Of a DNA stretch of 64,000 nucleotides, positions 1-64,000 are shown in pieces (within the stretch, counting starts at the first letter, position 1; each line of letters starts with the position of its first letter). Made by a program: the position numbers and the translations under genes. Location: NCBI GenBank assembly GCA_003168375.1, contig PMSI01000001.1, positions 1,612,001 through 1,676,000 of the forward strand, written 5' to 3'. The stretch is from Vulcanimicrobiota bacterium (GTDB lineage Bacteria > Vulcanimicrobiota > Vulcanimicrobiia > Vulcanimicrobiales > Vulcanimicrobiaceae). The notes under the pieces were generated by a model. The model was not told where the DNA came from. It saw only the letters and a program-made list of their open reading frames with translations, and did not search any database.

Positions 1-15
1 TTCGCTCCGCGGCGT

Positions 16-1899
16 CTACGGAGAGACCGCGGCCCACTCAGCGGACGGGAGTCCGTTGAGCGTCACGCTGTTGCCGTTGGCCTGGTAGACCGAACTGGGC
101 GTGACCCATCCGGCGATCGCGACGTCGCCCTGCGGGCCGACACCGAGCGCGACGGGGTCCTGGTTCGCGAGCGTTCCGGCGAGCGTCGATGAACCCGCCG
201 CGAAGATGGAGACCCCTGACGCCGTGCCGACCAGCAGTCGATTCGCGTTGTCGAACGCGAGCGATTTGGGGGCGCTGCTCATTGTGACGGAATACGCCGG
301 CGACGTCGCGCCCGGAGCATAGATGCCGATCGTGTTCTGCGTGAAGCCGCCGACGGCGAGATTGCCAAGTCCGTCGTAGGCGAGTTCTGCGGAGTTGCTG
401 CCGCCACCGGCAAGGAGGTTCACCGCGATCGTGCGATTCGATGTCGTCGAGCCGCGCGGATACGTTTGGACCCCGCCGTTCGCGGTCGCGGTCGCGAGTT
501 CGCCCGACGGGCTGAGCGCAAGCCCCTGGAAGGCGGGCGCCCCGGGGACGGTGACTTTGGCGGTGGCCACACCGCCCAAATACACGACGACATTCGGGCC
601 GGAATTGTATCCGCCGATCGCGATGTCGCTCTGCGGATCGGTTGCAAGCGAGAAGCCGCCTTGAGCCGACAGGGTGCGCGTCGGCGCGCCGGTGTTCCCG
701 GGAGCCCAGATCTGAACGCCCTGGTTCTGTGTTGCCGCGAGGAGGTTGCCTTGCGGATCGAATGCGATCTGCCAGATGCAGCAATTGGCATACGAGATCG
801 TCGCCGACGCCGTCGTTTGCCCGGGCGAGAAGATCCCGATGTTGTAGGGCGGGTTACCCCCATTGCTGTAGGCGATCGCAACGTAGTTCTGATGACGTGT
901 CGCGGTCCACGACATCGGACCGCCGGCTGGGATCACCGGTGCCCGATAGATGCCGCCCCCGCCGCCGATCACGTACACGCTCGAACTGTTCGTCGCGATG
1001 CTGACGGCGGCGCCGGCTTGCTGCGTCCACGTGCCGGTCTCCAGATTGTTGTAGTAGATGGGATTGCCGTTCGAACCGGCGGGAACGCCGAGGGCGAAGA
1101 GCCCGCCGTAGGTCGTCGGGGCAAGCTCGGTCGCGGCGCCCGGGATCTGCGTGAACCCAAGCTGCGGGTTGTAGTAAAAGATCGAAAGCTGCGCGTTGAT
1201 GACGTAGAAGCCGCCCGCGGCGACGTTGTAGTTGTAGCTCCCCGCGTCCCACGATGCGACAACGCGGATGCCGGCGCCCGGCAGCTGCGACCATGCACCG
1301 TTGGTGTAGCGCCAGATCCCGTTGCCGTACTGACCGCCGGCGATGCTCGAGATCACGTACACCGAGCCGTCGGCGCCCACTCCGATGTCGCTGGCACCTC
1401 CCGCGATCGTGCTCCACGCGCCGTTCTGGTAGCGATAGATGCCGCCCGACGAGTTGACCGCCCAAAGCGAGTTGTCCGGACCGACCGCGAGCCGCATCGC
1501 AGCGCCCGGAATGTTCGTCCAGGTTCCGTTCACGTAGTGATAGATGGGCTTGTCGGCCCCGCCGCCTTGCGTCGAGAGCACCCAAATCGAGCCGTCCGGG
1601 CTCGCCGTCACGAAAACTCCGGCGCCGGAAAGTTGCGTGAACCCGACCGGAGTGACGTCGCTCGACGGACGACGGAGCGAGGTCATCACCGACACCGACT
1701 GCGGCGGTGTCTTCGCCATCGGCGGCGCGGCGATGAGGGCCGGCGAGATCGACTTGGGCTTCAGGTTCATCGCGGACGGGACCGTGCTCCCCGCGTTTGA
1801 CGGCACCGTACCCGCGCCCATCGTTCGGCCGCCGCACGATTCGAGCAGCATGACCGCCAACAGCGAAAGGGCACCCAGCCTAACCGACATGGTTTTCAC
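16..1899 (-). CDS. Secreted lipoprotein with tectonin-like beta-propeller repeats
   Basis: A 627-residue exported protein. The N-terminus is a lipoprotein signal peptide with a lipobox ending LLESC (Cys about residue 22), so it is probably lipid-anchored at the cell envelope. Residues ~90-320 contain repeats of the pattern G-x-W-x-x-I/L-P-G-A-A followed by a VxxDGSVYVI/LWAVN strand, as in tectonin/propeller proteins. The C-terminal half repeats 'LAVGGF/IAIGGY' strands like an NHL-type propeller. The start is GTG at 1899, with GGAGAG 5 nt upstream; the internal ATG nine bases later is too far from that site. Function unknown; binding of a surface ligand or glycan is inferred only from the fold. 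Confidence 0.8.
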   Translation of the reverse strand: MKTMSVRLGALSLLAVMLLESCGGRTMGAGTVPSNAGSTVPSAMNLKPKSISPALIAAPPMAKTPPQSVSVMTSLRRPSSDVTPVGFTQLSGAGVFVTASPDGSIWVLSTQGGGADKPIYHYVNGTWTNIPGAAMRLAVGPDNSLWAVNSSGGIYRYQNGAWSTIAGGASDIGVGADGSVYVISSIAGGQYGNGIWRYTNGAWSQLPGAGIRVVASWDAGSYNYNVAAGGFYVINAQLSIFYYNPQLGFTQIPGAATELAPTTYGGLFALGVPAGSNGNPIYYNNLETGTWTQQAGAAVSIATNSSSVYVIGGGGGIYRAPVIPAGGPMSWTATRHQNYVAIAYSNGGNPPYNIGIFSPGQTTASATISYANCCIWQIAFDPQGNLLAATQNQGVQIWAPGNTGAPTRTLSAQGGFSLATDPQSDIAIGGYNSGPNVVVYLGGVATAKVTVPGAPAFQGLALSPSGELATATANGGVQTYPRGSTTSNRTIAVNLLAGGGSNSAELAYDGLGNLAVGGFTQNTIGIYAPGATSPAYSVTMSSAPKSLAFDNANRLLVGTASGVSIFAAGSSTLAGTLANQDPVALGVGPQGDVAIAGWVTPSSVYQANGNSVTLNGLPSAEWAAVSP

Positions 1900-2122
1900 G
1901 CGAACTCTCCAAACACGAAAGAAGCCCCGGGTGAACGCTCAAGAGCGCTCAGAGCTCGCGCATTGGATACGGCAACGGCGGTACCGGCGCCTCTCCATTG
2001 GAGGGTTGTTAGGGGGGCTTTCCAAGCTTAGCGGACGACAGTCGCCCAGATCGCGCTCGTTCGCATCGTCGCGCGGATGAGGACCGCGACGCATCGAGCG
2101 TCGCGGTCCCTCGCGTTAGGCC

Positions 2123-2776
2123 CTAGTGCGGATGATGATCGTCTTTCTGGTCCGGATGCTGGCCACGATCGTTCTTTCCCTGATGCGCGCGGTCCGCGGG
2201 CTGCGGCCGCTGAGCGGGGCCGTGCATATCGTTTCCCTGGCGCTGCGGGTTGTATTGCACCGTGCGCTGCGGGTGGTATTGCGTCGCGGGCTGCGTGTTG
2301 TATCGCACGCTGTTGCCGTTGTCGTGGCGCACCTGACCGCTGTTGCCGCGCATCCCGTTGGCGTTGCCGGTATACCCGTATGCGTGGCCGTTGCCGTGGC
2401 GGTGCGTCGTGTCGTATTGCCCCGTGCGCTGCGTGTCGTACGTGTAGCCGTTCGCGTTCTGATTGTAGTACGCTGTCTGGCCCCACGGGTACTGGCCGTT
2501 GCTATTCGGATAGATCGTCTGTCCGTTCGGCATCACGATCCGGCCGTCACCGTAGACGGTGCCGCCGTTGCGGGTGTAGCCGACGATGTTGTTCGCTGCC
2601 TGCCGCTTGTGCTGGTAGTTGTTGTAGAGAATGATTCCACCGATGACGGCCGCTGCGCCGAGCACGGTGTTGAGCGTCGACTGCGTGCTTGCCGCGGCCG
2701 GCTTGGGAATCGAACCGACCGCGAGCGCGGCCGCCATACCGGCTGCGGTGATGAGCTTCGAGATACGATGGAGCAT
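2123..2776 (-). CDS. Exported Asn/Gln/His-rich low-complexity protein
   Basis: 217 residues, unrecognised family. An N-terminal signal sequence (hydrophobic stretch to about residue 28, ending PAAAST) is followed by a second hydrophobic segment (LNTVLGAAAVIGGIILY). The rest is a low-complexity tail rich in N, Q, G, Y and H, with motifs such as GGTVYGDGRIVMPNGQTIYP and a His/Asp-rich end (DQKDDHHPH). Probably membrane-anchored with an extracytoplasmic disordered tail; the His-rich end could bind metal (speculative). It lies downstream of nothing on its strand and is followed by a 223-bp gap before the propeller lipoprotein. Confidence 0.65.
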   Translation of the reverse strand: MLHRISKLITAAGMAAALAVGSIPKPAAASTQSTLNTVLGAAAVIGGIILYNNYQHKRQAANNIVGYTRNGGTVYGDGRIVMPNGQTIYPNSNGQYPWGQTAYYNQNANGYTYDTQRTGQYDTTHRHGNGHAYGYTGNANGMRGNSGQVRHDNGNSVRYNTQPATQYHPQRTVQYNPQRQGNDMHGPAQRPQPADRAHQGKNDRGQHPDQKDDHHPH

Positions 2777-2913
2777 AATTGCGGAGTCTTTCTAGCGGCG
2801 GAGTCTCCGCCGCTTTTCATGTCGTACCCAGATTGTGCTCCTCGATCATGGCAAGACGCTGACGCGAAGTCCCTCTTCCGCGAAGCGACCGCTAGGTGGT
2901 AGAGTGGCGATAC

Positions 2914-3663
2914 ATGAACCATGCGCTCTCTCGTCGTCTGACCGCCGAGTTCATCGGCACGTTCTGGCTGGTGCTGGGCGGATGCGGGAGCGCCGTCCTG
3001 GCGGCGGCCTTTCCGAAGCTCGGGATCGGCTTCGCCGGCGTCGCGCTGGCGTTCGGGCTCACGGTCCTGACCGGTGCATACGCGTTCGGACCGATCTCCG
3101 GCGGGCATTTCAATCCGGCGGTGACCGTCGGGCTGTGGGCGGCACGCCGCATCCCGGGCCGCGACGTGCTGCCCTACGTCATCGTCCAGGTCGTCGGCGG
3201 GATCGTCGCCGCGGCGGTGCTGTACGCGATCGCGAGCGGGGCGCCGGGCTTCAGCACTGCCGGCGGTTTCGCGAGCAACGGGTACGGCGATCACTCGCCG
3301 GGGTCGTACACGCTCCTCGCCTGCGTCGTGTGCGAGCTCGTGATGACGTTCATGTTTCTGATGGTGATCCTCGGCGCGACCGACGCGCGCGCCCCCGGCG
3401 GCTTCGCACCGATCGCGATCGGGCTCGCGCTGACGCTGATCCATCTCATCAGCATCCCCGTCACCAACACGTCGGTGAATCCGGCCCGCAGCACGGGTCC
3501 GGCACTGTTCGTCGGCGGCTGGGCGATCGCGCAGCTGTGGATGTTCTGGCTCGTGCCGCTGGTCGGCGGCGCACTCGCCGGGTGTCTCTATCCGCGTGCG
3601 TTCGGCGCGGCCGGGATCGCGCCGGAGAAACCGGCGCTCGGCGCCGAGGGCCAGCCGGGCTGA
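2914..3663 (+). CDS. aqpZ: Aquaporin Z-like water channel
   Basis: 249-residue MIP-family channel in the cytoplasmic membrane. Both half-helix NPA motifs are present (HFNPAV at 66-70 and VNPARS at 188-193). The residues around the filter (a Phe in the first half, His in HLISIP, Arg after the second NPA) match water-selective aquaporins rather than glycerol facilitators. Six hydrophobic helices are visible. I chose the ATG at 2914 because family members start M-N[18 protein letters not shown]; an upstream in-frame GTG at 2896 would add six atypical residues. The stop overlaps the start of the ABC ATPase by one base (TGATG). Confidence 0.92.
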
Positions 3664-4616
3664 TGACCCGGCGCGAGTCGCCGGACGCGATCGCGGATCG
3701 CGCGATCGTGGTGGATGGTCTCGTCAAACGCTACGGCGAGCTCGCGGCCGTCGCCGGGATCACGTTCTCCGTGCCGCGCGGGACCGTGTTCGGGCTCCTC
3801 GGCCGCAACGGTGCCGGAAAGACCACAACGCTCGAGTGCTGCATCGGGATCGGCAGACCGACGGCGGGCTCCGTCCGCGTCCTCGGGCTCGATCCGACCC
3901 GGCGTCGCGAGCTCTCCGACCTGCGGCCGCGGATCGGCGTCCAGCTCCAGGCGACCTCTCTTCCCGAAAAGGCGAACGTGCGTGAAGTCCTGGAGCTGTA
4001 CGCCGCTTACTACGGAATCGCGTCGCGCGCAGAGGAAATGTCTGAGCGTGTCGGACTCGACGGAAAGCTCGACCGGCAGATCGCGCAGATGTCGGGCGGC
4101 GAGCAGCAGCGTTTGGCGCTCGCGCTCGCGCTCCAGCACGATCCCGAGGTGCTGTTCCTCGACGAGCCGACGGCCGGCATGGACGCCTTCGGGCGGCGCA
4201 TCCTCTGGGGTGAAGTGGAACGCCTGCGCGACGGTGGGAAGACGATCGTGCTGACGACGCACTACATCGAGGAAGCCGAACGGCTCAGCGATCGGATCTG
4301 CATCATTCAGCGCGGCCGCATCGTCGCGGAGGCGGCTCCGGCGGAGCTCGTCGCGCGCTACGGCGGCGACGCGACGGTGTCGATCGCCGCGGAAGGATTC
4401 GCCCCGGATGCGACGCTTGGGGCACTTGGTGTGTGGACCCAGGCCGGCGCTGGGTGGAAGCTCGCGACCCGCGGCGAGCCCGGGCTCGCGCTCGCTGCGG
4501 TCGTCACGCACGCCAACACGCTGGGCGCGAAGATCGTCTCGCTCGACATGCATCGCCCGACGCTCGAAGACGCGTTCATCGCGATCACCGGCGAGACGAT
4601 CGAGGAGACGGGATGA
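3663..4616 (+). CDS. ABC transporter ATP-binding protein (DrrA/ABC-2 type)
   Basis: 317-residue nucleotide-binding subunit. Walker A GRNGAGKT is at 47-54, the signature MSGGEQQ at 143-149 and Walker B LFLDEPT with D167/E168, followed by H-loop TTHY. The C-terminal ~80-residue extension is typical of ABC-2 export ATPases (drug, lipid or polysaccharide efflux). It starts on the last base of the aquaporin stop and overlaps the permease by ATGA, so ATPase and permease are translationally coupled and form one exporter. The substrate cannot be told from sequence. Confidence 0.9.
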   Translation: MTRRESPDAIADRAIVVDGLVKRYGELAAVAGITFSVPRGTVFGLLGRNGAGKTTTLECCIGIGRPTAGSVRVLGLDPTRRRELSDLRPRIGVQLQATSLPEKANVREVLELYAAYYGIASRAEEMSERVGLDGKLDRQIAQMSGGEQQRLALALALQHDPEVLFLDEPTAGMDAFGRRILWGEVERLRDGGKTIVLTTHYIEEAERLSDRICIIQRGRIVAEAAPAELVARYGGDATVSIAAEGFAPDATLGALGVWTQAGAGWKLATRGEPGLALAAVVTHANTLGAKIVSLDMHRPTLEDAFIAITGETIEETG

Positions 4617-5356
4617 AGCTCCTACGAATGTTCCTCATCCAGACCAGGGCCCACTTCGTCTGGTACTTCCGGCGCGACGGCGAAATGATGTTCTGGACGC
4701 TCGCGATGCCGGTCTTTTTCCTCGTCCTGTTCTCGTTCGCGTTCTCGAGCGGGCCGAACGCGGGCTCGTCGCGATTTCTCGTGCCGGGGATCATCGGCGC
4801 CCAAGTGCTGAGCTCGGGGTTCTGGGGTATCGGGGTCATGCTCGCGACGTTCCGCGAGAAGCACCTGCTGCGGCGCATCTACATCACTCCGATGCCGCCG
4901 TGGGTGTTCTTCGCGTCGCTGGTCGTCTATCGGATGGGGCTGCTGGCGGCGCAGGCGATCATCCTGGTCGCGGTCGGTGCGGTGGTCTTCCACGTGCGGA
5001 TCATCGGAAACCCGATCGAGATCCTGGCGATCCTGCTGCTCGGTACGGCGACCTTCGTTTCGCTCGGCACGATCATCGGCGCGCTCGCGCGCACGACCGA
5101 GAGCGCGAACAACATCGCCTCGATCCTCACCGTCCCGCTCGCGTTCCTGTCGGACGCCTACGTGCCGATCGACCGCTTTCCGCACGCGGTGACCTCGGCG
5201 CTGCGGCTGCTCCCGTCGACCCAGTTCATCGATACGTTCCGCGACGTCTCGGTCTACGGCGCGTCGCTGACGCACTACGGCGCGTGGATCCTCATGCTGG
5301 TCCTGTGGACGATCGCGGGCACGGTGATCAGCGCGCGGACGTTCCGCTGGGTCTAG
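4613..5356 (+). CDS. ABC-2 type transporter permease
   Basis: 247-residue membrane subunit partnering the preceding ATPase. Six hydrophobic segments (for example MFWTLAMPVFFLVLFSFAF, LGTATFVSLGTIIGALA, YGAWILMLVLWTIAGTVI) and the late motif AFLSDAYVPIDRFP (the ABC-2 permease 'LSGxxxPxxxxP' region) identify the ABC2_membrane family. The start ATG overlaps the ATPase stop (ATGA). Expected to form the homodimeric transmembrane pore of an exporter; substrate unknown. Confidence 0.88.
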   Translation: MKLLRMFLIQTRAHFVWYFRRDGEMMFWTLAMPVFFLVLFSFAFSSGPNAGSSRFLVPGIIGAQVLSSGFWGIGVMLATFREKHLLRRIYITPMPPWVFFASLVVYRMGLLAAQAIILVAVGAVVFHVRIIGNPIEILAILLLGTATFVSLGTIIGALARTTESANNIASILTVPLAFLSDAYVPIDRFPHAVTSALRLLPSTQFIDTFRDVSVYGASLTHYGAWILMLVLWTIAGTVISARTFRWV

Positions 5357-5369
5357 GCGCGCCCGCCCT

Positions 5370-6545
5370 ATGGCATCTCTGGTGAACGGTTCGGCGGCGG
5401 TCGTGGTCATCGGCGGCGGCGTCATCGGCGCGAGCGTCGCGTACCACCTCGCGGCGCGGGGCGCGCGCGAGGTCGTCGTGCTCGACCGCGCCCCGGGTCC
5501 CGGTGACGGCAGCACGGGACGGGCGACCGGCGGTTTTCGCGTGCAGTTCGGCTCGGCGATCGACGTGCGGCTCTCGCTGCTCGCGCGCGAGAAGCTGCGC
5601 CGCTTCGCCGCCGAGACCGGCGGCGATTGCGGCTACGTTCCGGCGGGTTACTTGTGGGTCGCCGAAACCGCACCCCAGCTCGCAGCGCTGCGCGACGCGC
5701 TCGCCGTGCAGCGCGCGAACGGCGTCGACGACGCGACCGAGGTCGACGGCGACGCGATCGGTGCGCTCAATCCGGCGCTCCGCCGCGAGCAGCTCGTCGG
5801 CGGGACGTACTGCGCGAACGACGGGTTCATCCGTCCGCTGCAGATCCTCGACTGCTATCGGCGTGCGGCGGAGCGGCTCGGCGTGCGTTTCGCGTGGGAG
5901 AGCGAGGTCGTCGGACTCACGCGCGGCCGCGGCGGGCGGATCGTCGCCGTGCGCACGCCGCGCGGCGAGATCGCAACGGAGGTCGTCGTGAACGCGGCCG
6001 GGCCATGGGCCGCGCACGTTGCGGCGTTCGCGGGCGTCGATCTGCCGGTCGTTCCGCTGCGCCGCCAGGTTGCGGTCACCGTCCCGACCGGCGCGCTCCC
6101 CGCGACGATGCCGATGACGATCTTTGCGGGCGACGGCTTTCATCTGCGCGTGCGGGACGGGCGCGTGCTGTTGCTGCTCCCCTCGCCAGGCGCGGCGGAT
6201 CCGTTCGACGTCGGCGTCGACGCAGCGTGGGTCGATGCCGTGACCGGCGTCGCACGCGCGCGCATTCCGCCGCTCCGCGACGTAGCGATCGAGCACGATG
6301 CGTGCTGGGCGGGACTCTACGAGATGTCACCCGACGGCCACGCCATCGTCGGCGTCGCTCCGGGCGTGCCGAATCTCTATCTCGCGAACGGCTCGTCGGG
6401 GCACGGCGTGATGCACGCGCCCGCGCTCGGTCAGCTGCTCGCCGAGATCGTCCTCGACGGTGCGGCGCGCTCGCTCGACGTCACGGCGCTGCGCCCGGAT
6501 CGCTTCACGCTCGGCGCGGCACCGCGCCGCACCGAGCTGCTGTGA
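5370..6545 (+). CDS. FAD-dependent oxidoreductase, DAO/sarcosine oxidase beta family
   Basis: 391 residues. The N-terminal Rossmann dinucleotide motif is VVVIGGGVIGASVAYHL (G15-x-G17-x-x-G20). Family features include STGRATGGFRVQFG after the first domain, the VVNAAGPWA motif and the C-terminal GLYEMSPDGHAIVG...GSSGHGVMHAPALG signature of DAO-fold amine/amino-acid oxidases. It probably oxidises a secondary amine or amino acid, passing electrons to FAD. It starts 13 bp after the ABC permease, possibly the same transcript. Length fits monomeric members; whether O2 or another acceptor is used is not visible. Confidence 0.87.
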   Translation: MASLVNGSAAVVVIGGGVIGASVAYHLAARGAREVVVLDRAPGPGDGSTGRATGGFRVQFGSAIDVRLSLLAREKLRRFAAETGGDCGYVPAGYLWVAETAPQLAALRDALAVQRANGVDDATEVDGDAIGALNPALRREQLVGGTYCANDGFIRPLQILDCYRRAAERLGVRFAWESEVVGLTRGRGGRIVAVRTPRGEIATEVVVNAAGPWAAHVAAFAGVDLPVVPLRRQVAVTVPTGALPATMPMTIFAGDGFHLRVRDGRVLLLLPSPGAADPFDVGVDAAWVDAVTGVARARIPPLRDVAIEHDACWAGLYEMSPDGHAIVGVAPGVPNLYLANGSSGHGVMHAPALGQLLAEIVLDGAARSLDVTALRPDRFTLGAAPRRTELL

Positions 6546-6555
6546 TCTCCCGCTA

Positions 6556-6780
6556 CTACGGCTTTGTCGGAGTCGCCCCGCTTCCACTCGAGTTTCCGCC
6601 GGTCGTGCCGGTTCCCGTGGTGGTGGTGGTCGTCGACTGACCGTTCGTCGTCGTGCTTGAATTCGACGTCGTTCTCCACGGCTGCCACATGAAAAGGCCG
6701 ACTGCGAGCAGTACCACGACGATGACGGCCGCGATGATCGCCGTCGAGTTGCCCGAGGAGCTGGAGGAGCGTTCGACCAT
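6556..6780 (-). CDS. Small Ser/Thr-rich single-pass membrane protein
   Basis: 74 residues: a short Ser-rich head (MVERSSSSSG), one transmembrane helix (AIIAAVIVVVLLAVGLFMW) and an extracytoplasmic tail that is almost only Ser, Thr and Gly. Start ATG at 6780 is chosen because GGAAGG lies 7 nt upstream; a longer reading adds 12 residues without a better ribosome site. Convergent with the DAO gene (10-bp gap). Function unknown; the biased tail resembles linker or surface-exposed disordered segments. Confidence 0.6.
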   Translation of the reverse strand: MVERSSSSSGNSTAIIAAVIVVVLLAVGLFMWQPWRTTSNSSTTTNGQSTTTTTTGTGTTGGNSSGSGATPTKP

Positions 6781-6849
6781 GTGTATGCCTTCCGATGAGA
6801 GCGATGTGACGCTCACTGTACCCGCGGAAGGCGGTACGGAATCCGGGCG

Positions 6850-7631
6850 TCAGCGCGGCGGCATGCGGATCGCACCGTCGAGGCGCACGCACTCGCCGTT
6901 GAAGTAGGCGTTCGCTAGCATCTCGAGCACGAGCGACGCATACTCTGCGGGGTCGCCGAGGCGCTTCGGAAACGGCACCGAGGCGGCGAGCGCCGCCTTG
7001 ACGTTGTCGGGCAAGCCGTCGAGCAGCGGCGTGTCGAACGTCCCCGGTAAGATCGTGTTGACGCGGATCCCTTCGTTCATCAAGTCGCGCGCGATCGGCA
7101 GCGTCATCCCGGCGATCCCGGCCTTCGATGCGGTGTACGCGGCCTGTCCGATCTGACCGTCGACCGCCGCGACCGACGCGGTGTTGACGATCGCGCCGCG
7201 CTCGCCGTCGGTGCCGAGGGGCTCCAGCGCGAGCATGCCGGCCGCTGATTTCGCGAGGCAGCGGAACGTCCCGATCAGGTTGATGCGGATGATGCGCTCG
7301 AACGCATCGATCGGGAAGTGGGCGATCGCGCCCGTCTTCTTGTCGCGGCTCGCGGTCTTGAAGGCGTTGCCGGTCCCGGCGCAGTTCACCAGCACGCGCT
7401 CCTGACCGTTCTGTGCCCGCGCTCGCGCGAACGCCGCGTCGACCTGATCCTCCGAGGTGACGTCGGCGGAGCAGAAGACGGCGCCCAGCTCGCGCGCGAC
7501 ATCTTCACCTTGCGCGGCGTTCACGTCGAAGAGCGCGACGCGCACGCCGCGCGCGCGCAGCGCCCGCGCGGTCGCCAGCCCGAGCCCCGATGCGCCGCCG
7601 GTCACGACCGCGCTGACGCTCGCGTCGAGCT

Positions 7632-7635
<4 letters not shown>
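6850..7635 (-). CDS. Short-chain dehydrogenase, 3-hydroxyacyl-CoA dehydrogenase type 2-like
   Basis: 261-residue SDR. Cofactor motif TGGASGLG at 12-19, NCAG motif, and catalytic triad S154-Y167-K171 (NTASVAA...YTASKAG). The insertion with DKKTGAIAHFPIDAFERIIRINLIGTF and the C-terminal GECVRLDGAIRMPPR closely follow the HSD17B10 / 3-hydroxyacyl-CoA dehydrogenase type 2 group. The preceding thiolase stop overlaps this ATG (ATGA). The pair would perform the last two steps of a beta-oxidation-type spiral: NAD-dependent oxidation of 3-hydroxyacyl-CoA, then thiolysis. Confidence 0.88.
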
Positions 7636-8810
<1,175 letters not shown>

Positions 8811-8863
8811 GCGCTAGTCTACCGCGGGCGGCGTCGTCGACCTGCGCGCCGAACGCTGTCGGC

Positions 8864-9994
8864 ATGGGGGCCTTCGTCAAGCCGCATGTCGGCGCTGGCG
8901 CGCGCGCGCTGGCCGCCCGCTGGTACAACGCGCCGGAGACGTTCGCGACCGAGCGCGAGCGGATCTTCGCCCGCGACTGGATCTGCGCCGGGCGGCTGGA
9001 ACAGCTCGAGCGACCCGGCGATTTCCTCGTGACCGAGCTGGCGGCCGAGAGCATCATTGTCGTACGGGGCAAAGACGAGCGCGTGCGCGCTTTCTACAAC
9101 GTGTGCCGTCACCGCGGTACGCGGCTTTGTACCGAGCCGGACGGGCGCTTCGCAGGATCGATCCAGTGCCCGTATCACGCCTGGACGTACGGACTCGACG
9201 GTGCGTTGATCGCGGCGCGCACGATGGGCGACGTCGCCGGTTTCGAACGCTCCGCCTTTCCGCTCCAGCCGGTCCGCCTTGCGACGTGGGAAGGATTCGT
9301 GTTCGTCTCGCTCGCGCCGTCGCCCCAACCGTTCGAGGACGCGTTCGCGCCGCTGCTCGGACGCTTCGCGCGCTGGCACCTCGGCGAGCTGCGCGCCGCG
9401 CGCACCGTCAGCTACGATCTGGCCTGCAATTGGAAGCTGGTCTTCCAGAACTATTCGGAGTGCTACCACTGCCCGCTCGTCCACCCGCAGCTCGACGAGC
9501 TCTCGCCCTCGGACGGCGGCCGCAACGATCTCGCCGAAGGTCCGTTTCTGGGCGGCTATTCCGAGCTGCGCCGGCCCGGCGCGAGCCTCACATCGAGCGG
9601 CACCACCTCGCGCGCGGCGATCGGCGAGGTCGACGGTGCCGATCTCGAGCGCGTCTTCTACTACACGATCTTTCCGTCGCTGCTGCTGAGCCTGCACCCC
9701 GACTTCGTGATGGTGCACTACGTGCGCCCCGTCGCACCGGACCGCACCGCCGTCACCTGCGCGTGGCTATTCGATCCGGCGGCGATCGCGGCGCCCGGAT
9801 TCGATCCCAGCGATGCGGTCGACTTCTGGGACCTCACCAACCGTCAGGACTGGCGGATCAACGAGCTCACCCAGCTCGGCCTGGGCTCGCGCGCGTACGT
9901 CCCCGGACCGTACGCGAACGGCGAAGCACTGCTCGCCGCGTTCGACCGCCACTACCTCGGCATCATGCGCGCTGATCAAATCGACCAGGTGTAG
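8864..9994 (+). CDS. Rieske non-heme iron oxygenase, alpha subunit
   Basis: 376 residues. Rieske [2Fe-2S] ligands are C81-x-H83 (NVCRHRG) and C102-x2-H105 (QCPYHAW). The mononuclear iron site is visible as NYSECYHCPLVHPQ (H202, H207), with an Asp expected in DFWDLTNRQD near residue 320. Overall resemblance is to the aromatic-ring/quaternary-amine hydroxylases (choline-monooxygenase-like group) rather than to two-component dioxygenases, since no beta subunit is adjacent. It needs a reductase that is not in this neighbourhood. Its 3' end overlaps the convergent binding-protein gene by 19 bp. Confidence 0.88.
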   Translation: MGAFVKPHVGAGARALAARWYNAPETFATERERIFARDWICAGRLEQLERPGDFLVTELAAESIIVVRGKDERVRAFYNVCRHRGTRLCTEPDGRFAGSIQCPYHAWTYGLDGALIAARTMGDVAGFERSAFPLQPVRLATWEGFVFVSLAPSPQPFEDAFAPLLGRFARWHLGELRAARTVSYDLACNWKLVFQNYSECYHCPLVHPQLDELSPSDGGRNDLAEGPFLGGYSELRRPGASLTSSGTTSRAAIGEVDGADLERVFYYTIFPSLLLSLHPDFVMVHYVRPVAPDRTAVTCAWLFDPAAIAAPGFDPSDAVDFWDLTNRQDWRINELTQLGLGSRAYVPGPYANGEALLAAFDRHYLGIMRADQIDQV

Positions 9995-11601
9995 GCGTTC
10001 CACCACGGCGCGGCGACCGGGCCCGGATCGTAGCCGCGCAAGTCGTCGTTGAAGACCGAGACACGGCGCTGCCGGAACAGCGGGATGTACGGCACGTTCT
10101 CGTGGATGCGGCGGCCGATCGCGCGGTAGATCGCGGCGCGCTTGCGCGAGTCGTCGGTTGCGAGCCCCGCGCGCTCGAAAGCGTCGACCGCCGGATCGCA
10201 GTAGCGCGCTTCGTTCTCGCCCTTGGGCGCAAACTGCGCGCAGGTCAACGTGCTGGTGCTGTCCGGATCGTACTCGAGGGTATTCGCGAACACCGCGAGG
10301 TCGAAGCGGCCGGTCACGATCGGCCCGTCGAACGCAAAGATCCCCTTGTACGGATAGGACTTGATCGTCAGGCCGATCCCGACCGCGCGCAGCATCTGCT
10401 GGAGCTGCACCGCGACCGTCGGGCCGATCCCCGTCGGGCCGACCACCATCACGAGATCGAGTCGGGTCTCGCCGTTCGCGCGAATCCCGTCCGGGCCGGC
10501 GCGCCAGCCACCGCGCTCGAGCAGCGCGTTCGCTGCGCGCGGGTCGTATGGGTACGACGGATTGTTCGCGTACCCGAGGGAGCTCGGCGGAACGATGTCG
10601 TGCGCAGGCAGCGCCGTTCCGTACGAGAGCTTCGCGATCAGGACCGAGTAGTCGATCGCGCGCGCGATCGCCCGGCGCACCTCGACGTGCCGCAGCGCCG
10701 GCCGCGCGTCGTCGAGCATCAGGATCTGCTGCGAGTTCCAGTCGGTCAGCGTCGCGCGCAGACCCGGCACCGCCTTGAAGCGGTCGTAGAGAAAAGCGTT
10801 GGCCGAGACGGGCATGTCGACTTCGTGCGTGCGCAGCTGGGTGGCGACCGTGTTGATATCCGGCAGGATCGCCAGCTCGACGCGGTCGAGCTTCGGGCGT
10901 CCCTTGAAGTAGTCGTCGTTCGCGGCCAGAACGATACGGTGTCCGCGGTCCCAGGCGACGAACCGGAACGGTCCGCTTCCGACCGGGTGCGCGTTGAAGG
11001 GCGCATCGTTGAGGTTCGGCGTCCCGGCCAGCACGTGCTCGGGGACGACCGGTTTCGCGCCCTCCTGCAACGTGGTGAAGAACTGCGTGACGAACGGCGG
11101 ATAGCGCCGTTTCAGGTGCACGACGACCGTGCGTTCGTCCGGCGTCTCCACGCGCACAACCTGATCGTAGCCCTCGCGGTGCAGCACGTTGTTGCGCGGA
11201 TTCATGATCGCGCGCCACGAGAAGGCGACGTCGCGTGCGGTGAGCGGGACGCCGTCGTGCCACCGCACGCCCGCGCGAAGGTGGTACGTGTACGTCGTTC
11301 CGTCGCGCGCGATCCCGCCGTTCGCCAGGGTCGGAACCTCGGTTGCGAGATCGCCGGTCATCGTGCCGTGCGCGTCCGCGACGACGAGGTACGAGAAGAC
11401 GAGCGAGGAGAGGTCGTAGCTGAGGTCCATCGTCGAAAGCAGCGGGTTGAGGCTGTCGGGATCGGCGACGTCGGCCAGGCGCAATACGCCCGGATGCGTC
11501 CACGGATGGCGCGCACCCTCACCGCCGTGCGTGCGCGCAGGCGAGCACGCGCCGAGCATCGCAAGGCCGGCGATCAGCACCGCCAGCGCGGGGAATCGCA
11601 C
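9976..11601 (-). CDS. ABC transporter substrate-binding lipoprotein, family 5 (peptide/opine type)
   Basis: 541 residues. Lipoprotein signal with lipobox LGAC (Cys 19), then a complete SBP_bac_5 fold: ADPDSLNPLLSTMDLSYDL near the N-terminus, LRAGVRWHDGVPLTARDVAFSW and NAHPVGSGPFRFV are the family hallmarks. Binds oligopeptide-like or other small solutes outside the membrane for an ABC importer. No permease or ATPase genes are adjacent, so it either works with a transporter elsewhere or is a solitary receptor. Starts GTG at 11601, sharing one base with the stop of the upstream secreted protein. Confidence 0.88.
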   Translation of the reverse strand: MRFPALAVLIAGLAMLGACSPARTHGGEGARHPWTHPGVLRLADVADPDSLNPLLSTMDLSYDLSSLVFSYLVVADAHGTMTGDLATEVPTLANGGIARDGTTYTYHLRAGVRWHDGVPLTARDVAFSWRAIMNPRNNVLHREGYDQVVRVETPDERTVVVHLKRRYPPFVTQFFTTLQEGAKPVVPEHVLAGTPNLNDAPFNAHPVGSGPFRFVAWDRGHRIVLAANDDYFKGRPKLDRVELAILPDINTVATQLRTHEVDMPVSANAFLYDRFKAVPGLRATLTDWNSQQILMLDDARPALRHVEVRRAIARAIDYSVLIAKLSYGTALPAHDIVPPSSLGYANNPSYPYDPRAANALLERGGWRAGPDGIRANGETRLDLVMVVGPTGIGPTVAVQLQQMLRAVGIGLTIKSYPYKGIFAFDGPIVTGRFDLAVFANTLEYDPDSTSTLTCAQFAPKGENEARYCDPAVDAFERAGLATDDSRKRAAIYRAIGRRIHENVPYIPLFRQRRVSVFNDDLRGYDPGPVAAPWWNAYTWSI

Positions 11602-12584
11602 TAGGTTTTCGGCTGCGTCTCCGCCCAGTGCCCGAACGCGTCTTCGATCGCGGACGACACCCCCGCTCGATAGTTGGACCCGTGATGCAGGTGCTCGCCG
11701 ATCGCGTCCTGCGAGGCGACGACCTTGCCGGTGCAGTCGACCGTCGTCAGCATCACCTCGGCGTGCGTCGCGATCCCGGCGAACTTCGACGTCTGTTCCG
11801 TTCGCAGCGTCCCCATGACTAGCTTCGCGGCACCGTACCGCGCGCACATCGCGGCGGCGTCCTTGGTCGCCGCGAGGTGATCGGCCGCGTCGGTGACGAC
11901 GACGTCGGCGCCGCGCGCCGCGAAGCGTTTGCGCGCCTCCTCGGTGGCGAAGTCCAAGCTCGGATCGGCGCCGCTGCCCGCCTGCGTGAACGGCACGATG
12001 GCGATCTTCGTGCCGGCGGGGCCTGTGGACACGGCGGCGGCCGACGGTGCCGCGGGTGCGGCTTCCGCCGCGCGTGCGGCGTACGAGTCCAGCGCCTTCA
12101 CGATCGCCTGGCCGAGCGAGTCGGCGACCGCGGCTTGCACGTTCTTGAAGTAGTAGTCCTTGTCGCCGGTCGTTACGGCCGTCCACGCGACAGTGCCGTC
12201 GCAGCGCAGCCGCGAGAGCCGCAGCTCGGCGTGCGTCGCGAAATAGGTTATCGACGTGACGATATACTGTTTCACGCGCACGGCCTGCTCGGTGCGCGCG
12301 GTCGGAACGAGGATCGCGACCGCGCCGGTCTGCGCGCAGATCTGGGCCGCCGCTCCGACGACCGAGAGCCGGTCGGTCGCCGGAAGGACCTTCGGGGTAT
12401 CGCCGCGCTCGGTGAGCTTCGCGGCGAGAATACCGGTCGCGTCGTCGAGCACTTCATTCTTTTCGGAGCCGGGGACGGCGAACGGCACCACGGCGATCAC
12501 GTCGGCGGCGAGCGCGGGACGCGGCTGGGCCCACACGGGAAGGACGGCCAGCGCACATGCGGCGGCCGCGAGGCGGCGATGCAT
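11601..12584 (-). CDS. Exported protein with two related halves, unknown function
   Basis: 327 residues with a cleavable signal peptide (about 1-27, ending PALAA). The mature part has two similar halves: ADVIAVVPFAVPGSEKNE...TKVLPATD...AAQICAQTGAVAILVPT and GTKIAIVPFTQAGSGAD...VVTDAAD...AAMCARYGAAKLVMGT. Each has the alternating beta-alpha pattern and a conserved Cys seen in periplasmic proteins of the GNA1162/CsgG-like 'integrate and predict activity' type (weak resemblance, my inference). Start ATG at 12584 precedes the signal peptide. Overlaps the downstream substrate-binding lipoprotein by one base, suggesting co-translation. Confidence 0.72.
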   Translation of the reverse strand: MHRRLAAAACALAVLPVWAQPRPALAADVIAVVPFAVPGSEKNEVLDDATGILAAKLTERGDTPKVLPATDRLSVVGAAAQICAQTGAVAILVPTARTEQAVRVKQYIVTSITYFATHAELRLSRLRCDGTVAWTAVTTGDKDYYFKNVQAAVADSLGQAIVKALDSYAARAAEAAPAAPSAAAVSTGPAGTKIAIVPFTQAGSGADPSLDFATEEARKRFAARGADVVVTDAADHLAATKDAAAMCARYGAAKLVMGTLRTEQTSKFAGIATHAEVMLTTVDCTGKVVASQDAIGEHLHHGSNYRAGVSSAIEDAFGHWAETQPKT

Positions 12585-12637
12585 GCCGGTGCGATTCGGC
12601 ACGGCACCGGCCTCGCCTCGTGCGCCAGACCGCGCCG

Positions 12638-14347
12638 CTACCGCGAGATGAGGCCGAACGAGAGCGTCCGCGTCGCGTCGCTCCGCAGATACGAGCCGGC
12701 GGTCAGCGCGTAGCGCCGGCCGAGCGGGACGCGGACGCTCCCCTCGAGTACGCCGCCGCGGAGAAGCAGATCGAACCGCGTCGGTGCGTCCCAGGTCAGC
12801 CAAACGACGTCGCGGTCGAACCGGCGGCGCACGACGATCGATTGGAGCGGTCCTCCCGGATACGCGGGCGTCTGCGCGTCGAGCGCGTCGCCGTCACGCA
12901 GCGTCCACGCGCGCAGCGAGACGCGCGGCGCGATCTCCCAGCCGAGCGCGGCGGCGAAGCCGCGGTTCACCGCGGTCGGTGCGGTGGTGCCTTCCGTGTA
13001 CGCCAGCACCTCGGCGCGGATCCGCCGCCGGTCGGCGTAGGCAACGCCGATTTCGCCGAGCGAGCCGCGTGCGATGGCGTAGCCCGGCGTCCCCAGGCTC
13101 GACGCGCCGGCGCCGGCATGCACCGTCCAGCTCGCGCCGAGCGGCGCGTCGAGCGCGAGCGACGGCAGCACTCCGTAACCGCGTTGCGTTCCGGTTTCGT
13201 AGGAATGTTCGTCGCCGTACGCCAGCGCCAGGGCCGCGGTCGCGCGGACGACGTTCCCGCGCGAGGTACCGAAGACGAGCGCGGCGTCGTGGTGTTCGGC
13301 GTCGGACGTGCCGAGCATACCGCGCTCGTCGCGCCAGCGCGCGCGCACGGCGATCGCGTTCGGTCCGCGACCCGACGCGTCGACCGCGACGTCCGCGACG
13401 CTGCCGTCGTTGCGGGTCGCGTTCGTGCTCGCATCGTCGGCCGTGAGCGCGAGGTGCGCGCCGAAATCGTAGAGGCGGCCGGCCGCGCGCAACTGCACGC
13501 CGGCGCCGCCGTAGGTCGCACCCGGCGCGGTCCCCACCAGGGCGACCGCGTCGGCGCTCAGCGGCCCGAACGTTTCGGACCCGCGTGCGGCGAACAGCCG
13601 GCGCGCGCCGTCGGGATCCCACGACGCGGCGGCAAGCGCGGAACGCTGGCCGCCCAGCTCCAGCGCGGCGTCGCCGTTCGCCGCGCGGGCCGTGTCGGCG
13701 CGGTCGAACAGACGCGCGTCGATGACCCCGCCCTCGGCGCGGTCGCCGTACCAGGGCGCCTGCAGCGCGTCGCGCACCTCGATCGACCCGATCGCGTGCG
13801 AGGGGAGCAGCGAGGTGGCGTCGCCGCCGTCACCGCGGCGGTAGAACGGAAGCCCCTCGACCGTGCTCACGCTCCGTCCGCGCGCCAGCCAGCGATCGCT
13901 GATCGTCGTCGGGAACGTGACGCGGTAGGGGGCAATCGAGGCGATCGCGCTCAGCGAGCCGGCCGGGAGCGCCGCGACGTCGGCGACCGACGGGATCAGG
14001 TCGGCGGCTCGATGGCGCCGCACGATCGCGGCGAGCGGCGACCCGTCGGCCGGCACCGGGACCCGAAGCACGTCAGCGTTCGGAGCCGTGATCACGACGG
14101 CGGCGGGACGGGTCGGGGTCGTCAACGCGAACGTCCCGTCGGCGGCGCTCCGGTCGCGCCCGAGCACGTGGCCGGCGGCGTCGAGCCCGGCGACGCCGGC
14201 GCCCGCCACGATCGCTCCGTCTTGATCGCGGACCGCGCCGACCAGCAGCTCGTCCGCTACGGCGGGGAGAGAACCGCTCGCCAGCGCGGCGGCGAGCACC
14301 GGCGCCAGCGCAATCTTCAGGAACCCTTCACGTGCGCGGCGTACCAT
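12638..14347 (-). CDS. Small TonB-dependent-receptor-like outer-membrane beta-barrel
   Basis: 569 residues, shorter than most TonB-dependent receptors (650-900). Signal peptide (~1-35), a carboxypeptidase-regulatory-like beta-sandwich (VGAVRDQDGAIVAGAGVAGLD), a plug-like region (STVEGLPFYRRGDGGDATSLL, SIEVRDALQAPWYG), then many alternating amphipathic strands ending in aromatic-poor LSFGLISR. No clear TonB box is visible. Start ATG at 14347 precedes the signal peptide. Its neighbours (binding lipoprotein and exported protein on the same strand) suggest a solute-uptake or surface module. The plug/barrel assignment is by pattern, not by a conserved signature. Confidence 0.68.
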   Translation of the reverse strand: MVRRAREGFLKIALAPVLAAALASGSLPAVADELLVGAVRDQDGAIVAGAGVAGLDAAGHVLGRDRSAADGTFALTTPTRPAAVVITAPNADVLRVPVPADGSPLAAIVRRHRAADLIPSVADVAALPAGSLSAIASIAPYRVTFPTTISDRWLARGRSVSTVEGLPFYRRGDGGDATSLLPSHAIGSIEVRDALQAPWYGDRAEGGVIDARLFDRADTARAANGDAALELGGQRSALAAASWDPDGARRLFAARGSETFGPLSADAVALVGTAPGATYGGAGVQLRAAGRLYDFGAHLALTADDASTNATRNDGSVADVAVDASGRGPNAIAVRARWRDERGMLGTSDAEHHDAALVFGTSRGNVVRATAALALAYGDEHSYETGTQRGYGVLPSLALDAPLGASWTVHAGAGASSLGTPGYAIARGSLGEIGVAYADRRRIRAEVLAYTEGTTAPTAVNRGFAAALGWEIAPRVSLRAWTLRDGDALDAQTPAYPGGPLQSIVVRRRFDRDVVWLTWDAPTRFDLLLRGGVLEGSVRVPLGRRYALTAGSYLRSDATRTLSFGLISR

Positions 14348-14354
14348 AGCCGGC

Positions 14355-14588
14355 ATGAGGATCTTCGGGCGCTCGGCAGTCGCCGTGGTGCTCGCGCTCG
14401 GCGCGTGCGTCGGCGCCGCTGCGGGCGCGGACCTGCTCCTCGACGACCCCGTTGCTGCGCTCGTCGGCAGCGGGCCCGCCGCCTGGCTCGGTCCCGTCAC
14501 CGAAACCGGCCGCACCGGCTGGAATTGCGCCCCGGAGCATGCGGCAACCGCCCGCACCGCCTCGGCGGCGGGCCTGCCAAACGACTGA
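14355..14588 (+). CDS. Small putative exported protein
   Basis: 77 residues: signal peptide (VAVVLALGACVGAAAGA) followed by a short Ala/Gly/Pro-rich tail containing one Cys. Only 8 bp separate its ATG from the divergent barrel gene's start and no good ribosome site is seen, so it may be leaderless or not real. In its favour, its stop lies one base before the GTG of the TPR gene, a spacing typical of translational coupling. Function unknown. Confidence 0.42.
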   Translation: MRIFGRSAVAVVLALGACVGAAAGADLLLDDPVAALVGSGPAAWLGPVTETGRTGWNCAPEHAATARTASAAGLPND

Positions 14589-14589
14589 C

Positions 14590-15402
14590 GTGACGCACCG
14601 GTTGGCGATCGCGGCGGCATGCGCGCTCGCTTTCGCCGCTCCGATTGCCGGGGCATCGGCTCAAACGTATTCGCGTCCCACCGCAGCGCCGCGCACCACC
14701 GATGCGTCGGCGCTTTCGGCGCAGGCGCGGCAGCGCGAGATCCACGAGCGCTTCGAACGCGGGGTCGGCGCCGAGGAGCGAAGCGACTGGGCCGCCGCAG
14801 CGACCGAGTTCCGCCGGCTGGTCGTCCTCGATCCGCCCGAGCCGAAAGGCTCGACGGCGCGGTACGACCTTGCGCTCGCGGAGATCCATCTCAACCATTT
14901 CGACGCCGCCGCGGCGCTGCTCGAAGAGGCGCTCCATCGCGACCCGCGTTTCGCGGCGGCCGCCGCGAACCTCGTCGCCGTCCATCTCCGTCGCGGCGAC
15001 CTGACCGCCGCACGCGCTGCCGCGGACCGTTTCGTCGCCTTCGCGCCGGACTCGGTGCTCGCGCTCTACTCCCGCGGGATCACCGCGCTGCGCGCCGGCG
15101 ATTTGGCGGCGGCACGGAGCGACTTTCGCAAGCTCATCGACACCGACCCGAGCTATGCCGTCGCACACTACGACCTCGCGCTCGTCGAGCTGCGCGCCGG
15201 GCGCGACGATGCGGCCCGCGTCGAACTCGAGCACGCGCTGACGCTTTCGCCGGCGTACGCGCGCGCCCGCTTCGCGCTCGGCACGGTGCTGATGCGCGGC
15301 GGCCGGCGTGCCGACGCACGCGTGGCGTTCGACCGCTGCGCGCACGATGCCGTCGATCCGGCGCTGCGTGCGCTCGCGATCGATCTCCGGGACCGCCTCT
15401 AA
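14590..15402 (+). CDS. Exported TPR-repeat protein
   Basis: 270 residues. The GTG at 14590 begins a clear signal peptide (HRLAIAAACALAFAAPIAGASA). The mature protein consists of about five tetratricopeptide units (ATEFRRLVVLDPPEPKGSTA, AAALLEEALHRDPRFAAAAA, ARSDFRKLIDTDPSYAVAHY, ARVELEHALTLSPAYARARF). It should act as a periplasmic protein-protein scaffold. An in-frame upstream ATG exists, but only the GTG puts the signal peptide at the N-terminus. Convergent with the SCO1-like gene (15-bp gap). Confidence 0.82.
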   Translation: MTHRLAIAAACALAFAAPIAGASAQTYSRPTAAPRTTDASALSAQARQREIHERFERGVGAEERSDWAAAATEFRRLVVLDPPEPKGSTARYDLALAEIHLNHFDAAAALLEEALHRDPRFAAAAANLVAVHLRRGDLTAARAAADRFVAFAPDSVLALYSRGITALRAGDLAAARSDFRKLIDTDPSYAVAHYDLALVELRAGRDDAARVELEHALTLSPAYARARFALGTVLMRGGRRADARVAFDRCAHDAVDPALRALAIDLRDRL

Positions 15403-15417
15403 CCGAAGCAGGTGCGG

Positions 15418-16050
15418 TCAGCCGCGCGGTACGGTGCGGAGGAGATCGAGCAGTTCGCGGTCGGTGTTCGTCGAGAGCATCACCAACCGCATCGGCCGCG
15501 CTTGCGCGTCGAGCACGTACGCGAACGTACCATGGAACTTGCCGTCGAGCCGAGCGACGTTGAACGCGTCGAGCAGTCGGCGGACGTCGTCGGGATTTCC
15601 GCTCGCCCAGCGCCAGCGCGACGCGTCGGCACCGAACGTGCGAGCTTTCGACGCCATGACGATCGGGCGGTCGAACTCCGGGTCGAGCGTCACCGTCAGC
15701 AGGCGCGCGTCGACGTGCGCTCGTGCGAGCCGATCGGAGAGACGCGAGAAGAGCCCTTCCGCGATCGGGCACGCGTCGCCGCAGCGCGTCGCGACGAAGA
15801 TCACCGCGGTCGGCCGGTGGAGGTCGCGCAGTGTGAACGACACGCCGTTTTGATCGACCAGCGGCACGTCGCGCGCGTCGCGCGGAGCGCCGGCCGCCGC
15901 AGGTGCCCCGTACGCGATCGCCAGGAGCAGCGCGAATGCGATCGCGACCGGCCCCTTGAGGTACCCCGCGGTCCGCCTGCGGACGGCAGCGGCCCCCGGG
16001 GGACCCGTCACGCCGGTCCCGAACGCGGCGGGAGAGCGATGCGGGGACAT
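15418..16050 (-). CDS. SCO1/SenC family copper-binding thioredoxin-fold protein
   Basis: 210 residues, one N-terminal membrane anchor (VAIAFALLLAIAYGAPAAA, ~35-53) and a SCO domain. Copper ligands of the family are present: C90-x3-C94-P (ATRCGDACP) and H173 (KFHGTFAYVLD), as is the TLDPEFD strand. SCO proteins deliver copper to cytochrome oxidase CuA or act as thiol reductases in the periplasm. It lies directly upstream of, and divergent from, a two-component system and near a plastocyanin-like protein and a cytochrome c, which fits a copper/electron-transport role. Confidence 0.88.
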   Translation of the reverse strand: MSPHRSPAAFGTGVTGPPGAAAVRRRTAGYLKGPVAIAFALLLAIAYGAPAAAGAPRDARDVPLVDQNGVSFTLRDLHRPTAVIFVATRCGDACPIAEGLFSRLSDRLARAHVDARLLTVTLDPEFDRPIVMASKARTFGADASRWRWASGNPDDVRRLLDAFNVARLDGKFHGTFAYVLDAQARPMRLVMLSTNTDRELLDLLRTVPRG

Positions 16051-16183
16051 GCGAGACCTCCGGAGAGCGATCGACCCTCACCGTAGGTGCCGGTGCTGAA
16101 GCCCGGGTGAAGCTGCCGCGCGCGCGCTTTCAGGGTTTCTTCACACAACGGAGCGGTCCGCACGCGAGGCGAACGACGATACC

Positions 16184-16852
16184 GTGCGCATCCTCGTCGT
16201 CGAAGATCAGCGCGAGATCGCGGAGGGGCTTCGCGCGATGCTCGAGCGCCGGAAGTATGCCGTCGACGTCGCGAGCGACGGTCAGACCGGCTACGATATG
16301 CTGCTGCGCGGCACGTACGACGCGGCCGTCGTCGACGTCGTGCTGCCGGGACGGGACGGGTTCGCGTTGTGCCGCGACGCGCGCGCCGAGGGCGTCGCGA
16401 CCCCAGTGCTGTTCTTGACCGCTCGCGACGCGGTCGAGGACCGCGTGCGCGGGCTTGACGCCGGTGCGGACGACTATCTGGTGAAGCCGTTCGTCGAGGA
16501 CGAGCTGGCCGCGCGCCTGCGGGCGCTGCTGCGCCGCTCCGCGCTGCCGATCCACGCCACGCTCGAAGTCGGCGATCTGGTCGTCGATCGCGGGGCGCGC
16601 GCCGTGCGCTTCGCCGGGCGTGAGGTCCCGCTCGGTGCGACCGAGTTCCGGCTGCTCGAATATCTCGCCACGAACGCCGGGATCGCGGTGACCCGCGCGC
16701 AGATCCTCGAACGCGTGTGGGGCGACGACTTCGAGGGGTCGAGCAACGTCGTCGACGTGTACGTCAGTGCGGTGCGCAAGAAGCTCGCAGCGGTCGGCGC
16801 ACGCGATCGTATCGCGACCGTCTGGGGAGTCGGCTACTCATTGCACGCGTAG
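16184..16852 (+). CDS. OmpR/PhoB-family response regulator
   Basis: 222 residues. Receiver domain with phospho-acceptor D51 (AVVDVVLPGRDG), T79 and K101 (YLVKPF), followed by a winged-helix DNA-binding domain (LGATEFRLLEYLATNAG...VDVYVSAVRKKL...TVWGVGYSLHA). Starts GTG. Overlaps the histidine kinase gene, forming a standard two-component pair. Target genes are not known; the flanking copper/cytochrome genes are plausible candidates. Confidence 0.93.
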   Translation: MRILVVEDQREIAEGLRAMLERRKYAVDVASDGQTGYDMLLRGTYDAAVVDVVLPGRDGFALCRDARAEGVATPVLFLTARDAVEDRVRGLDAGADDYLVKPFVEDELAARLRALLRRSALPIHATLEVGDLVVDRGARAVRFAGREVPLGATEFRLLEYLATNAGIAVTRAQILERVWGDDFEGSSNVVDVYVSAVRKKLAAVGARDRIATVWGVGYSLHA

Positions 16853-17754
16853 TCGCGCGGCTCTGCGCGTCGTATCTGGGGATTTTCCTGGTCGTGCTCG
16901 TCGCGCTCGACGGCGCGGCGTTCTGGCTCTTGGCCGGACGGTATCACGATCTGCTGCAGCCGATCCTGGGCACCGACGTCGGCCGCGGCGTCTATGCTGC
17001 CGAGCTGCGGAAGACCGCGCTCGCGCTCGCGCTGCTCGATCTGCCGCTGTTGCTCTTGGTCGGTGCGGCGTCGTACGTGCTCGCGGTGATCTCGGTGCGG
17101 CCGCTGGTCGCGGGGCGCGAACGCGAGGCGCGCTTCGCCGCCGAGGCGGCACACGAGCTGCGCACGCCGCTCGCGCGCATTGCGAGCATCGCCCAGACCG
17201 CCCGCGAGCGGGGGGACGACGACGCCCGCGACGAGGCGTTCGCGCGAATCGCGGCGACCGCGGTCGACGCCTCCGGCACGATCAGCGACCTGCTCGCGCT
17301 CGTCCGCGAGGAGCGCGTTGCGCCCAAGCTCTCCGAGCCGGTCGATCTCGGCGCGCTGGCGCGCTCCGCGGTCGAGGGCGCGCGAAACAACGGGGTCGCC
17401 TACGACGTCGCCGCGGGCGCAGACTGCTGGGTCGAAGGCGACGAGCGGCGCTTGCGCCGCCTCGCCGAGAACCTGCTGGAGAACGCGAGCCGCCATGCTC
17501 GCGCGCGCGTGCGCGTCGCGGTCGCCCCCGACGGCCGGCGGGTCGCGTTCAGCGTCGAAGACGACGGGCCGGGCGTTCCGCCGGCACTGCGCGAGCGGAT
17601 CTTCGAGCGTTTCGTCCGGGCTGACGACGACGAGCGGGGGAGCGGTCTGGGACTCGCGATCTGCCGTGCGATCGCACGCGCGCACGGCGGCGACGTCGTG
17701 CTCGAAGATCGCAACCGTTTCGTCGCGCGCCTGCCGCGTTTCGAGCTGACGTGA
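16840..17754 (+). CDS. Sensor histidine kinase
   Basis: About 304 residues. Two transmembrane helices (YLGIFLVVLVALDGAAFWLL and LALLDLPLLLLVGAASYVLAV) enclose a short ~35-residue periplasmic loop, followed by the H-box (AAHELRTPLARI, His ~105), N-box (NLLENASRHA) and G-boxes (DDGPGVPP, GSGLGLAI). The start is uncertain: no ATG, GTG or TTG lies between the regulator stop and the first helix. I mark the ATT at 16840; the first GTG (16894) would cut into helix 1. The very small sensor loop suggests sensing within or near the membrane. Confidence 0.85.
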   Translation: MARVVARLCASYLGIFLVVLVALDGAAFWLLAGRYHDLLQPILGTDVGRGVYAAELRKTALALALLDLPLLLLVGAASYVLAVISVRPLVAGREREARFAAEAAHELRTPLARIASIAQTARERGDDDARDEAFARIAATAVDASGTISDLLALVREERVAPKLSEPVDLGALARSAVEGARNNGVAYDVAAGADCWVEGDERRLRRLAENLLENASRHARARVRVAVAPDGRRVAFSVEDDGPGVPPALRERIFERFVRADDDERGSGLGLAICRAIARAHGGDVVLEDRNRFVARLPRFELT

Positions 17755-17821
17755 GAAGAGTGTGAAGCCGCCGCCGCCGCCGCTTCATCTCCTCCTCAGG
17801 TGAGACCCTGACGATCCGCTC

Positions 17822-18274
17822 GTGCGAGTCGTTTCGCTCCTCCTCTTCTCTGCGCTCGTGGGCTGCACTCCCGGTGCGCCGCCCGCGGGTTCTGGGAGCG
17901 CCGCCGCCGCGGCCACGACGATCGACGTCTCACTCACGTCCTCGTCGGTCGCTGCGACGGCGTACGGGAGCGCCGGGGGTTTTGCGCCCGCCGTGACGAC
18001 GATCGCGCTCGGGACGAGCGTGCGGTTCGTCAACGTCGACTCGTTCTCGCACACGTCGACCTCGATCTCAGCAGCGACGTTCCCGGCGGCCTCGCCGTTC
18101 GGCGGCGCCGCGCTGAACGAGTCGGGAAGCACGCTCTCCGGCGGCTGGAGCAGCGGAACGCTCGGAGCCGGAACCGCCTCGCAACCGCTCCTCGCCGACA
18201 AGACCGGAACCTACCTCTACGGGTGTTTCTTCCACTACTCGGCACCGATGCGCGGAGCGATCGTTGTCAAATAG
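17822..18274 (+). CDS. Plastocyanin-like type 1 copper lipoprotein
   Basis: 150 residues. Lipobox LVGC (Cys 15) after a short signal, then a Ser/Ala linker and a cupredoxin domain. All four type 1 copper ligands have plastocyanin spacing: H77 (DSFSHTS) and C135-x2-H138-x4-M143 (YGCFFHYSAPM). A one-electron carrier at the envelope is expected. GTG start. The end overlaps the cytochrome gene's TTG start by 11 bp, so the two redox proteins are probably co-expressed. Confidence 0.85.
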   Translation: MRVVSLLLFSALVGCTPGAPPAGSGSAAAAATTIDVSLTSSSVAATAYGSAGGFAPAVTTIALGTSVRFVNVDSFSHTSTSISAATFPAASPFGGAALNESGSTLSGGWSSGTLGAGTASQPLLADKTGTYLYGCFFHYSAPMRGAIVVK

Positions 18275-19406
18275 GCGTGCCGCGCTCATGGTGGCGACCG
18301 CGAGCGCGGTGCTTGGGTTCGTCTGCGCGCCGCGCACAGCGCAGGCGATCCCGATCTTCGCCCAGCGTTACGGGATGCAGTGCGGAGCGTGCCATTCGGT
18401 GCTGCCCGAGCTGAACCAGTTCGGCAACGAGTTCCGCAATCGCGGCTACCGCCTCGACGGCGCGCCCAAGCACGGGACGACGATCGTCGCGCTGCGCGAG
18501 CAGGTCGGGTACACGCCGACGCCGACCGACGGGACGACGCGCAAGACCGTCCCGGCGGGTGCGGCGCTCGGCGCGCTCGAGGTCGGGCGCGTCGAAGCGT
18601 TCGTGCACGAAACGCTCGGCAGCGAGGGGAGCTCGGCCTCGCTGTTCCTCGGCTATCTCGCCTATCGCGATGCCCACTCCGGCGTGCTGTACCGCGCCGG
18701 TCTGGTCGAGCTTCCACTGATTCACTCGCCCGCGCAGCGCAACGACACGCTGACGACGTACGGCTACGAAGGGACGCTCGTCGGCCTCAACGATCTCACG
18801 CTCGCGACCCCCCGCTGGGCGCTCGAAGCGGAACGGAACCTCGGCGCGGGGCGCATCGCGGCGACCGTTGCCTTCGGCAACGCGACGGGCTCCGTGTACG
18901 GCGGTAAACCGGTCGTCACCGGCCGCAGCGAGTCGTTCGCGGCCCCGGAGTTCGGCCTCTTCGCGCGCTTCCCACTCGGCGACGACGTGCACGTCGGTGT
19001 CGACGCGCTCGCCGGATCGCGCTCGATTTCCGTGCTCGGCAGCCCGGCGTTCGCCGATCCCTACCATCGCGTCGGCGCCTCGCTCGAAGCTCGGCGCGGG
19101 CGGCTGGAGCTGCTCGCCGAGCAATGGTGGGGACGCGACCAGAACGGGGACGGTGCAGGCGGGCTCATCGACTCGACCGGCGGCTTCGCGCGGCTGCGGT
19201 GGCGGATCGGCTCGCACGCGTTCGTCGGGATCCGCGAAGACGGTGCTGCGGCACCGGCGGCGACGCGCAGCTTGCTCTGGTATGCCGAAGCGCACGTGAC
19301 GCCCCACGCCCGCGTGCTGGTCCAGCAGCGGCGCCCGATCCCCGGAGGCCCGACCTCGCTGGAAGGCGCGCTCACCATCGGCGTCCCCTGGCCGCGCGGC
19401 CTGTAG
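18264..19406 (+). CDS. Exported monoheme c-type cytochrome with barrel-like C-terminal region
   Basis: 380 residues. Signal peptide (~1-28, ending TAQA) and one heme c site C40-GA-C43-H44 in the context QRYGMQCGACHSVLPELNQFGNEFRNRGY. The remaining ~300 residues are alternating strand-like segments (FAAPEFGLFARFPLGDD, LRWRIGSHAFVGIRED) resembling outer-membrane or porin-type barrels, with no further CxxCH. TTG start at 18264 gives a charged n-region (SNRRA); ATG at 18288 is the alternative. Likely pairs with the adjacent plastocyanin-like protein; a cytochrome-tethered barrel is unusual. Confidence 0.78.
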   Translation: MSNRRAALMVATASAVLGFVCAPRTAQAIPIFAQRYGMQCGACHSVLPELNQFGNEFRNRGYRLDGAPKHGTTIVALREQVGYTPTPTDGTTRKTVPAGAALGALEVGRVEAFVHETLGSEGSSASLFLGYLAYRDAHSGVLYRAGLVELPLIHSPAQRNDTLTTYGYEGTLVGLNDLTLATPRWALEAERNLGAGRIAATVAFGNATGSVYGGKPVVTGRSESFAAPEFGLFARFPLGDDVHVGVDALAGSRSISVLGSPAFADPYHRVGASLEARRGRLELLAEQWWGRDQNGDGAGGLIDSTGGFARLRWRIGSHAFVGIREDGAAAPAATRSLLWYAEAHVTPHARVLVQQRRPIPGGPTSLEGALTIGVPWPRGL

Positions 19407-19441
19407 ACGGGTCTCCTCCCGCGGCGTCGAAGAGAACGCCG

Positions 19442-20230
19442 ATGATCGCCGCGACGCCGTATCACTTCATCCAGGTCGAGACCGCGGACGACGGCGTCAC
19501 CGTCGTCACGTTGAACCGGCCCGAGAAGCGCAACGCGCTCTCGCTCGACGTGATGCGCGAACTGATCGCGGCGTTCGAGGCGATCGGCGCCGACCGCTCG
19601 TCGAAGGTCGCGATCCTGCGCGGTGTCGGGCCGGTGTTCAGCGCGGGTCACGACCTGCGCGAGATGCTGGAGCGCAGCGTCGAGGAGTACCGCACCGTGT
19701 TCGACACGTGCGTGCGTCTGATGGAGACGCTGCAGGCGATACCGCAGCCCGTGATCGCGGAGATCGCGGGGATCGCGACCGCCGCCGGATGTCAGCTCGT
19801 CGCGACGTGCGATCTCGCGGTCGCTTCGAGCGACGCGAAGTTCGCCACGCCGGGCGTGAAGATCGGCCTGTTCTGCACGACGCCGATGGTCGCGCTCACC
19901 CGCGCGATCGGCCGCAAGCGCGCGATGGAGATGCTGCTCACCGGCGAGATGATCGACGCGCAAACCGCAGCCGACTGGGGTTTGGTCAACCGCGTCGTCG
20001 CGCCCGGCGAGCTCGCGTCGGCGACGCGCGCGCTCGCCCTGCGCATCGCATCCGCGGCGCGCTTCGTCGTCGGCCTCGGCAAAGCGGCGTTCTACGCACA
20101 GATCGACCTCGATCAACCCAAGGCGTACGCGTATGCGAAGGAGGTCATGTCGATGAACGCGCTCGCCGACGACGCGCAGGAGGGCATGGGCGCATTCGTT
20201 TCAAAGCGCGCACCGGCATGGCGCGCCTAA
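19442..20230 (+). CDS. Enoyl-CoA hydratase/isomerase family protein, ECHDC3-like
   Basis: 262-residue crotonase. Oxyanion-hole segments FSAGHDLREM and GIATAAGCQLVATCDLAVAS are present. The position of the first catalytic Glu of true hydratases (GGGCEL) is Gln here (AAGCQL), exactly as in the ECHDC3 group, which also shares FATPGVKIGLFCTTP. Classical hydratase activity is therefore doubtful and the substrate unknown. ATG at 19442 lies 35 bp after the cytochrome gene. Confidence 0.85.
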   Translation: MIAATPYHFIQVETADDGVTVVTLNRPEKRNALSLDVMRELIAAFEAIGADRSSKVAILRGVGPVFSAGHDLREMLERSVEEYRTVFDTCVRLMETLQAIPQPVIAEIAGIATAAGCQLVATCDLAVASSDAKFATPGVKIGLFCTTPMVALTRAIGRKRAMEMLLTGEMIDAQTAADWGLVNRVVAPGELASATRALALRIASAARFVVGLGKAAFYAQIDLDQPKAYAYAKEVMSMNALADDAQEGMGAFVSKRAPAWRA

Positions 20231-20310
20231 GTCTAACGGAGTCTTAACCAAGCGGTAGGCAGCGCGCAAGGATTCGATAGCGTACTTTCAAACAAGGCAT
20301 TCGTCGTCGG

Positions 20311-20426
20311 CAGAGGTGGGCCGCGTCGTATCACGACGCAACACAGATCGTCGCCCACACCCGGTAGTAGGGCAACCTGCTACGCGACGGCAGCAAGGCC
20401 CGCCTCACGGCGGGTCTTGTTGTTTC
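20311..20426 (+). ncRNA. Structured RNA candidate with terminator, upstream of DUF5693-csaB
   Basis: Three consecutive perfect or near-perfect helices. (1) GTGGGC (20316-20321) pairs with GCCCAC (20353-20358), enclosing a hairpin GCGTCGT/ACGACGC (20323-20329 with 20333-20339). (2) GTAGTAGG (20364-20371) pairs with CCTGCTAC (20376-20383) across a GCAA tetraloop. (3) An 11-bp terminator stem at 20394-20419. The compact, terminator-ended architecture looks like a riboswitch or small RNA, but I do not recognise a known family. It is 80 nt before the GTG of the DUF5693 gene, so it could control that gene or be an independent sRNA. Confidence 0.5.
20394..20426 (+). terminator. Rho-independent terminator
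   Basis: CAAGGCCCGCC (20394-20404) and GGCGGGTCTTG (20409-20419) form an 11-bp stem (one G-T pair) with a TCAC loop, followed by TTGTTGTTT. Ends the structured RNA or the preceding crotonase transcript. Confidence 0.7.
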
Positions 20427-20505
20427 CCAGGATATTCACAGCTTCGACCGCGCCCGATCCCACAGCCGAGCGGTCCCCGCAGGGCTCCGGCGAAAGACGC
20501 CGCCC

Positions 20506-22482
20506 GTGACCTACCGCCGCCTCCTGCTGGCCGTCCTCGCGATCGGTCTGCTCGCGTGTTTGTACGTCGCGGCGCGCCGCGAACGTCACGAGCATCGAGC
20601 GAATCGGGTCGAGATCGTGATGGACGATCAGGACTTTCAGTCGCTCGCGCGTTCGTACGCTTACGACCAGCGTGCTTTCCTGATCGCGCTGCGCCGGGCC
20701 GGCCTGACGTCGCTGGCCGTCCAGGAAGAGCTGGGCGGTCAGGTATCAACGTCACCGAGTGCGGCGGCGTACGCGGGTTCCGCGCTGCTCGACCAGGCCA
20801 AGCTGACCGGTTTCCGCGATCCGGTGTTCGCGCGGCTCGCCGTGCACGGAATCCGCAACGATGAGATGTACCTCGTCGCGTACGACAAGGCGACGGCGGC
20901 GCGCTACGCGCAGCAGCTTGCGCTCAAGTTCTCGGCGCACGCGGTGCGGGTGCTGCGCGCGCAAATCCCGGCGGTCTTCGCGATCCGCACGCAAGCCGAT
21001 TATTTCGGTTCGGTCGGACTCGGACTCCCCGCCGATCGGCTCGCGCTCGCGCACGACCTCGGCTTGAAGCTCGTTCCGCGCCTGCAGAACGACGAACGCT
21101 TCAAGCAGCCCCAGATCGATGCGCTGCTCGGCGACGCGGTACGAGGGCACGACGCGCACACCGTCATCTTCTTCGGCCTGCGCAATCAAGTGCTGGGATA
21201 TCCCGATGCGATCGACGCGACGGCGAACGCGATGAGGGCGGCGAAGGTGAACTTCGGGACGATCGAGACCTACGACGTCAAGCAGAACCAAGCCGGCAAC
21301 GAGAAGCTCGCGCAGGACCTCCCCGACCGCACAGTGCGCGTCCAGGCGATCTCGAAGCCCGAACAGGACAAGCTCCGGCCGGAGGAGATCGTGCAGCGCT
21401 ACGATCTCGGCGTGCGCGAGCGCAACGTGCGCGTCGTGTACCTGCGGCCGTTCGGGCACCAGTGGAACGGCCGGACGATCGAAGCGACCAACGTCGAGCT
21501 GGTGCGGCAGATCGCACAGGGCGTGCGCGCCGCCGGGCTGCGCGTCGGTACGGCTTCGCCGTTCGAGCGTTTCGTGACGCGGCCGTGGGAGATCGCGCTG
21601 GCGTCGCTCGCGGTGCCGGCGATCCTGCTGCTGCTGCTGGCCGAGTTCGGGCTCGGCCGGCGCCGTTGGCTGGCAGCGTTCGTCGTGCTCGACGTTCTGC
21701 TCGTGCTGGCGGGCTTCGCCGTCCATCATGACATGGCGGTGCGCAAGCTGCTCGCGCTCGCCGGCGCGATTGCGTTTCCGATCGCCGGTTTCGCCGCGCT
21801 CGCGACGGTGTTCCGCGCGCCGCAGCCGGGCTCGACCGGGGCCGCGATCCTCGACGGTATCCGCGTCCTCGCGATCGCGCTGGCCGTCACGCTCGGCGGT
21901 GCGCTGGTCGTCGTCGGGCTGCTCTCGACGCCGCTGACGATGCTCGAGATCGATCGCTTCAGCGGGGTGAAGCTCGTCCTGGCGGCGCCGCCGCTGCTGT
22001 GCCTGCTGCTCTACCTGTTCACGCGCCGCTGGGGCTCGCAGTTGACGTTCCGCTCGTTCGCCGAGTCGCCGGTGACCGCGGCGCCGCTGCTGGTCGGCGT
22101 GGCCCTGATCGGGGCCGGCTACCTCCTGCTCGCGCGCAGCGGGAACCAGAGCGACATCGCCCCGTCCTCGCTCGAGCTCGTCCTCCGCTCGCACCTGACC
22201 ACGCTCTTGCAGGTGCGGCCGCGTTTCAAGGAGTTCGTCGTCGGCTTCCCGGCGCTGATGCTGGTCGCTGCCCTGCTGCCGGCGCACCGCGCGCGCTGGG
22301 GCTGGCTGCTGGCGCTGGCGATCGGGGTCGGTCTCGCCGACGTCGTCGACACCTTCTCGCACCTCCACACGGCGCTCGCCGTTTCGGTGTTGCGGCTGGC
22401 GAACGGGGCCGTCCTCGGGATCGCGATCGGGGCGCTCGCGATCGTCGCGTACCGCGTGGCGCTGCGCAAGCAATCGGCGTGA
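20506..22482 (+). CDS. DUF5693 family membrane protein
   Basis: 658 residues. One N-terminal membrane anchor (LLLAVLAIGLLACLYVA), a large extracytoplasmic domain (~25-360) with the family's features (LARRAGLTSLAVQEEL-like segment, GLGLPADRLALAHDLGLKLVPRLQND, FFGLRNQVLGYPD, VRVVYLRPFG), then about eight transmembrane helices. DUF5693 genes are typically found next to csaB, as here (GTGA overlap), implying a role in cell-surface polymer assembly or anchoring. The biochemical function is unknown. GTG start 14 nt after a purine-rich stretch. Confidence 0.82.
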   Translation: MTYRRLLLAVLAIGLLACLYVAARRERHEHRANRVEIVMDDQDFQSLARSYAYDQRAFLIALRRAGLTSLAVQEELGGQVSTSPSAAAYAGSALLDQAKLTGFRDPVFARLAVHGIRNDEMYLVAYDKATAARYAQQLALKFSAHAVRVLRAQIPAVFAIRTQADYFGSVGLGLPADRLALAHDLGLKLVPRLQNDERFKQPQIDALLGDAVRGHDAHTVIFFGLRNQVLGYPDAIDATANAMRAAKVNFGTIETYDVKQNQAGNEKLAQDLPDRTVRVQAISKPEQDKLRPEEIVQRYDLGVRERNVRVVYLRPFGHQWNGRTIEATNVELVRQIAQGVRAAGLRVGTASPFERFVTRPWEIALASLAVPAILLLLLAEFGLGRRRWLAAFVVLDVLLVLAGFAVHHDMAVRKLLALAGAIAFPIAGFAALATVFRAPQPGSTGAAILDGIRVLAIALAVTLGGALVVVGLLSTPLTMLEIDRFSGVKLVLAAPPLLCLLLYLFTRRWGSQLTFRSFAESPVTAAPLLVGVALIGAGYLLLARSGNQSDIAPSSLELVLRSHLTTLLQVRPRFKEFVVGFPALMLVAALLPAHRARWGWLLALAIGVGLADVVDTFSHLHTALAVSVLRLANGAVLGIAIGALAIVAYRVALRKQSA

Positions 22483-23600
22483 CCCCGCGTTTCCTGCTCA
22501 GTGGCTACTACGGCTTCGGGAATCTCGGTGACGAGGCGCTCTTGGGGGTGATCGTCGAGCGGCTTCGCGCGCGCTGGCCCGGCTGCGGGGTCGACGTGCT
22601 GAGCGGCGACCCGCCGGCGACGGCGCGCACCTACGGCGTCGACGCGACGCCCCGCATGGATCTCGGGCGCGTTCGCGCCGCGATCGAGCGGTCCGACGTC
22701 GTGCTCTCGGGCGGCGGCGGCCTGCTGCAGAACTCGACCAGCCTCAAGAGCCTGCTGTACTACAGCGGCGTAATTCGCGCCGGGGTCGCCGCGGGGAAGC
22801 CGACGATGGTCTTCGCCCAGTCGATCGGGCCGCTGGACTTCTGGGGCCGGGCGGTGGTGCGCACGTTCTGCCGGGGCCTCGCCGGCGCGACCGTGCGCGA
22901 CGAACGCTCGCGCGCGCTGCTCGCAACGCTGCTGCCCGGGGTGCCGGTCGAACGCACCGCCGATCCAGTGTTCTTGTTCCAGCCCGGCGGCGAACCGCTC
23001 GATCTCGCCGCGGAAGGGCTCGCCGGCGACGACGCGCCGCTGGTCGTCGTCTCGGTCCGCAAATGGCACGGCGGCGCGGCCACCGCTCAGACCGTGGCGC
23101 ACGCGATCGACCGGCTCGCGGGCCGGTACGGCGCCCGGGTCGCCTTTCTGCCGCTCGGCGGCCCGCCGGACGCCGAAGCGTCGACCACGATCATCCGCCG
23201 CTGCGCATCGACGCCGGTGCTGCTGCCGGACTATTCGCTGGACCAAGCCGCGCAGGTGATCGGCCGCGCCGCGCTCGTGATCGGGATGCGCCTGCACGCG
23301 CTCATCATCGCGGCGCGGCTCGGCGTCCCGTTCTTGGCGCTGCCATATGACCCGAAGGTCACCGCGCTGCTCGAAGACCTGCGCTACCCGGCGCGGCCGC
23401 TCTTCGTCCCCGGCGAGCCGGTGCCGCCGCCGAGCGAGATCGACGCGCGGGTCGACGACGCGTGGAACCGGCGCGACGCGCTCGCCGCCCACCTGCGCAG
23501 CGTGCGCCCGGAGATCGAGCTGCTCGCCGCGCGCAACTTCGACGTGCTGAACGAACTCGTGACACGAACCGCACATAAGGCGGCAGGCACCGAGCGCTGA
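22479..23600 (+). CDS. csaB: Polysaccharide pyruvyl transferase CsaB
   Basis: 373 residues. N-terminal GYYGFGNLGDEALL, middle GGGGLLQNSTSLKSLLYYSG and FAQSIGPLDF, and C-terminal IGMRLHALIIAARLGVPFLALPYDPKV are the PS_pyruv_trans/CsaB signatures. CsaB adds pyruvyl ketal groups to a secondary cell-wall polysaccharide that anchors SLH-domain S-layer proteins. Its presence suggests such anchoring in this organism, though no SLH protein is in the window. GTG start overlaps the DUF5693 stop (GTGA). Confidence 0.9.
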   Translation: MTPRFLLSGYYGFGNLGDEALLGVIVERLRARWPGCGVDVLSGDPPATARTYGVDATPRMDLGRVRAAIERSDVVLSGGGGLLQNSTSLKSLLYYSGVIRAGVAAGKPTMVFAQSIGPLDFWGRAVVRTFCRGLAGATVRDERSRALLATLLPGVPVERTADPVFLFQPGGEPLDLAAEGLAGDDAPLVVVSVRKWHGGAATAQTVAHAIDRLAGRYGARVAFLPLGGPPDAEASTTIIRRCASTPVLLPDYSLDQAAQVIGRAALVIGMRLHALIIAARLGVPFLALPYDPKVTALLEDLRYPARPLFVPGEPVPPPSEIDARVDDAWNRRDALAAHLRSVRPEIELLAARNFDVLNELVTRTAHKAAGTER

Positions 23601-23621
23601 CGCGCGAACGGCGAGCGAACC

Positions 23622-24380
23622 GTGGCGCGGCAGACGTTGTTCTTGGGCCGGCTATTCGACATCCGCGTAGGAGTCCACGTCTCGTGGCTCGCCGTGTACG
23701 CGTTCATGACGATCGCCCTGGCGCGGGCGCTCGGGATGCTGCCGCCGACCGAAGCGTACGCCTTCGGCGCGGTCTGCGCGCTCGCGCTGTTCGCGAGCGT
23801 CGTCGCCCACGAGTTCGCGCACGCGCTGGTCGCCCGGCGTTTCGGAGTACGGACGAGCGCGATCACGCTGTTTCTGTTCGGCGGCGTCGCGACGCTAGAG
23901 CGCGAGCCCTCCTCGCCCAAGGCCGACGCCCTGGTCGCGCTCGCCGGCCCCGCCATGAGCGCCGCCTTGGCGCTCGCCGCGCTCGTCGCCGTCGCGGCGC
24001 TCGACCGGTTCGCCCCGGACGGCCTGCTGCACGACGCGCTCGGGCTGCTCGGCACGTACGTCGCGCTGGCGAACGCGGTGCTGGCGGTGTTCAACGTCCT
24101 CCCAGCCTATCCGATGGACGGCGGGCGCGTGCTGCGCGCCTACCTCTGGCGCCGCTCGCGGGATCGCGATGCCGCCACCAACGCCGCCTCGCGCGTCGGG
24201 ATCGTCTTCGCACTGCTGTTCGTCGCGGCCGGTGTCTTCGTGGTCGCGGCGACGCACGAGCTCACGTACGGCTGGTACATCCTGCTCGGCGCGTTTCTGC
24301 TGCGCCAGGGTGCCTCGCAAGAGCGCGCCACGCGGCCGACCGCTCCGCGGGCCGACACCGAGGCCGTCGCCGTCGCATAG
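23622..24380 (+). CDS. Site-2 protease family (M50) intramembrane metalloprotease
   Basis: 252 residues, six hydrophobic segments. Zinc site H63-E64-x2-H67 (VVAHEFAHALVARRFG) and the second ligand motif NVLPAYPMDGGRVLRAYLW (D166) are intact. The FGGVATLEREP segment is typical of the SpoIVFB-like group without CBS domains. Cleaves a membrane-spanning substrate, usually a regulatory protein; the substrate is not known. GTG start at 23622, 21 bp after csaB. Confidence 0.9.
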   Translation: MARQTLFLGRLFDIRVGVHVSWLAVYAFMTIALARALGMLPPTEAYAFGAVCALALFASVVAHEFAHALVARRFGVRTSAITLFLFGGVATLEREPSSPKADALVALAGPAMSAALALAALVAVAALDRFAPDGLLHDALGLLGTYVALANAVLAVFNVLPAYPMDGGRVLRAYLWRRSRDRDAATNAASRVGIVFALLFVAAGVFVVAATHELTYGWYILLGAFLLRQGASQERATRPTAPRADTEAVAVA

Positions 24381-24433
24381 GGGCCTCGGCATGGCGGGAG
24401 CGCGGCACCCCTGCGCCCGAAAACCACAGTTCG

Positions 24434-27253
24434 ATGTCCGAACCGAAGCCGACCGATTACCGCTGGAGCCTGAACCTTCCAAAGACGGATTTTCCGATGC
24501 GGGCCGACCTCGCGAAGCGCGAACCCGATCGGGTTCGGTGGTGGACCGAGCACGGCACCTACCTCCAGCGGCTGGGGCGGAACCGGGCCGATGGCGGCGC
24601 GCCGTTCGTGCTGCACGACGGGCCGCCGTACGCCAACGGCGATCTGCACATGGGGACCTTCCTCAACCGCGTCCTGAAGGACACGCTGGTCAAGATCCAT
24701 CTGCTCGACGGCGAGTACGCCGACTTCGTCCCCGGCTGGGACATGCACGGCTTGCCGATCGAGATGGAGACGCTCAAGCATCTCAAGCTCGACTTCCGCA
24801 CGGCGGACCCGATCGAGCTGCGACGCGCCTGCCGCGAGCGCGCCCTGTACTGGATGGACCGCCAGCGCGAGCAGATGCTGCGGATGGGAACGTTCGGACG
24901 CTTCGACGACCCGTACATGACCCTCGCACCGGCGTTCGAGGCGACGATCGTCGAGACGCTCGCCGATCTGGCCGAGAACGACTACCTCTACAAGGGCTTG
25001 CGCTCGACGCTGTGGTGCGTGTACGACGAGACCGCGCTCGCTGAAGCCGAGATCGAGTACAAGGACCACGCCTCGCCGTCGGTCTACGTGCGCTTCCGCG
25101 CGAGCGACGCGCAGCGCAAGGCGCTGCTCGAGGCGTTCGGGCTCGACGACGACGGGACGCCGCTCTCGGTCGCGATCTGGACGACGACGCCGTGGACCCT
25201 GCCGGCGAACGTCGCGATCGCGCTCAAGCCGGAGGCGACGTACGGCGTCTACCGCGCCGGCGACGAAGACGTGATCGTCGCGCAAGCGCTCGCCTCGTCC
25301 GTCATTACGCGGCTGGAGCATCCCTCCCGTCACCCTGAGCCTGTCGAAGGGTGTCGCGCCGAGGCGCCCGGGAGCGCGCTCGAGCGGCTCGCGGTGCGGC
25401 ATCCGTTCCTGGACCGTGACTCGCTGATCGTGCTCGCCGACTACGTCGAGCTCGAGACCGGGACCGGCGCGGTGCACACCGCGCCCGGACACGGCGCCGA
25501 CGACTTCGAGACCGGCGTCCGCTACGGCTTGCCGATCATCAATCCGGTCGACGCGGCGGGACGCTTCACCGCCGAAGCCGGGCCGTATGCCGGTCTGCAC
25601 ATCTTCGAAGCGAACGCGCGCATCGTCGAGGATCTGCGCGCGTCGGGCGCGCTGATCTCGGCCGAGTCGTACGAGCACAGCTACCCGCACTGCTGGCGCT
25701 GCAAGAACCCGGTGATCTTCCGCGCGACCGCGCAGTGGTTCATCGGAATGGACCGTCACGATCTGCGCGCGCGTGCCGAGCGCGCCGTGCACACCGTGCG
25801 GTGGCTCCCCGAGTGGGGCGAGAACCGGATGTCGCAGATGGTCGGAAACCACCCGGAATGGTGCGTCTCCCGCCAGCGCGCATGGGGGACGCCGATCCCG
25901 GCCGTCGCCTGCACGGCCTGCAACGAATCGCGGCTCGATCCGCTGCTCGCACGCTCGCTCGCCAAGGCGATGCGCGCGCGCTCGTTCGACCAGGGCAATG
26001 CATCCGACCTGTGGTGGACCGAGCCGCTCGAGACGTTCGCGCCGCCGCGGATCGCGTGCGCGGGTTGCGGCGGGACGGCGTTCCGCAAAGAGCACAACAT
26101 CGTCGACATCTGGTTCGAGTCCGGCGTCACCTGGCGCGCGGTGCTCGTCGAGCGCGGCATGAAGTTTCCGGCCAGCGCGTACCTCGAAGGCGGCGACCAA
26201 TATCGCGGCTGGTTCCGCTCGAACTTGATCACCTCAGTGGCCACGCGCGACGTCGCGCCGTACGAGCAGGTGATCTCATACGGGTGGGTGGTCGACCAGC
26301 ACGGGCACGCGATGCACAAGTCGGCCGGCAACTACATCGCAGCCGACGAAGCGATCGAGAAGTACGGCGCCGACCTGCTGCGGCTTTGGTCAGCCTCGAC
26401 GGACGTTTTGAACGGCGACGTGCGCCTCGGTGCGGCGCTGCTCGACAACGTCGCGAACGTCTACAAGAACCTGCGTTTCCGGCTGCGCTACTTCCTCAGC
26501 TCGCTCGACGGGCTCACCCGCGCCTCGATCGTTCCACGCGAGCGAATGGAGCCGATCGACCGCCTCGCGCTCGGCGCGCTGGACGCGCTGTCGGCACGGG
26601 TGACCGCCGCGTACCGCCGCTTCGACCTGCACGATGCCTACGTCGCGCTGCAGCAGTTCGACAAGGAAGACCTCTCGGCGTTCTACGTCGACGTGCTCAA
26701 GGACCGGCTGTATTCGTCGGCGCCGGACGCGCCGCGCCGCCGCAGCGCGCAGTCGGCGCTGCTCGAAATCTTCCGCACGATGTGCGTCCTGCTGGCGCCG
26801 ATCCTCTCGTTCACCGCCGAAGAGGCGTGGCAACATCTCTCCGAGGATCTGCGCGGCGCCGACGAGTCTGTGTTCGATCTCTCGCTGCCGCGAATCGCGG
26901 AGCTCGACGAGGACGCGCTCGCGGCGTGGGCGCTGCTCAAGGACCTGCGCGCGCAGGTCGCAGCGAGCGAGGGCGTGCGCGACTTCCAGCTCGACGCGAA
27001 GGTCGACGTTCACCAGCCGTTCTACGACCGCTTCGTCACGCTCGGCGACAACCTGCGCGAAGCGCTCGTCGTCTCATCGCTGCGCGGCCTCGGCCTCTCC
27101 TCGAACGGTGCCGCCACCGTCGTCGTCGTCCCCGCCGCCGGCGAAAAATGCCGGCGCTGCTGGAAGTACCTCCCGCTCAACACCGACCCCGACCACCCAA
27201 CCCTCTGCGAAAGCTGCGCGGGGATCGTGCGAGGGCTAGAAAAGCCCGCTTGA
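24434..27253 (+). CDS. ileS: Isoleucyl-tRNA synthetase
   Basis: 939 residues. Class I features: HIGH-type motif HMGT (72-75) in GPPYANGDLHMGTFLN, KMSKS-type loop MHKSAGNYIA (degenerate, lacking the first Lys-Met-Ser order), CP1 editing domain with TTPWTLPANVAI and HTAPGHGADDF, anticodon domain, and a C-terminal zinc finger CRRC...CESC. Charges tRNA-Ile in the cytoplasm. Oddity: residues ~299-310 (SRHPEPVEGCRAE) are translated from a dispersed palindromic repeat inserted in frame in the editing domain. ATG at 24434 matches the conserved N-terminus. Confidence 0.95.
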   Translation: MSEPKPTDYRWSLNLPKTDFPMRADLAKREPDRVRWWTEHGTYLQRLGRNRADGGAPFVLHDGPPYANGDLHMGTFLNRVLKDTLVKIHLLDGEYADFVPGWDMHGLPIEMETLKHLKLDFRTADPIELRRACRERALYWMDRQREQMLRMGTFGRFDDPYMTLAPAFEATIVETLADLAENDYLYKGLRSTLWCVYDETALAEAEIEYKDHASPSVYVRFRASDAQRKALLEAFGLDDDGTPLSVAIWTTTPWTLPANVAIALKPEATYGVYRAGDEDVIVAQALASSVITRLEHPSRHPEPVEGCRAEAPGSALERLAVRHPFLDRDSLIVLADYVELETGTGAVHTAPGHGADDFETGVRYGLPIINPVDAAGRFTAEAGPYAGLHIFEANARIVEDLRASGALISAESYEHSYPHCWRCKNPVIFRATAQWFIGMDRHDLRARAERAVHTVRWLPEWGENRMSQMVGNHPEWCVSRQRAWGTPIPAVACTACNESRLDPLLARSLAKAMRARSFDQGNASDLWWTEPLETFAPPRIACAGCGGTAFRKEHNIVDIWFESGVTWRAVLVERGMKFPASAYLEGGDQYRGWFRSNLITSVATRDVAPYEQVISYGWVVDQHGHAMHKSAGNYIAADEAIEKYGADLLRLWSASTDVLNGDVRLGAALLDNVANVYKNLRFRLRYFLSSLDGLTRASIVPRERMEPIDRLALGALDALSARVTAAYRRFDLHDAYVALQQFDKEDLSAFYVDVLKDRLYSSAPDAPRRRSAQSALLEIFRTMCVLLAPILSFTAEEAWQHLSEDLRGADESVFDLSLPRIAELDEDALAAWALLKDLRAQVAASEGVRDFQLDAKVDVHQPFYDRFVTLGDNLREALVVSSLRGLGLSSNGAATVVVVPAAGEKCRRCWKYLPLNTDPDHPTLCESCAGIVRGLEKPA
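25330..25353 (+). repeat. Dispersed palindromic repeat (copy in ileS)
   Basis: TCACCCTGAGCCTGTCGAAG followed by GGTG. Same family as the copies at 27289, 28658, 29549, 29600 and 32793. Read in frame within ileS as HPEPVEG. Confidence 0.85.
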
Positions 27254-27288
27254 CGCCCATTGTCGCTCTGAGTTCGCGCTCCTCATTG

Positions 27289-27313
27289 TCACCCTGAGCT
27301 TGTCGAAGGGTGA
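27289..27313 (+). repeat. Dispersed palindromic repeat (intergenic, after ileS)
   Basis: TCACCCTGAGCTTGTCGAAG then GGTGA: an imperfect palindrome (TCACCCT...AGGGTGA). A degenerate partial copy (TTGTCGCTCTGAGTTCG) lies just upstream at about 27270. It sits between ileS and the convergent Fic gene, where it could act as a transcript-end hairpin. Confidence 0.85.
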
Positions 27314-27331
27314 GCCACCATCGTCGCAGAT

Positions 27332-28504
27332 TTAACCCCGAATGTCCCGTCGGTGCATCCAGTACATCGTATCAGTGACGCCGGTCCAGCCGTCGCGCAC
27401 GGAGCTGATCAGTCCCGCATCTTCTAGCGCGGTCAAGTCGCGGGAGAGGGTCTTTTCGGTGGTGCGGCCATAGAGTCGTGCCAGGGCCGGGGAGAGCGCC
27501 GTGAGGCGCGTGCGCGGAACTGGCTTGCCTGCGCGGGCGATCGCGATCGCTAGCTCCTCCCTGCGTTTGATCACCTCTGTTCCGTGTCCAGGCGTGTTCT
27601 TGCGCACGATGTCGATGTAGACCAAGTCCGCGTATTGCTTGTGCAAGAAGTCGAGTTGTGAACCGAGTTGGTCAACGAGCCCTTCGACGGCATAGCAGAG
27701 AAACGGCGTCATATCGCGTCCCATGCTCGCCCTGTCGAGCATGTCGTAGTAGCGAGTCCGCGTCAGATTATAGTGGTTGCTGAGGACGTGCGTGGCGACG
27801 GACACGATCCCGCCGTGATCGAGCGTCCGCCACTCGATGAGGCGCGCGGTTCGTCCATTGCCGTCACCGAAGGGATGGATTAGCACGAAATAGATGTGTG
27901 CGGCGATCGCTTTGATGATCGAAAACGAGACGGGGTCGATGCCGGCAGCGTCCGTTGGGAAAGCGTTGTACCACGCGACGAATCTCTCCACGTACCGCGG
28001 AAGGTCTCCGGCCGAAGGACAGACGTAGCGCCCAACCGTGACCGTTTCGCGGCGGTATTCGCCGGGAGTAACGTGGGCGCCGACTTCGAGACCGTTCAAG
28101 ACTTGGCCATTCATCTCACGAATCTCGGCACTGGAGATCGCCTCGCGCAACGGCTCGGCCCAGGCGGAGCCCATCGCGGCGATGATGTTGTCGACTTCGA
28201 CACCCTGATACGCTCGCGAAGGCGGCAGCGTGAGCTCGCGGCGATAGATTGCCATGACCTCAGCCTCGGTGAGCGTGTTGCCCTCGATCGCCGTGGTCGA
28301 ATGTACGCCGCGAACGAGGTAGACGCGGTGAAGCTCCCGCCATGTCTCGGGCAAGAGGGGCGCTCGGGAGAGATGCTCGCATTTCGACCGCGCCTCCCCG
28401 AGTAGTTTCCAAAAGGAAAATGGGAGAGCGTTTAAATTAACCGCGAATTTGTCCAGGTCAAGGGCATCTCGAAACCCGGGTAGGGTCGCGTCACCAGGCG
28501 GCAT
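27332..28504 (-). CDS. Fic family protein (probable AMP transferase), autoinhibited
   Basis: 390 residues. Fic core HPFGDGNGRTAR (catalytic H210) and an N-terminal inhibitory helix motif T70-x3-E74-G75-N (STTAIEGN), which blocks ATP binding in class II Fic proteins. An N-terminal Fic_N-like helical region precedes it, and a C-terminal winged-helix domain (VPRTRLTALSPALARLYGRTTEKTLSRDLTALEDAGLI) suggests DNA binding or autoregulation. Such proteins transfer AMP from ATP to a target protein. No antitoxin gene is needed because the inhibitory helix is internal. Start ATG at 28504. Confidence 0.88.
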   Translation of the reverse strand: MPPGDATLPGFRDALDLDKFAVNLNALPFSFWKLLGEARSKCEHLSRAPLLPETWRELHRVYLVRGVHSTTAIEGNTLTEAEVMAIYRRELTLPPSRAYQGVEVDNIIAAMGSAWAEPLREAISSAEIREMNGQVLNGLEVGAHVTPGEYRRETVTVGRYVCPSAGDLPRYVERFVAWYNAFPTDAAGIDPVSFSIIKAIAAHIYFVLIHPFGDGNGRTARLIEWRTLDHGGIVSVATHVLSNHYNLTRTRYYDMLDRASMGRDMTPFLCYAVEGLVDQLGSQLDFLHKQYADLVYIDIVRKNTPGHGTEVIKRREELAIAIARAGKPVPRTRLTALSPALARLYGRTTEKTLSRDLTALEDAGLISSVRDGWTGVTDTMYWMHRRDIRG

Positions 28505-28657
28505 ACTCCGATTATTCGACCCGGATTGTCCACTGGCCTGTCCTGTTGAGTGTCCAGGGGCCCGGGATACCTCTCCGTCGCCGATCCGACCGGTGCGGTT
28601 GCTACACGCCCATGCGCACCGAGGCTTCGTTCAAGGCGTCTGATGGACGTAGCCGGT

Positions 28658-28679
28658 ACTGAGCTTGTCGATAGGGTGC
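28658..28679 (+). repeat. Degenerate copy of the dispersed repeat
   Basis: ACTGAGCTTGTCGATAGGGT G retains the GAGCTTGTCGA core but has lost the left arm. It lies just after the stop of the frameshifted TPR gene. Confidence 0.6.
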
Positions 28680-28690
28680 GCAGAGCTGGA

Positions 28691-29571
28691 TCAGCGCGTC
28701 AGCTCTGCGAGTGCTTCCTTCGCGCTAGCGTAGTCCGGATCGATCCGCAGTGCTTGGCGGTAGTCCGCTCTTGCCAGGTCGTTCTGACCCTTGTTGCGAT
28801 AGGCGTTGCCGCGGTTGTAGTAGACGACCGCGTTGTTCGCATCGATGCGCAGCGATTGATTGTAGTCCGCGATCGCCAGGTCGTCCTGACCCTTGCCGCG
28901 ATAGGCGCTTCCGCGATTGCTGTATGCGGAGGCGTCGCTCGGGTCGATGCGCAGGGCCTGGTTGTAGTCTGCTATCGCCAGATCGTACTGACCCTTGTAG
29001 TAGTTGACGATTCCGCGGTTGTAATAGGCGAGGGGGTGGTTTGGATCGATGGCAGGGCCTGGCTGTAGTCTGCTATCGCCAGATCGTACTGACGCTTGTT
29101 GAAGTAGGCGAGTCCGCGGACGACGTAGGCGTCGGCGTAGTACGGGTTGAGCCGCAGTGCTTGGCTGCAGTCTGCTATCGCCAGATCGTATTGAGCCGTG
29201 TTGTTGTAGGCGAGTCCGCGAACGTAGGAGGCATAGGCGTAGTTCGGCTGGAGCCGCAGTGCTTGGCTGCAGTCTGCTATCGCCAGATCGTACCGGCCCT
29301 TGGTGTAGTAGGCGCTTCCGCGGTTGTAGTAGGCCACGGCGCGATCGCTCGCGGTCGTCTGTTGGGCCCCAATCACTTCAGTGCATGCGGCGATCCGGCT
29401 ATCGGGAAGCCCTGTGCCTATGCCTATGCCTGCGCATGTATCGCCCGCTGTCTGCGCGTATGCCGGCATGGTGACGGAGACCGCGATGGCGAGAACCGCG
29501 AACGCGATGAGTTCGGAACGCCAGAGAATGCGCCGCGATCGTCTCTGGTCATGCTTCGACAGGCTCAGCAT
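28691..29571 (-). pseudogene. Exported TPR-repeat protein gene with a one-base frameshift
   Basis: From ATG at 29571: a signal peptide (IAFAVLAIAVSVTMPAYAQ) followed by a run of 34-residue TPRs of the form AYYNRGxAYxxKGxYDLAIADCSQALRLxPNYA. The frame breaks near 29051, where GATGGCAGGGCC stands for the GATGCGCAGGGCC found in the next repeat (28943-28955), i.e. one missing base. The unshifted frame stops at 28972, while the other frame continues three more perfect TPRs to TGA at 28691. Either a recent pseudogene, a repeat-length variant or an assembly error. The start codon lies inside a dispersed palindromic repeat, so the promoter or ribosome site may be altered too. Confidence 0.75.
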
Positions 29572-29575
29572 GACA
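29549..29575 (-). repeat. Dispersed palindromic repeat at the TPR gene start
   Basis: Complement of the consensus: TCATGCTTCGACAGGCTCAG then CATGACA. Contains the presumed ATG of the TPR gene (29571-29569), so that gene begins MLSLSKHD. Confidence 0.85.
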
Positions 29576-29599
29576 ATGGGGGTGCGCCACGATGGTGGC

Positions 29600-29626
29600 T
29601 GATGCTTCGACAGGCTCAGCATGACA
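29600..29626 (-). repeat. Dispersed palindromic repeat, tandem partner
   Basis: TGATGCTTCGACAGGCTCAG then CATGACA. Lies 51 bp from the copy at 29549 in the same orientation, forming a pair between leuB and the TPR gene. Confidence 0.85.
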
Positions 29627-29657
29627 ATTGGGATGGCGCGCCGCGATCGTCGGCGGA

Positions 29658-30761
29658 TCAGACGCCCATGCGGAGCGCGGCTTCGCTGACGACGGCTGCG
29701 CCGAGCCGGCCGATCACGGCTGTGGTGAACGCTTCGGTGCTTGCGGGGGCGGTGTCGTCGAGGTCGGCGGTTCGGGGGCCGGCGGCGAGGGTTTCCGCGA
29801 CGGCGCGTTCGATGCGCGCGGCGGCGTCGTCTTCGCCGAGCGAGAAGCGTGCCAGCAGAGCAGCGGAGAGGATCGCGGCGGCGGGGTTCGCGATTCCGCG
29901 GCCGGCGATGTCGGGCGCGGTGCCGCTGATCGGCTCGTAGAGCCCGAAGCCTCGTTCGTTCGGGCCGGCGCCGACGCTCGCGCTCGGGGCGGTGCCGATC
30001 GTGCCGGTGATCATCGCCGCTTCGTCGGACAGGATGTCGCCGAACATGTTCTCGGTGACCAGCACGTCGAAGGCGCGCGGGTCGCGCACCAGCTGCATCG
30101 CGGCGTTGTCGACCAGCATGTGCACGACCGTCACGTCGGGGTAGTCGCGCGCGACCTCGTTCACGATGCGGCGCCAGAGCTGCGAGCTGACCAGCACGTT
30201 GGACTTGTCGACGGAGGTCACGTGTTTTCGCCGCGTGCGGGCCAGGTCGAAGGCGAAGCGTGCGATGCGCTCGATCTCGAAGTCGTGATAGGTCAGCGTC
30301 TCGGTCGCGTGGACGCCCAGGTCGTCGCGCTCGATCGTCTTGGGCCCGAAGTAGAGGCCGCCGGTCAGCTCGCGCACGATCACGCAGTCCATCCCGGTCA
30401 CCAGCTCGGGTCGCAGCGGCGAGCGGTGCTCGAGCCCGGCGAACGCGCGGGCGGGGCGCACGTTCGCGTACAGGCCGAACGTCTTGCGCAACGCGAGCAG
30501 CGCCGATTCCGGCCGCTGCGCCGGCGGCACGTCGTCAAAACCGGGGCCGCCGACCGCGCCGAACAATATCGCGTCGCTGGTTCGGGCTGCGTGCAGCGTC
30601 TCGTCGGGGAGCGGTTTCCCATGCGAGGCGATCGCCGTCGCACCGACGGGCGCCTCCGTGACCGTGCAGGCCGGCAGTGCGGCGTGGAGGACGCGTACCG
30701 CCGCCGCGGTGACTTCCGGACCGATCCCGTCGCCGGGCAGGACGGCGACGCGATGCGTCAA
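29658..30761 (-). CDS. leuB: 3-isopropylmalate dehydrogenase
   Basis: 367 residues. N-terminal VAVLPGDGIGPEV, LFGAVGGPGF, substrate-binding RELTGGLYFG, the family signature NMFGDILSDEAAMITGTIG and GSAPDIAG-like SGTAPDIAGRGIANP. Oxidises and decarboxylates 3-isopropylmalate to 2-oxoisocaproate with NAD (leucine pathway, cytoplasm). Start TTG at 30761 overlaps the leuD stop (TTGA) and gives THRVAVLPGDG; no other start fits. Last gene of the ilv-leu operon, followed by repeats. Confidence 0.95.
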   Translation of the reverse strand: MTHRVAVLPGDGIGPEVTAAAVRVLHAALPACTVTEAPVGATAIASHGKPLPDETLHAARTSDAILFGAVGGPGFDDVPPAQRPESALLALRKTFGLYANVRPARAFAGLEHRSPLRPELVTGMDCVIVRELTGGLYFGPKTIERDDLGVHATETLTYHDFEIERIARFAFDLARTRRKHVTSVDKSNVLVSSQLWRRIVNEVARDYPDVTVVHMLVDNAAMQLVRDPRAFDVLVTENMFGDILSDEAAMITGTIGTAPSASVGAGPNERGFGLYEPISGTAPDIAGRGIANPAAAILSAALLARFSLGEDDAAARIERAVAETLAAGPRTADLDDTAPASTEAFTTAVIGRLGAAVVSEAALRMGV

Positions 30762-31278
30762 CGTGCGGCCTCCCACGAGCGAATCTCCGGGATCTTCGCG
30801 TTGAGGAACTGCAGGAACCCACCGCCCAGCACGAACTGCTTGCGCAGCGGATCGAGGCTGAACGAGACCGGTTCGCCGCCGTCGGCGCGCAGCGTCTCGG
30901 CGGCGACGTCGATGACGATATGCTGCGCCGACATCAGCTCTTCCGCGACCGCCGCCGGAACGACGATGGGGACCAGCGCGTTCGTGTACGCGTTCTCCTC
31001 GAAGATCCGCGCGAAGCTCGGCGCGATCACGGCTTTGAAACCGCGGCCCAGCAGCGCCCAGGCGGCGTGTTCGCGCGACGATCCGCAGCCGAAGTTCTCG
31101 GCCGCGACGACGATCGACGCGCCGGGGTGCTGCGCGAGCAGGTGCGGACCGTCGGGCATCCCCTCGAAGAGATGCTCGCCCATCCCGTCCGCGTCGATGC
31201 GGGTCAGATAACGCGCCGGGATGATCTGGTCGGTGTCGACGTTCGCGCGCCGAACCGGGAGGACGCTGCCCTCGACGA

Positions 31279-31282
<4 letters not shown>
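30758..31282 (-). CDS. leuD: 3-isopropylmalate dehydratase small subunit
   Basis: 174 residues, bacterial LeuD swivel domain. Signatures ANVDTDQIIPARYLT and GCGSSREHAAWAL are intact. Forms a heterodimer with LeuC to isomerise 2-isopropylmalate to 3-isopropylmalate. GTG at 31282 overlaps the leuC stop (GTGA); its own stop overlaps leuB. Confidence 0.94.
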
Positions 31283-34549
<3,267 letters not shown>

Positions 34550-34553
<4 letters not shown>

Positions 34554-36223
34554 CCACGGGCCTCCATCAGATCGTCGACCGACATCCCCGCGGGGATCAT
34601 CGGCCAGACGTTCTCGGTCGGATGGCAGGCGCAGTGCAGGAGCGCGGGGCCGCGCGATGCGATGAACCGTTCGATCAGATGGTCGGCGTCGGCCGGCGAC
34701 TCGAGCCGGTACGCCTCGATCCCGTAGGCGCGCGCGATCGCGACGAAGTCGGGGTTGTCGGCCAGGTTCGTCGCGGAGTAGCGCTCGGAGAAGAAGAGCT
34801 CCTGCCACTGCCGCACCATGCCGAGGTTGTGATTGTCAATCAGGACGATCTTGACCGGGACGTCGTACCGCCGCAGCGTGGCGAGCTCGGGCAGACACAT
34901 CTGGAACCCGCCGTCGCCGACGATCGTGAACACCGGCGCCGCCGGGTGCGCGAACTTCGCGCCGATCGCGGCGGGGAAGCCGAACCCCATCGCACCCAGC
35001 CCCGCCGATGTTGCGAAGTTGCGGGGATGCGCGGGATGGGCGCGCTGCGCCGCCCACATCTGGTGCTGGCCGACGTCGGTGGTGACGATCGCATCGGGCG
35101 GCAGCGCGGCGAACAGCCGGTCGAGGACGTCGGTCGCCGAGAGGACGTGCGCCTCGACGTGGTCGCTGGGCAGCGCGCCGCCGAGCAGCCGCGCCTCCGC
35201 CGCCCAGTCGTCGAAACGGGGAACGTGGCCGCGCGAGAGCTCGTCGATGAGCGCCTGCAGCGTGTCGTCCAGCCGGCCGTGCAGCGCGACGTCGGCCGAG
35301 ACGATCTTGCCGAACTCGGTCGCGTCGATATCGGCGTGGATCACGCTCGCGTCGCGCGCGAAGCGCTCCGGTTTGCCGGTGACGCGGTCGTCGAACCGCA
35401 TCCCCAGCGCGATCAGCAGGTCGGCCCGCTGGACGGCCTTGTTCGCCGCCTTGAGCCCGTGCATGCCGAGCATGCCGAGGTAACTGGGATCGCCGGGCGC
35501 CGCCGCACCGAGCGCGTTGATCGTCGCCGTGTGCGGCAGCCCGAGCAGCGCGACGAACATCCGGTACAGCTCGACCGAGTCCGCGCGCACGCCGCCGCCG
35601 ATGATCGCGACGGGCCGCCGCGCGGAGCGAATCCGCGCGACGGCGTCGCGAACCGCGGCATCAGACACATGCGGTCCCGCACCTCTCCGCGCGAACGGCT
35701 TTGCCGGCGGCGAGGTGACGTCGGTGACGGCCGCTTTGAGCACGTCGTTCGGGATGTCGATCAGCACCGGGCCCGGACGCCCGCTGCGGGCGAGCGCGAA
35801 GGCTTCGGCGATCGCGGGGGCGATCGCATCCGCGCTGGAGACCAGCACGTTGCGCTTGGTCACCGCCTGCGTGATCGCGCAGACGTCGGCTTCCTGGAAC
35901 CCGTCGGTCCCCATCAGCTCGGTGCGCACTTGTCCGGTGATCGCGACGATCGGGACGCTGTCCATCATCGCGTCGAGCAGCCCGGTCACCAGGTTCGTCG
36001 CCCCGGGACCGGAGGTCGCGCAGCACACGCCGACGCGTCCCGAGGTGCGCGCGTAGCCGCTCGCCGCGAACGCGGCGGCGGCTTCGTGGCGCACCAGGAT
36101 GTGCCGTACCGGATGCTCGTAGAGCGCATCGTAGAGCGGCATGATCGCCCCGCCCGGGTAGCCGAAGATCGTCTCGACTCCCTCGCGTTCGAGTGCCGCG
36201 ACGACGGCCTGCGCGCCGTTCAT
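34550..36223 (-). CDS. ilvB: Acetolactate synthase large subunit
   Basis: 557 residues, TPP enzyme. Catalytic E47 (LVRHEAAAAFAA), CCATSGPGATNLVTG, the FAD-domain segment and the TPP/Mg motif GDG...N (IVGDGGFQMCLPELATL...IDN) are intact. C-terminal QWQELFFSERYS is typical of AHAS. Makes acetolactate or acetohydroxybutyrate, the common first step to valine, leucine and isoleucine. ATG at 36223, 28 bp after ilvC. Confidence 0.95.
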
Positions 36224-36251
36224 CGTGCCGGCCGTTCCCAGCGAATCTCCA

Positions 36252-37289
36252 TTACAACACCCTGAAGCGGAGACCGTCGTCGGCCTCGGCCGCGGTCTGG
36301 CCGCCGTTCAGCCAGGGCATGAGGCCGCGCAACTCGGTCCCGACGTGCTCGATCTCATGCTGCGCCGCCTTCGCGCGGAATGCGCGGAACGACGGTTTGC
36401 CCGCGGCGTGCTCGGCGACCCACTCCTGGGCGAACGTGCCGTTTTGGATCTCGCCCAGGATCTTGCGCATCTCGGCCCGCGTCTGCTCGGTGATGATCCG
36501 CTCGCCGCGCGTGTAGTCGCCGTACTTGGCGGTGTTGCTGATCGCGTCGCGCATCCCCTCGATCCCGCGCTCGTACATCAGGTCGACGATCAGCTTCACC
36601 TCGTGCAGGCACTCGAAGTACGCCATCTCCGGCGCGTAGCCGGCCTCGACCAGCGTCTCGAAGCCGGCCTTGACGAGCGCGCTCATCCCGCCGCAGAGCA
36701 CGGCCTGTTCGCCGAACAGATCGGTCTCGGTCTCCTCGCGGAAGTTGGTCTCGAGGATCCCGGCGCGGCCGCCGCCGATCGCCGAGGCGTATGCGAAGGC
36801 GATCGCCCGCGCGTGTCCGGTGGCGTCCTGATGGACCGCGACCAGACACGGCACGCCGCGCCCGTTCTCGTACTCCGTCCGCACCAGCCGCCCCGGTCCC
36901 TTCGGAGCGATCATGATGACGTCGACGTCGCCCGGCGGCACGATCGTGCCGAAGTGGATGCCGAAGCCGTGCGCGAACGCGAGCGCGGTCCCCGGCCGCA
37001 GGTGCTCGACGACGTCGCGAAGGTAGACCCCGGGCTGCTCCTCGTCCGGGATCAGCATGATGACGACGTCGGCGGCGGTCACCGCATCCGGGATCGATGC
37101 CACCTGGAGGCCTTCTCTGCGGACCTCGTCGCGTTTGGCCGAACCCGGCCGCAAGCCGACCACGACAGCGTGACGGGAATCATGCAGGTTGAGCGCGTGC
37201 GCCCGGCCCTGGCTGCCGTAGCCGATGACGGCGATCGTCTTCCCGTCGAGTGCGCCGCGATCCACGTCGCGGTCGTAGTAGGCTTCCAT
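36252..37289 (-). CDS. ilvC: Ketol-acid reductoisomerase
   Basis: 345 residues, class I KARI. NADPH motif [17 protein letters not shown], Mg-binding [10 protein letters not shown] and [17 protein letters not shown], and the SNTAKYGDY segment are present. Reduces and rearranges acetolactate. First structural gene of the operon. ATG at 37289 has GGAGG 7 nt upstream, just beyond the leader terminator. Confidence 0.95.
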
Positions 37290-37300
37290 CCGGTCCTCCG

Positions 37301-37339
37301 AAGAACGAAAGCCCCCCGCCTTCCGGCGAGGGGCTTTGC
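37301..37339 (-). terminator. Attenuator-type terminator in the ilv-leu leader
   Basis: Transcribed on the minus strand: AAAGCCCCTCGCC, GGAA loop, GGCGGGGGGCTTT (37337-37308; 12 of 13 bases pair), then CGTTCTT. It lies between a Leu/Val/Ile-rich leader ORF and ilvC. AAGAACGA at 37301-37308 (TCGTTCTT in the RNA) is complementary to AGAACGA at the leader stop (37361-37367). Confidence 0.75.
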
Positions 37340-37365
37340 ATTTTGTAGTGCGACTCGAGGTCGTT

Positions 37366-37440
37366 CTATGCGAAAGCTGCTCGCCGGTCCGGTGGATCGG
37401 TAAGGATAACGCTAAGAACGAGGACGAGTCGGGCGAACAT
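37366..37440 (-). CDS. ilv-leu leader peptide (attenuation)
   Basis: 24-codon ORF starting [15 protein letters not shown]. Residues 5-13 are four Leu, three Val and one Ile around a single Ser, a control-codon run for all three branched-chain amino acids. It ends TAG 27 nt before the terminator stem. The RNA TCGTTCTT within the Leu-Val-Leu codons (37421-37414) is a direct repeat of the segment after the terminator, and both can pair with AGAACGA at the stop codon. That is the mutually exclusive pairing expected for ribosome-mediated attenuation of ilvC-leuB. No Shine-Dalgarno is visible; from the promoter position the mRNA may be leaderless. Confidence 0.75.
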
Positions 37441-37449
37441 CGTTGCACG

Positions 37450-37479
37450 GTAGTACCACGATCCGCGCCTGCTTGTCAA
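37450..37479 (-). promoter_or_regulatory. Probable ilv-leu operon promoter
   Basis: Consensus -35 TTGACA (37479-37474 on the minus strand), 18-nt spacer, -10-like TACTAC (37455-37450; weak). Start of transcription would be about 37443, at or just before the leader ATG at 37440. Confidence 0.55.
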
Positions 37480-37576
37480 CCGCTCGCCTCGCCTGGTGTC
37501 GGCGGCGAGGCCTTCCAACATGGAGACCTTGCTGGTGGCCAAGCGAGACCTCATCATCGCTGGTGGGACCAAGCGT

Positions 37577-37843
37577 CTACCCCTGGCCAGATCCACGCCA
37601 GAACGCGACAATCTGGGCGTGTTCCGCGATAGGCATGTGGATTATGCTAAGTTTTCGCCAACCCGCGGCCTCCAACGCACCGTAAGCAGCAAGCACCGGA
37701 CCGTCCTTTTCGTCGTAGTCACTCTTCGGTACGACACTGATGAGGAGTCCGCAACCATCGGGCAAATCGATCACCGTTCCGAGATACATCTCCTCGCCGG
37801 TCCGGCGAAGATACGTCAGATGTGGCGATGAGAATTGGCTCAT
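37577..37843 (-). CDS. Hypothetical protein
   Basis: 88 residues starting MSQFSSPHLTYLRRTGEEM; no family recognised. Balanced composition (DLPDGCGLLISVVPKSDYDEKD, GWRKLSIIHMPIAEHAQIVAFW) looks like a genuine small folded protein. A longer reading to 37975 would add 44 residues. Lies about 100 bp upstream of the ilv-leu promoter on the same strand and opposite the lipoprotein gene. Confidence 0.5.
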   Translation of the reverse strand: MSQFSSPHLTYLRRTGEEMYLGTVIDLPDGCGLLISVVPKSDYDEKDGPVLAAYGALEAAGWRKLSIIHMPIAEHAQIVAFWRGSGQG

Positions 37844-37961
37844 GAAAACGCATTCCAATGGCGCACGGCCGCTTTCCCTTGTCCGGCGTCTCCCGAGCGC
37901 CAAGAATAGGTTTTCCTGCCTCGCCCTATAAGAGAAGCATCCTCCGGGAGGGTGTTTGAAA

Positions 37962-38918
37962 ATGAAAATCGCCAAACGGCTCGGGCGAATGCTCCCTTGG
38001 TTCGCCTGCTTCTCCGTCAGCGTCTACAGCTGTTCGCCAACTGGTCCGTCAAGCGCCGGTCACGCGAGGCCGGTTGCGGGGGCGCGTCAGACCCTGGAAC
38101 AACATCATTGGAACATCACGCTAAAGGATCATAGCGTGCTCGATTTCGTGGGCTTCGTACTGGTCAGGAAAACGATGAAGGACCGGGTCTTAGTGGTCCG
38201 ACCTCCTAGCGGCGAATACCAAGTTCCACTTGCTGACGTCGTGGTTGGACACATCGCGGGCGGCCGACACGTATCGTACATTCCGGATTCGTGTTCTGAT
38301 CCGACGACGTGCCCGGGTGGCGGAGATCCGTTCCCTGAAGATAGCTGTGATCCCGGTACTACGTTCTGCTGCCCGGTGCGGGGTGGAAACGGCTTGTCAT
38401 ATCCGTGCAACGGACCGCCGCTTGTGGTTGGCGGAGTCGGGTGCTTCGAAGACCAGCCATGTGGTACAGATGACAATGGTAACGCTACGGGTATGGGGTA
38501 TTTCCCATTTCCGGACGAATACTGCTGGTACGACTTTCAAACGGATGGGGCATCATGTTATGCAAACCCCCCTCCATCGCCATCGGCGGGACCGCCTAAG
38601 GACCTATACCAGGGATGGGTGCTTCGGTTAGGCCTCGATGCGACGCTATTTTGTTCGCCAGATGGTAAAAGCGGTTGGGCCTTCGCGCGCTATGAGGATC
38701 CAAAAAATCACGGGGCTTCCGTCATCCCCAAACTCAAACACTTCATAAGCGTTGGGAATTTCACGCTTGCGTATCCCTACGACATTCCGCGGTTCAACAA
38801 ACCACCGCCAGGCTCCATCGATCCGTCCGAACAGGCTAGGATCGAGTCAATAGAATGGACATCAATTATTCCGATAACCCAAGCGGGCAGCCAAATCGGG
38901 TTTTGTAATACGCCATGA
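37962..38918 (+). CDS. Cysteine-rich exported lipoprotein, unknown
   Basis: 318 residues. Signal peptide with probable lipobox VYSC, then a domain with at least ten Cys (DSCSDPTTCPGGGDPF, DPGTTFCCPVRGG, CFEDQPCGTDD, YCWYDFQTDGASCY), likely disulfide-bonded in the periplasm or outside. The C-terminal half (GWVLRLGLDATLFCSPDGKSGWAFARYED) is less Cys-rich. GGAGG 10 nt before ATG 37962. Base composition is visibly AT-richer than the surrounding genes, suggesting recent acquisition. No family recognised. Confidence 0.65.
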   Translation: MKIAKRLGRMLPWFACFSVSVYSCSPTGPSSAGHARPVAGARQTLEQHHWNITLKDHSVLDFVGFVLVRKTMKDRVLVVRPPSGEYQVPLADVVVGHIAGGRHVSYIPDSCSDPTTCPGGGDPFPEDSCDPGTTFCCPVRGGNGLSYPCNGPPLVVGGVGCFEDQPCGTDDNGNATGMGYFPFPDEYCWYDFQTDGASCYANPPPSPSAGPPKDLYQGWVLRLGLDATLFCSPDGKSGWAFARYEDPKNHGASVIPKLKHFISVGNFTLAYPYDIPRFNKPPPGSIDPSEQARIESIEWTSIIPITQAGSQIGFCNTP

Positions 38919-39001
38919 AATCTCGAGGCTCTGAGTAACCTAGCGATTGCGCGATGGGCAACGAGGCTGGAATTCGATAACGAAAGTTCCGCGCTACTCG
39001 G

Positions 39002-39034
39002 GGACAAACGAGCCCGCGGCGAGCTCGTTTGTCC
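39002..39034. repeat. 12-bp perfect inverted repeat
   Basis: GGACAAACGAGC (39002-39013) and GCTCGTTTGTCC (39023-39034) flank a 9-nt loop. No T-run on either side, so it is not a classical terminator. It is 84 bp after the Cys-rich lipoprotein stop in a 261-bp gap that otherwise shows no gene. Confidence 0.7.
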
Positions 39035-39179
39035 TGCCAAAATTGAGCATCGAGCGGCTCACGAGGTAGTCCCAAGGGCCGTTTGCCGCCGATCCCGACG
39101 GCCGTCGGCGCTCAAGTCGCGTGAAGTGCGTGCGTGCGAGTGACACGCGTATGGCACCCCGGTTGCGTACGATCGGTCC

Positions 39180-39425
39180 GTGGCCTTCCCGTTTCCGGCC
39201 GGCGTCTCGGGTCTGATCGATCCCGACGACGAACCCATCATCGCCATTCTGGAGCTGTGCGCCGAGGACCGGCGGCGCCTCGGGCTGCCGACCTATTCGC
39301 GTGCCGATCTCGAGCGCTTGTTCCAAATCCTCGACGCCCCGGCGCCCCGTGTCGAGCTTCCGGCCAACGTGGTCCCGCTGCCGCTGAACCGGCAATCGCG
39401 CGGCGTTCGCGACCGCAGGCGCTGA
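39180..39425 (+). CDS. Small hypothetical protein
   Basis: 81 residues, GTG start. Acidic middle (IDPDDEPIIAILELCAEDRRRL) then a short helical segment (SRADLERLFQILDAP) and a basic tail. No family recognised and no strong ribosome site, but the composition is protein-like. Precedes the LuxR-type regulator by 179 bp. Confidence 0.42.
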   Translation: MAFPFPAGVSGLIDPDDEPIIAILELCAEDRRRLGLPTYSRADLERLFQILDAPAPRVELPANVVPLPLNRQSRGVRDRRR

Positions 39426-39604
39426 GCTCCGCGGGCGCGCGGACACATCCGCGCGCGTCCGCTCAAGACCGGATTTAATTACGTTTCGCTCGCGGAAAAT
39501 GTTGGCCGATTAGGAGCGTGCTGTTGCGAGGAGGTGCTTTGCCTTCACGGTAACGGCTGGCTATGGCTCTACGCGGAGCGGGTCGCGCAGGAGGGTCAGT
39601 CCAC

Positions 39605-41071
39605 ATGGAAGCGTTCGCGTCCATCAGCACCAGCGCAGCATTCTACGCATGCGCGCTTGGTTCGTACGACGACGTGAAGTCGATGCTCGCACGCGCGGAT
39701 CGGACCAGTACGGCCGGTCTGATGCTGGCGGCGACGGCATGGCAATGCGAAGGCGACGTCTTGCGCGCGGAGTCGACGCTCCGCCGTGCGGCGGAGACCG
39801 CATCGGAGGGCGAGCGGCCGTACGTCGTCGACATGCTCGCGCCGATGATGATCTCGCGCGGCGTCTTCACCCGCGCGGCGATGCTGCTCGGTACGGTCCG
39901 CTCGCCGAAGCTCGAACTCGGTCGCGCGGCGCTGCAGGCGGTGATCGACGCGGCGAACGGTGCGGTCGCGAGCTCGGAGGACCGCGCGACCGCGATTCGC
40001 GACGCGCTGACCCATCTCGACGACGACGTGCTGCGCCTTCGCATCCACCAGCGCCTCGCGCTCGCCGCGTATTGGCGGCGCGACACGGCCGATGCGCTCG
40101 ACAACGTCGCCGAAGGGCTGCGCGCGGCGAAGCTGCTCGGAGCACACCGCTTCTCCGTCACGCTCCACTCGGTGGCGTACGCGACGCACCAAACTTGCAC
40201 CGGCGACGTCGAGGCGGCGTGGCGCCACGCGACGGCGCTCGCCGAACAGGCCGCGATCGGCGGAGACGCGTCGTACCGGGCGTGGGCGCGCGTCACGCTG
40301 TACGAGCTCGCCGCGGAGCGCGGCGACGATGCCGAGCTCGCCGAGGCTCGCGCGGCGTTCGAGGCCGAGCCGCTGCCGGAGCAGTACCGGGAGCGGTTTC
40401 CGGCCGGGATCGCGGATGCGCTGCGGCTGGCCTGGCGCGAGGATTTCGGAACGGCGCGCAACGTACTGACCGTGCTCAAGGACACCGCGGGCCGCACCGA
40501 GGGTGAACGCGCGATGTGCCGGGCGCTGATCGCGCTGGCTTCGCTCGCGCTCGGCGACGACGACGCGGCGCGCCGGTTCAGCCGGCAGGCGATCTCGGGC
40601 TCCGCGCGTCCCGACCGGCACCTCGCCGCTCACGAGCTGCGCTATCACCGGCTGGCGCGCGCGCTGGCCTGCGCGACCGGCGAGATCGTCGGCGACGTCG
40701 TTCGCGGCCGGCGGGCGGCGGCGGCCCACTTTCTACGCGGCGATCGCAACATCGCGGTCCTGGCGGCGCTCCCGCCGGGCGCGCAGCCGGCCTCGATCCC
40801 GCGCAGCGTACGTGGCTACGGACGCTTCTTGCTGCTCGCCCGCGACCGGTTCGAACAGCGGCCCTCGACGGGCCCGTTGACGTCGATGGAGCTTGAGGTC
40901 CTCAGACTCGTCGACTCGGGGCGGAAGGCTCCGGAGATCGCCGCCCTGCTCGACCGGAGCCCCCACACGATCCGGACCCATCTCCGCAACGCGAGCGCGA
41001 AGCTCGAGACCCACGGCCGGATCGAGACCTTGGCGCGGGCCCGCCAGCTGGGAGTTCTACGCGAGCCATAA
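39605..41071 (+). CDS. LuxR-family transcriptional regulator with TPR-like N-terminal region
   Basis: 488 residues. Residues 1-400 are helical repeats resembling the TPR/MalT-like sensor region but without an N-terminal ATPase. The C-terminal ~65 residues are a LuxR/GerE helix-turn-helix (TSMELEVLRLVDSGRKAPEIAALLDRSPHTIRTHLRNASAKL). AGGAGGG lies 10 nt before ATG 39605, which I prefer to an upstream ATG at 39563. A DNA-binding regulator with an internal protein- or ligand-sensing domain; targets unknown. Very small ORFs follow directly. Confidence 0.82.
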   Translation: MEAFASISTSAAFYACALGSYDDVKSMLARADRTSTAGLMLAATAWQCEGDVLRAESTLRRAAETASEGERPYVVDMLAPMMISRGVFTRAAMLLGTVRSPKLELGRAALQAVIDAANGAVASSEDRATAIRDALTHLDDDVLRLRIHQRLALAAYWRRDTADALDNVAEGLRAAKLLGAHRFSVTLHSVAYATHQTCTGDVEAAWRHATALAEQAAIGGDASYRAWARVTLYELAAERGDDAELAEARAAFEAEPLPEQYRERFPAGIADALRLAWREDFGTARNVLTVLKDTAGRTEGERAMCRALIALASLALGDDDAARRFSRQAISGSARPDRHLAAHELRYHRLARALACATGEIVGDVVRGRRAAAAHFLRGDRNIAVLAALPPGAQPASIPRSVRGYGRFLLLARDRFEQRPSTGPLTSMELEVLRLVDSGRKAPEIAALLDRSPHTIRTHLRNASAKLETHGRIETLARARQLGVLREP

Positions 41072-41174
41072 CTAACGGGGTTCGGCGGAGCGTCTACCTA
41101 AGTTATATCTCGCGGGGTGCTGCATTCGCGTTTACGGTGCGGAGGTCACCACCGCATCCGCCGAGGTATCCGCC

Positions 41175-41237
41175 ATGCTCACGATTCTCGCGACCATCGT
41201 CATCATCGTCGCGACGAACATCCCGCTCTGCGGCTGA
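41175..41237 (+). CDS. Candidate 20-residue hydrophobic peptide
   Basis: ATG (41175) to TGA: MLTILATIVIIVATNIPLCG. A GAGG lies 9 nt upstream. The peptide is one membrane-spanning stretch. It could be a small membrane peptide, toxin or secreted signal, or chance; only the ribosome site, hydrophobicity and position just after a LuxR-type regulator support it. Confidence 0.35.
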   Translation: MLTILATIVIIVATNIPLCG

Positions 41238-41294
41238 CGCTGCATCGCGGCAGCGACCTGGGCTCCGGCTGACGTCGATCGCGCCGGGAGGCCG

Positions 41295-41468
41295 ATGGAA
41301 CTCGACCCGCTCCTCGTCCTGCTCGACTTTCTCGTCGGTGACTCCGTCGAGACGCTCGCGCGCAAGAACCGCATGCCGAGCGAGCACGTCGAGCAGGCGC
41401 TGCGCGCCGCGCTCTCGTCGTACGGTTTCGACGCCGAGCGCGACGTGCAGCTCGACGCGCGCCCGTGA
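41295..41468 (+). CDS. 57-residue helical protein, unknown
   Basis: ATG at 41295 preceded by GGGAGG (7 nt). Sequence begins MELDPLLVLLDFLVGDS and continues ETLARKNRMPSEHVEQALRAAL: two amphipathic helices separated by a turn, resembling a small HTH or swivel domain. Ends 6 bp before the convergent Fic gene stop. Real-looking but no family recognised. Confidence 0.5.
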   Translation: MELDPLLVLLDFLVGDSVETLARKNRMPSEHVEQALRAALSSYGFDAERDVQLDARP

Positions 41469-41474
41469 TCGATG

Positions 41475-42221
41475 TTATAGCTCGCCGAGTGCGTGGAGGT
41501 ATCGGCTGAGGCTGCGTTTCACGCTACCGATGACGAATCTCCGAAACGCTTCCCCGTCCACGCCGCGCTGGACCGCCGCGATCGCTTCGATGTAGGGCTG
41601 GCGGTCCTTTGGGTCGATGATCGTCAGCGGGAAGCGCCGCTGCAGGAGATGGAGGTTCATCGCGAGCCGCGCGGTGCGGCCGTTGCCGTCCTCGAACGGA
41701 TGCACGTCGACGATTCCTTGGTGCAGATCGGCTGCGACGATCGCCGGATGCTCAGCATCGCGTCGCGATTCGTAGGCAGCGAATACCGCATCCATCTTCT
41801 CCGCCACCAGAATCGCCGACGGTGGCCTGAAATCCGTCCCCGCGATGGTCACCGGGATGTCGCGATAGCGGCCGGCGGCTTCGGGCTGGCTACGGCGCAT
41901 GACCAGGGCGTGGATCTCTCGCAGGCTCCGCTGGGTCAGCGCGGGAGCCTCGATCAGCTCTTCGATGTATCGGAGCGCCTCGATATGATCGAGCGCTTCT
42001 AGATGGTCCTTGAGCGGCTTGCCGCTCACGGTGATTCCCTGTTGAATGACCATAGCGGTCTCGCCGAGGGTCAAGGTGTTGCCCTCGATCGCATTCGAGG
42101 CGTAGACGGCCTCGATCTCATCACCTTTGAGCATGCCGCGGAGCGCAGCCACCTGGTCCGGGGTCAGGGGGCGCAATGATTGCAGTTGCTGCTGGAATGC
42201 GTCCAGGTCGCCGGCGTCCAT
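41475..42221 (-). CDS. Fic family protein, autoinhibited (second copy)
   Basis: 248 residues. Inhibitory helix S42-x3-E46-G47 (SNAIEGN) near the N-terminus, Fic loop HPFEDGNGRTAR with catalytic H174, and flap region GTDFRPPSA. Lacks the C-terminal winged helix of the Fic protein at 27332. Probably AMPylates (or de-AMPylates) a target protein; self-inhibition makes a separate antitoxin unnecessary. 18 bp upstream of the barrel gene's stop. Confidence 0.88.
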   Translation of the reverse strand: MDAGDLDAFQQQLQSLRPLTPDQVAALRGMLKGDEIEAVYASNAIEGNTLTLGETAMVIQQGITVSGKPLKDHLEALDHIEALRYIEELIEAPALTQRSLREIHALVMRRSQPEAAGRYRDIPVTIAGTDFRPPSAILVAEKMDAVFAAYESRRDAEHPAIVAADLHQGIVDVHPFEDGNGRTARLAMNLHLLQRRFPLTIIDPKDRQPYIEAIAAVQRGVDGEAFRRFVIGSVKRSLSRYLHALGEL

Positions 42222-42239
42222 GTCCCCTATGATACGCCG

Positions 42240-43070
42240 TTAGAACTTCAGACGATAGCCCAGCGAGGGTGCGAAGCCGACGTTGCGGTCCGCGAGTTGG
42301 CCTGGAAAGTCGTCGTAGCGTGCCGTGAAGTTGAGGTAGCGCAATCCGTACAGGATCTCGCCGTGCTTCGACACCCGTTGCGCGATGCGGGCGGTGAGGT
42401 CGACCTGCGCGGCGGTCTCTCCGTCGGCGAAGGTGTCGATCAGCTGGCTGCACGCGGCGAGCGTCTGTGCCCCCGGCGGACACGCGAACCCGAACGTCGG
42501 CACGCGCGTGGACGCGATCCCGTGCATGCGCGGGTTGAGTGCCGCGAAATACTCGATGCTGTTGCGGCCCACATTCACCCGCTGGCCGGCTTCGATCCGC
42601 AGGCCGACGACGCGCGAGTACTGGCGCAGCGAACCGTCGACCGCCTCGAAAAACGATCCGCGCTCGAAGAAGAGGTTGGGGCGTGCCCCGAAGCTCGTGT
42701 CTTGATTGTAAACCGTCTCCCCGATCCCGGCGAACCAGCCGCCGCGCAGCGCGTGGCGGTAGGTCGCGTTGAGGATCGAGAGACGCGTCGACGACCCGCC
42801 GGGAAAATTCTGGTTGAAATACCCCACCGTCAGCGGCGGCAGTCCCTCGAACCGCACGCTCTCGGTCCCGTGCCGGAGCGTCAGCTCGGCGAGCGGCAAC
42901 GGCGCGAACGAGAGGCGGTCGGCCTCCCCGTTCCCCACTTGGTGTTGGCCGCTCAGCGCGTTGACGCTCAACGCGACCGTCGTCTCGAGCGGCTCGGCGC
43001 ACGCAGCGCCCGCGAGCCCCGTGAAAATTACCGCCGTGATGACGGCGAGTCGCCCACTACCCTTGTTCAC
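42240..43070 (-). CDS. Outer-membrane beta-barrel protein, unknown
   Basis: 276 residues, signal peptide (LAVITAVIFTGLAGAACA) and strand-turn-strand pattern with a C-terminal aromatic (SLGYRLKF) typical of outer-membrane insertion. Contains GGWFAGIGETVYNQDT and YGLRYLNFTARYDDFPGQLADRNVGFAPSLGYR, probably a small porin or YaiO-like barrel. GTG at 43070 overlaps the tgt 3' end by 14 bp, making it the last gene of the ccdA-lspA-rluD-tgt string. Confidence 0.7.
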   Translation of the reverse strand: MNKGSGRLAVITAVIFTGLAGAACAEPLETTVALSVNALSGQHQVGNGEADRLSFAPLPLAELTLRHGTESVRFEGLPPLTVGYFNQNFPGGSSTRLSILNATYRHALRGGWFAGIGETVYNQDTSFGARPNLFFERGSFFEAVDGSLRQYSRVVGLRIEAGQRVNVGRNSIEYFAALNPRMHGIASTRVPTFGFACPPGAQTLAACSQLIDTFADGETAAQVDLTARIAQRVSKHGEILYGLRYLNFTARYDDFPGQLADRNVGFAPSLGYRLKF

Positions 43071-44211
43071 CCGGCTCGTTTTCGAGCAGCCGCATGGACG
43101 CGCCTTCGCTTCCGGGCGCGAGCAGCGCATCGCGGAATGTCACCCACCGATCGTTCTCGATCGCCGCGCGGGCCGCGCGCACGAGCCCGGTGAGCGCGGC
43201 GACGTTGTGATACGAGAGCAGGCGCTGACCGAGGGTCTCGCCGGCGCGGAAGAGATGGGCGACGTAGCCCTTCGTGTACGTCGCGCAGACTCGACAGTCG
43301 CAGTCCGGATCGAGCGGTCCGAAGTCGCGGACGTTGCCGGCGTTGCGCACGTTGAACTCCGGGCCGGCGCGCGTCAGGGCGCGCCCATGGCGCCCGCTGC
43401 GCGTCGGGTAGACGCAGTCGAAGAGGTCGATCCCGCGATCGATCCCCGCGACCAGGTCGCGCACGGTTCCGACGCCCATCAGGTAGCGCGGCTTGTGCGC
43501 CGGCAGCAGCGCCGCGGTGAAATGCGCCAGCCGATCCATTTCGGCGCGCGTCTCCCCGACCGACAGACCCCCGATCGCGTAGCCGGGAAGATCGAGCGCG
43601 ACCAATCCCTCCGCGCTGCGCGCGCGCAGTTCTTCGTCGAGCCCGCCTTGCACGATCCCGAACAGCATCGTCCGGTCTGAGCGCCGGCGCGCCGCGGCGC
43701 AGCGCTCCGCCCAAGCCGTGGTGCGGTCGACGGCGCGCTCGAGGTCCTCACGCGGCGACGGCAGCTTCACGCACTCGTCGAAGGCCATCGCGACGTCGAC
43801 GCCGAGCTCTTCTTGAAACTCCACGACGGTCTCGGGCGTGAAGCGGTGCGTGCTGCCGTCGAGATGCGAGCGAAACGTGACGCCCTCGTCGTCGATCGTG
43901 CGCCGCGACTCCAGGCTGAAGACCTGATAGCCGCCGGAGTCGGTCAGAATGGGACCGTCCCAGGCCATGAAGCGGTGGATCCCGCCGGCGGCGGCGAGCG
44001 TCTCGCGCCCCGGCCGAAGCCAGAGATGGTACGCGTTTGCCAGCACGATGCGCGAGCCGATCTCATGCAGATCGCGCGGCTCGAGCAGCTTCACGTCGCC
44101 GAGCGTTCCCACCGGCATGAAGCACGGCGTCGCGACCTCGCCGTGCGCGGTCGTCAGCGTCGCGCAGCGCGCATCACCCGACGTCGCGTGCACCACAAAC
44201 TCGCCGATCAT
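43057..44211 (-). CDS. tgt: tRNA-guanine transglycosylase
   Basis: 384 residues. Catalytic Asp region LTDSGGYQVFS, second Asp in DLFDCVYPTR, GIVQGG and GGLSVGE, and the zinc site CDCRVCATYTKGYVAHL. Exchanges G34 for preQ1 in tRNAs with GUN anticodons. ATG overlaps the rluD stop (ATGA). Confidence 0.95.
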   Translation of the reverse strand: MIGEFVVHATSGDARCATLTTAHGEVATPCFMPVGTLGDVKLLEPRDLHEIGSRIVLANAYHLWLRPGRETLAAAGGIHRFMAWDGPILTDSGGYQVFSLESRRTIDDEGVTFRSHLDGSTHRFTPETVVEFQEELGVDVAMAFDECVKLPSPREDLERAVDRTTAWAERCAAARRRSDRTMLFGIVQGGLDEELRARSAEGLVALDLPGYAIGGLSVGETRAEMDRLAHFTAALLPAHKPRYLMGVGTVRDLVAGIDRGIDLFDCVYPTRSGRHGRALTRAGPEFNVRNAGNVRDFGPLDPDCDCRVCATYTKGYVAHLFRAGETLGQRLLSYHNVAALTGLVRAARAAIENDRWVTFRDALLAPGSEGASMRLLENEPGEQG

Positions 44212-45101
44212 TGCGGGATGCGGAACATCGCGAGCGTCGCCAGGTACTCGGGCGGCGGCTCGCTCTCGAAGGCCATCATCTGCTTGGTGCGCGGGTGCTT
44301 GAAGCGCAGCCGCCAGGCGTGCAGCGCCTGGCCCGGCAGCGGCAGCCGCGAGTCGCTGCGCCCGTAGATCGGATCGTTGAGCACCGGGTGACCGAGCGCC
44401 GCCATGTGGACGCGAATCTGGTGCGTGCGTCCGGTCTCGAGCCGGAACGTCAGCTCGCTCGCACCCTGCAAGCGCTCGCGCAGCGTATAGTGCGTCACCG
44501 ACGGCTTCCCCTCGGCGCGGATCGCGTACTTCATCCGGTTGTGCGGGTCGCGTCCGATCGCGCCGCGGATCGTCCCCTCGGGATCGTCCAAAGCGCCGAT
44601 CACGATGCCGCGGTACTCGCGCTCGATGTAGCGCGCCTGCATCGCACGGCCGAGGGTCCCGAGCGCGTCCTCCGTCTTCGCGACCAGCAGCAGCCCCGAG
44701 GTGTCGCGGTCGAGCCGGTGCACGAGCCCGGCGCGCACGCGCTCGCCGGGGAGCGCGGCGACGTGCGCGAGCAGCGCGTTGACCAGCGTTCCGTCGGTCG
44801 CGCCGTGCGCGGGATGCGTCACCATCCCGGCCGGCTTGTCGACGACCAGCAGATCGTCGTCCTCGTACACGACGTCGATCGCGATCTCTTCGGGCTCGGC
44901 TTCGATCCGGCGCGGGCCCTCGATCGCGTACTCGATGCGATCGCCGGGCTCGAGCAGCGTGCTCGGCTTGCCGGAGGCGCCGTTCACGGTCGCGGCGCCC
45001 GCGCGCAGTGCGGCGGCGACGTGCGAGCGCGAGTATCCGCACAGCCGCGTCAGCAGCACGTCGAGGCGGCCGGTCTCGTCGTCGCCGACGACGTGGATCA
45101 G
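44208..45101 (-). CDS. rluD: RluA/RluD-family 23S rRNA pseudouridine synthase
   Basis: 297 residues: N-terminal S4 RNA-binding domain (RLDVLLTRLCGYSRSHVAAALRAGAATVNG) and catalytic domain with HRLDRDTSGLLLVAK (catalytic Asp) and GRTHQIRVHMAALGHPV. The start is unusual: the only codon compatible with the family N-terminus is CTG at 45101, overlapping the lspA stop as CTGA, in the same style as the other overlaps in this operon. Confidence 0.9.
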   Translation of the reverse strand: MIHVVGDDETGRLDVLLTRLCGYSRSHVAAALRAGAATVNGASGKPSTLLEPGDRIEYAIEGPRRIEAEPEEIAIDVVYEDDDLLVVDKPAGMVTHPAHGATDGTLVNALLAHVAALPGERVRAGLVHRLDRDTSGLLLVAKTEDALGTLGRAMQARYIEREYRGIVIGALDDPEGTIRGAIGRDPHNRMKYAIRAEGKPSVTHYTLRERLQGASELTFRLETGRTHQIRVHMAALGHPVLNDPIYGRSDSRLPLPGQALHAWRLRFKHPRTKQMMAFESEPPPEYLATLAMFRIPQ

Positions 45102-45547
45102 GCGCGCCTCTCGCGGCGCAGCGACGTCAGCACGAGCAGCGCGACGCCGATCGTGATGCAGGCGTCGGCGACGTTGAACACGTTCGGCCAGATCGTCCGG
45201 AAGTCGATGAAGTCGACGACCCATTGGTGCTGGAAGCGGTCGACGATGTTGCCGATCGCGCCGCCGGCGATCATTCCGAACGCGATCCGCACCACGTTCG
45301 AGTGCCGCACCGCATCGCGGAACGCGTAGGCGAAGACGCCCAGCACGATCAGCGCGAGGACGATCAGGATCATCGGCGAGTTCCCGAACAGCCCGAACGC
45401 TCCGCGCGTGTTCTGGACGTAGGTCCACCACAGCAGGTGCGGCACGACGATCCGGCTTTCGCCGGGCACGAACGAGTGGAGCACGAGCGTCTTCGTCCAG
45501 CGGTCGAGGAGGAAGACGAGCAGCGCGACGAGCCAGAGGACGATCAC
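45098..45547 (-). CDS. lspA: Lipoprotein signal peptidase
   Basis: 149 residues, four transmembrane helices. LspA motifs: NTRGAFGLFG, GGAIGNIVDR (catalytic Asp), VVDFIDF and FNVADACI (second catalytic Asp). Cleaves prolipoprotein signal peptides after Lgt acts; lgt is divergently encoded 850 bp away. GTG overlaps the ccdA stop (GTGA). Confidence 0.94.
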   Translation of the reverse strand: MIVLWLVALLVFLLDRWTKTLVLHSFVPGESRIVVPHLLWWTYVQNTRGAFGLFGNSPMILIVLALIVLGVFAYAFRDAVRHSNVVRIAFGMIAGGAIGNIVDRFQHQWVVDFIDFRTIWPNVFNVADACITIGVALLVLTSLRRERRA

Positions 45548-46269
45548 AGGCTCGGCGGTTTGACGTATTGGTAGAAGAAGCCCGCGACGCGCCCGAAGGA
45601 GCCGGTCACGATCACCAGCCCGGCCAAGATCAGCAGGATGCCGGCGCCGACCTCGATCGCCCCGAGGTAGCGCTTGATGCGGTTCAGCGCCGTGAGCGCC
45701 TGGGTGACGGCGGCCGCGGTGATGAGCAGCGGGACGGCGAGCCCCATCGAGTAGACGAACAGGAAGAACGTCGCCGCGCCGTAGTGCTGCTGCGAGGCTT
45801 TGAGGATGATCAGCGAGAGGATCGGGCCGATGCACGGCGACCAGCCGGCCGCAAAACCGATCCCGACCAGGAACGAGGCGAAGAGCGAACGGTTCGCGCT
45901 GCGAAACTGGAGGCGCTTGTCCATCATGAGCGCCGGAATCTTGAAGACGCCGACCATGTTCAATCCCAACAGGATCACGACCGCGCCGCCGATCCGGGCG
46001 ATCCAGTCCTTGTAGTCGATGAAGACCGAGCCCAGCGCGCTCGCCGACAGACCGATCGCCATGAAGACGACCGTGAAGCCCGCGACGAAGGCCAGCGCGT
46101 GCAGCATCGTTCGGGCGCGGCTCGCCGCGTCCGACTGCGCTTTGAGCTCCTCCAGACTCGACCCGGTCAGGAACGAGAGATAGGCCGGGATCAGCGGCAG
46201 CACGCAGGGCGACACGAAGGAGACCAGCCCGGCGAGGAACGCGGTGAGAATATTGAGGTCGGCGGTCAC
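45544..46269 (-). CDS. ccdA: Cytochrome c biogenesis protein CcdA
   Basis: 241 residues, six transmembrane helices. Redox cysteines in the two pseudo-repeats: VSPCVLPLIPAYLSF and GWSPCIGPILS. Passes reductant across the membrane to periplasmic thioredoxin-like proteins for heme attachment; the organism's cytochrome (18264) needs such a system. GTG start; first gene of a five-gene overlapping string. Confidence 0.93.
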   Translation of the reverse strand: MTADLNILTAFLAGLVSFVSPCVLPLIPAYLSFLTGSSLEELKAQSDAASRARTMLHALAFVAGFTVVFMAIGLSASALGSVFIDYKDWIARIGGAVVILLGLNMVGVFKIPALMMDKRLQFRSANRSLFASFLVGIGFAAGWSPCIGPILSLIILKASQQHYGAATFFLFVYSMGLAVPLLITAAAVTQALTALNRIKRYLGAIEVGAGILLILAGLVIVTGSFGRVAGFFYQYVKPPSL

Positions 46270-46399
46270 GGTGCTCCCATGGTAGACGGTTCCTCAACCC
46301 GGGTCGTCACGCCGCGGTGGCGCGCCCGGTTCTCGCAGGAGCGTCCTCCTTCGCGCCGTTCGCAAAGGTTGCACGGCCTTGCGCCGTATCCACCGCCAG

Positions 46400-47227
46400 G
46401 TGAGCCATTGGTTCTATTATCCGAACATCGACCCGATCGCGTTCCGCCTCGGGCCGGTCGCCGTGCACTGGTACGGCCTCTCGTATCTGTTTGGCTTCGT
46501 CTGCGTCTTTTTGTGGATGAACCGGCCGGCGGGCCGGCGGCGGCTCGGTCTGACCAGCGACCAGATCCAGGATTTTCTCGTCTACGGGCTCGTCGGAGTG
46601 CTGATCGGCGGGCGGATCGGGTTCGTCATCGCCGACGTCATCACGAGGCACAACCTCGGCGACTACCTCGCGCACCCGCTGAACTTCATCGCGATCTGGC
46701 AGGGCGGGATGGCGTTCCACGGCGCGCTGGTCGGGGTGATCCTGGCGATCCTGCTCTTCCTGCGCAAGCACCCCGGGCTCACCTTCGGGATCCTCGGCGA
46801 CGAGGTCGTGCCGATGCTCTCGCTCGGGATCTTCACGACGCGCATCGTGAACTTCATCAACGACGAGCTCCCCGGCAAGCTGTGCATCCCGGACCACCCG
46901 TACTGCATCCTGTTTCCGGCCTATGCCGACGGGTACCGCTACCCCTCGCAGATCTTCGAGGCGATCCTCGACATCCTGACGCTGCCGATCATCCTGCTCG
47001 TCTACCGCTCGCGCCCGCCCGACGGCGTCGTCGCCTGGACGTGGTTCACGATCTACGGGATCACGCGCGCGATCGCCGAGATCTGGCGCGAGCCGGGTTT
47101 CACCGTGATCGGTCTCGACGGGGGGCAATTCGTCGCGGTGCTCCAGATCTTCGTCGGGATCGGCTTGATCGTCTTGTCGTACCGGCGCGGGACGCGCACC
47201 GTCACGCGGACGAGCGCGGCCGCCTGA
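46400..47227 (+). CDS. lgt: Prolipoprotein diacylglyceryl transferase
   Basis: 275 residues, seven hydrophobic segments. Lgt features: VHWYGLSYLFGF near the N-terminus, GGRIGFVI, HGALVG, and FINDELPG. Adds diacylglycerol to the lipobox Cys of prolipoproteins. I chose GTG at 46400 because it leaves the usual short lead before YPNIDPIAF; TTG at 46379 would add seven residues. Divergent from ccdA. Confidence 0.92.
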   Translation: MSHWFYYPNIDPIAFRLGPVAVHWYGLSYLFGFVCVFLWMNRPAGRRRLGLTSDQIQDFLVYGLVGVLIGGRIGFVIADVITRHNLGDYLAHPLNFIAIWQGGMAFHGALVGVILAILLFLRKHPGLTFGILGDEVVPMLSLGIFTTRIVNFINDELPGKLCIPDHPYCILFPAYADGYRYPSQIFEAILDILTLPIILLVYRSRPPDGVVAWTWFTIYGITRAIAEIWREPGFTVIGLDGGQFVAVLQIFVGIGLIVLSYRRGTRTVTRTSAAA

Positions 47228-47295
47228 CTCCCAGCCGTCCGCCACGCCTGCGACCGGCGGGGTTTCCGAGCGCCGTTCGGCGAAGGTGTCCGTCC

Positions 47296-47976
47296 ATGTC
47301 CCTCGCCACCGGTACGGTCGCCGAGCGCGTGGCGACGTTGCGCGAGCGCGTCGACGAGGTCACCGTCGCGTCCGGACGCGAGCCGGGCTCCGTCGCGATC
47401 CTCGCGGTCACGAAAACGCAGCCGCGCGACGCGGTGTTGGCGGCGCTCGACGCGGGCGTGCGCGACGTCGGCGAGAGCTACGTTCAGGAAGCGCGGCGCA
47501 AGTACGACCACCTGCCGCCCTGTACCACCCATTTCGTCGGCCACGTGCAAACGAACAAGGCGAAAGCGATCGCCGGCCTGTTCGACGTCGTGCAGAGCGT
47601 CGACCGGCTCGAGGCCGGCCTCGCGCTCGCCAAGGCCGCGCGCGACGCGGGGCGGCGTCTGCGCGTTCTGGTACAAGTGAACGTCTCTCCGACCGAACGG
47701 TTCGGCGCCGCCCCCGCCGACGCGCCGGGGCTCGCCGCGCGGCTGCGCGACGAAGGCCTCGCGGTCGACGGCGTGATGGCGATCGGGCCGCTGCACGGCG
47801 ATGTCGATGCGGCGTTCGCCGCGGCGCGCGACGCGTTCGAGCGCGTCGGCGGGACGACGCTGTCGCTTGGGATGTCCGGAGATTGGGAGCGCGCGGTGCG
47901 CCACGGTTCGACGATGGTGCGGCTCGGCACCGCGATCTTCGGCCCGCGACCCGTGAGAGAGAGGAGCCTGGCATGA
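47296..47976 (+). CDS. YggS family PLP-binding protein
   Basis: 226 residues. PLP Lys in ILAVTKTQP, then GESYVQEARRKYD, HFVGHVQTNKAK and the C-terminal phosphate-binding GSTMVRLGTAIFG. PLP homeostasis protein (YggS/YlmE/PLPBP), commonly just upstream of sepF, as here (ATGA overlap). Confidence 0.93.
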   Translation: MSLATGTVAERVATLRERVDEVTVASGREPGSVAILAVTKTQPRDAVLAALDAGVRDVGESYVQEARRKYDHLPPCTTHFVGHVQTNKAKAIAGLFDVVQSVDRLEAGLALAKAARDAGRRLRVLVQVNVSPTERFGAAPADAPGLAARLRDEGLAVDGVMAIGPLHGDVDAAFAAARDAFERVGGTTLSLGMSGDWERAVRHGSTMVRLGTAIFGPRPVRERSLA

Positions 47977-48392
47977 GCATGTTCGCGCGGTTCGGATCCT
48001 GGTTCGCGGTCCACGACGAGGAGGACGACGAGCTCTACGCCCACGACGAGGTCGGGGCGAAGCGTAACGTCGTCCCGATCGGCGACGCCTCACGGCGCGG
48101 CGGCGGCTCCGTCGCGGTGTTCGCGCCGCGTTCGTTCGGCGACGTCACCGAGATCGCGGACGCGCTGAGAGCGCGCCAGGTGGTGATCGTGAACGTGCAG
48201 GGCGCCGATCGCAATCTGCTGCAGCGCGTCGTCGACTTCACCTCCGGCGTCGCGTACACGATCGACGGCCGGATTCAGAAGCTCGCCGAGGCGATCTACC
48301 TCGTCGTGCCGGCCGGGGTCAACGTCAACTCCGCCGGCGTCCGCGAACAGCTCGACAACGACGGCATCCTCGGGATCAGGGACCTCCGCTAA
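47973..48392 (+). CDS. sepF: Cell division protein SepF
   Basis: 139 residues. N-terminal amphipathic helix (MSMFARFGSWFAV), acidic linker, then the SepF core with VFAPRSFGDVTEIADALRARQVVIVNVQG and RVVDFTSGVAYTIDGRIQKL. Tethers FtsZ to the membrane in lineages lacking FtsA/ZipA dependence. Overlaps divIVA by TAATG. Confidence 0.93.
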   Translation: MSMFARFGSWFAVHDEEDDELYAHDEVGAKRNVVPIGDASRRGGGSVAVFAPRSFGDVTEIADALRARQVVIVNVQGADRNLLQRVVDFTSGVAYTIDGRIQKLAEAIYLVVPAGVNVNSAGVREQLDNDGILGIRDLR

Positions 48393-48949
48393 TGGCCAGA
48401 CTCACGATCGTCGACATCCAGCACAAAGAGTTCAAGAAGTCGCTGCAAGGCTACGACCGCAACGAGGTCAACGAGTTTCTCGACGAGATCATCGAGGCGC
48501 TCGAGGACGAAGCGCAGGCGCGGGCCGCGCTCCAGGGCGATATGGCCGATCTGCGCGAGCGGCTCTCGCACTTCAAGGCGATGGAGGAATCGCTGCAGTC
48601 GACGCTGCTCCTCGCCCAGCGCACCGCCGACGAGGTGAAAGCCGCCGCCCACAAGGAGGCCGACCTCATCAAGCAAGAGGCGCGGCTGGTCGCGGAGCGC
48701 GAGATCTCGGCGCTGAGCGACCGCATCGACGAGGCGCGGCGCGAGGCGCAGCGCCACGGCGACACCGCGGAGAAGGCGAAGAGCGAGCTGCGCTCGCTGC
48801 TGATGACGCACCTCTCGCTGATCGAGCGCACGCCGATAACCGAGGCGAGCGCGCTGCCGGCCGCCAGCGCGGCGCCGCCCGCGGCGGAGACCGAAACGGA
48901 GCAGCTCCCGCTCGGCAACGGGTCCGCGACGCACCAGATCGTCGAATAG
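48392..48949 (+). CDS. divIVA: DivIVA domain protein
   Basis: 185 residues. N-terminal DivIVA signature LTIVDIQHKEFKKSLQGYDRNEVNEFLDEI, then a long coiled coil (~45-150) and a low-complexity Ala/Pro tail. Recognises curved membrane at poles or septa and organises division; coupled to SepF. Confidence 0.92.
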   Translation: MARLTIVDIQHKEFKKSLQGYDRNEVNEFLDEIIEALEDEAQARAALQGDMADLRERLSHFKAMEESLQSTLLLAQRTADEVKAAAHKEADLIKQEARLVAEREISALSDRIDEARREAQRHGDTAEKAKSELRSLLMTHLSLIERTPITEASALPAASAAPPAAETETEQLPLGNGSATHQIVE

Positions 48950-48955
48950 CGCGCG

Positions 48956-49705
48956 GTGGACCTCGGGCTCGCCGGTCGCGTCGCGCTCGTGCTCGCGGCG
49001 AGCAAAGGTCTCGGCCGCGCGACCGCCGCCGCGCTGGCGGCGGAAGGCGCCGATCTCGCGATCGGCGCGCGCAACGCGCGAACGCTCGAAGCGACCGCGG
49101 CGGCGATTCGCGCCGAGAGCGGACGGCGCGTGCTGGCGGTGCCGGTCGACGTCACCGACGCGGCGGCGAGCGCAGCGTTCGTCGACGCGGCGGTGCGCGA
49201 GTACGGCCGGATCGACGTGCTGGTCAACAACGCCGGTGGTCCGCCGTTCGGGAGCTTCGACGACTTCGACGACGCGGCGTGGCAGCGCGCGTTCGAGCTG
49301 AGCCTGCTCGCGACGGTGCGCATGACGCGGCTCGTGCTGCCGCACCTCGCGCGCGACGGCGGCGGACGCGTGATCAACATCGTCAGCTTGTCGGTGAAGT
49401 CGGTACTGCCGCGCTCGATCCTCTCGACCGCGATGCGCGCCGGCGTGGTCGGTATGGCGAAGCTCCTGGCCGACGAGCTCGGCCCGCACGGCATCACCGT
49501 CAACAACGTCGCTCCGGGACTGATCCTCACCGATCGCCTGCGCGAGACGGGCGCCGGCGATCGCGCAAACGAGTCGCCGCTGCGCCGCGCGGGGCGGCCG
49601 GATGAGTTCGGCGCGGTCGTCGCGTTCTTGGCGTCGGCGCGCGCATCGTACGTGACCGGGGCGACGATCCCGGTCGACGGCGGCTTGATCCGCGCGATAG
49701 GCTAG
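48956..49705 (+). CDS. SDR family protein without the canonical catalytic Tyr
   Basis: 249 residues. Cofactor region LVLAASKGLGRATA (divergent TGxxxGxG) and NNAGGPP are SDR-like. Where YxxxK is expected the sequence reads SILSTAMRAGVVGMAKLLADEL, without Tyr or the Lys four residues later. This matches a known FabG-like subgroup (BKR_3 type) with altered active site. C-terminus YVTGATIPVDGGLIRAIG is standard. GTG start 6 bp after divIVA. Function unknown. Confidence 0.8.
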   Translation: MDLGLAGRVALVLAASKGLGRATAAALAAEGADLAIGARNARTLEATAAAIRAESGRRVLAVPVDVTDAAASAAFVDAAVREYGRIDVLVNNAGGPPFGSFDDFDDAAWQRAFELSLLATVRMTRLVLPHLARDGGGRVINIVSLSVKSVLPRSILSTAMRAGVVGMAKLLADELGPHGITVNNVAPGLILTDRLRETGAGDRANESPLRRAGRPDEFGAVVAFLASARASYVTGATIPVDGGLIRAIG

Positions 49706-49714
49706 CGCGGCGCG

Positions 49715-50341
49715 CTAGGCGCGCGCGAGCTCGGCCCGCATCTCCGTCGCCCCGATCGGCTGGTTGTAGATCGACGACCCGGGCTGCTGCTTGCGGCCGC
49801 CTTCGATGAGGCCGCCGTTGTCGACCGGGTCGAATCCGATCTCGTCGATCAGGTCCATCACGACGCGTTTGGCCGCCGCATCGTCCGAGGCGACGGGGAT
49901 CGCGAGCCGGCCCTTCTCGCCCTTCGGCTTGCCGTCACCGGCGAGCCGCTTGTAGTAGATCGTGTTGAACGCCTTGACCACGCGCGCGCCGGGGACCAGC
50001 GCGCGGGTGAACTCGGTCGCGGTCTTCGAACCGAGGTCCTCGATCTCGAAGTCCTCGGTGTAGGGGTTCATCGCGTCGACGACGATCTTGCCGTCCCAGC
50101 CCTCGATCTCGCCGAGCGCCTCTTCTCGCTTCGTCCACGGTACCGCGATCAGCACGAGGTCGCTCGCGTCGACCGCGTCCTGCGCGCTGGTGGCCTGTGC
50201 GTTCGCGCCGATCTCGGCGACCAGCGCCCGAAGCGACTGCGGCCCGCGCGAGTTGGCGATGCGCACCTGATGCCCCGCCTGCGCGAACAGGCGCGCGGCA
50301 TTTCCTCCGATGTTGCCGGAGCCCAAGATCCCGATCTCCAT
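49715..50341 (-). CDS. NADPH-dependent F420 reductase-like protein
   Basis: 208 residues. N-terminal Rossmann motif IGILGSGNIGGNAARLFAQAGHQVRIANSRGP with the Ser-Arg pair that selects NADPH, then VKAFNTIYYKRLAGDG and DPVDNGGLIEGGRKQQPGSSIYN. Typical of the NAD(P)-binding 'DinucleotideBP' group related to F420:NADP oxidoreductase; F420 use is not certain. Convergent with the SDR gene. Confidence 0.85.
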   Translation of the reverse strand: MEIGILGSGNIGGNAARLFAQAGHQVRIANSRGPQSLRALVAEIGANAQATSAQDAVDASDLVLIAVPWTKREEALGEIEGWDGKIVVDAMNPYTEDFEIEDLGSKTATEFTRALVPGARVVKAFNTIYYKRLAGDGKPKGEKGRLAIPVASDDAAAKRVVMDLIDEIGFDPVDNGGLIEGGRKQQPGSSIYNQPIGATEMRAELARA

Positions 50342-50754
50342 GCGCTTCCTCTACTCGTCCCGCGGCGGAAGGTCGCTTCCCGCCGGTTGCAGGCGGGGTT
50401 TCCGCCACCGGGGCTTGAGGTCCCGCGGCTCGGCGTACGGCTTAGCAGAAGAAGCGAGCCCCCGCGACCCGCCGCCGACCCCTCCCATAGGGCAGCCGCG
50501 TCCCGGATCCGATAGCGGCAATCGGTCACGCCGGGTTCTACAAGGAGGTACGGGCAGGAGCAGGCCATCCGACCCGGCGCGGTGCCACGGACGCTGACCA
50601 TGGCTGCGTACGTGGGTGCTGCCAGGCCGGTTCGAGACGCTCCATGGTGCCGCCTGAGCGTGGCTTCGATTAGAATCCTAAGCAGGACAAGGTAGCGCTG
50701 GGAGCGCAGACCCCTCGTCCTCCGTCTGGGTGGCGGAGATTACGAGGGGGTGGC
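50342..50754. other. 413-bp gap without a supported gene
   Basis: No convincing ORF in either direction. Contains a Shine-Dalgarno-like AAGGAGGT at about 50541 with no start codon at the right distance, a TAGAAT -10-like hexamer at 50671, and the ribosome-site hairpin described at 50711. Confidence 0.6.
50711..50749 (+). promoter_or_regulatory. Hairpin sequestering the ribosome-binding site of the 50755 gene
   Basis: CCCCTCGT (50711-50718) pairs with ACGAGGGG (50742-50749); inside, CTCCG (50720-50724) pairs with CGGAG (50734-50738). The 3' arm contains the purine-rich AGGGG that should act as Shine-Dalgarno for ATG 50755, so the folded mRNA would hide it. Confidence 0.6.
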
Positions 50755-52335
50755 ATGCTTCGCTCCATAGCGACCGCATTCAAGTACGCGGTCCCGTTGC
50801 TTTCCCCGAGACTCCTCGGGGCGATCGTGACGGGTTTGGCGCTCATGACGCCGACATCGATCTACGCCGATACGACGGACGTTCGTCTCCGGGTCGTTAT
50901 CTATCCCGCTGTCGGCGTGCAGCCGCCAGTCGTCGGTCAGGCGCTGCCGTTCACGGTGAAAGACGTACACGATGACGTCTTGGTGAAGTTAATGAACGCT
51001 ATCACGTCGGCGTATCCACTGTACTCCGCCTGCGTTTACGATCTCACGAAGGTGCCAACCCCGGATTGCGATCCGACAGTTGCTAACATTCTCATCACGA
51101 CGCAATTCAACCCGGAACCTCAACCGAAAGACCCCGCGAGCCCCAACCTCATCGTTACCATACGCTCGTTCGACGTGATCAACGGACGCGTGATCGCGAC
51201 TTTGCCCCCGATACCACTCAACGTCGGGGCTCTGACCTCAGCGGACGCACCAACGATAGCCAAAGCGCTCTCGGCACTCGTTCCGACGGACAAATTGAAC
51301 GTCTTGCTCGGCTCCGCAGTGATTAACAATGGGCGCTTGAGCCTCTTCCAAGGCTATGAGCCCTACGTCCAACTGGTGCCAACGCTCGACAATTCCAACA
51401 CTCCGACGTATCTGTCCCTCATGTCGAATCTGCTCGACCGTCGCGGCATCCCATCCGTTCCCTCGCAGTTTAATGCCGGCGTGGTGGCGTCTGGAAGCAC
51501 CCCGCTCGATACGGTCTGCGGGCGCGGCCAACGCTATCTCGTCTACAGCGTCTCCAGCGAGAATTTTTCGCATACCGTGAGCTTCAGCACGCGCGTTCAG
51601 ACGCACGCGAGCGCGCAGCTCTACGACTGCACGACGATGTCCGTGATTCCGGTCGGACTTGACCAACACATCTCGGTACTCACCACCGCTGGGCCGCTTG
51701 GTTCACTGCTCCATATTCTCAGTTTAGCGTTCGTGTCGAAGTCGAACTCGTGGAGCGGCACATCCGCAGTCGCGGCCTTAGTGTCGCCGTTCATCGACAC
51801 CGACGTCGACAAGGATTCGTTCAAAGATGGTGTCGCCGACCGTGCGCTGCAAGGAGTTGTCGACCGCCTCTGCGTTAAACTGAAACAGTTGCCCGCACCT
51901 CCACCTCCGCCCGAACTTCCACCGCTGATCATGCGCGTTCCCTTATCATCTAACCCAGCTACAAAAATGACGCTGCAACGAGCGAAGACCGACGCAAAAG
52001 GCCATCTGGATAGGGCGAACGCCGCGCTCGCAAAGGCTACCATAAAGGGAACGCCGGCTCAGCAAGATACGGCGTTCAAGATACAGGCCTCGGCGGTCCA
52101 GATGTATGTGGCTGCAGCCCTCAAAGCACCCAGCGCTTCCGCCGACGGCGGATCCAACTCGTCGAGCCCGCCGACAACGACCCAGACGCCCAAGCAGCCG
52201 GGGACAACACTCGTTAGCCTGAACGTCTCAGGATTTCTCGCTCTGTCGCCTCCGCCATTGACATGTCACGGCCGGCGGCTCGACCGGTGGAGCGGTTCGT
52301 CAGCAGATCCTGGCCGCTGGATACAACCTCAGTGA
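50755..52335 (+). CDS. Large exported protein, unknown; C-terminus probably frameshifted
   Basis: 526 residues. Signal peptide (LLGAIVTGLALMTPTSIYAD). The mature part has no recognised family: a beta-rich N-terminal half, a CGRGQRYLVYSVSSENFSHTVSFSTRV segment, a Pro-rich linker (QLPAPPPPPELPPL), then a helical region and Ser/Thr/Pro tail. AT-richer codon use than neighbours. The last ~25 residues (HGRRLDRWSG...) look out of frame. Dropping one T at about 52264 continues as VTAGGSTGGAVRQQILAAGY...PVT to TAA at 52357. Start ATG is preceded by a sequestered ribosome site. Confidence 0.7.
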   Translation: MLRSIATAFKYAVPLLSPRLLGAIVTGLALMTPTSIYADTTDVRLRVVIYPAVGVQPPVVGQALPFTVKDVHDDVLVKLMNAITSAYPLYSACVYDLTKVPTPDCDPTVANILITTQFNPEPQPKDPASPNLIVTIRSFDVINGRVIATLPPIPLNVGALTSADAPTIAKALSALVPTDKLNVLLGSAVINNGRLSLFQGYEPYVQLVPTLDNSNTPTYLSLMSNLLDRRGIPSVPSQFNAGVVASGSTPLDTVCGRGQRYLVYSVSSENFSHTVSFSTRVQTHASAQLYDCTTMSVIPVGLDQHISVLTTAGPLGSLLHILSLAFVSKSNSWSGTSAVAALVSPFIDTDVDKDSFKDGVADRALQGVVDRLCVKLKQLPAPPPPPELPPLIMRVPLSSNPATKMTLQRAKTDAKGHLDRANAALAKATIKGTPAQQDTAFKIQASAVQMYVAAALKAPSASADGGSNSSSPPTTTQTPKQPGTTLVSLNVSGFLALSPPPLTCHGRRLDRWSGSSADPGRWIQPQ

Positions 52336-52357
52336 GAACGGCCTGCCGGTGACCTAA

Positions 52358-52657
52358 CAGATTGCCGTCGTCGTAGGGCTCGTTCACCTCTATCGGTTTC
52401 GCGGAGGTCGCGAGGGTCGTTCTGTGGTCTAACGAGTAGCGCTTCCAGGTTGGCGCTTCCCCGGCACGCCCGAATGGCACGACCTTCAGGCGCAGATCGC
52501 CCGCCACAAACGGAATCCCGAGCGTCACGCGCGCGCTCTTCGCGCGGGCCTCACGTTGCGCCGAAGGCTGCCGTGCGCTGACGCGTGCCGCCCGGCGCGC
52601 ACGGCGCGGTCAAGACGCGGACATGAGGCGGCAACGCGCACCAGCCATCATCGGACG
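52358..52657. other. 300-bp gap between the exported protein and flgF
   Basis: A minus-strand open frame of 104 codons spans 52214-52528 but has no ribosome site, overlaps the coding 3' end and resembles no family. I see no RNA gene or clear promoter here. Confidence 0.5.
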
Positions 52658-53245
52658 ATGGACGGACAGCATTGGATGGCGAGCGCGATGCGGGCGGCGC
52701 GCGCGCAGCTCGACATCGCGACCCACAACCTCGCCAACGCCTCGACCGACGGATTCCGCCGGACCGCGGCGACGACGGCGCTCGCGCGCGACGGGCTCAC
52801 GGTCTTCGAGCGCGCGGTGCGCGAGCAGGGCGCGGTGCGCACCACCGGCCGCCGGTTCGATCTCGCGCTGCTCGGAGAGGGCGCGTTTCACGTCGGCGCG
52901 GCCGCGACGCGTGAGGGCGCGTTCACCCGCGACCGTGACGGCTTCCTGATCGACGACCGCGGCCGGAAACTGCGCGGCGCCTGCGGCGTCTTGCGCGTGT
53001 CCGCCGATGCGACGATCGCCTCCGACGGCAGCGTGCGCGACGGCGGCCGCGTCGTCGACCGGATACCGCTGCCGGCCGGGACGCGCGTCCTCGCGGGCGC
53101 GCTCGAGACGAGCACGGTGAACCCCATCGGCGAGACGCTGGCGATCCTCACCGCACAGCGCGCGTTCGAGAGCGCGCAGAAGACGCTGCTCGCGATCGAC
53201 GCGACGCGGGAAAAGGCTGCCAACGACGTGGTGCGCGTGCGATGA
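52658..53245 (+). CDS. flgF: Flagellar basal-body rod protein, FlgF-like
   Basis: 195 residues. N-terminal rod signature AQLDIATHNLANASTDGFRR and C-terminal LETSTVNPIGETLAILTAQRAFESAQKTLLAID, the two ends of the FlgE/F/G family, with a short middle domain. ATG at 52658 places the signature at the usual distance; the longer reading adds 34 basic, non-family residues. Overlaps flgG by ATGA. Proximal rod component. Confidence 0.85.
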   Translation: MDGQHWMASAMRAARAQLDIATHNLANASTDGFRRTAATTALARDGLTVFERAVREQGAVRTTGRRFDLALLGEGAFHVGAAATREGAFTRDRDGFLIDDRGRKLRGACGVLRVSADATIASDGSVRDGGRVVDRIPLPAGTRVLAGALETSTVNPIGETLAILTAQRAFESAQKTLLAIDATREKAANDVVRVR

Positions 53246-53934
53246 ACCGCGCGATGTTCGCCGCGGCGAGCGGTATGGCGGCGCAGCAGACGCAGCTCGA
53301 GATCGTCGCCGACAATCTCGCCAACGCCGACGTCGCGGGCTTCAAGGGCGCCGCGGCGACCTTCGCCGACGTCCGTGCCGGGGCGCTCGGACTCGGCACG
53401 ATCGGCGTGGGGCGGCACGCGGTCTTCGCGCAGGGCAAGCTGGTTCGCAGCGGCGGCGCGTTCGATCTCGCGATCGACGGGCCGGGCTTCTTCGCGGTCG
53501 AGCGCGGCAGCGCAAAGGCGTACACGCGCAACGGTGAGTTCGCGCGCGACGCCGACGGAACACTGCGCAACAGCGCGGGCTGGGCGCTCACCGGCGTGCG
53601 CATTCCGGCCGACGCGCTGAGCGCGCGGGTCGAGCGCGATGGCCGCGTGATCGTCGACTCGCCGGCACAGAAAGGGCGCACGATCGCGCAACTGCGGCTG
53701 GCCTCGTTCCCCTCGCCCGAAGCGCTGCGGCCGCTCGGCGCGACGCTGTTTGCGGCGACCGACGCGTCCGGGCGTGCGCGCACGTTCGCGCCGGGCGCGC
53801 GCGGTGGGCCGTCGATCGCGTTCGGGATGCTGGAGCGCTCGAACGTCTCGATCGTCGAGGCGATGATGCAGATCCTCGGCGCCCAGCGCGCCTACGAAGC
53901 GAACGCCAAGGGAGTGCAGGCACGGAATGCCTGA
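53242..53934 (+). CDS. flgG: Flagellar distal rod protein FlgG, possibly altered C-terminus
   Basis: 230 residues. N-terminal QLEIVADNLANADVAGFKG and C-terminal MLERSNVSIVEAMMQILGAQRAYEANAKGVQ are FlgG signatures. The protein stops only ~7 residues after AYEANAK, whereas FlgG normally continues ~15 residues (…ADEMLxxLxxL). The adjacent serine-recombinase element begins immediately downstream, so the 3' end may have been changed by integration. Confidence 0.85.
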   Translation: MNRAMFAAASGMAAQQTQLEIVADNLANADVAGFKGAAATFADVRAGALGLGTIGVGRHAVFAQGKLVRSGGAFDLAIDGPGFFAVERGSAKAYTRNGEFARDADGTLRNSAGWALTGVRIPADALSARVERDGRVIVDSPAQKGRTIAQLRLASFPSPEALRPLGATLFAATDASGRARTFAPGARGGPSIAFGMLERSNVSIVEAMMQILGAQRAYEANAKGVQARNA

Positions 53935-54019
53935 CCAGCTACGGAATCAACTGAATCGTCGTCGGGTCAGCGTCGGGCGTGGTGACCGCCGGCCGCGGAT
54001 GGCCGTCGGGACTTTGTAG
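53927..54019 (+). pseudogene. Remnant of the next flagellar ORF or shifted FlgG tail
   Basis: An ATG at 53927, overlapping the flgG stop, opens 30 codons beginning MPDQLRNQLNRRRVSVG before TAG at 54017. The first ten residues look like the normal helical FlgG end or the start of the next rod gene; later codons run into the recombinase 3' end on the other strand. Suggests the chromosomal gene is cut here by the element. Low confidence. Confidence 0.3.
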
Positions 54020-55451
54020 CGCTGACGCCTGGCCAGTCGAGCCCATACGTCGCCTTCTTGCCAGACCCACGGCCGCCGAGGGTGAGCCGCCGCAAGACCG
54101 GATGCGAACCCAGAGCTGCGCACAGCGCCCGATTCAGTATGTTGCGGTCCCGAGGAGCCATGGTCTCGTACATTTCACCGTATCGGGGCAGGAGCGCGGC
54201 CAGCGCGACGACATCGTGCGTCGGCGCGTCGAGTGACGCGAGTTCGCCAAGGACGGCCTCACGGGAGGCCCATAGAGCGCTCTCGTCGCGATCCAGTTCG
54301 GCGAGTGCGGTCCGCACCTGTCGAACCACGCCCGGGTTCTTGTCGAGCATCAAGTCGAGAGCTGCATCTCGTCGTTCCTTGAGCGCTGCCGCCTTCTGGT
54401 CGATGGCCGCAAGGCGATGCTCGAGCTTGCGCCGTTCAGGCCGCGCGACGGTGGCTGCCGTTGTCCATCGTTCGACTGCCCCCGGGGCGCTGATCTCTTC
54501 AGTGTACCTGGCCCACAGTGGGGCGACGCGCTCCGCGTATACGAAGACGCAATGCCCGCGCTCGGCGCGATTACGCCGATCGCAAATGATCCTTTCGCGC
54601 GGCACACCGTTGATCATGACGCCGGCGCTGTGCATGAGCTGTCCGCATTCGCAGCGGAAGACCCCCGTGAATTCCAATTCGTACTTGCGACGCGTCAGTC
54701 CGAAGCGGGCGCTATTCGTTGCGAGCAGGCTATTGAGAGCCGCCTGCGTCTGCACTTTTCGAACGCCGGCCTCGACGTACGCCGTATTTGACATCGCGAG
54801 CATGACGCCAGTTCGCGTCTGCCAGGCCGCGGGGTCGATCGAGCGCGACCAGCTGTTCAACTCGCCCATTGACTCGCCGGCCAGTAGACGCCGATCGACC
54901 TCCGCGACGATCCACGCCCGGTCTGGATCCGGAACCAGCTGGTCCCCGACCTTCACAAGGCCGAACGGGGGCTTGTTGGTCTTCGTGGCACCGCGCTCGC
55001 CTCGCGCTTCGTACGAACGGCGAATGGTCCGCGAAAGCTTGCGACGGAACGCTTCGGCCTGGGTGAATTCCGCGACGACGTCAGCCCAGTCGCGGTCGTC
55101 GTCAAGGTCGATCGGACGGTCACGCCGCCAGTCGAGTGCGATCAGCCCGACGTGGTGCCCTCGCAATTCCTCGAGTAGGTTTAGACCCTCGCGCAGGTTT
55201 CGCGTAAAGCGGTCCAACGTATCGACGACGATCGCGGCGGGCTTCGTGTTCGCGAGCTCGGCGATCATGCGCTCAAACTCGACGCGTCCTTCGACGGTAC
55301 CCGCGCTCGCCGCCTCGCGGTACGTACGCACGCGGGTCCACGTCGCGCCGTCAATGGCTCGCATGAACGCACGCTCTTGGTTCTGAAGCGATTGACCTTC
55401 GGTTTCCTGGCCGATCGTCGAGACCCGCGCGTAAGTGACGACTCGTATCAT
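53967..55451 (-). CDS. Large serine recombinase (integrase)
   Basis: 494 residues. Resolvase-type catalytic domain with S11 (VVTYARVSTIGQ) and VDTLDRFTRNLREGLNLLEEL, the recombinase domain (~165-280), a zinc ribbon with CECGQLMHSAG...CDRRNRAERGHC, and a coiled coil (~335-400) that controls directionality. Integrates DNA between short unlike att sites. Its 3' end is 32 bp from the flgG stop, the usual arrangement with attL beside int. Confidence 0.92.
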   Translation of the reverse strand: MIRVVTYARVSTIGQETEGQSLQNQERAFMRAIDGATWTRVRTYREAASAGTVEGRVEFERMIAELANTKPAAIVVDTLDRFTRNLREGLNLLEELRGHHVGLIALDWRRDRPIDLDDDRDWADVVAEFTQAEAFRRKLSRTIRRSYEARGERGATKTNKPPFGLVKVGDQLVPDPDRAWIVAEVDRRLLAGESMGELNSWSRSIDPAAWQTRTGVMLAMSNTAYVEAGVRKVQTQAALNSLLATNSARFGLTRRKYELEFTGVFRCECGQLMHSAGVMINGVPRERIICDRRNRAERGHCVFVYAERVAPLWARYTEEISAPGAVERWTTAATVARPERRKLEHRLAAIDQKAAALKERRDAALDLMLDKNPGVVRQVRTALAELDRDESALWASREAVLGELASLDAPTHDVVALAALLPRYGEMYETMAPRDRNILNRALCAALGSHPVLRRLTLGGRGSGKKATYGLDWPGVSATKSRRPSAAGGHHARR

Positions 55452-55515
55452 AGCCGCAGTGCCGCACTAGACCTGGTTGTCGCGCACGCAGCGAGAGACG
55501 ACTTCGGTCCATTTC

Positions 55516-56289
55516 TCATCGCGCGCTCACCTTAGCAAGATGAGCAAACTCGAGAACTCGTCGCTGAATACGACGCAAAACGGACCGGTACTGCCGGGTA
55601 ACCTGAGGTCCGGGAATGCCAAGCTCCGCGACTATCTCCGCCGAGCTCAGGCCTTCATCTCTTAAGAGGAAAATTTGCTGGTCCGTAACCGTACACCGTT
55701 CGAGTATGCGTGCTAGCTCAGCTACGATTTCCGGATGCCCTGGATGAGATATCGATAGCCGCGTCGTGAGCTCGGCCCCCGTTAGGGCGCGCGCGTTATC
55801 CGCCAACGTCCCAGCGGTGTGATCGACTTTTTCGCGAAGCACGCCTTGTTCAGTCAGGGAAAGCTCGACTTCATCGTCGATGTCGATCCCCTTGCTCTTC
55901 AGGATTCTTTCGAACGCACCGAGTCGTGATTCGCTGAGCCACTTCTCCTCAATTAGCTCCATAACGTGAGCTTCGTGCCGCTCTTTCTCCGAACGCTCGT
56001 GGTTGAGCGCGTCCTTTAGACGACCGATCTCCTCGCGCTCCGGTGCGCTGTCGACTCCAAAGGCGAGATAGTCCGGCGAAACCCCGAGCGCGCGCGCGAT
56101 CCTCACTCCGTTCTGGAAAGTAGGCTGCTTCGAACCCCCGGTTTCAATCTGCCGCACCGCGGCCTCACCGAGTCCGACCTCGGCTCCAAGGGCGGTGCGC
56201 GTCTTCCGCCGCTGCAGGCGAAGCCACGCGATCCGATCGCCGATCGTCTGGCCGGCTCCCGGTGCACCTTCGGGCGCGTCGTCGCTCAT
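55516..56289 (-). CDS. Element repressor: XRE head, coiled coil, sigma-region-4-like tail
   Basis: 257 residues. N-terminal XRE HTH (~15-76: IGDRIAWLRLQRRKTRTALGAEVGLGEAAVRQIETG...ALGVSPDYLAFG), a helical coiled coil (~85-135), then a C-terminal second HTH (CTVTDQQIFLLRDEGLSSAEIVAELGIPGPQVTRQYRSVLRRI) resembling sigma-70 region 4/LuxR-type HTH. Start at ATG 56289, outside the operators; an upstream ATG at 56322 lies within an operator. Probably the lysogeny-type repressor acting on the divergent promoter. Confidence 0.82.
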   Translation of the reverse strand: MSDDAPEGAPGAGQTIGDRIAWLRLQRRKTRTALGAEVGLGEAAVRQIETGGSKQPTFQNGVRIARALGVSPDYLAFGVDSAPEREEIGRLKDALNHERSEKERHEAHVMELIEEKWLSESRLGAFERILKSKGIDIDDEVELSLTEQGVLREKVDHTAGTLADNARALTGAELTTRLSISHPGHPEIVAELARILERCTVTDQQIFLLRDEGLSSAEIVAELGIPGPQVTRQYRSVLRRIQRRVLEFAHLAKVSAR

Positions 56290-56294
56290 GAGAC

Positions 56295-56355
56295 CTATGG
56301 TAGCAACCTTAATGCGAACCATGACTTGACTCTATGGTGCGAACCATAGTACGAT
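56295..56355 (+). promoter_or_regulatory. Repressor operators overlapping the early promoter
   Basis: CTATGGTGCGAACCATAG (56332-56349) is a perfect 7-bp-arm palindrome lying exactly between a -35 TTGACT (56326-56331) and a -10 TACGAT (56350-56355; 18-bp spacer). The half sites CTATGGT (56295) and GCGAACCAT (56314) recur upstream as a second operator next to the repressor start. Classic occlusion of the early promoter plus autoregulation. Confidence 0.72.
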
Positions 56356-56362
56356 TCCCGCA

Positions 56363-56632
56363 ATGCTTGCGCTCGAAGAGGCGCCTGGTGAACGGGCGGC
56401 AGCGAAACGGCTGGTCCTAGACGCGCTCAATGCCGCGTGCGATGAACTTGGATGGGGGTCTCTCAGGGCGACAAGGCTAGGGGCCGAGGCTGGTGCTAGC
56501 GCCCAGGCCGCGACGAAGTGGCTCAACCCACGGTACGGCACCACCCCCTCCGGTGAGGTCATCGTTGTGCTGATCCGGCGCAATGCGGTTTTCCGTAGGC
56601 ACCTTCTCGGTGCCACTGAAGCCGCGAGGTGA
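56363..56632 (+). CDS. Small HTH-like early protein (Cro position)
   Basis: 89 residues, first gene after the operator-controlled promoter. The segment ATRLGAEAGASAQAATKWLNPRYG reads as a helix-turn-helix with recognition helix. Size and position fit a Cro-like or transcription-switch protein, but no family signature is certain. Confidence 0.65.
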   Translation: MLALEEAPGERAAAKRLVLDALNAACDELGWGSLRATRLGAEAGASAQAATKWLNPRYGTTPSGEVIVVLIRRNAVFRRHLLGATEAAR

Positions 56633-56834
56633 CGCCGCGTTGATCGTCTTGCCGGACACGGCGGAGACGCAGCGCTTCCTGGCGCTGTTCGCGGCGATGG
56701 CTGCCAAATATCAACGCACTGCCGGCGACGTGGACCCGCTCGATCCGACGCGAACCGCGATCACCGATGGTGCATCGTGTGAATCGCAGCGATCGGGGCG
56801 CGGCGTCGATGTTCCGATAACCGCAAAGCGGTAG
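56583..56834 (+). CDS. Small early protein, unknown
   Basis: 83 residues if started at ATG 56583, overlapping the previous gene by 50 bp; GTG 56610 is an alternative. Core ALIVLPDTAETQRFLALFAAMAAKYQRTAGDV looks like one strand and a helix. Function unknown. Confidence 0.5.
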   Translation: MRFSVGTFSVPLKPRGDAALIVLPDTAETQRFLALFAAMAAKYQRTAGDVDPLDPTRTAITDGASCESQRSGRGVDVPITAKR

Positions 56835-56839
56835 CGCGA

Positions 56840-57028
56840 ATGAAAGCATCGCCGGACACGGATGGCCGCGATGCCCCAACGTCGGCGCTGAGACCACGTA
56901 AGGGTGGCCACACCAAGTCGTCCGGTCCTCCAGCCATCGGATGGCGCTGCGGCCTCGTACGCCCCAATTCTCGGCTGATTCTGCCCGTATCCGCGGGAGC
57001 GCAACGCGAAATAGGCGGGCGCCGGTGA
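56840..57028 (+). CDS. Small basic early protein, unknown
   Basis: 62 residues, rich in Arg, Lys, Gly, Pro (DAPTSALRPRKGGHTKSSG). It starts 6 bp after the preceding stop and its TGA overlaps the GTG of the next gene, which argues for real translation. No family recognised. Confidence 0.45.
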   Translation: MKASPDTDGRDAPTSALRPRKGGHTKSSGPPAIGWRCGLVRPNSRLILPVSAGAQREIGGRR

Positions 57029-57813
57029 CGAGTGACTCTCAGGGCGCACTCGTCGAGCTGTTTCGCGTGATGGAGCGACTAACTGGGAAGTGGCCGACAA
57101 ACGCAACCGTCTTCGTGACGGCGCGCGCGCTCGGCTTTCGGTTCAAGGACGCCGATGGAAAGCGGTTGCTCTCGAAGTTCCGCCCCAGCGGGGCCCCCAC
57201 CGCGCCCTCACAGCGCACCAATGACGCGCCTGAGCCGCCCCTACCTCGCACCAACGGCGCTGGGGCGAACACGCCCGAATCCGGGGGCGGGGCCCCCGCC
57301 GCGCCCTCACAGCGCACCAATGACGCGCCTGAGCCGCCCCTGCCTCGCACCAACGGGGCTGGGGCTACACACGCGCGCGGTAAAGGTACTTCTAGTCCTG
57401 ATCCTGATTCGCTCTCCGGCGCGAGCGCGCGCGAGAGAGCCGAACCCCATGGGTTGCCGTCGAGTCCGGCCTCGCCGACGCGCGACCTGATCGCCTGGTT
57501 CTTGACGGCCGGCATCGAGGCTGGTGCCATCAAAGGGCACTTTGCAATACTTCAACGCAGCCCAAAGTCCGCCGAAATCGTCGCAGCGGAAGCTCTACTA
57601 GCGCACTGGAGCCGTGCGGACATCGAGGCCATGGCGCATCGACTCTTCGCGCGCAAGCTGAATAAGCGACATCCACGCGGCCCGGTTCTGTCGACGCTGT
57701 CGTTAGCGCTGCTCGCGGAATGGTGGGACTCGCTCGAACCTGATGTGCCTGTGCCAATCGTCGACGGCGAAAACCTCGACGACTACACCCGTCCCGGACT
57801 CCTGAGCGCGTGA
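57025..57813 (+). CDS. Probable replication protein (phage O/DnaD-like) with tandem repeat linker
   Basis: 262 residues from GTG 57025. N-terminal winged-helix-like region (SQGALVELFRVMERLTGKWPTNATVFVTARALGFRF), a disordered linker made of two ~25-residue copies (APSQRTNDAPEPPLPRTNGAGA), then a helical C-terminal domain (DLIAWFLTAGIEAGAIKGHFAILQRSP...AHRLFARKLNKRHPRGPV). Architecture and position before a DnaC-like loader match phage replication initiators; assignment is by context. The linker repeat is also a DNA repeat. Confidence 0.62.
   Translation: MTSDSQGALVELFRVMERLTGKWPTNATVFVTARALGFRFKDADGKRLLSKFRPSGAPTAPSQRTNDAPEPPLPRTNGAGANTPESGGGAPAAPSQRTNDAPEPPLPRTNGAGATHARGKGTSSPDPDSLSGASARERAEPHGLPSSPASPTRDLIAWFLTAGIEAGAIKGHFAILQRSPKSAEIVAAEALLAHWSRADIEAMAHRLFARKLNKRHPRGPVLSTLSLALLAEWWDSLEPDVPVPIVDGENLDDYTRPGLLSA
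57191..57365 (+). repeat. Two 76-bp direct repeats, 99 bp apart
   Basis: 57191-57266 and 57290-57365 are nearly identical (about four mismatches), encoding the APSQRTNDAPEPPLPRTNGAG units of the replication-type protein. Phage origins often lie inside such genes, so these could be initiator-binding repeats; equally a recent duplication. Confidence 0.7.
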
Positions 57814-58670
57814 CGGTCGAGCTGAAGCCCTGCCCGCGCTGTAACGCGCCAACGCTGCCGATCGCGGTGCAGGCCGGCGGACTGGGGCAGCTGTGGATCC
57901 GGGCGATGTGCTCGCCCTGCGTCCTCGCCGACGCGCAGGAGCGGGCAGCGAAGAGCCACGCAGAGCTCGCCTCGATGGTGCACGAGCGCTGCGAGATTCC
58001 GTTCGAGTTCGCTGGCGTGACGATCGCTTCACATCCGAGCCCGGGCGCGCGCGAAGTCGGCGCGGCATACGTCGCGACGCTTCCCGACCCGCTCGGCGAT
58101 ATGCTCGCGCTGCGCGAGTGGAGCGGCGGCACCGATCAGCGGCTGCACCTTGCCACGCTGCAGCGCGAGGCGATGCGCGGCCATCGCGGGATCGGGATCT
58201 TCGGTGCCCAGGGACGAGGCAAGACGGGGCTGTACGCCGGCATCGCTCGCGAGTTGGAGCGCCGCGGTGTGTCGAGCGTCATGGCCAACGTCGCCCTGCT
58301 GCTCGAGGCGATGCGCGAATGCCGCGCCGACGGCGCTGGCCAGATGCGTTTGATGCGGCCGTTACGCGACACCGCGTACCTGGTGCTCGACGACATCGAC
58401 AAGGTCTCGAATGCGACGTTCGGCGGCAAACCGACGTCCGACTCGCAAAGAAGCTTCTACGCGTTACACGCGCTGCTTGAGTACCGGATGGAGCATCGGC
58501 TCCCGATCGGCGTCACGGCAAACCGCTCGCTACAGCAGCTCAAGACCGAAGTGTTCGCCTCGTTCGAGGCCGACGGTGCAGCCTTCTGCGACCGGTTCCT
58601 CAAGACGACGGGAAGCTGGTACGAGTTGACGGCGTCGCGATCGCTGCGTGCGCTGATCGGTGCCGCATGA
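57810..58670 (+). CDS. DnaC/IstB-like helicase loader ATPase
   Basis: 286 residues. N-terminal zinc ribbon (CPRC at 8-11 and CSPC at 34-37), then an AAA+ domain with Walker A GAQGRGKT, Walker B YLVLDDID and sensor VTANRS. Loads the replicative helicase at the element's origin. GTGA overlap with the replication-type gene. Confidence 0.85.
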   Translation: MTVELKPCPRCNAPTLPIAVQAGGLGQLWIRAMCSPCVLADAQERAAKSHAELASMVHERCEIPFEFAGVTIASHPSPGAREVGAAYVATLPDPLGDMLALREWSGGTDQRLHLATLQREAMRGHRGIGIFGAQGRGKTGLYAGIARELERRGVSSVMANVALLLEAMRECRADGAGQMRLMRPLRDTAYLVLDDIDKVSNATFGGKPTSDSQRSFYALHALLEYRMEHRLPIGVTANRSLQQLKTEVFASFEADGAAFCDRFLKTTGSWYELTASRSLRALIGAA

Positions 58671-58777
58671 GCAGCGTCACCAGGATCCTGACCGCGAGCA
58701 ACGCCGAAGGCCAAGGAGCGGCGCGCAGCGACGCGACTACATCCGTCGTCTTCGAGGCGGTGAGCAATGCAAGCTAA
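58667..58777 (+). CDS. 36-residue ORF between loader and ATPase genes
   Basis: ATG at 58667 overlaps the loader stop (ATGA) and TAA at 58775 overlaps the next gene's start by 11 bp, the same stitching as the other early genes. Ser/Thr/Ala-rich (SSVTRILTASNAEGQGAARS). May be a coupling peptide or nothing. Confidence 0.4.
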   Translation: MSSVTRILTASNAEGQGAARSDATTSVVFEAVSNAS

Positions 58778-60611
58778 CCGCGTACGCCTCTCCGCCGAGC
58801 TGTGTGAGATCACGCCGGAGATATTCACGACCGCCAGCGCGATCGTCGGTGTGCGTGGCAGCGGCAAGACGAACGACGGCGTACTGCTCGCCGAGGAGGC
58901 GATCCGCTTCGGCGTCCCGCCCGTCATTATCGACCCGACCTCGGCCTGGTGGGGGCTGAAGTCGTCGCCCGACGGCAAGTCGGCGGGCCTGCCCGTCTAC
59001 ATCTTCGGCGGCGAACGCGGCGACGTTCCGCTCGAACCGACGTCCGGCCCGATCATCGCGCGGTTCGTCGTCGAGGAGCGCGTGCCGGTGATCCTCGACG
59101 TGTCGGACCTCACGAAGGGGAAGCAGCGCCGCTTCGTCGGCGAGTTCTGCACCACGCTGTACGACCTCAAGAACCGCCGTCGCGATCCGCTGTTCCTCAT
59201 CATCGACGAGGTCCCGCGCTTCTGCCCTCAGCAGCTGCAGAAAGACCCCGACCTGTTGCAGTGCGTCGGCGCCGTCGAAGACATCGTCGCGCTCGGACGC
59301 AGCCGCGGCCTCGGCTGCGCGATCATCGGCCAGCGATCGGCGACGATCAACAACAACGTCCTCACGCAGGCCGACAACCTGTTCGCGATGCGCTCGGTGG
59401 GCACGGCGGACCGAAAGGCGATCGACGCATGGGTCGTCGAGGCGCAGGGCGATCAGCAGCAGCGTGACGAGATGATTCGCCATCTCGCGGCGCTCCCGCA
59501 GGGCGAGGGCTACTTCTGGTCGCCGGCGATCTTTGGTGTCTTCCGCCGGGTGAAGTTCGCGGCGCGCAGCACGTTCGATTCCTCGCGGACCCCGCGAGTC
59601 GGCGAGAAGCGAGTCGAGCCGAAGGTCTTCGCGTCGGTCGACCTCGACAAGCTGCGCGGCGAGATAGCGGCCACCGTCGAGCGCGCCAAAGCCGACGACC
59701 CGAAAGCGCTGCGCGCGACGATCGCGGACCTGCAAAAGAAGCTGGCCGTGAAGGGCGCGGCCGATCCTGCCGAGGTGATGCAGCTGCGCCGGGACATCGC
59801 CGAGGCGCGGCTCGCGATCGTGGAGCTTGAAGCCCGGCCGGTCGAGCGCGTCGAGGTGCCCGTCGTCGGCGAGAAGGCGATCGCGGCTCTCCGCGAGATC
59901 GTCGAGTCGGTTGCCCTCGCCGTCGACGCGCTCCAAGGTGCATCCGCCCAGCTTCCGGCCGTCGTCGCGCCGATCGCCGATGCGTTGCGCGCTGCGCGAG
60001 CACCGATTCCCGTGCGCCCTGAGCCCGCGGTGAGGCCGCAGCGTCCGGTGCTGAGTTCTGTACCAGCGAAGCCTGCGACGGCTCCACGGGCCGCTAATCC
60101 GTCGGACGACTCGCTCGGCGGCGGGGCGACGAAAGTCCTCGTCGCGCTCGCGCGCGTTCTGGGCGGGCAGGCGACGCGCGATCAACTTGCGCTTCTTTCC
60201 GGCTACACGAACACAGGGGGATTCCGCAACCTGCTCTCGGAGCTGCGCGCCGCTGCTGTGATCGAGGACGTGGATGGCGCTAGGAGTGTCGCCATAACCG
60301 CACACGGTCAGGCGCTACTCGTCGGTCATCGCGTCGAACTACACCAGCACGAGGAGCTGGTCGATCTCTGGCGCCCGAAGCTCGACGGCGGAGCCACGAA
60401 GCTGTTCGATGCGATGCGCGAACTGCACGCGGCGGGTGAGGAGTGGGTGACGCGCGATCGGTTAGCGGCGAAGACCGGCTACGCGAACGCGGGCGGCTTC
60501 CGCAACCTCCTCAGCGACCTACGGAAACCCGGCCTGATCGACGAGCAGAAGATCGGCAGCGAGCTCACACTGCGGCTGCATCCGACGCTCTACGCTGAGG
60601 GAGTGCGGTGA
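58767..60611 (+). CDS. HerA/FtsK-like ATPase with duplicated winged-helix tail
   Basis: 614 residues. Walker A GVRGSGKT (28-35), IIDPTSAW strand, Walker B PLFLIIDEVP (D147/E148) and GRSRGLGCAIIGQRSATINNNVL sensor mark the HerA/DUF87 branch. Residues ~290-400 form helices and coiled coil, then a Pro/Ala linker. Two copies of a winged-helix-like unit follow: GGATKVLVALARV...SGYTNTGGFRNLLSEL (~452-510) and GGATKLFDAMREL...TGYANAGGFRNLLSDL (~540-595). A DNA-translocating motor; roles from replication to genome packaging are possible. Confidence 0.82.
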   Translation: MQANRVRLSAELCEITPEIFTTASAIVGVRGSGKTNDGVLLAEEAIRFGVPPVIIDPTSAWWGLKSSPDGKSAGLPVYIFGGERGDVPLEPTSGPIIARFVVEERVPVILDVSDLTKGKQRRFVGEFCTTLYDLKNRRRDPLFLIIDEVPRFCPQQLQKDPDLLQCVGAVEDIVALGRSRGLGCAIIGQRSATINNNVLTQADNLFAMRSVGTADRKAIDAWVVEAQGDQQQRDEMIRHLAALPQGEGYFWSPAIFGVFRRVKFAARSTFDSSRTPRVGEKRVEPKVFASVDLDKLRGEIAATVERAKADDPKALRATIADLQKKLAVKGAADPAEVMQLRRDIAEARLAIVELEARPVERVEVPVVGEKAIAALREIVESVALAVDALQGASAQLPAVVAPIADALRAARAPIPVRPEPAVRPQRPVLSSVPAKPATAPRAANPSDDSLGGGATKVLVALARVLGGQATRDQLALLSGYTNTGGFRNLLSELRAAAVIEDVDGARSVAITAHGQALLVGHRVELHQHEELVDLWRPKLDGGATKLFDAMRELHAAGEEWVTRDRLAAKTGYANAGGFRNLLSDLRKPGLIDEQKIGSELTLRLHPTLYAEGVR

Positions 60612-60868
60612 TGGCTCACGACATCGAGGCCGGTCATTGACGGCGACGGCAAGCCCCCGGTCATCCTTGCGCGCCTACTTTCGCGAAAGGATGATCGCAA
60701 GGACGGCGCAAGTGCGAGGCTGCTCGAGGGAGACCTCTGTACTAGAGAAGCGAGGCGTCGAAGTCGATGCGAGCGCGCCCTCGAAATTGCGTCGCGTTCG
60801 GCCGGAAAACGCAATGACGAAAGTTTACCCGGCGAAAGTCTACTGCTCTCTCCACGGCTTGTTCCGGT

Positions 60869-60945
60869 GGTTGCGCAACTTCCGCAACTTCCGATTTGGA
60901 ACGTCGAACGGAAGGTTCGGAAGGACCGATGGAAGTTGCGCAACC
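60869..60945. repeat. Long inverted repeat with nested arms
   Basis: GGTTGCGCAACTTCC (60869-60883) and GGAAGTTGCGCAACC (60931-60945) are perfect 15-bp arms. Between them AACTTCCG/CGGAAGGTT can pair again. Each outer arm also contains the palindrome TTGCGCAA. Confidence 0.8.
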
Positions 60946-61073
60946 AGACAATGGGCTCCGGCGGAGACTTCACCAATAGAGAAGGCGGCCGTCCAAGTCG
61001 CACCGGGACCGCCCCCGGAAATGACTGAGACGAGACGCGAAACGGAAGGTCCGCGGAAGTTGCGCGCAGGTTC

Positions 61074-61140
61074 GTTCACGGTCACGGAGCCTGGCACATA
61101 GCGGCGTGACTTCGGCCGACGTGACCGTGACCGAATGAAC
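61074..61140. repeat. Inverted repeat around GGTCACGG
   Basis: GTTCACGGTCACGG (61074-61087) faces CCGTGACCGAATGAAC (61125-61140): 8-bp perfect core GGTCACGG/CCGTGACC plus a flanking GTTC/GAAC pair. A further GTGACCGTGACCG direct repeat lies in the right arm. Confidence 0.65.
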
Positions 61141-61274
61141 GGTCGACGTCGCGGCTGCCTGCGCAGCGCTGCTTCGAACCCTGCGACCTTGCGAAGTGAA
61201 CCGCGATCAGGCCCAGACCGCCTTCGGCCGGAGCGCATGACCAATGCACTTGCAGTGACGCCGTGAGAGGGGTC

Positions 61275-61305
61275 TTGACACGGAGTGATACGCTAACAGT
61301 AGGCA
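61275..61305 (+). promoter_or_regulatory. Possible promoter for the excisionase-like operon
   Basis: Consensus -35 TTGACA at 61275-61280. The expected -10 window (61297-61303) reads AGTAGG, a poor match, so support is weak. It is 240 nt upstream of the HTH gene with no gene between. Confidence 0.3.
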
Positions 61306-61520
61306 AGCCCGGTGCAGCCGGCACGCTACGCAGGTCGTGGGTGTCGTGAACGATCGAGTTACCGCGGACCCGCGATGGGACCGCGTGCCGAGGAAAACCA
61401 CGCCAGGTTTTCCGTCGTCCTCGCTGGACAGGTGCCGGGTTGACGGTTTGATCGACAGGGGCGCGACGCTCCAAGGCAATCGATCACCGAGGCGGTTACG
61501 CCGACTACCGGAGAGCGTTC

Positions 61521-61802
61521 GTGCAGATAAGCGCGTTGTTGGACAAGAAAGAGCCGATCGAAGACGGGCTAGTTCGCCCATATCCCGAGGGAGCGCGCTT
61601 CCTCGCGTGCTCGCGAGCGCATATCATGCGGCTGATGGCGTCGGGGCGGTTGCCGTACTGCACGGTCGGCGTCAACGGCGGAGAACGCCGCATTCGGATC
61701 TCGGCGCTCCGTGAATTCGTCGACCGCAACACAGTTTGCTTGTCCGGCGATTCGGCGCCCGCGCATGTCGAACGTGCGCCGATTGCGACGGTGTCGCAGT
61801 GA
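61521..61802 (+). CDS. Excisionase-type (helix_turn_helix_17) DNA-binding protein
   Basis: 93 residues, GTG start. Core YPEGARFLACSRAHIMRLMASGRLPYCTVGVNGGERRIRISALREFVD is the MerR/Xis-like winged HTH found in excisionases and phage regulators. May act as recombination directionality factor or early-to-late regulator. Overlaps the next gene by GTGA. Confidence 0.78.
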   Translation: MQISALLDKKEPIEDGLVRPYPEGARFLACSRAHIMRLMASGRLPYCTVGVNGGERRIRISALREFVDRNTVCLSGDSAPAHVERAPIATVSQ

Positions 61803-62008
61803 AGGCGTCGCAGCGATCCGACCGAGTGCCGGCAGAGACGAACGCCTTCACCGACTTTAGAGACCCGAACGTCTCGGTCGAAGAGCTCGAGCGGCGATCG
61901 AACCTACAGCGGTTCGGCACGGCGCATATCGCGGTCGGCAGCGACCTGTTCGCCCTCGAACGCGAGGCGCAGCTGAAGAGACAACGGGAGGCCGGACACA
62001 ATGCCTGA
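61799..62008 (+). CDS. Small protein, unknown
   Basis: 69 residues from GTG 61799 (GTGA overlap). Charged, helical C-terminal half (EELERRSNLQRFG...LFALEREAQLKRQREAGHNA). Overlaps the following gene by 8 bp. Function unknown. Confidence 0.6.
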   Translation: MKASQRSDRVPAETNAFTDFRDPNVSVEELERRSNLQRFGTAHIAVGSDLFALEREAQLKRQREAGHNA

Positions 62009-62375
62009 ACTACCTTTGGGGCTCCGCGATAGCGCTCAAGAGTTGTTCAGACGATTCGGTGCGCACAGCGCCGACGACGCGCTGAAGATTTTCGAGGCCG
62101 AAGACCGCAGCGCCATCACCGATGAGCGCTCTCTCGACGCCGCGCTGCGCGCATTCGAGCGCGACCACTGTCATCTCTTCATGGGGTCTGACATCCACGA
62201 CGAATCTCGGTCACTCGACCAGCGGACGGCGAGTTTCGCCCGGGACATCGAGCGGCGTGAACAGCGGCTTCTGTTGGATTCTGGCCGCGCCCGCCTAGGC
62301 GACGCGAAGTTCGGCGATGCGTCTGTGTCGGACGATGAACTATTCGCGCACGTCTTGAGGGAGGTGTTCGAGTGA
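62001..62375 (+). CDS. Acidic helical protein, unknown
   Basis: 124 residues, rich in Asp, Glu, Arg; mostly helical (SAQELFRRFGAHSADDALKIFEAEDRS, DQRTASFARDIERREQRLLLD). ATG 62001 overlaps the previous stop. Position between regulator and coiled-coil proteins; could be a small structural or scaffold subunit (speculative). Confidence 0.6.
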   Translation: MPELPLGLRDSAQELFRRFGAHSADDALKIFEAEDRSAITDERSLDAALRAFERDHCHLFMGSDIHDESRSLDQRTASFARDIERREQRLLLDSGRARLGDAKFGDASVSDDELFAHVLREVFE

Positions 62376-62403
62376 CCTTCATCCAGACGCGGGCCCTCCG
62401 CCG

Positions 62404-62799
62404 ATGACGTCCGTTTTCCAGGATCGCTCGCTCCAACAGCTCACGGCGCACTTGAAGACAGCGCGTTCAGTACTTTTGACGGAACGCGCGCTGTACGCGA
62501 AGGTTCTACGAAATGCCGCGCGCGGATTCTACCCGACGGCCTCATATGCCGGCCTCTTGCAGGCGTCGACGAAGCTTGAGGTCGGCGGAACGATCGAGCA
62601 GCGCCGACAGGGGATCACCGACCTGGGGGACCTGATCGCTGGGCTCGAGCAGCTGCTCGTTCTCGCTGAGGTGCGCGAGCTGCGCGCCAAGATCGCCGGT
62701 GTCGACGCGAACGCTGGCTTGCTCCGGGTCGAGCGGAAGCGGCTTCACACGCTGGTGGAGGAGCACCCAGATCTGCTCGCCGCCGAAGGTCTGCTGTAG
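62404..62799 (+). CDS. Coiled-coil-like protein, unknown
   Basis: 131 residues, predominantly helical with heptad-like leucines (LQQLTAHLKTARSVLLTERAL, DLIAGLEQLLVLAEVRELRAKI). ATG 62404. No family recognised; similar in style to the protein at 63038. Confidence 0.6.
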   Translation: MTSVFQDRSLQQLTAHLKTARSVLLTERALYAKVLRNAARGFYPTASYAGLLQASTKLEVGGTIEQRRQGITDLGDLIAGLEQLLVLAEVRELRAKIAGVDANAGLLRVERKRLHTLVEEHPDLLAAEGLL

Positions 62800-62802
62800 G
62801 TT

Positions 62803-63045
62803 ATGCAATCGTCCGCGTCGATCGCGACGCTCGCAAGCGGGGCGATCGCGGGTGGCCATACCGCGCGCGCTACGCAACGAGCCGCGGCTCGCGAGCGCGA
62901 CGCGGCCGCCCTCTCGTCCCCGCCGGCTAAAGCCGGTCAAGCTCGGCGGGGGCGTGAGGGCAGCGTGACGACCGATAACACTCGCTCGATCCATTTCTCG
63001 GCCCCTAGGCTCTTTGCTCCGCTTTGCGAGCTGCGGAATGGATAG
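62803..63045 (+). CDS. Small Ala/Arg-rich ORF, doubtful
   Basis: 80 codons starting 3 bp after the previous stop and overlapping the next gene by 8 bp, which favours translation. Composition is biased (ARATQRAAARERDAAALSS). No ribosome site apart from the preceding gene's end. Could be a linker ORF. Confidence 0.35.
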   Translation: MQSSASIATLASGAIAGGHTARATQRAAARERDAAALSSPPAKAGQARRGREGSVTTDNTRSIHFSAPRLFAPLCELRNG

Positions 63046-63391
63046 GGACGAACTCGCCGCCGAATTCGACCGGACGGCTGACGAGGTGCGTACCCTCGGC
63101 GAGAACCTCGCGCAATCGAATGCGCTCTTCCGTGCCTCTCTCACCGAGCTTACCGTGTTTCGCGAGCAAATCGAGGCGGTTCTGCCGAACGTACAAGCCG
63201 TCGCCGAACGGGCCGCTGACGCGGTTACGCGTGGGCGCTCGCTTTTGAACGACACTGCGAAAGCTCTTACCGCGAGCGTTGAAATACTCGCTGGCTACGA
63301 AAGCTACGTCGTCGCACTGAAGGAGAAAGAGCTCACCCTGCGCGGCGAGGCGATGGCGTTGCGCCGACGCGAAGAGAGTGGTCCGAGCTGA
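63038..63391 (+). CDS. Coiled-coil protein, unknown
   Basis: 117 residues from ATG 63038 (MDRDELAAEFDRTADEV). Continuous helix prediction with repeating hydrophobics (LTVFREQIEAVLPNVQAVAERAADAV, LTASVEILAGYESYVVALKEKEL). Stop overlaps the next ATG by one base (TGATG). Confidence 0.6.
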   Translation: MDRDELAAEFDRTADEVRTLGENLAQSNALFRASLTELTVFREQIEAVLPNVQAVAERAADAVTRGRSLLNDTAKALTASVEILAGYESYVVALKEKELTLRGEAMALRRREESGPS

Positions 63392-64000
63392 TGCCCTTTG
63401 ATTTTTTGGTCGGCTTTGGAATTGAGTATTTCGACGGCGGGGCGCCGGCGAAACTCGCGGATCTGGCCCGTAAGGCGGGAACCCTCCATCCGCTGCTTCA
63501 GGCTCTGGCTGTCGACGTCAAGGGCGTTTCTTCGGGGTTCTGGGATCTCAGCAAAGCCGCGATGGCGAGCGGTGCGGCCGTCGGTGGATTCGATGCAACG
63601 CTGCGCGCCAACGCAGCGACGTCGCGCGCGGCTGAATCCGGCGCGCGCGGTCTGTCCTTCGCGTACATGAGCGTCGCTGCTAGCGCGACCGCTGCTGCGG
63701 GCGCCGTGGCGCGGTTAAATGCAATGAGCGCGGGTGGAGCCGCCGGATTCGGCGCCGGCGCCGCGTTCGCCGCGCCGGCTGGAGCCGGTCGCGGCTGGCA
63801 GAATGTCGGTGCTGGCCTCACGCGTCAAATGGCGCTCCCGTCGGCGCCGACGATGAAGTGGGCTGGCGCTTCACCTCTCGCAACTGGCTCCGGCTGGGCT
63901 AGCCCATGGGCTTCACGGCTCATGGGGCCGCCGGGCGCGGGTAGCGGGGGGACGATTTACGGTACCCCTGCATTCGGCCGTGGCGCCGGCGGCGGCTTCG
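63391..64000 (+). CDS. Ala/Gly-rich protein, partial at window end
   Basis: 203 codons visible without a stop. Begins MPFDFLVGFGIEYFDGGAPA, then LADLARKAGTLHPLLQALAVDVKGVSSGFWDLSKAA and a long Ala/Gly/Ser-rich stretch (ASATAAAGAVARLNAMSAGG, GPPGAGSGGT). Such composition occurs in phage tail-length or minor virion proteins and in adhesins; function not assignable. Opens with a TGATG overlap, so it belongs to the same operon. Confidence 0.6.
   Translation, partial: MPFDFLVGFGIEYFDGGAPAKLADLARKAGTLHPLLQALAVDVKGVSSGFWDLSKAAMASGAAVGGFDATLRANAATSRAAESGARGLSFAYMSVAASATAAAGAVARLNAMSAGGAAGFGAGAAFAAPAGAGRGWQNVGAGLTRQMALPSAPTMKWAGASPLATGSGWASPWASRLMGPPGAGSGGTIYGTPAFGRGAGGGF

Follow-up and report, generated by a model that had tools for sequence, protein, structure and literature searches.

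Known roles of HerA superfamily proteins comprise end resection, defence, and packaging. HerA of the HerA-NurA system and the antiphage HerA proteins (SIR2-HerA, HerA-DUF4297) are the closest described counterparts of the motor presented here, while the B204/A32 packaging ATPases and the coupling proteins TrwB and TcpA share its core fold at lower structural similarity. By analogy of function, it may also be likened to FtsK/SpoIIIE, which combines a double-stranded DNA pump with a C-terminal DNA-reading winged helix, the FtsK gamma winged helix reading KOPS (PMC2680272). Here, we describe a motor gene encoded in a 64,000-nucleotide stretch of a Vulcanimicrobiota genome (the window, whose numbering is used throughout) and compare it with these systems and with its own relatives.

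A HerA-type core followed by two winged-helix heads

The motor gene (58767-60611, plus strand; GC3 0.85) encodes a 614-aa protein which the initial annotation had assigned to the HerA/FtsK superfamily, with two homologous winged-helix units in its tail, and both assignments are supported here. For the protein alone, the Pfam models DUF87 (16.6 bits) and HerA_C (16.2 bits) were both sub-threshold, but the signal was clear across the family (DUF87 in 44/46 members, HerA_C in 38/46), and a family profile matched solved HerA proteins with E-values of 6e-28 to 4e-19. In a structure model based on 62 sequences (mean pLDDT 89.6 for the full protein), the motor core (residues 1-281; 58767..59609, +) aligned with Sulfolobus HerA 4d2i at a VIA Z of 28.5 (2.9 Å over 248 residues) and with antiphage HerA proteins at Z 24-29 (29.0 over ~250 residues), with lower scores for the packaging ATPase B204 (19.9), TrwB (19.1), TcpA (17.6), and FtsK (17.2). 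The core displays a RecA-like fold, the Walker A lysine (GVRGSGKT, residues 28-35; 58848-58871, +), the Walker B glutamate (residues 142-148; 59190-59210, +), and the QR motif, all features of HerA/DUF87 proteins; G33, K34, E148, and R190 were found in 112/112 alignment rows, and Q189 in 111. By its core fold, the protein belongs to the HerA superfamily.

It is nevertheless not HerA of a HerA-NurA pair. The ~115-residue N-terminal HAS-barrel region is missing, as residue 1 of the model aligns with HerA residue 116 in the structure alignment and Walker A starts at residue 28 (the family median is 32 residues before Walker A). In addition, NurA (PF09376) was not found in the element's own genome, the NCBIfam HerA-NurA equivalog scored 25.5 bits against a cut-off of 970, and the motor adds a coiled coil and two winged-helix heads. 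Similarly, it does not qualify as a recognised antiphage HerA system: the corresponding NCBIfam models scored 16.4 and 12.7 bits against cut-offs of 850 and 800, PADLOC matches (HerA models, 2e-14; mad8, 1.7e-8) span, like those of NCBIfam, only part of the core, the tail is different, and no effector gene was recognised alongside, the neighbours being a DnaC-like loader and unassigned ORFs; the two genes upstream had no PADLOC match.

A disordered linker and a helical segment separate the core from the heads. The helical, coiled-coil part (residues 293-410; 59643..59996, +), delineated from the 62-sequence model and a DNA comparison of relatives, includes a conserved ERAKADDP stretch. The two tail units are homologous, with a local BLOSUM62 score of 116 compared to a mean of 25.7 and a maximum of 53 for shuffled sequences, and each was modelled as a winged helix (pLDDT 91.5 when the tail was modelled separately). 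Head 1 (residues 452-510; 60120..60296, +), for which pLDDT exceeded 90 over most of its length, is MarR-like (VIA Z 12.3, 1.6-2.1 Å) and carries its recognition helix at residues 484-495 (60216-60251, +); head 2 (residues 541-604; 60387..60578, +), with a recognition helix at residues 576-586 (60492-60524, +), matched in VIA the winged helices of ORC2 (Z 10.6) and TFE (Z 10.4). Overall, the heads resemble MarR-family proteins within 1.4-2.1 Å across ~70 residues, although here a motor is followed by two of them in a single polypeptide, and their reading surfaces are identical. FtsK gamma and ScpB were not retained as specific kin of the tail, Foldseek matches to ScpB and MukE being weak; gamma-domain entries were absent among the tail structure matches listed, which leaves a gamma-like relationship conceivable. 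Compared to FtsK/SpoIIIE, the core is closer to HerA, each subunit has a pair of heads where FtsK/SpoIIIE has a single one, these heads are hypervariable (see below), and no membrane part was seen.

An integrated element with exact ends

The gene had been placed in an early operon of an integrative element, which our data support, and we could delimit this element precisely. It spans 21,165 bp inserted in flgG and is bounded by an 8-bp duplication, GTGCAGGC, at 53914..53921 (left attachment core) and at 75079-75086 (right attachment core, with window numbering continued past 64000 for the right half of the element). The empty site was found in four related genomes (G004, G006, G007, and G008), where flgG continues directly into the sequence at 75079. 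A large serine integrase lies at the left end (53967..55451, −; Resolvase domain, 9.9e-20; PHROG 95 integrase, 1e-41), followed by a repressor-like HTH_3 protein (55516..56322, −; 5.5e-10; PHROG 4 repressor, 9e-12), a DnaC-like helicase loader that ends 97 bp ahead of the motor gene (57810..58670, +; PHROG 50, 1.1e-19), an excisionase-like HTH_17 protein (61521..61802, +; 2.2e-8), and a tape-measure protein which starts in the window (63391..64000, +, continuing to 65844; PhageMin_Tail, 3.4e-9; PHROG 28, 1.1e-10). Besides the tape measure, no phage structural gene was identified: among the ORFs searched, including those beyond 64000 where a check for capsid genes had been suggested, no terminase, portal, or capsid gene was recognised, nor any relaxase or conjugation gene. 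The element is probably a defective or satellite phage.

Several other features of the element were recorded. Through the insertion in the 3' end of flgG (53242-53934, and 75079), the flagellar rod protein FlgG loses its conserved C-terminal residues, the native end ...VQAADEMLRIANNLHRG becoming ...VQARNA; the flagellum is probably impaired while the element is integrated, and excision would restore flgG. A 290-aa protein without family match is encoded at 56941-57813, with the repressor on one side and the DnaC-like loader on the other; this position suggests a replication initiator. In the right half, a second, small serine recombinase of the resolvase/invertase type (68314-69003; L003:8314-9003) adjoins a minus-strand gene block without known families, and this region is possibly a second element.

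Relatives on phages and plasmids

Single-sequence searches found almost nothing, and a three-sequence profile was needed to reach relatives of the motor. From viral contigs, mostly environmental fragments, this profile retrieved 217 relatives, of which 80 were kept; another 32 came from the genomes of bacteria belonging to many phyla. Overall, tailed-phage contigs, prophages, and large plasmids harbour more than 150 relatives; the degenerate-pattern searches that were also used give no prevalence. In its own phylum, the family was detected in only 2/149 genomes, hence the motor gene is accessory. Plasmid matches comprised 60 records, nine of them nearly full length, mostly on large actinobacterial plasmids, some of which carry a separate FtsK-type protein nearby. 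A description of the family was not found in the open-access literature searched, which omits most subscription papers.

These contexts bear on two of the roles that could be envisioned from the core fold. A role as a genome packaging ATPase of the A32/B204 type, raised in the initial annotation, would be in line with the fold match to B204 and with a match of the protein to PHROG 2666 “terminase large subunit” (4e-10), but the motor is longer than these ATPases, has a reading tail, and coexists with terminase. In the contig of the closest relative (L088), terminase and portal genes are located a few kb downstream of the motor gene, and the named phage MW202482, in which a family member is annotated as “hera helicase”, encodes terminase, portal, and capsid genes in the same genome. 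One terminase model detected this gene in 9/31 relative contigs, which are fragments so that absence means little, and a GpA-like terminase was recognised by eye from the sequence in seven further loci. As the family also occurs on plasmids, which have no capsid, and no evidence for a double-jelly-roll capsid was obtained, packaging is extremely unlikely as a general role. A conjugative coupling protein, for which we also looked, is disfavoured by context: no relaxase or conjugation gene was recognised among the element ORFs searched, 50/60 plasmid carriers are non-mobilizable, and no membership in such a family was found.

The genes next to the motor gene in relatives include ParB-like, RusA, HNH, and DNA methyltransferase genes, along with RecT-like and SbcC-like genes labelled by eye from sequence. 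These neighbourhoods vary widely and thus do not imply a single pathway. ParB-like genes were seen nearby in 11 of ~110 loci, a neighbour count that carries no background rate. Together with the presence of the family on large plasmids, this would fit a partition motor acting from a centromere-like binding site to position copies of the element or to untangle them, its heads varying through plasmid-type incompatibility. However, most carriers have no adjacent ParB, integrated elements need no partition, and carriers share no centromere-like repeat, so that we regard partition as distinctly unlikely; it is also a subset of the addressed translocase proposed below.

Some relatives showed further particularities. 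The gene most often found directly upstream of the HerA gene encodes DUF5131, of unknown function (7/73, with the same count for PHROG 2045; e.g., L046:8694-10001 and L104:8293-9753). In two phage contigs, AAAGGGTGRC direct repeats, partly 22 bp apart, precede the HerA gene (L031:6854-7032 and L057:8648-8722); they are iteron-like and possibly mark a replication origin. In the MW202482 protein (L002:20547-22415), the coiled coil is separated from the heads by additional sequence that resembles, by eye, a MazG-type domain; its gene is closely followed by a KTSC-domain gene.

Recognition surfaces are matched within proteins and variable between them

Next, we evaluated the diversity of the heads across the family. 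Heads were cut from 108 proteins and stacked, and the agreement at each column was compared within and between proteins. Six recognition-helix columns (36, 37, 38, 40, 41, and 44) agreed between the two heads of the same protein in 94, 100, 94, 95, 94, and 88% of cases, respectively, while the same columns were only 12-50% identical between proteins. This lock was absent over most of the remaining head, the signal being limited to the recognition surface and a few first-helix residues. All six residues were equal in both heads in 83/108 proteins, with 87 distinct sets, whereas random pairing of heads (permutation over the 108 proteins) yielded 1.3 full matches on average (maximum 6). When the set was thinned to proteins with cores <55% identical, 22/31 remained fully matched, with 30 distinct sets. 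Since the six columns had been picked on the first set, we then tested them on fresh proteins, including plasmid copies: 38/51 were fully matched and 48/51 agreed at ≥5 of the 6 positions, with 44 distinct six-residue sets, compared to an average of 1.1 for random pairs. Copies from plasmids obey the same rule. In a test based on whole heads, a protein's own partner head was the best match in only 3/108 cases, which we attribute to close relatives in the set, and a search for other proteins sharing the heads in the same loci returned only two weak matches.

In MarR-type winged helices, the recognition helix faces the DNA. The locked residues are spaced i, i+1, i+2, i+4, i+5, and i+8, while the lock is weaker or missing at other positions of that helix. 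Because the locked positions follow the DNA-facing side of the MarR-fold helix, the simplest reading is that both heads read the same half-site, and the variation between proteins suggests that the motor of each element has its own private DNA address. A DNA-reading tail had been anticipated for this protein, and the locked helices strengthen this view far beyond the evidence initially available. Recent gene conversion was considered as a source of matched heads and rejected: codon agreement at identical residues was 0.52 in the helix compared to 0.46 expected, and 0.46 compared to 0.43 elsewhere, with expectations computed from each gene's own codon use and possible exceptions in L056 and L021. 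Codons being little more alike than by chance, selection on the protein, and not copying, keeps the two surfaces equal, and copying of one head onto the other accounts for a small part at most.

Hypervariable heads could also reflect an arms race, in which they read the DNA of a rival phage or plasmid, for whose destruction or expulsion the motor would be used. This main rival fits the variability almost as well as the reading of own DNA, and an antiphage HerA is indeed among the solved HerA relatives, along with the PADLOC matches reported above. Yet these matches and those of NCBIfam cover only part of the core, far under the NCBIfam cut-offs; the gene is located in early replication and recombination regions; and its neighbours in this element included no recognised SIR2, DUF4297, NurA, or other dedicated effector, NurA being absent from the genome altogether. 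We therefore consider a rejection role unlikely.

Cores and tails are exchanged

Recognition identity between proteins was ~0.3 (0.34) even when core identity reached 0.8-0.99, and cores 85-95% identical were found with unrelated heads. At the DNA level, the genes of several relatives (e.g., L020, L049, L062, L063, L030, L081, and L065) were 75-87% identical from the start codon to approximately nt 925-975, where homology stops at the ERAKADDP stretch; upstream, tail, and downstream DNA of these loci displayed essentially no similarity, a few short patches aside. Such a distribution of DNA homology argues for recombination rather than slow divergence. This pattern points to motors that pass between otherwise unrelated phages, and to a reader that would change as one block, with both heads together.

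A putative addressed translocase

Taken together, the HerA-type fold, the paired heads, recognition helices that match within a protein yet vary strongly across the family, the swapping of cores and tails between phages, and the co-occurrence with terminase lead us to favour, on balance, a HerA-fold double-stranded DNA translocase that would carry its own DNA address and be loaded on the element's DNA for early genome processing. Its subunits are expected to assemble as a hexameric ring, in which the two heads of each subunit would bind DNA by reading two copies of one short, element-specific half-site. This reading would load the motor onto the element's own DNA, after which the ring would translocate double-stranded DNA, and pumping may serve replication, recombination, or segregation, beside the helicase loader. 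Such an address would restrict the motor to the genome that encodes it.

More tentatively, the family could represent a new class of addressed motors on phages and plasmids, in which a HerA-type core cassette is exchanged between unrelated elements while each element's own matched, hypervariable heads mark its DNA as with a private key. By analogy, and with similar reserve, such a motor identity could be comparable to Rep-ori or ParB-parS specificity. If this holds true, mobile elements would carry DNA pumps with a programmable address, i.e., one core with interchangeable two-headed readers, and the HerA superfamily would gain a sequence-reading branch. With well over 100 matched pairs of readers, the relatives would then be a natural catalogue and, as every protein displays its reading surface in duplicate, a resource for studying the winged-helix recognition code across the family. 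The means by which mobile elements distinguish their own DNA from foreign DNA in early genome processing would also become testable.

A candidate site downstream of the motor gene

The initial annotation had pointed to inverted repeats ~260 bp downstream of the motor gene as a possible target of the tail. The repeat itself is real: TGGTTGCGCAACTTCC ... GGAAGTTGCGCAACCA (60868..60946) starts 257 bp past the stop codon of the motor gene, and its arms (60868-60883 and 60931-60946) are complementary at 16/16 positions. It is composed of GGAAGTTGCG units, of which a repeat scan identified four copies in ~190 bp (60874..61065), two on the minus and two on the plus strand, and each arm contains the palindrome GTTGCGCAAC. 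Across the 4.43-Mb genome, CGGAAGTTGCG occurs 7 times, including 3 times in the cluster downstream of the motor gene. The GGAAGTTGCG inverted repeat is a reasonable candidate site for the heads, and also for the replication initiator or another regulator.

Conservation of target repeats in related elements, on which the initial annotation had made its proposal depend, was not observed, as the 15-bp arm of the inverted repeat was found in no relative. This absence weighs less than it might seem, because with different heads from one element to the next no common site would be expected. Broader scans of the relatives were also negative: clustered repeated 10-mers were not enriched near the gene (0.052 per kb near, 0.047 far), neither words over-represented across whole loci nor words shared by proteins with equal recognition helices exceeded random groups once the HerA gene was removed, and the 150 bp on either side of the gene contained palindromes and direct repeats no more often than those of other genes. 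A CGGCTACAAG signal was traced to the Gly-Tyr-Lys codons of the heads and discarded as a site.

That motif searches and flank scans yielded no DNA site would be consistent with the matched helices forming a protein–protein surface, either between heads or towards a repeated partner, instead of reading DNA. Such a surface would, however, have to coincide with the helix side that faces DNA in MarR-type winged helices, where the lock is concentrated, and we deem it very unlikely compared to DNA reading by both heads.

Two additional repeats were noted in the element. A second inverted repeat, TTCGTTCACGGTCACG / CGTGACCGTGACCGAA (15/16; 61071-61135), lies in the same ~900-bp non-coding stretch as the candidate site, and GCGGACGGAC is present in four copies near the right end of the element (74734-75014).
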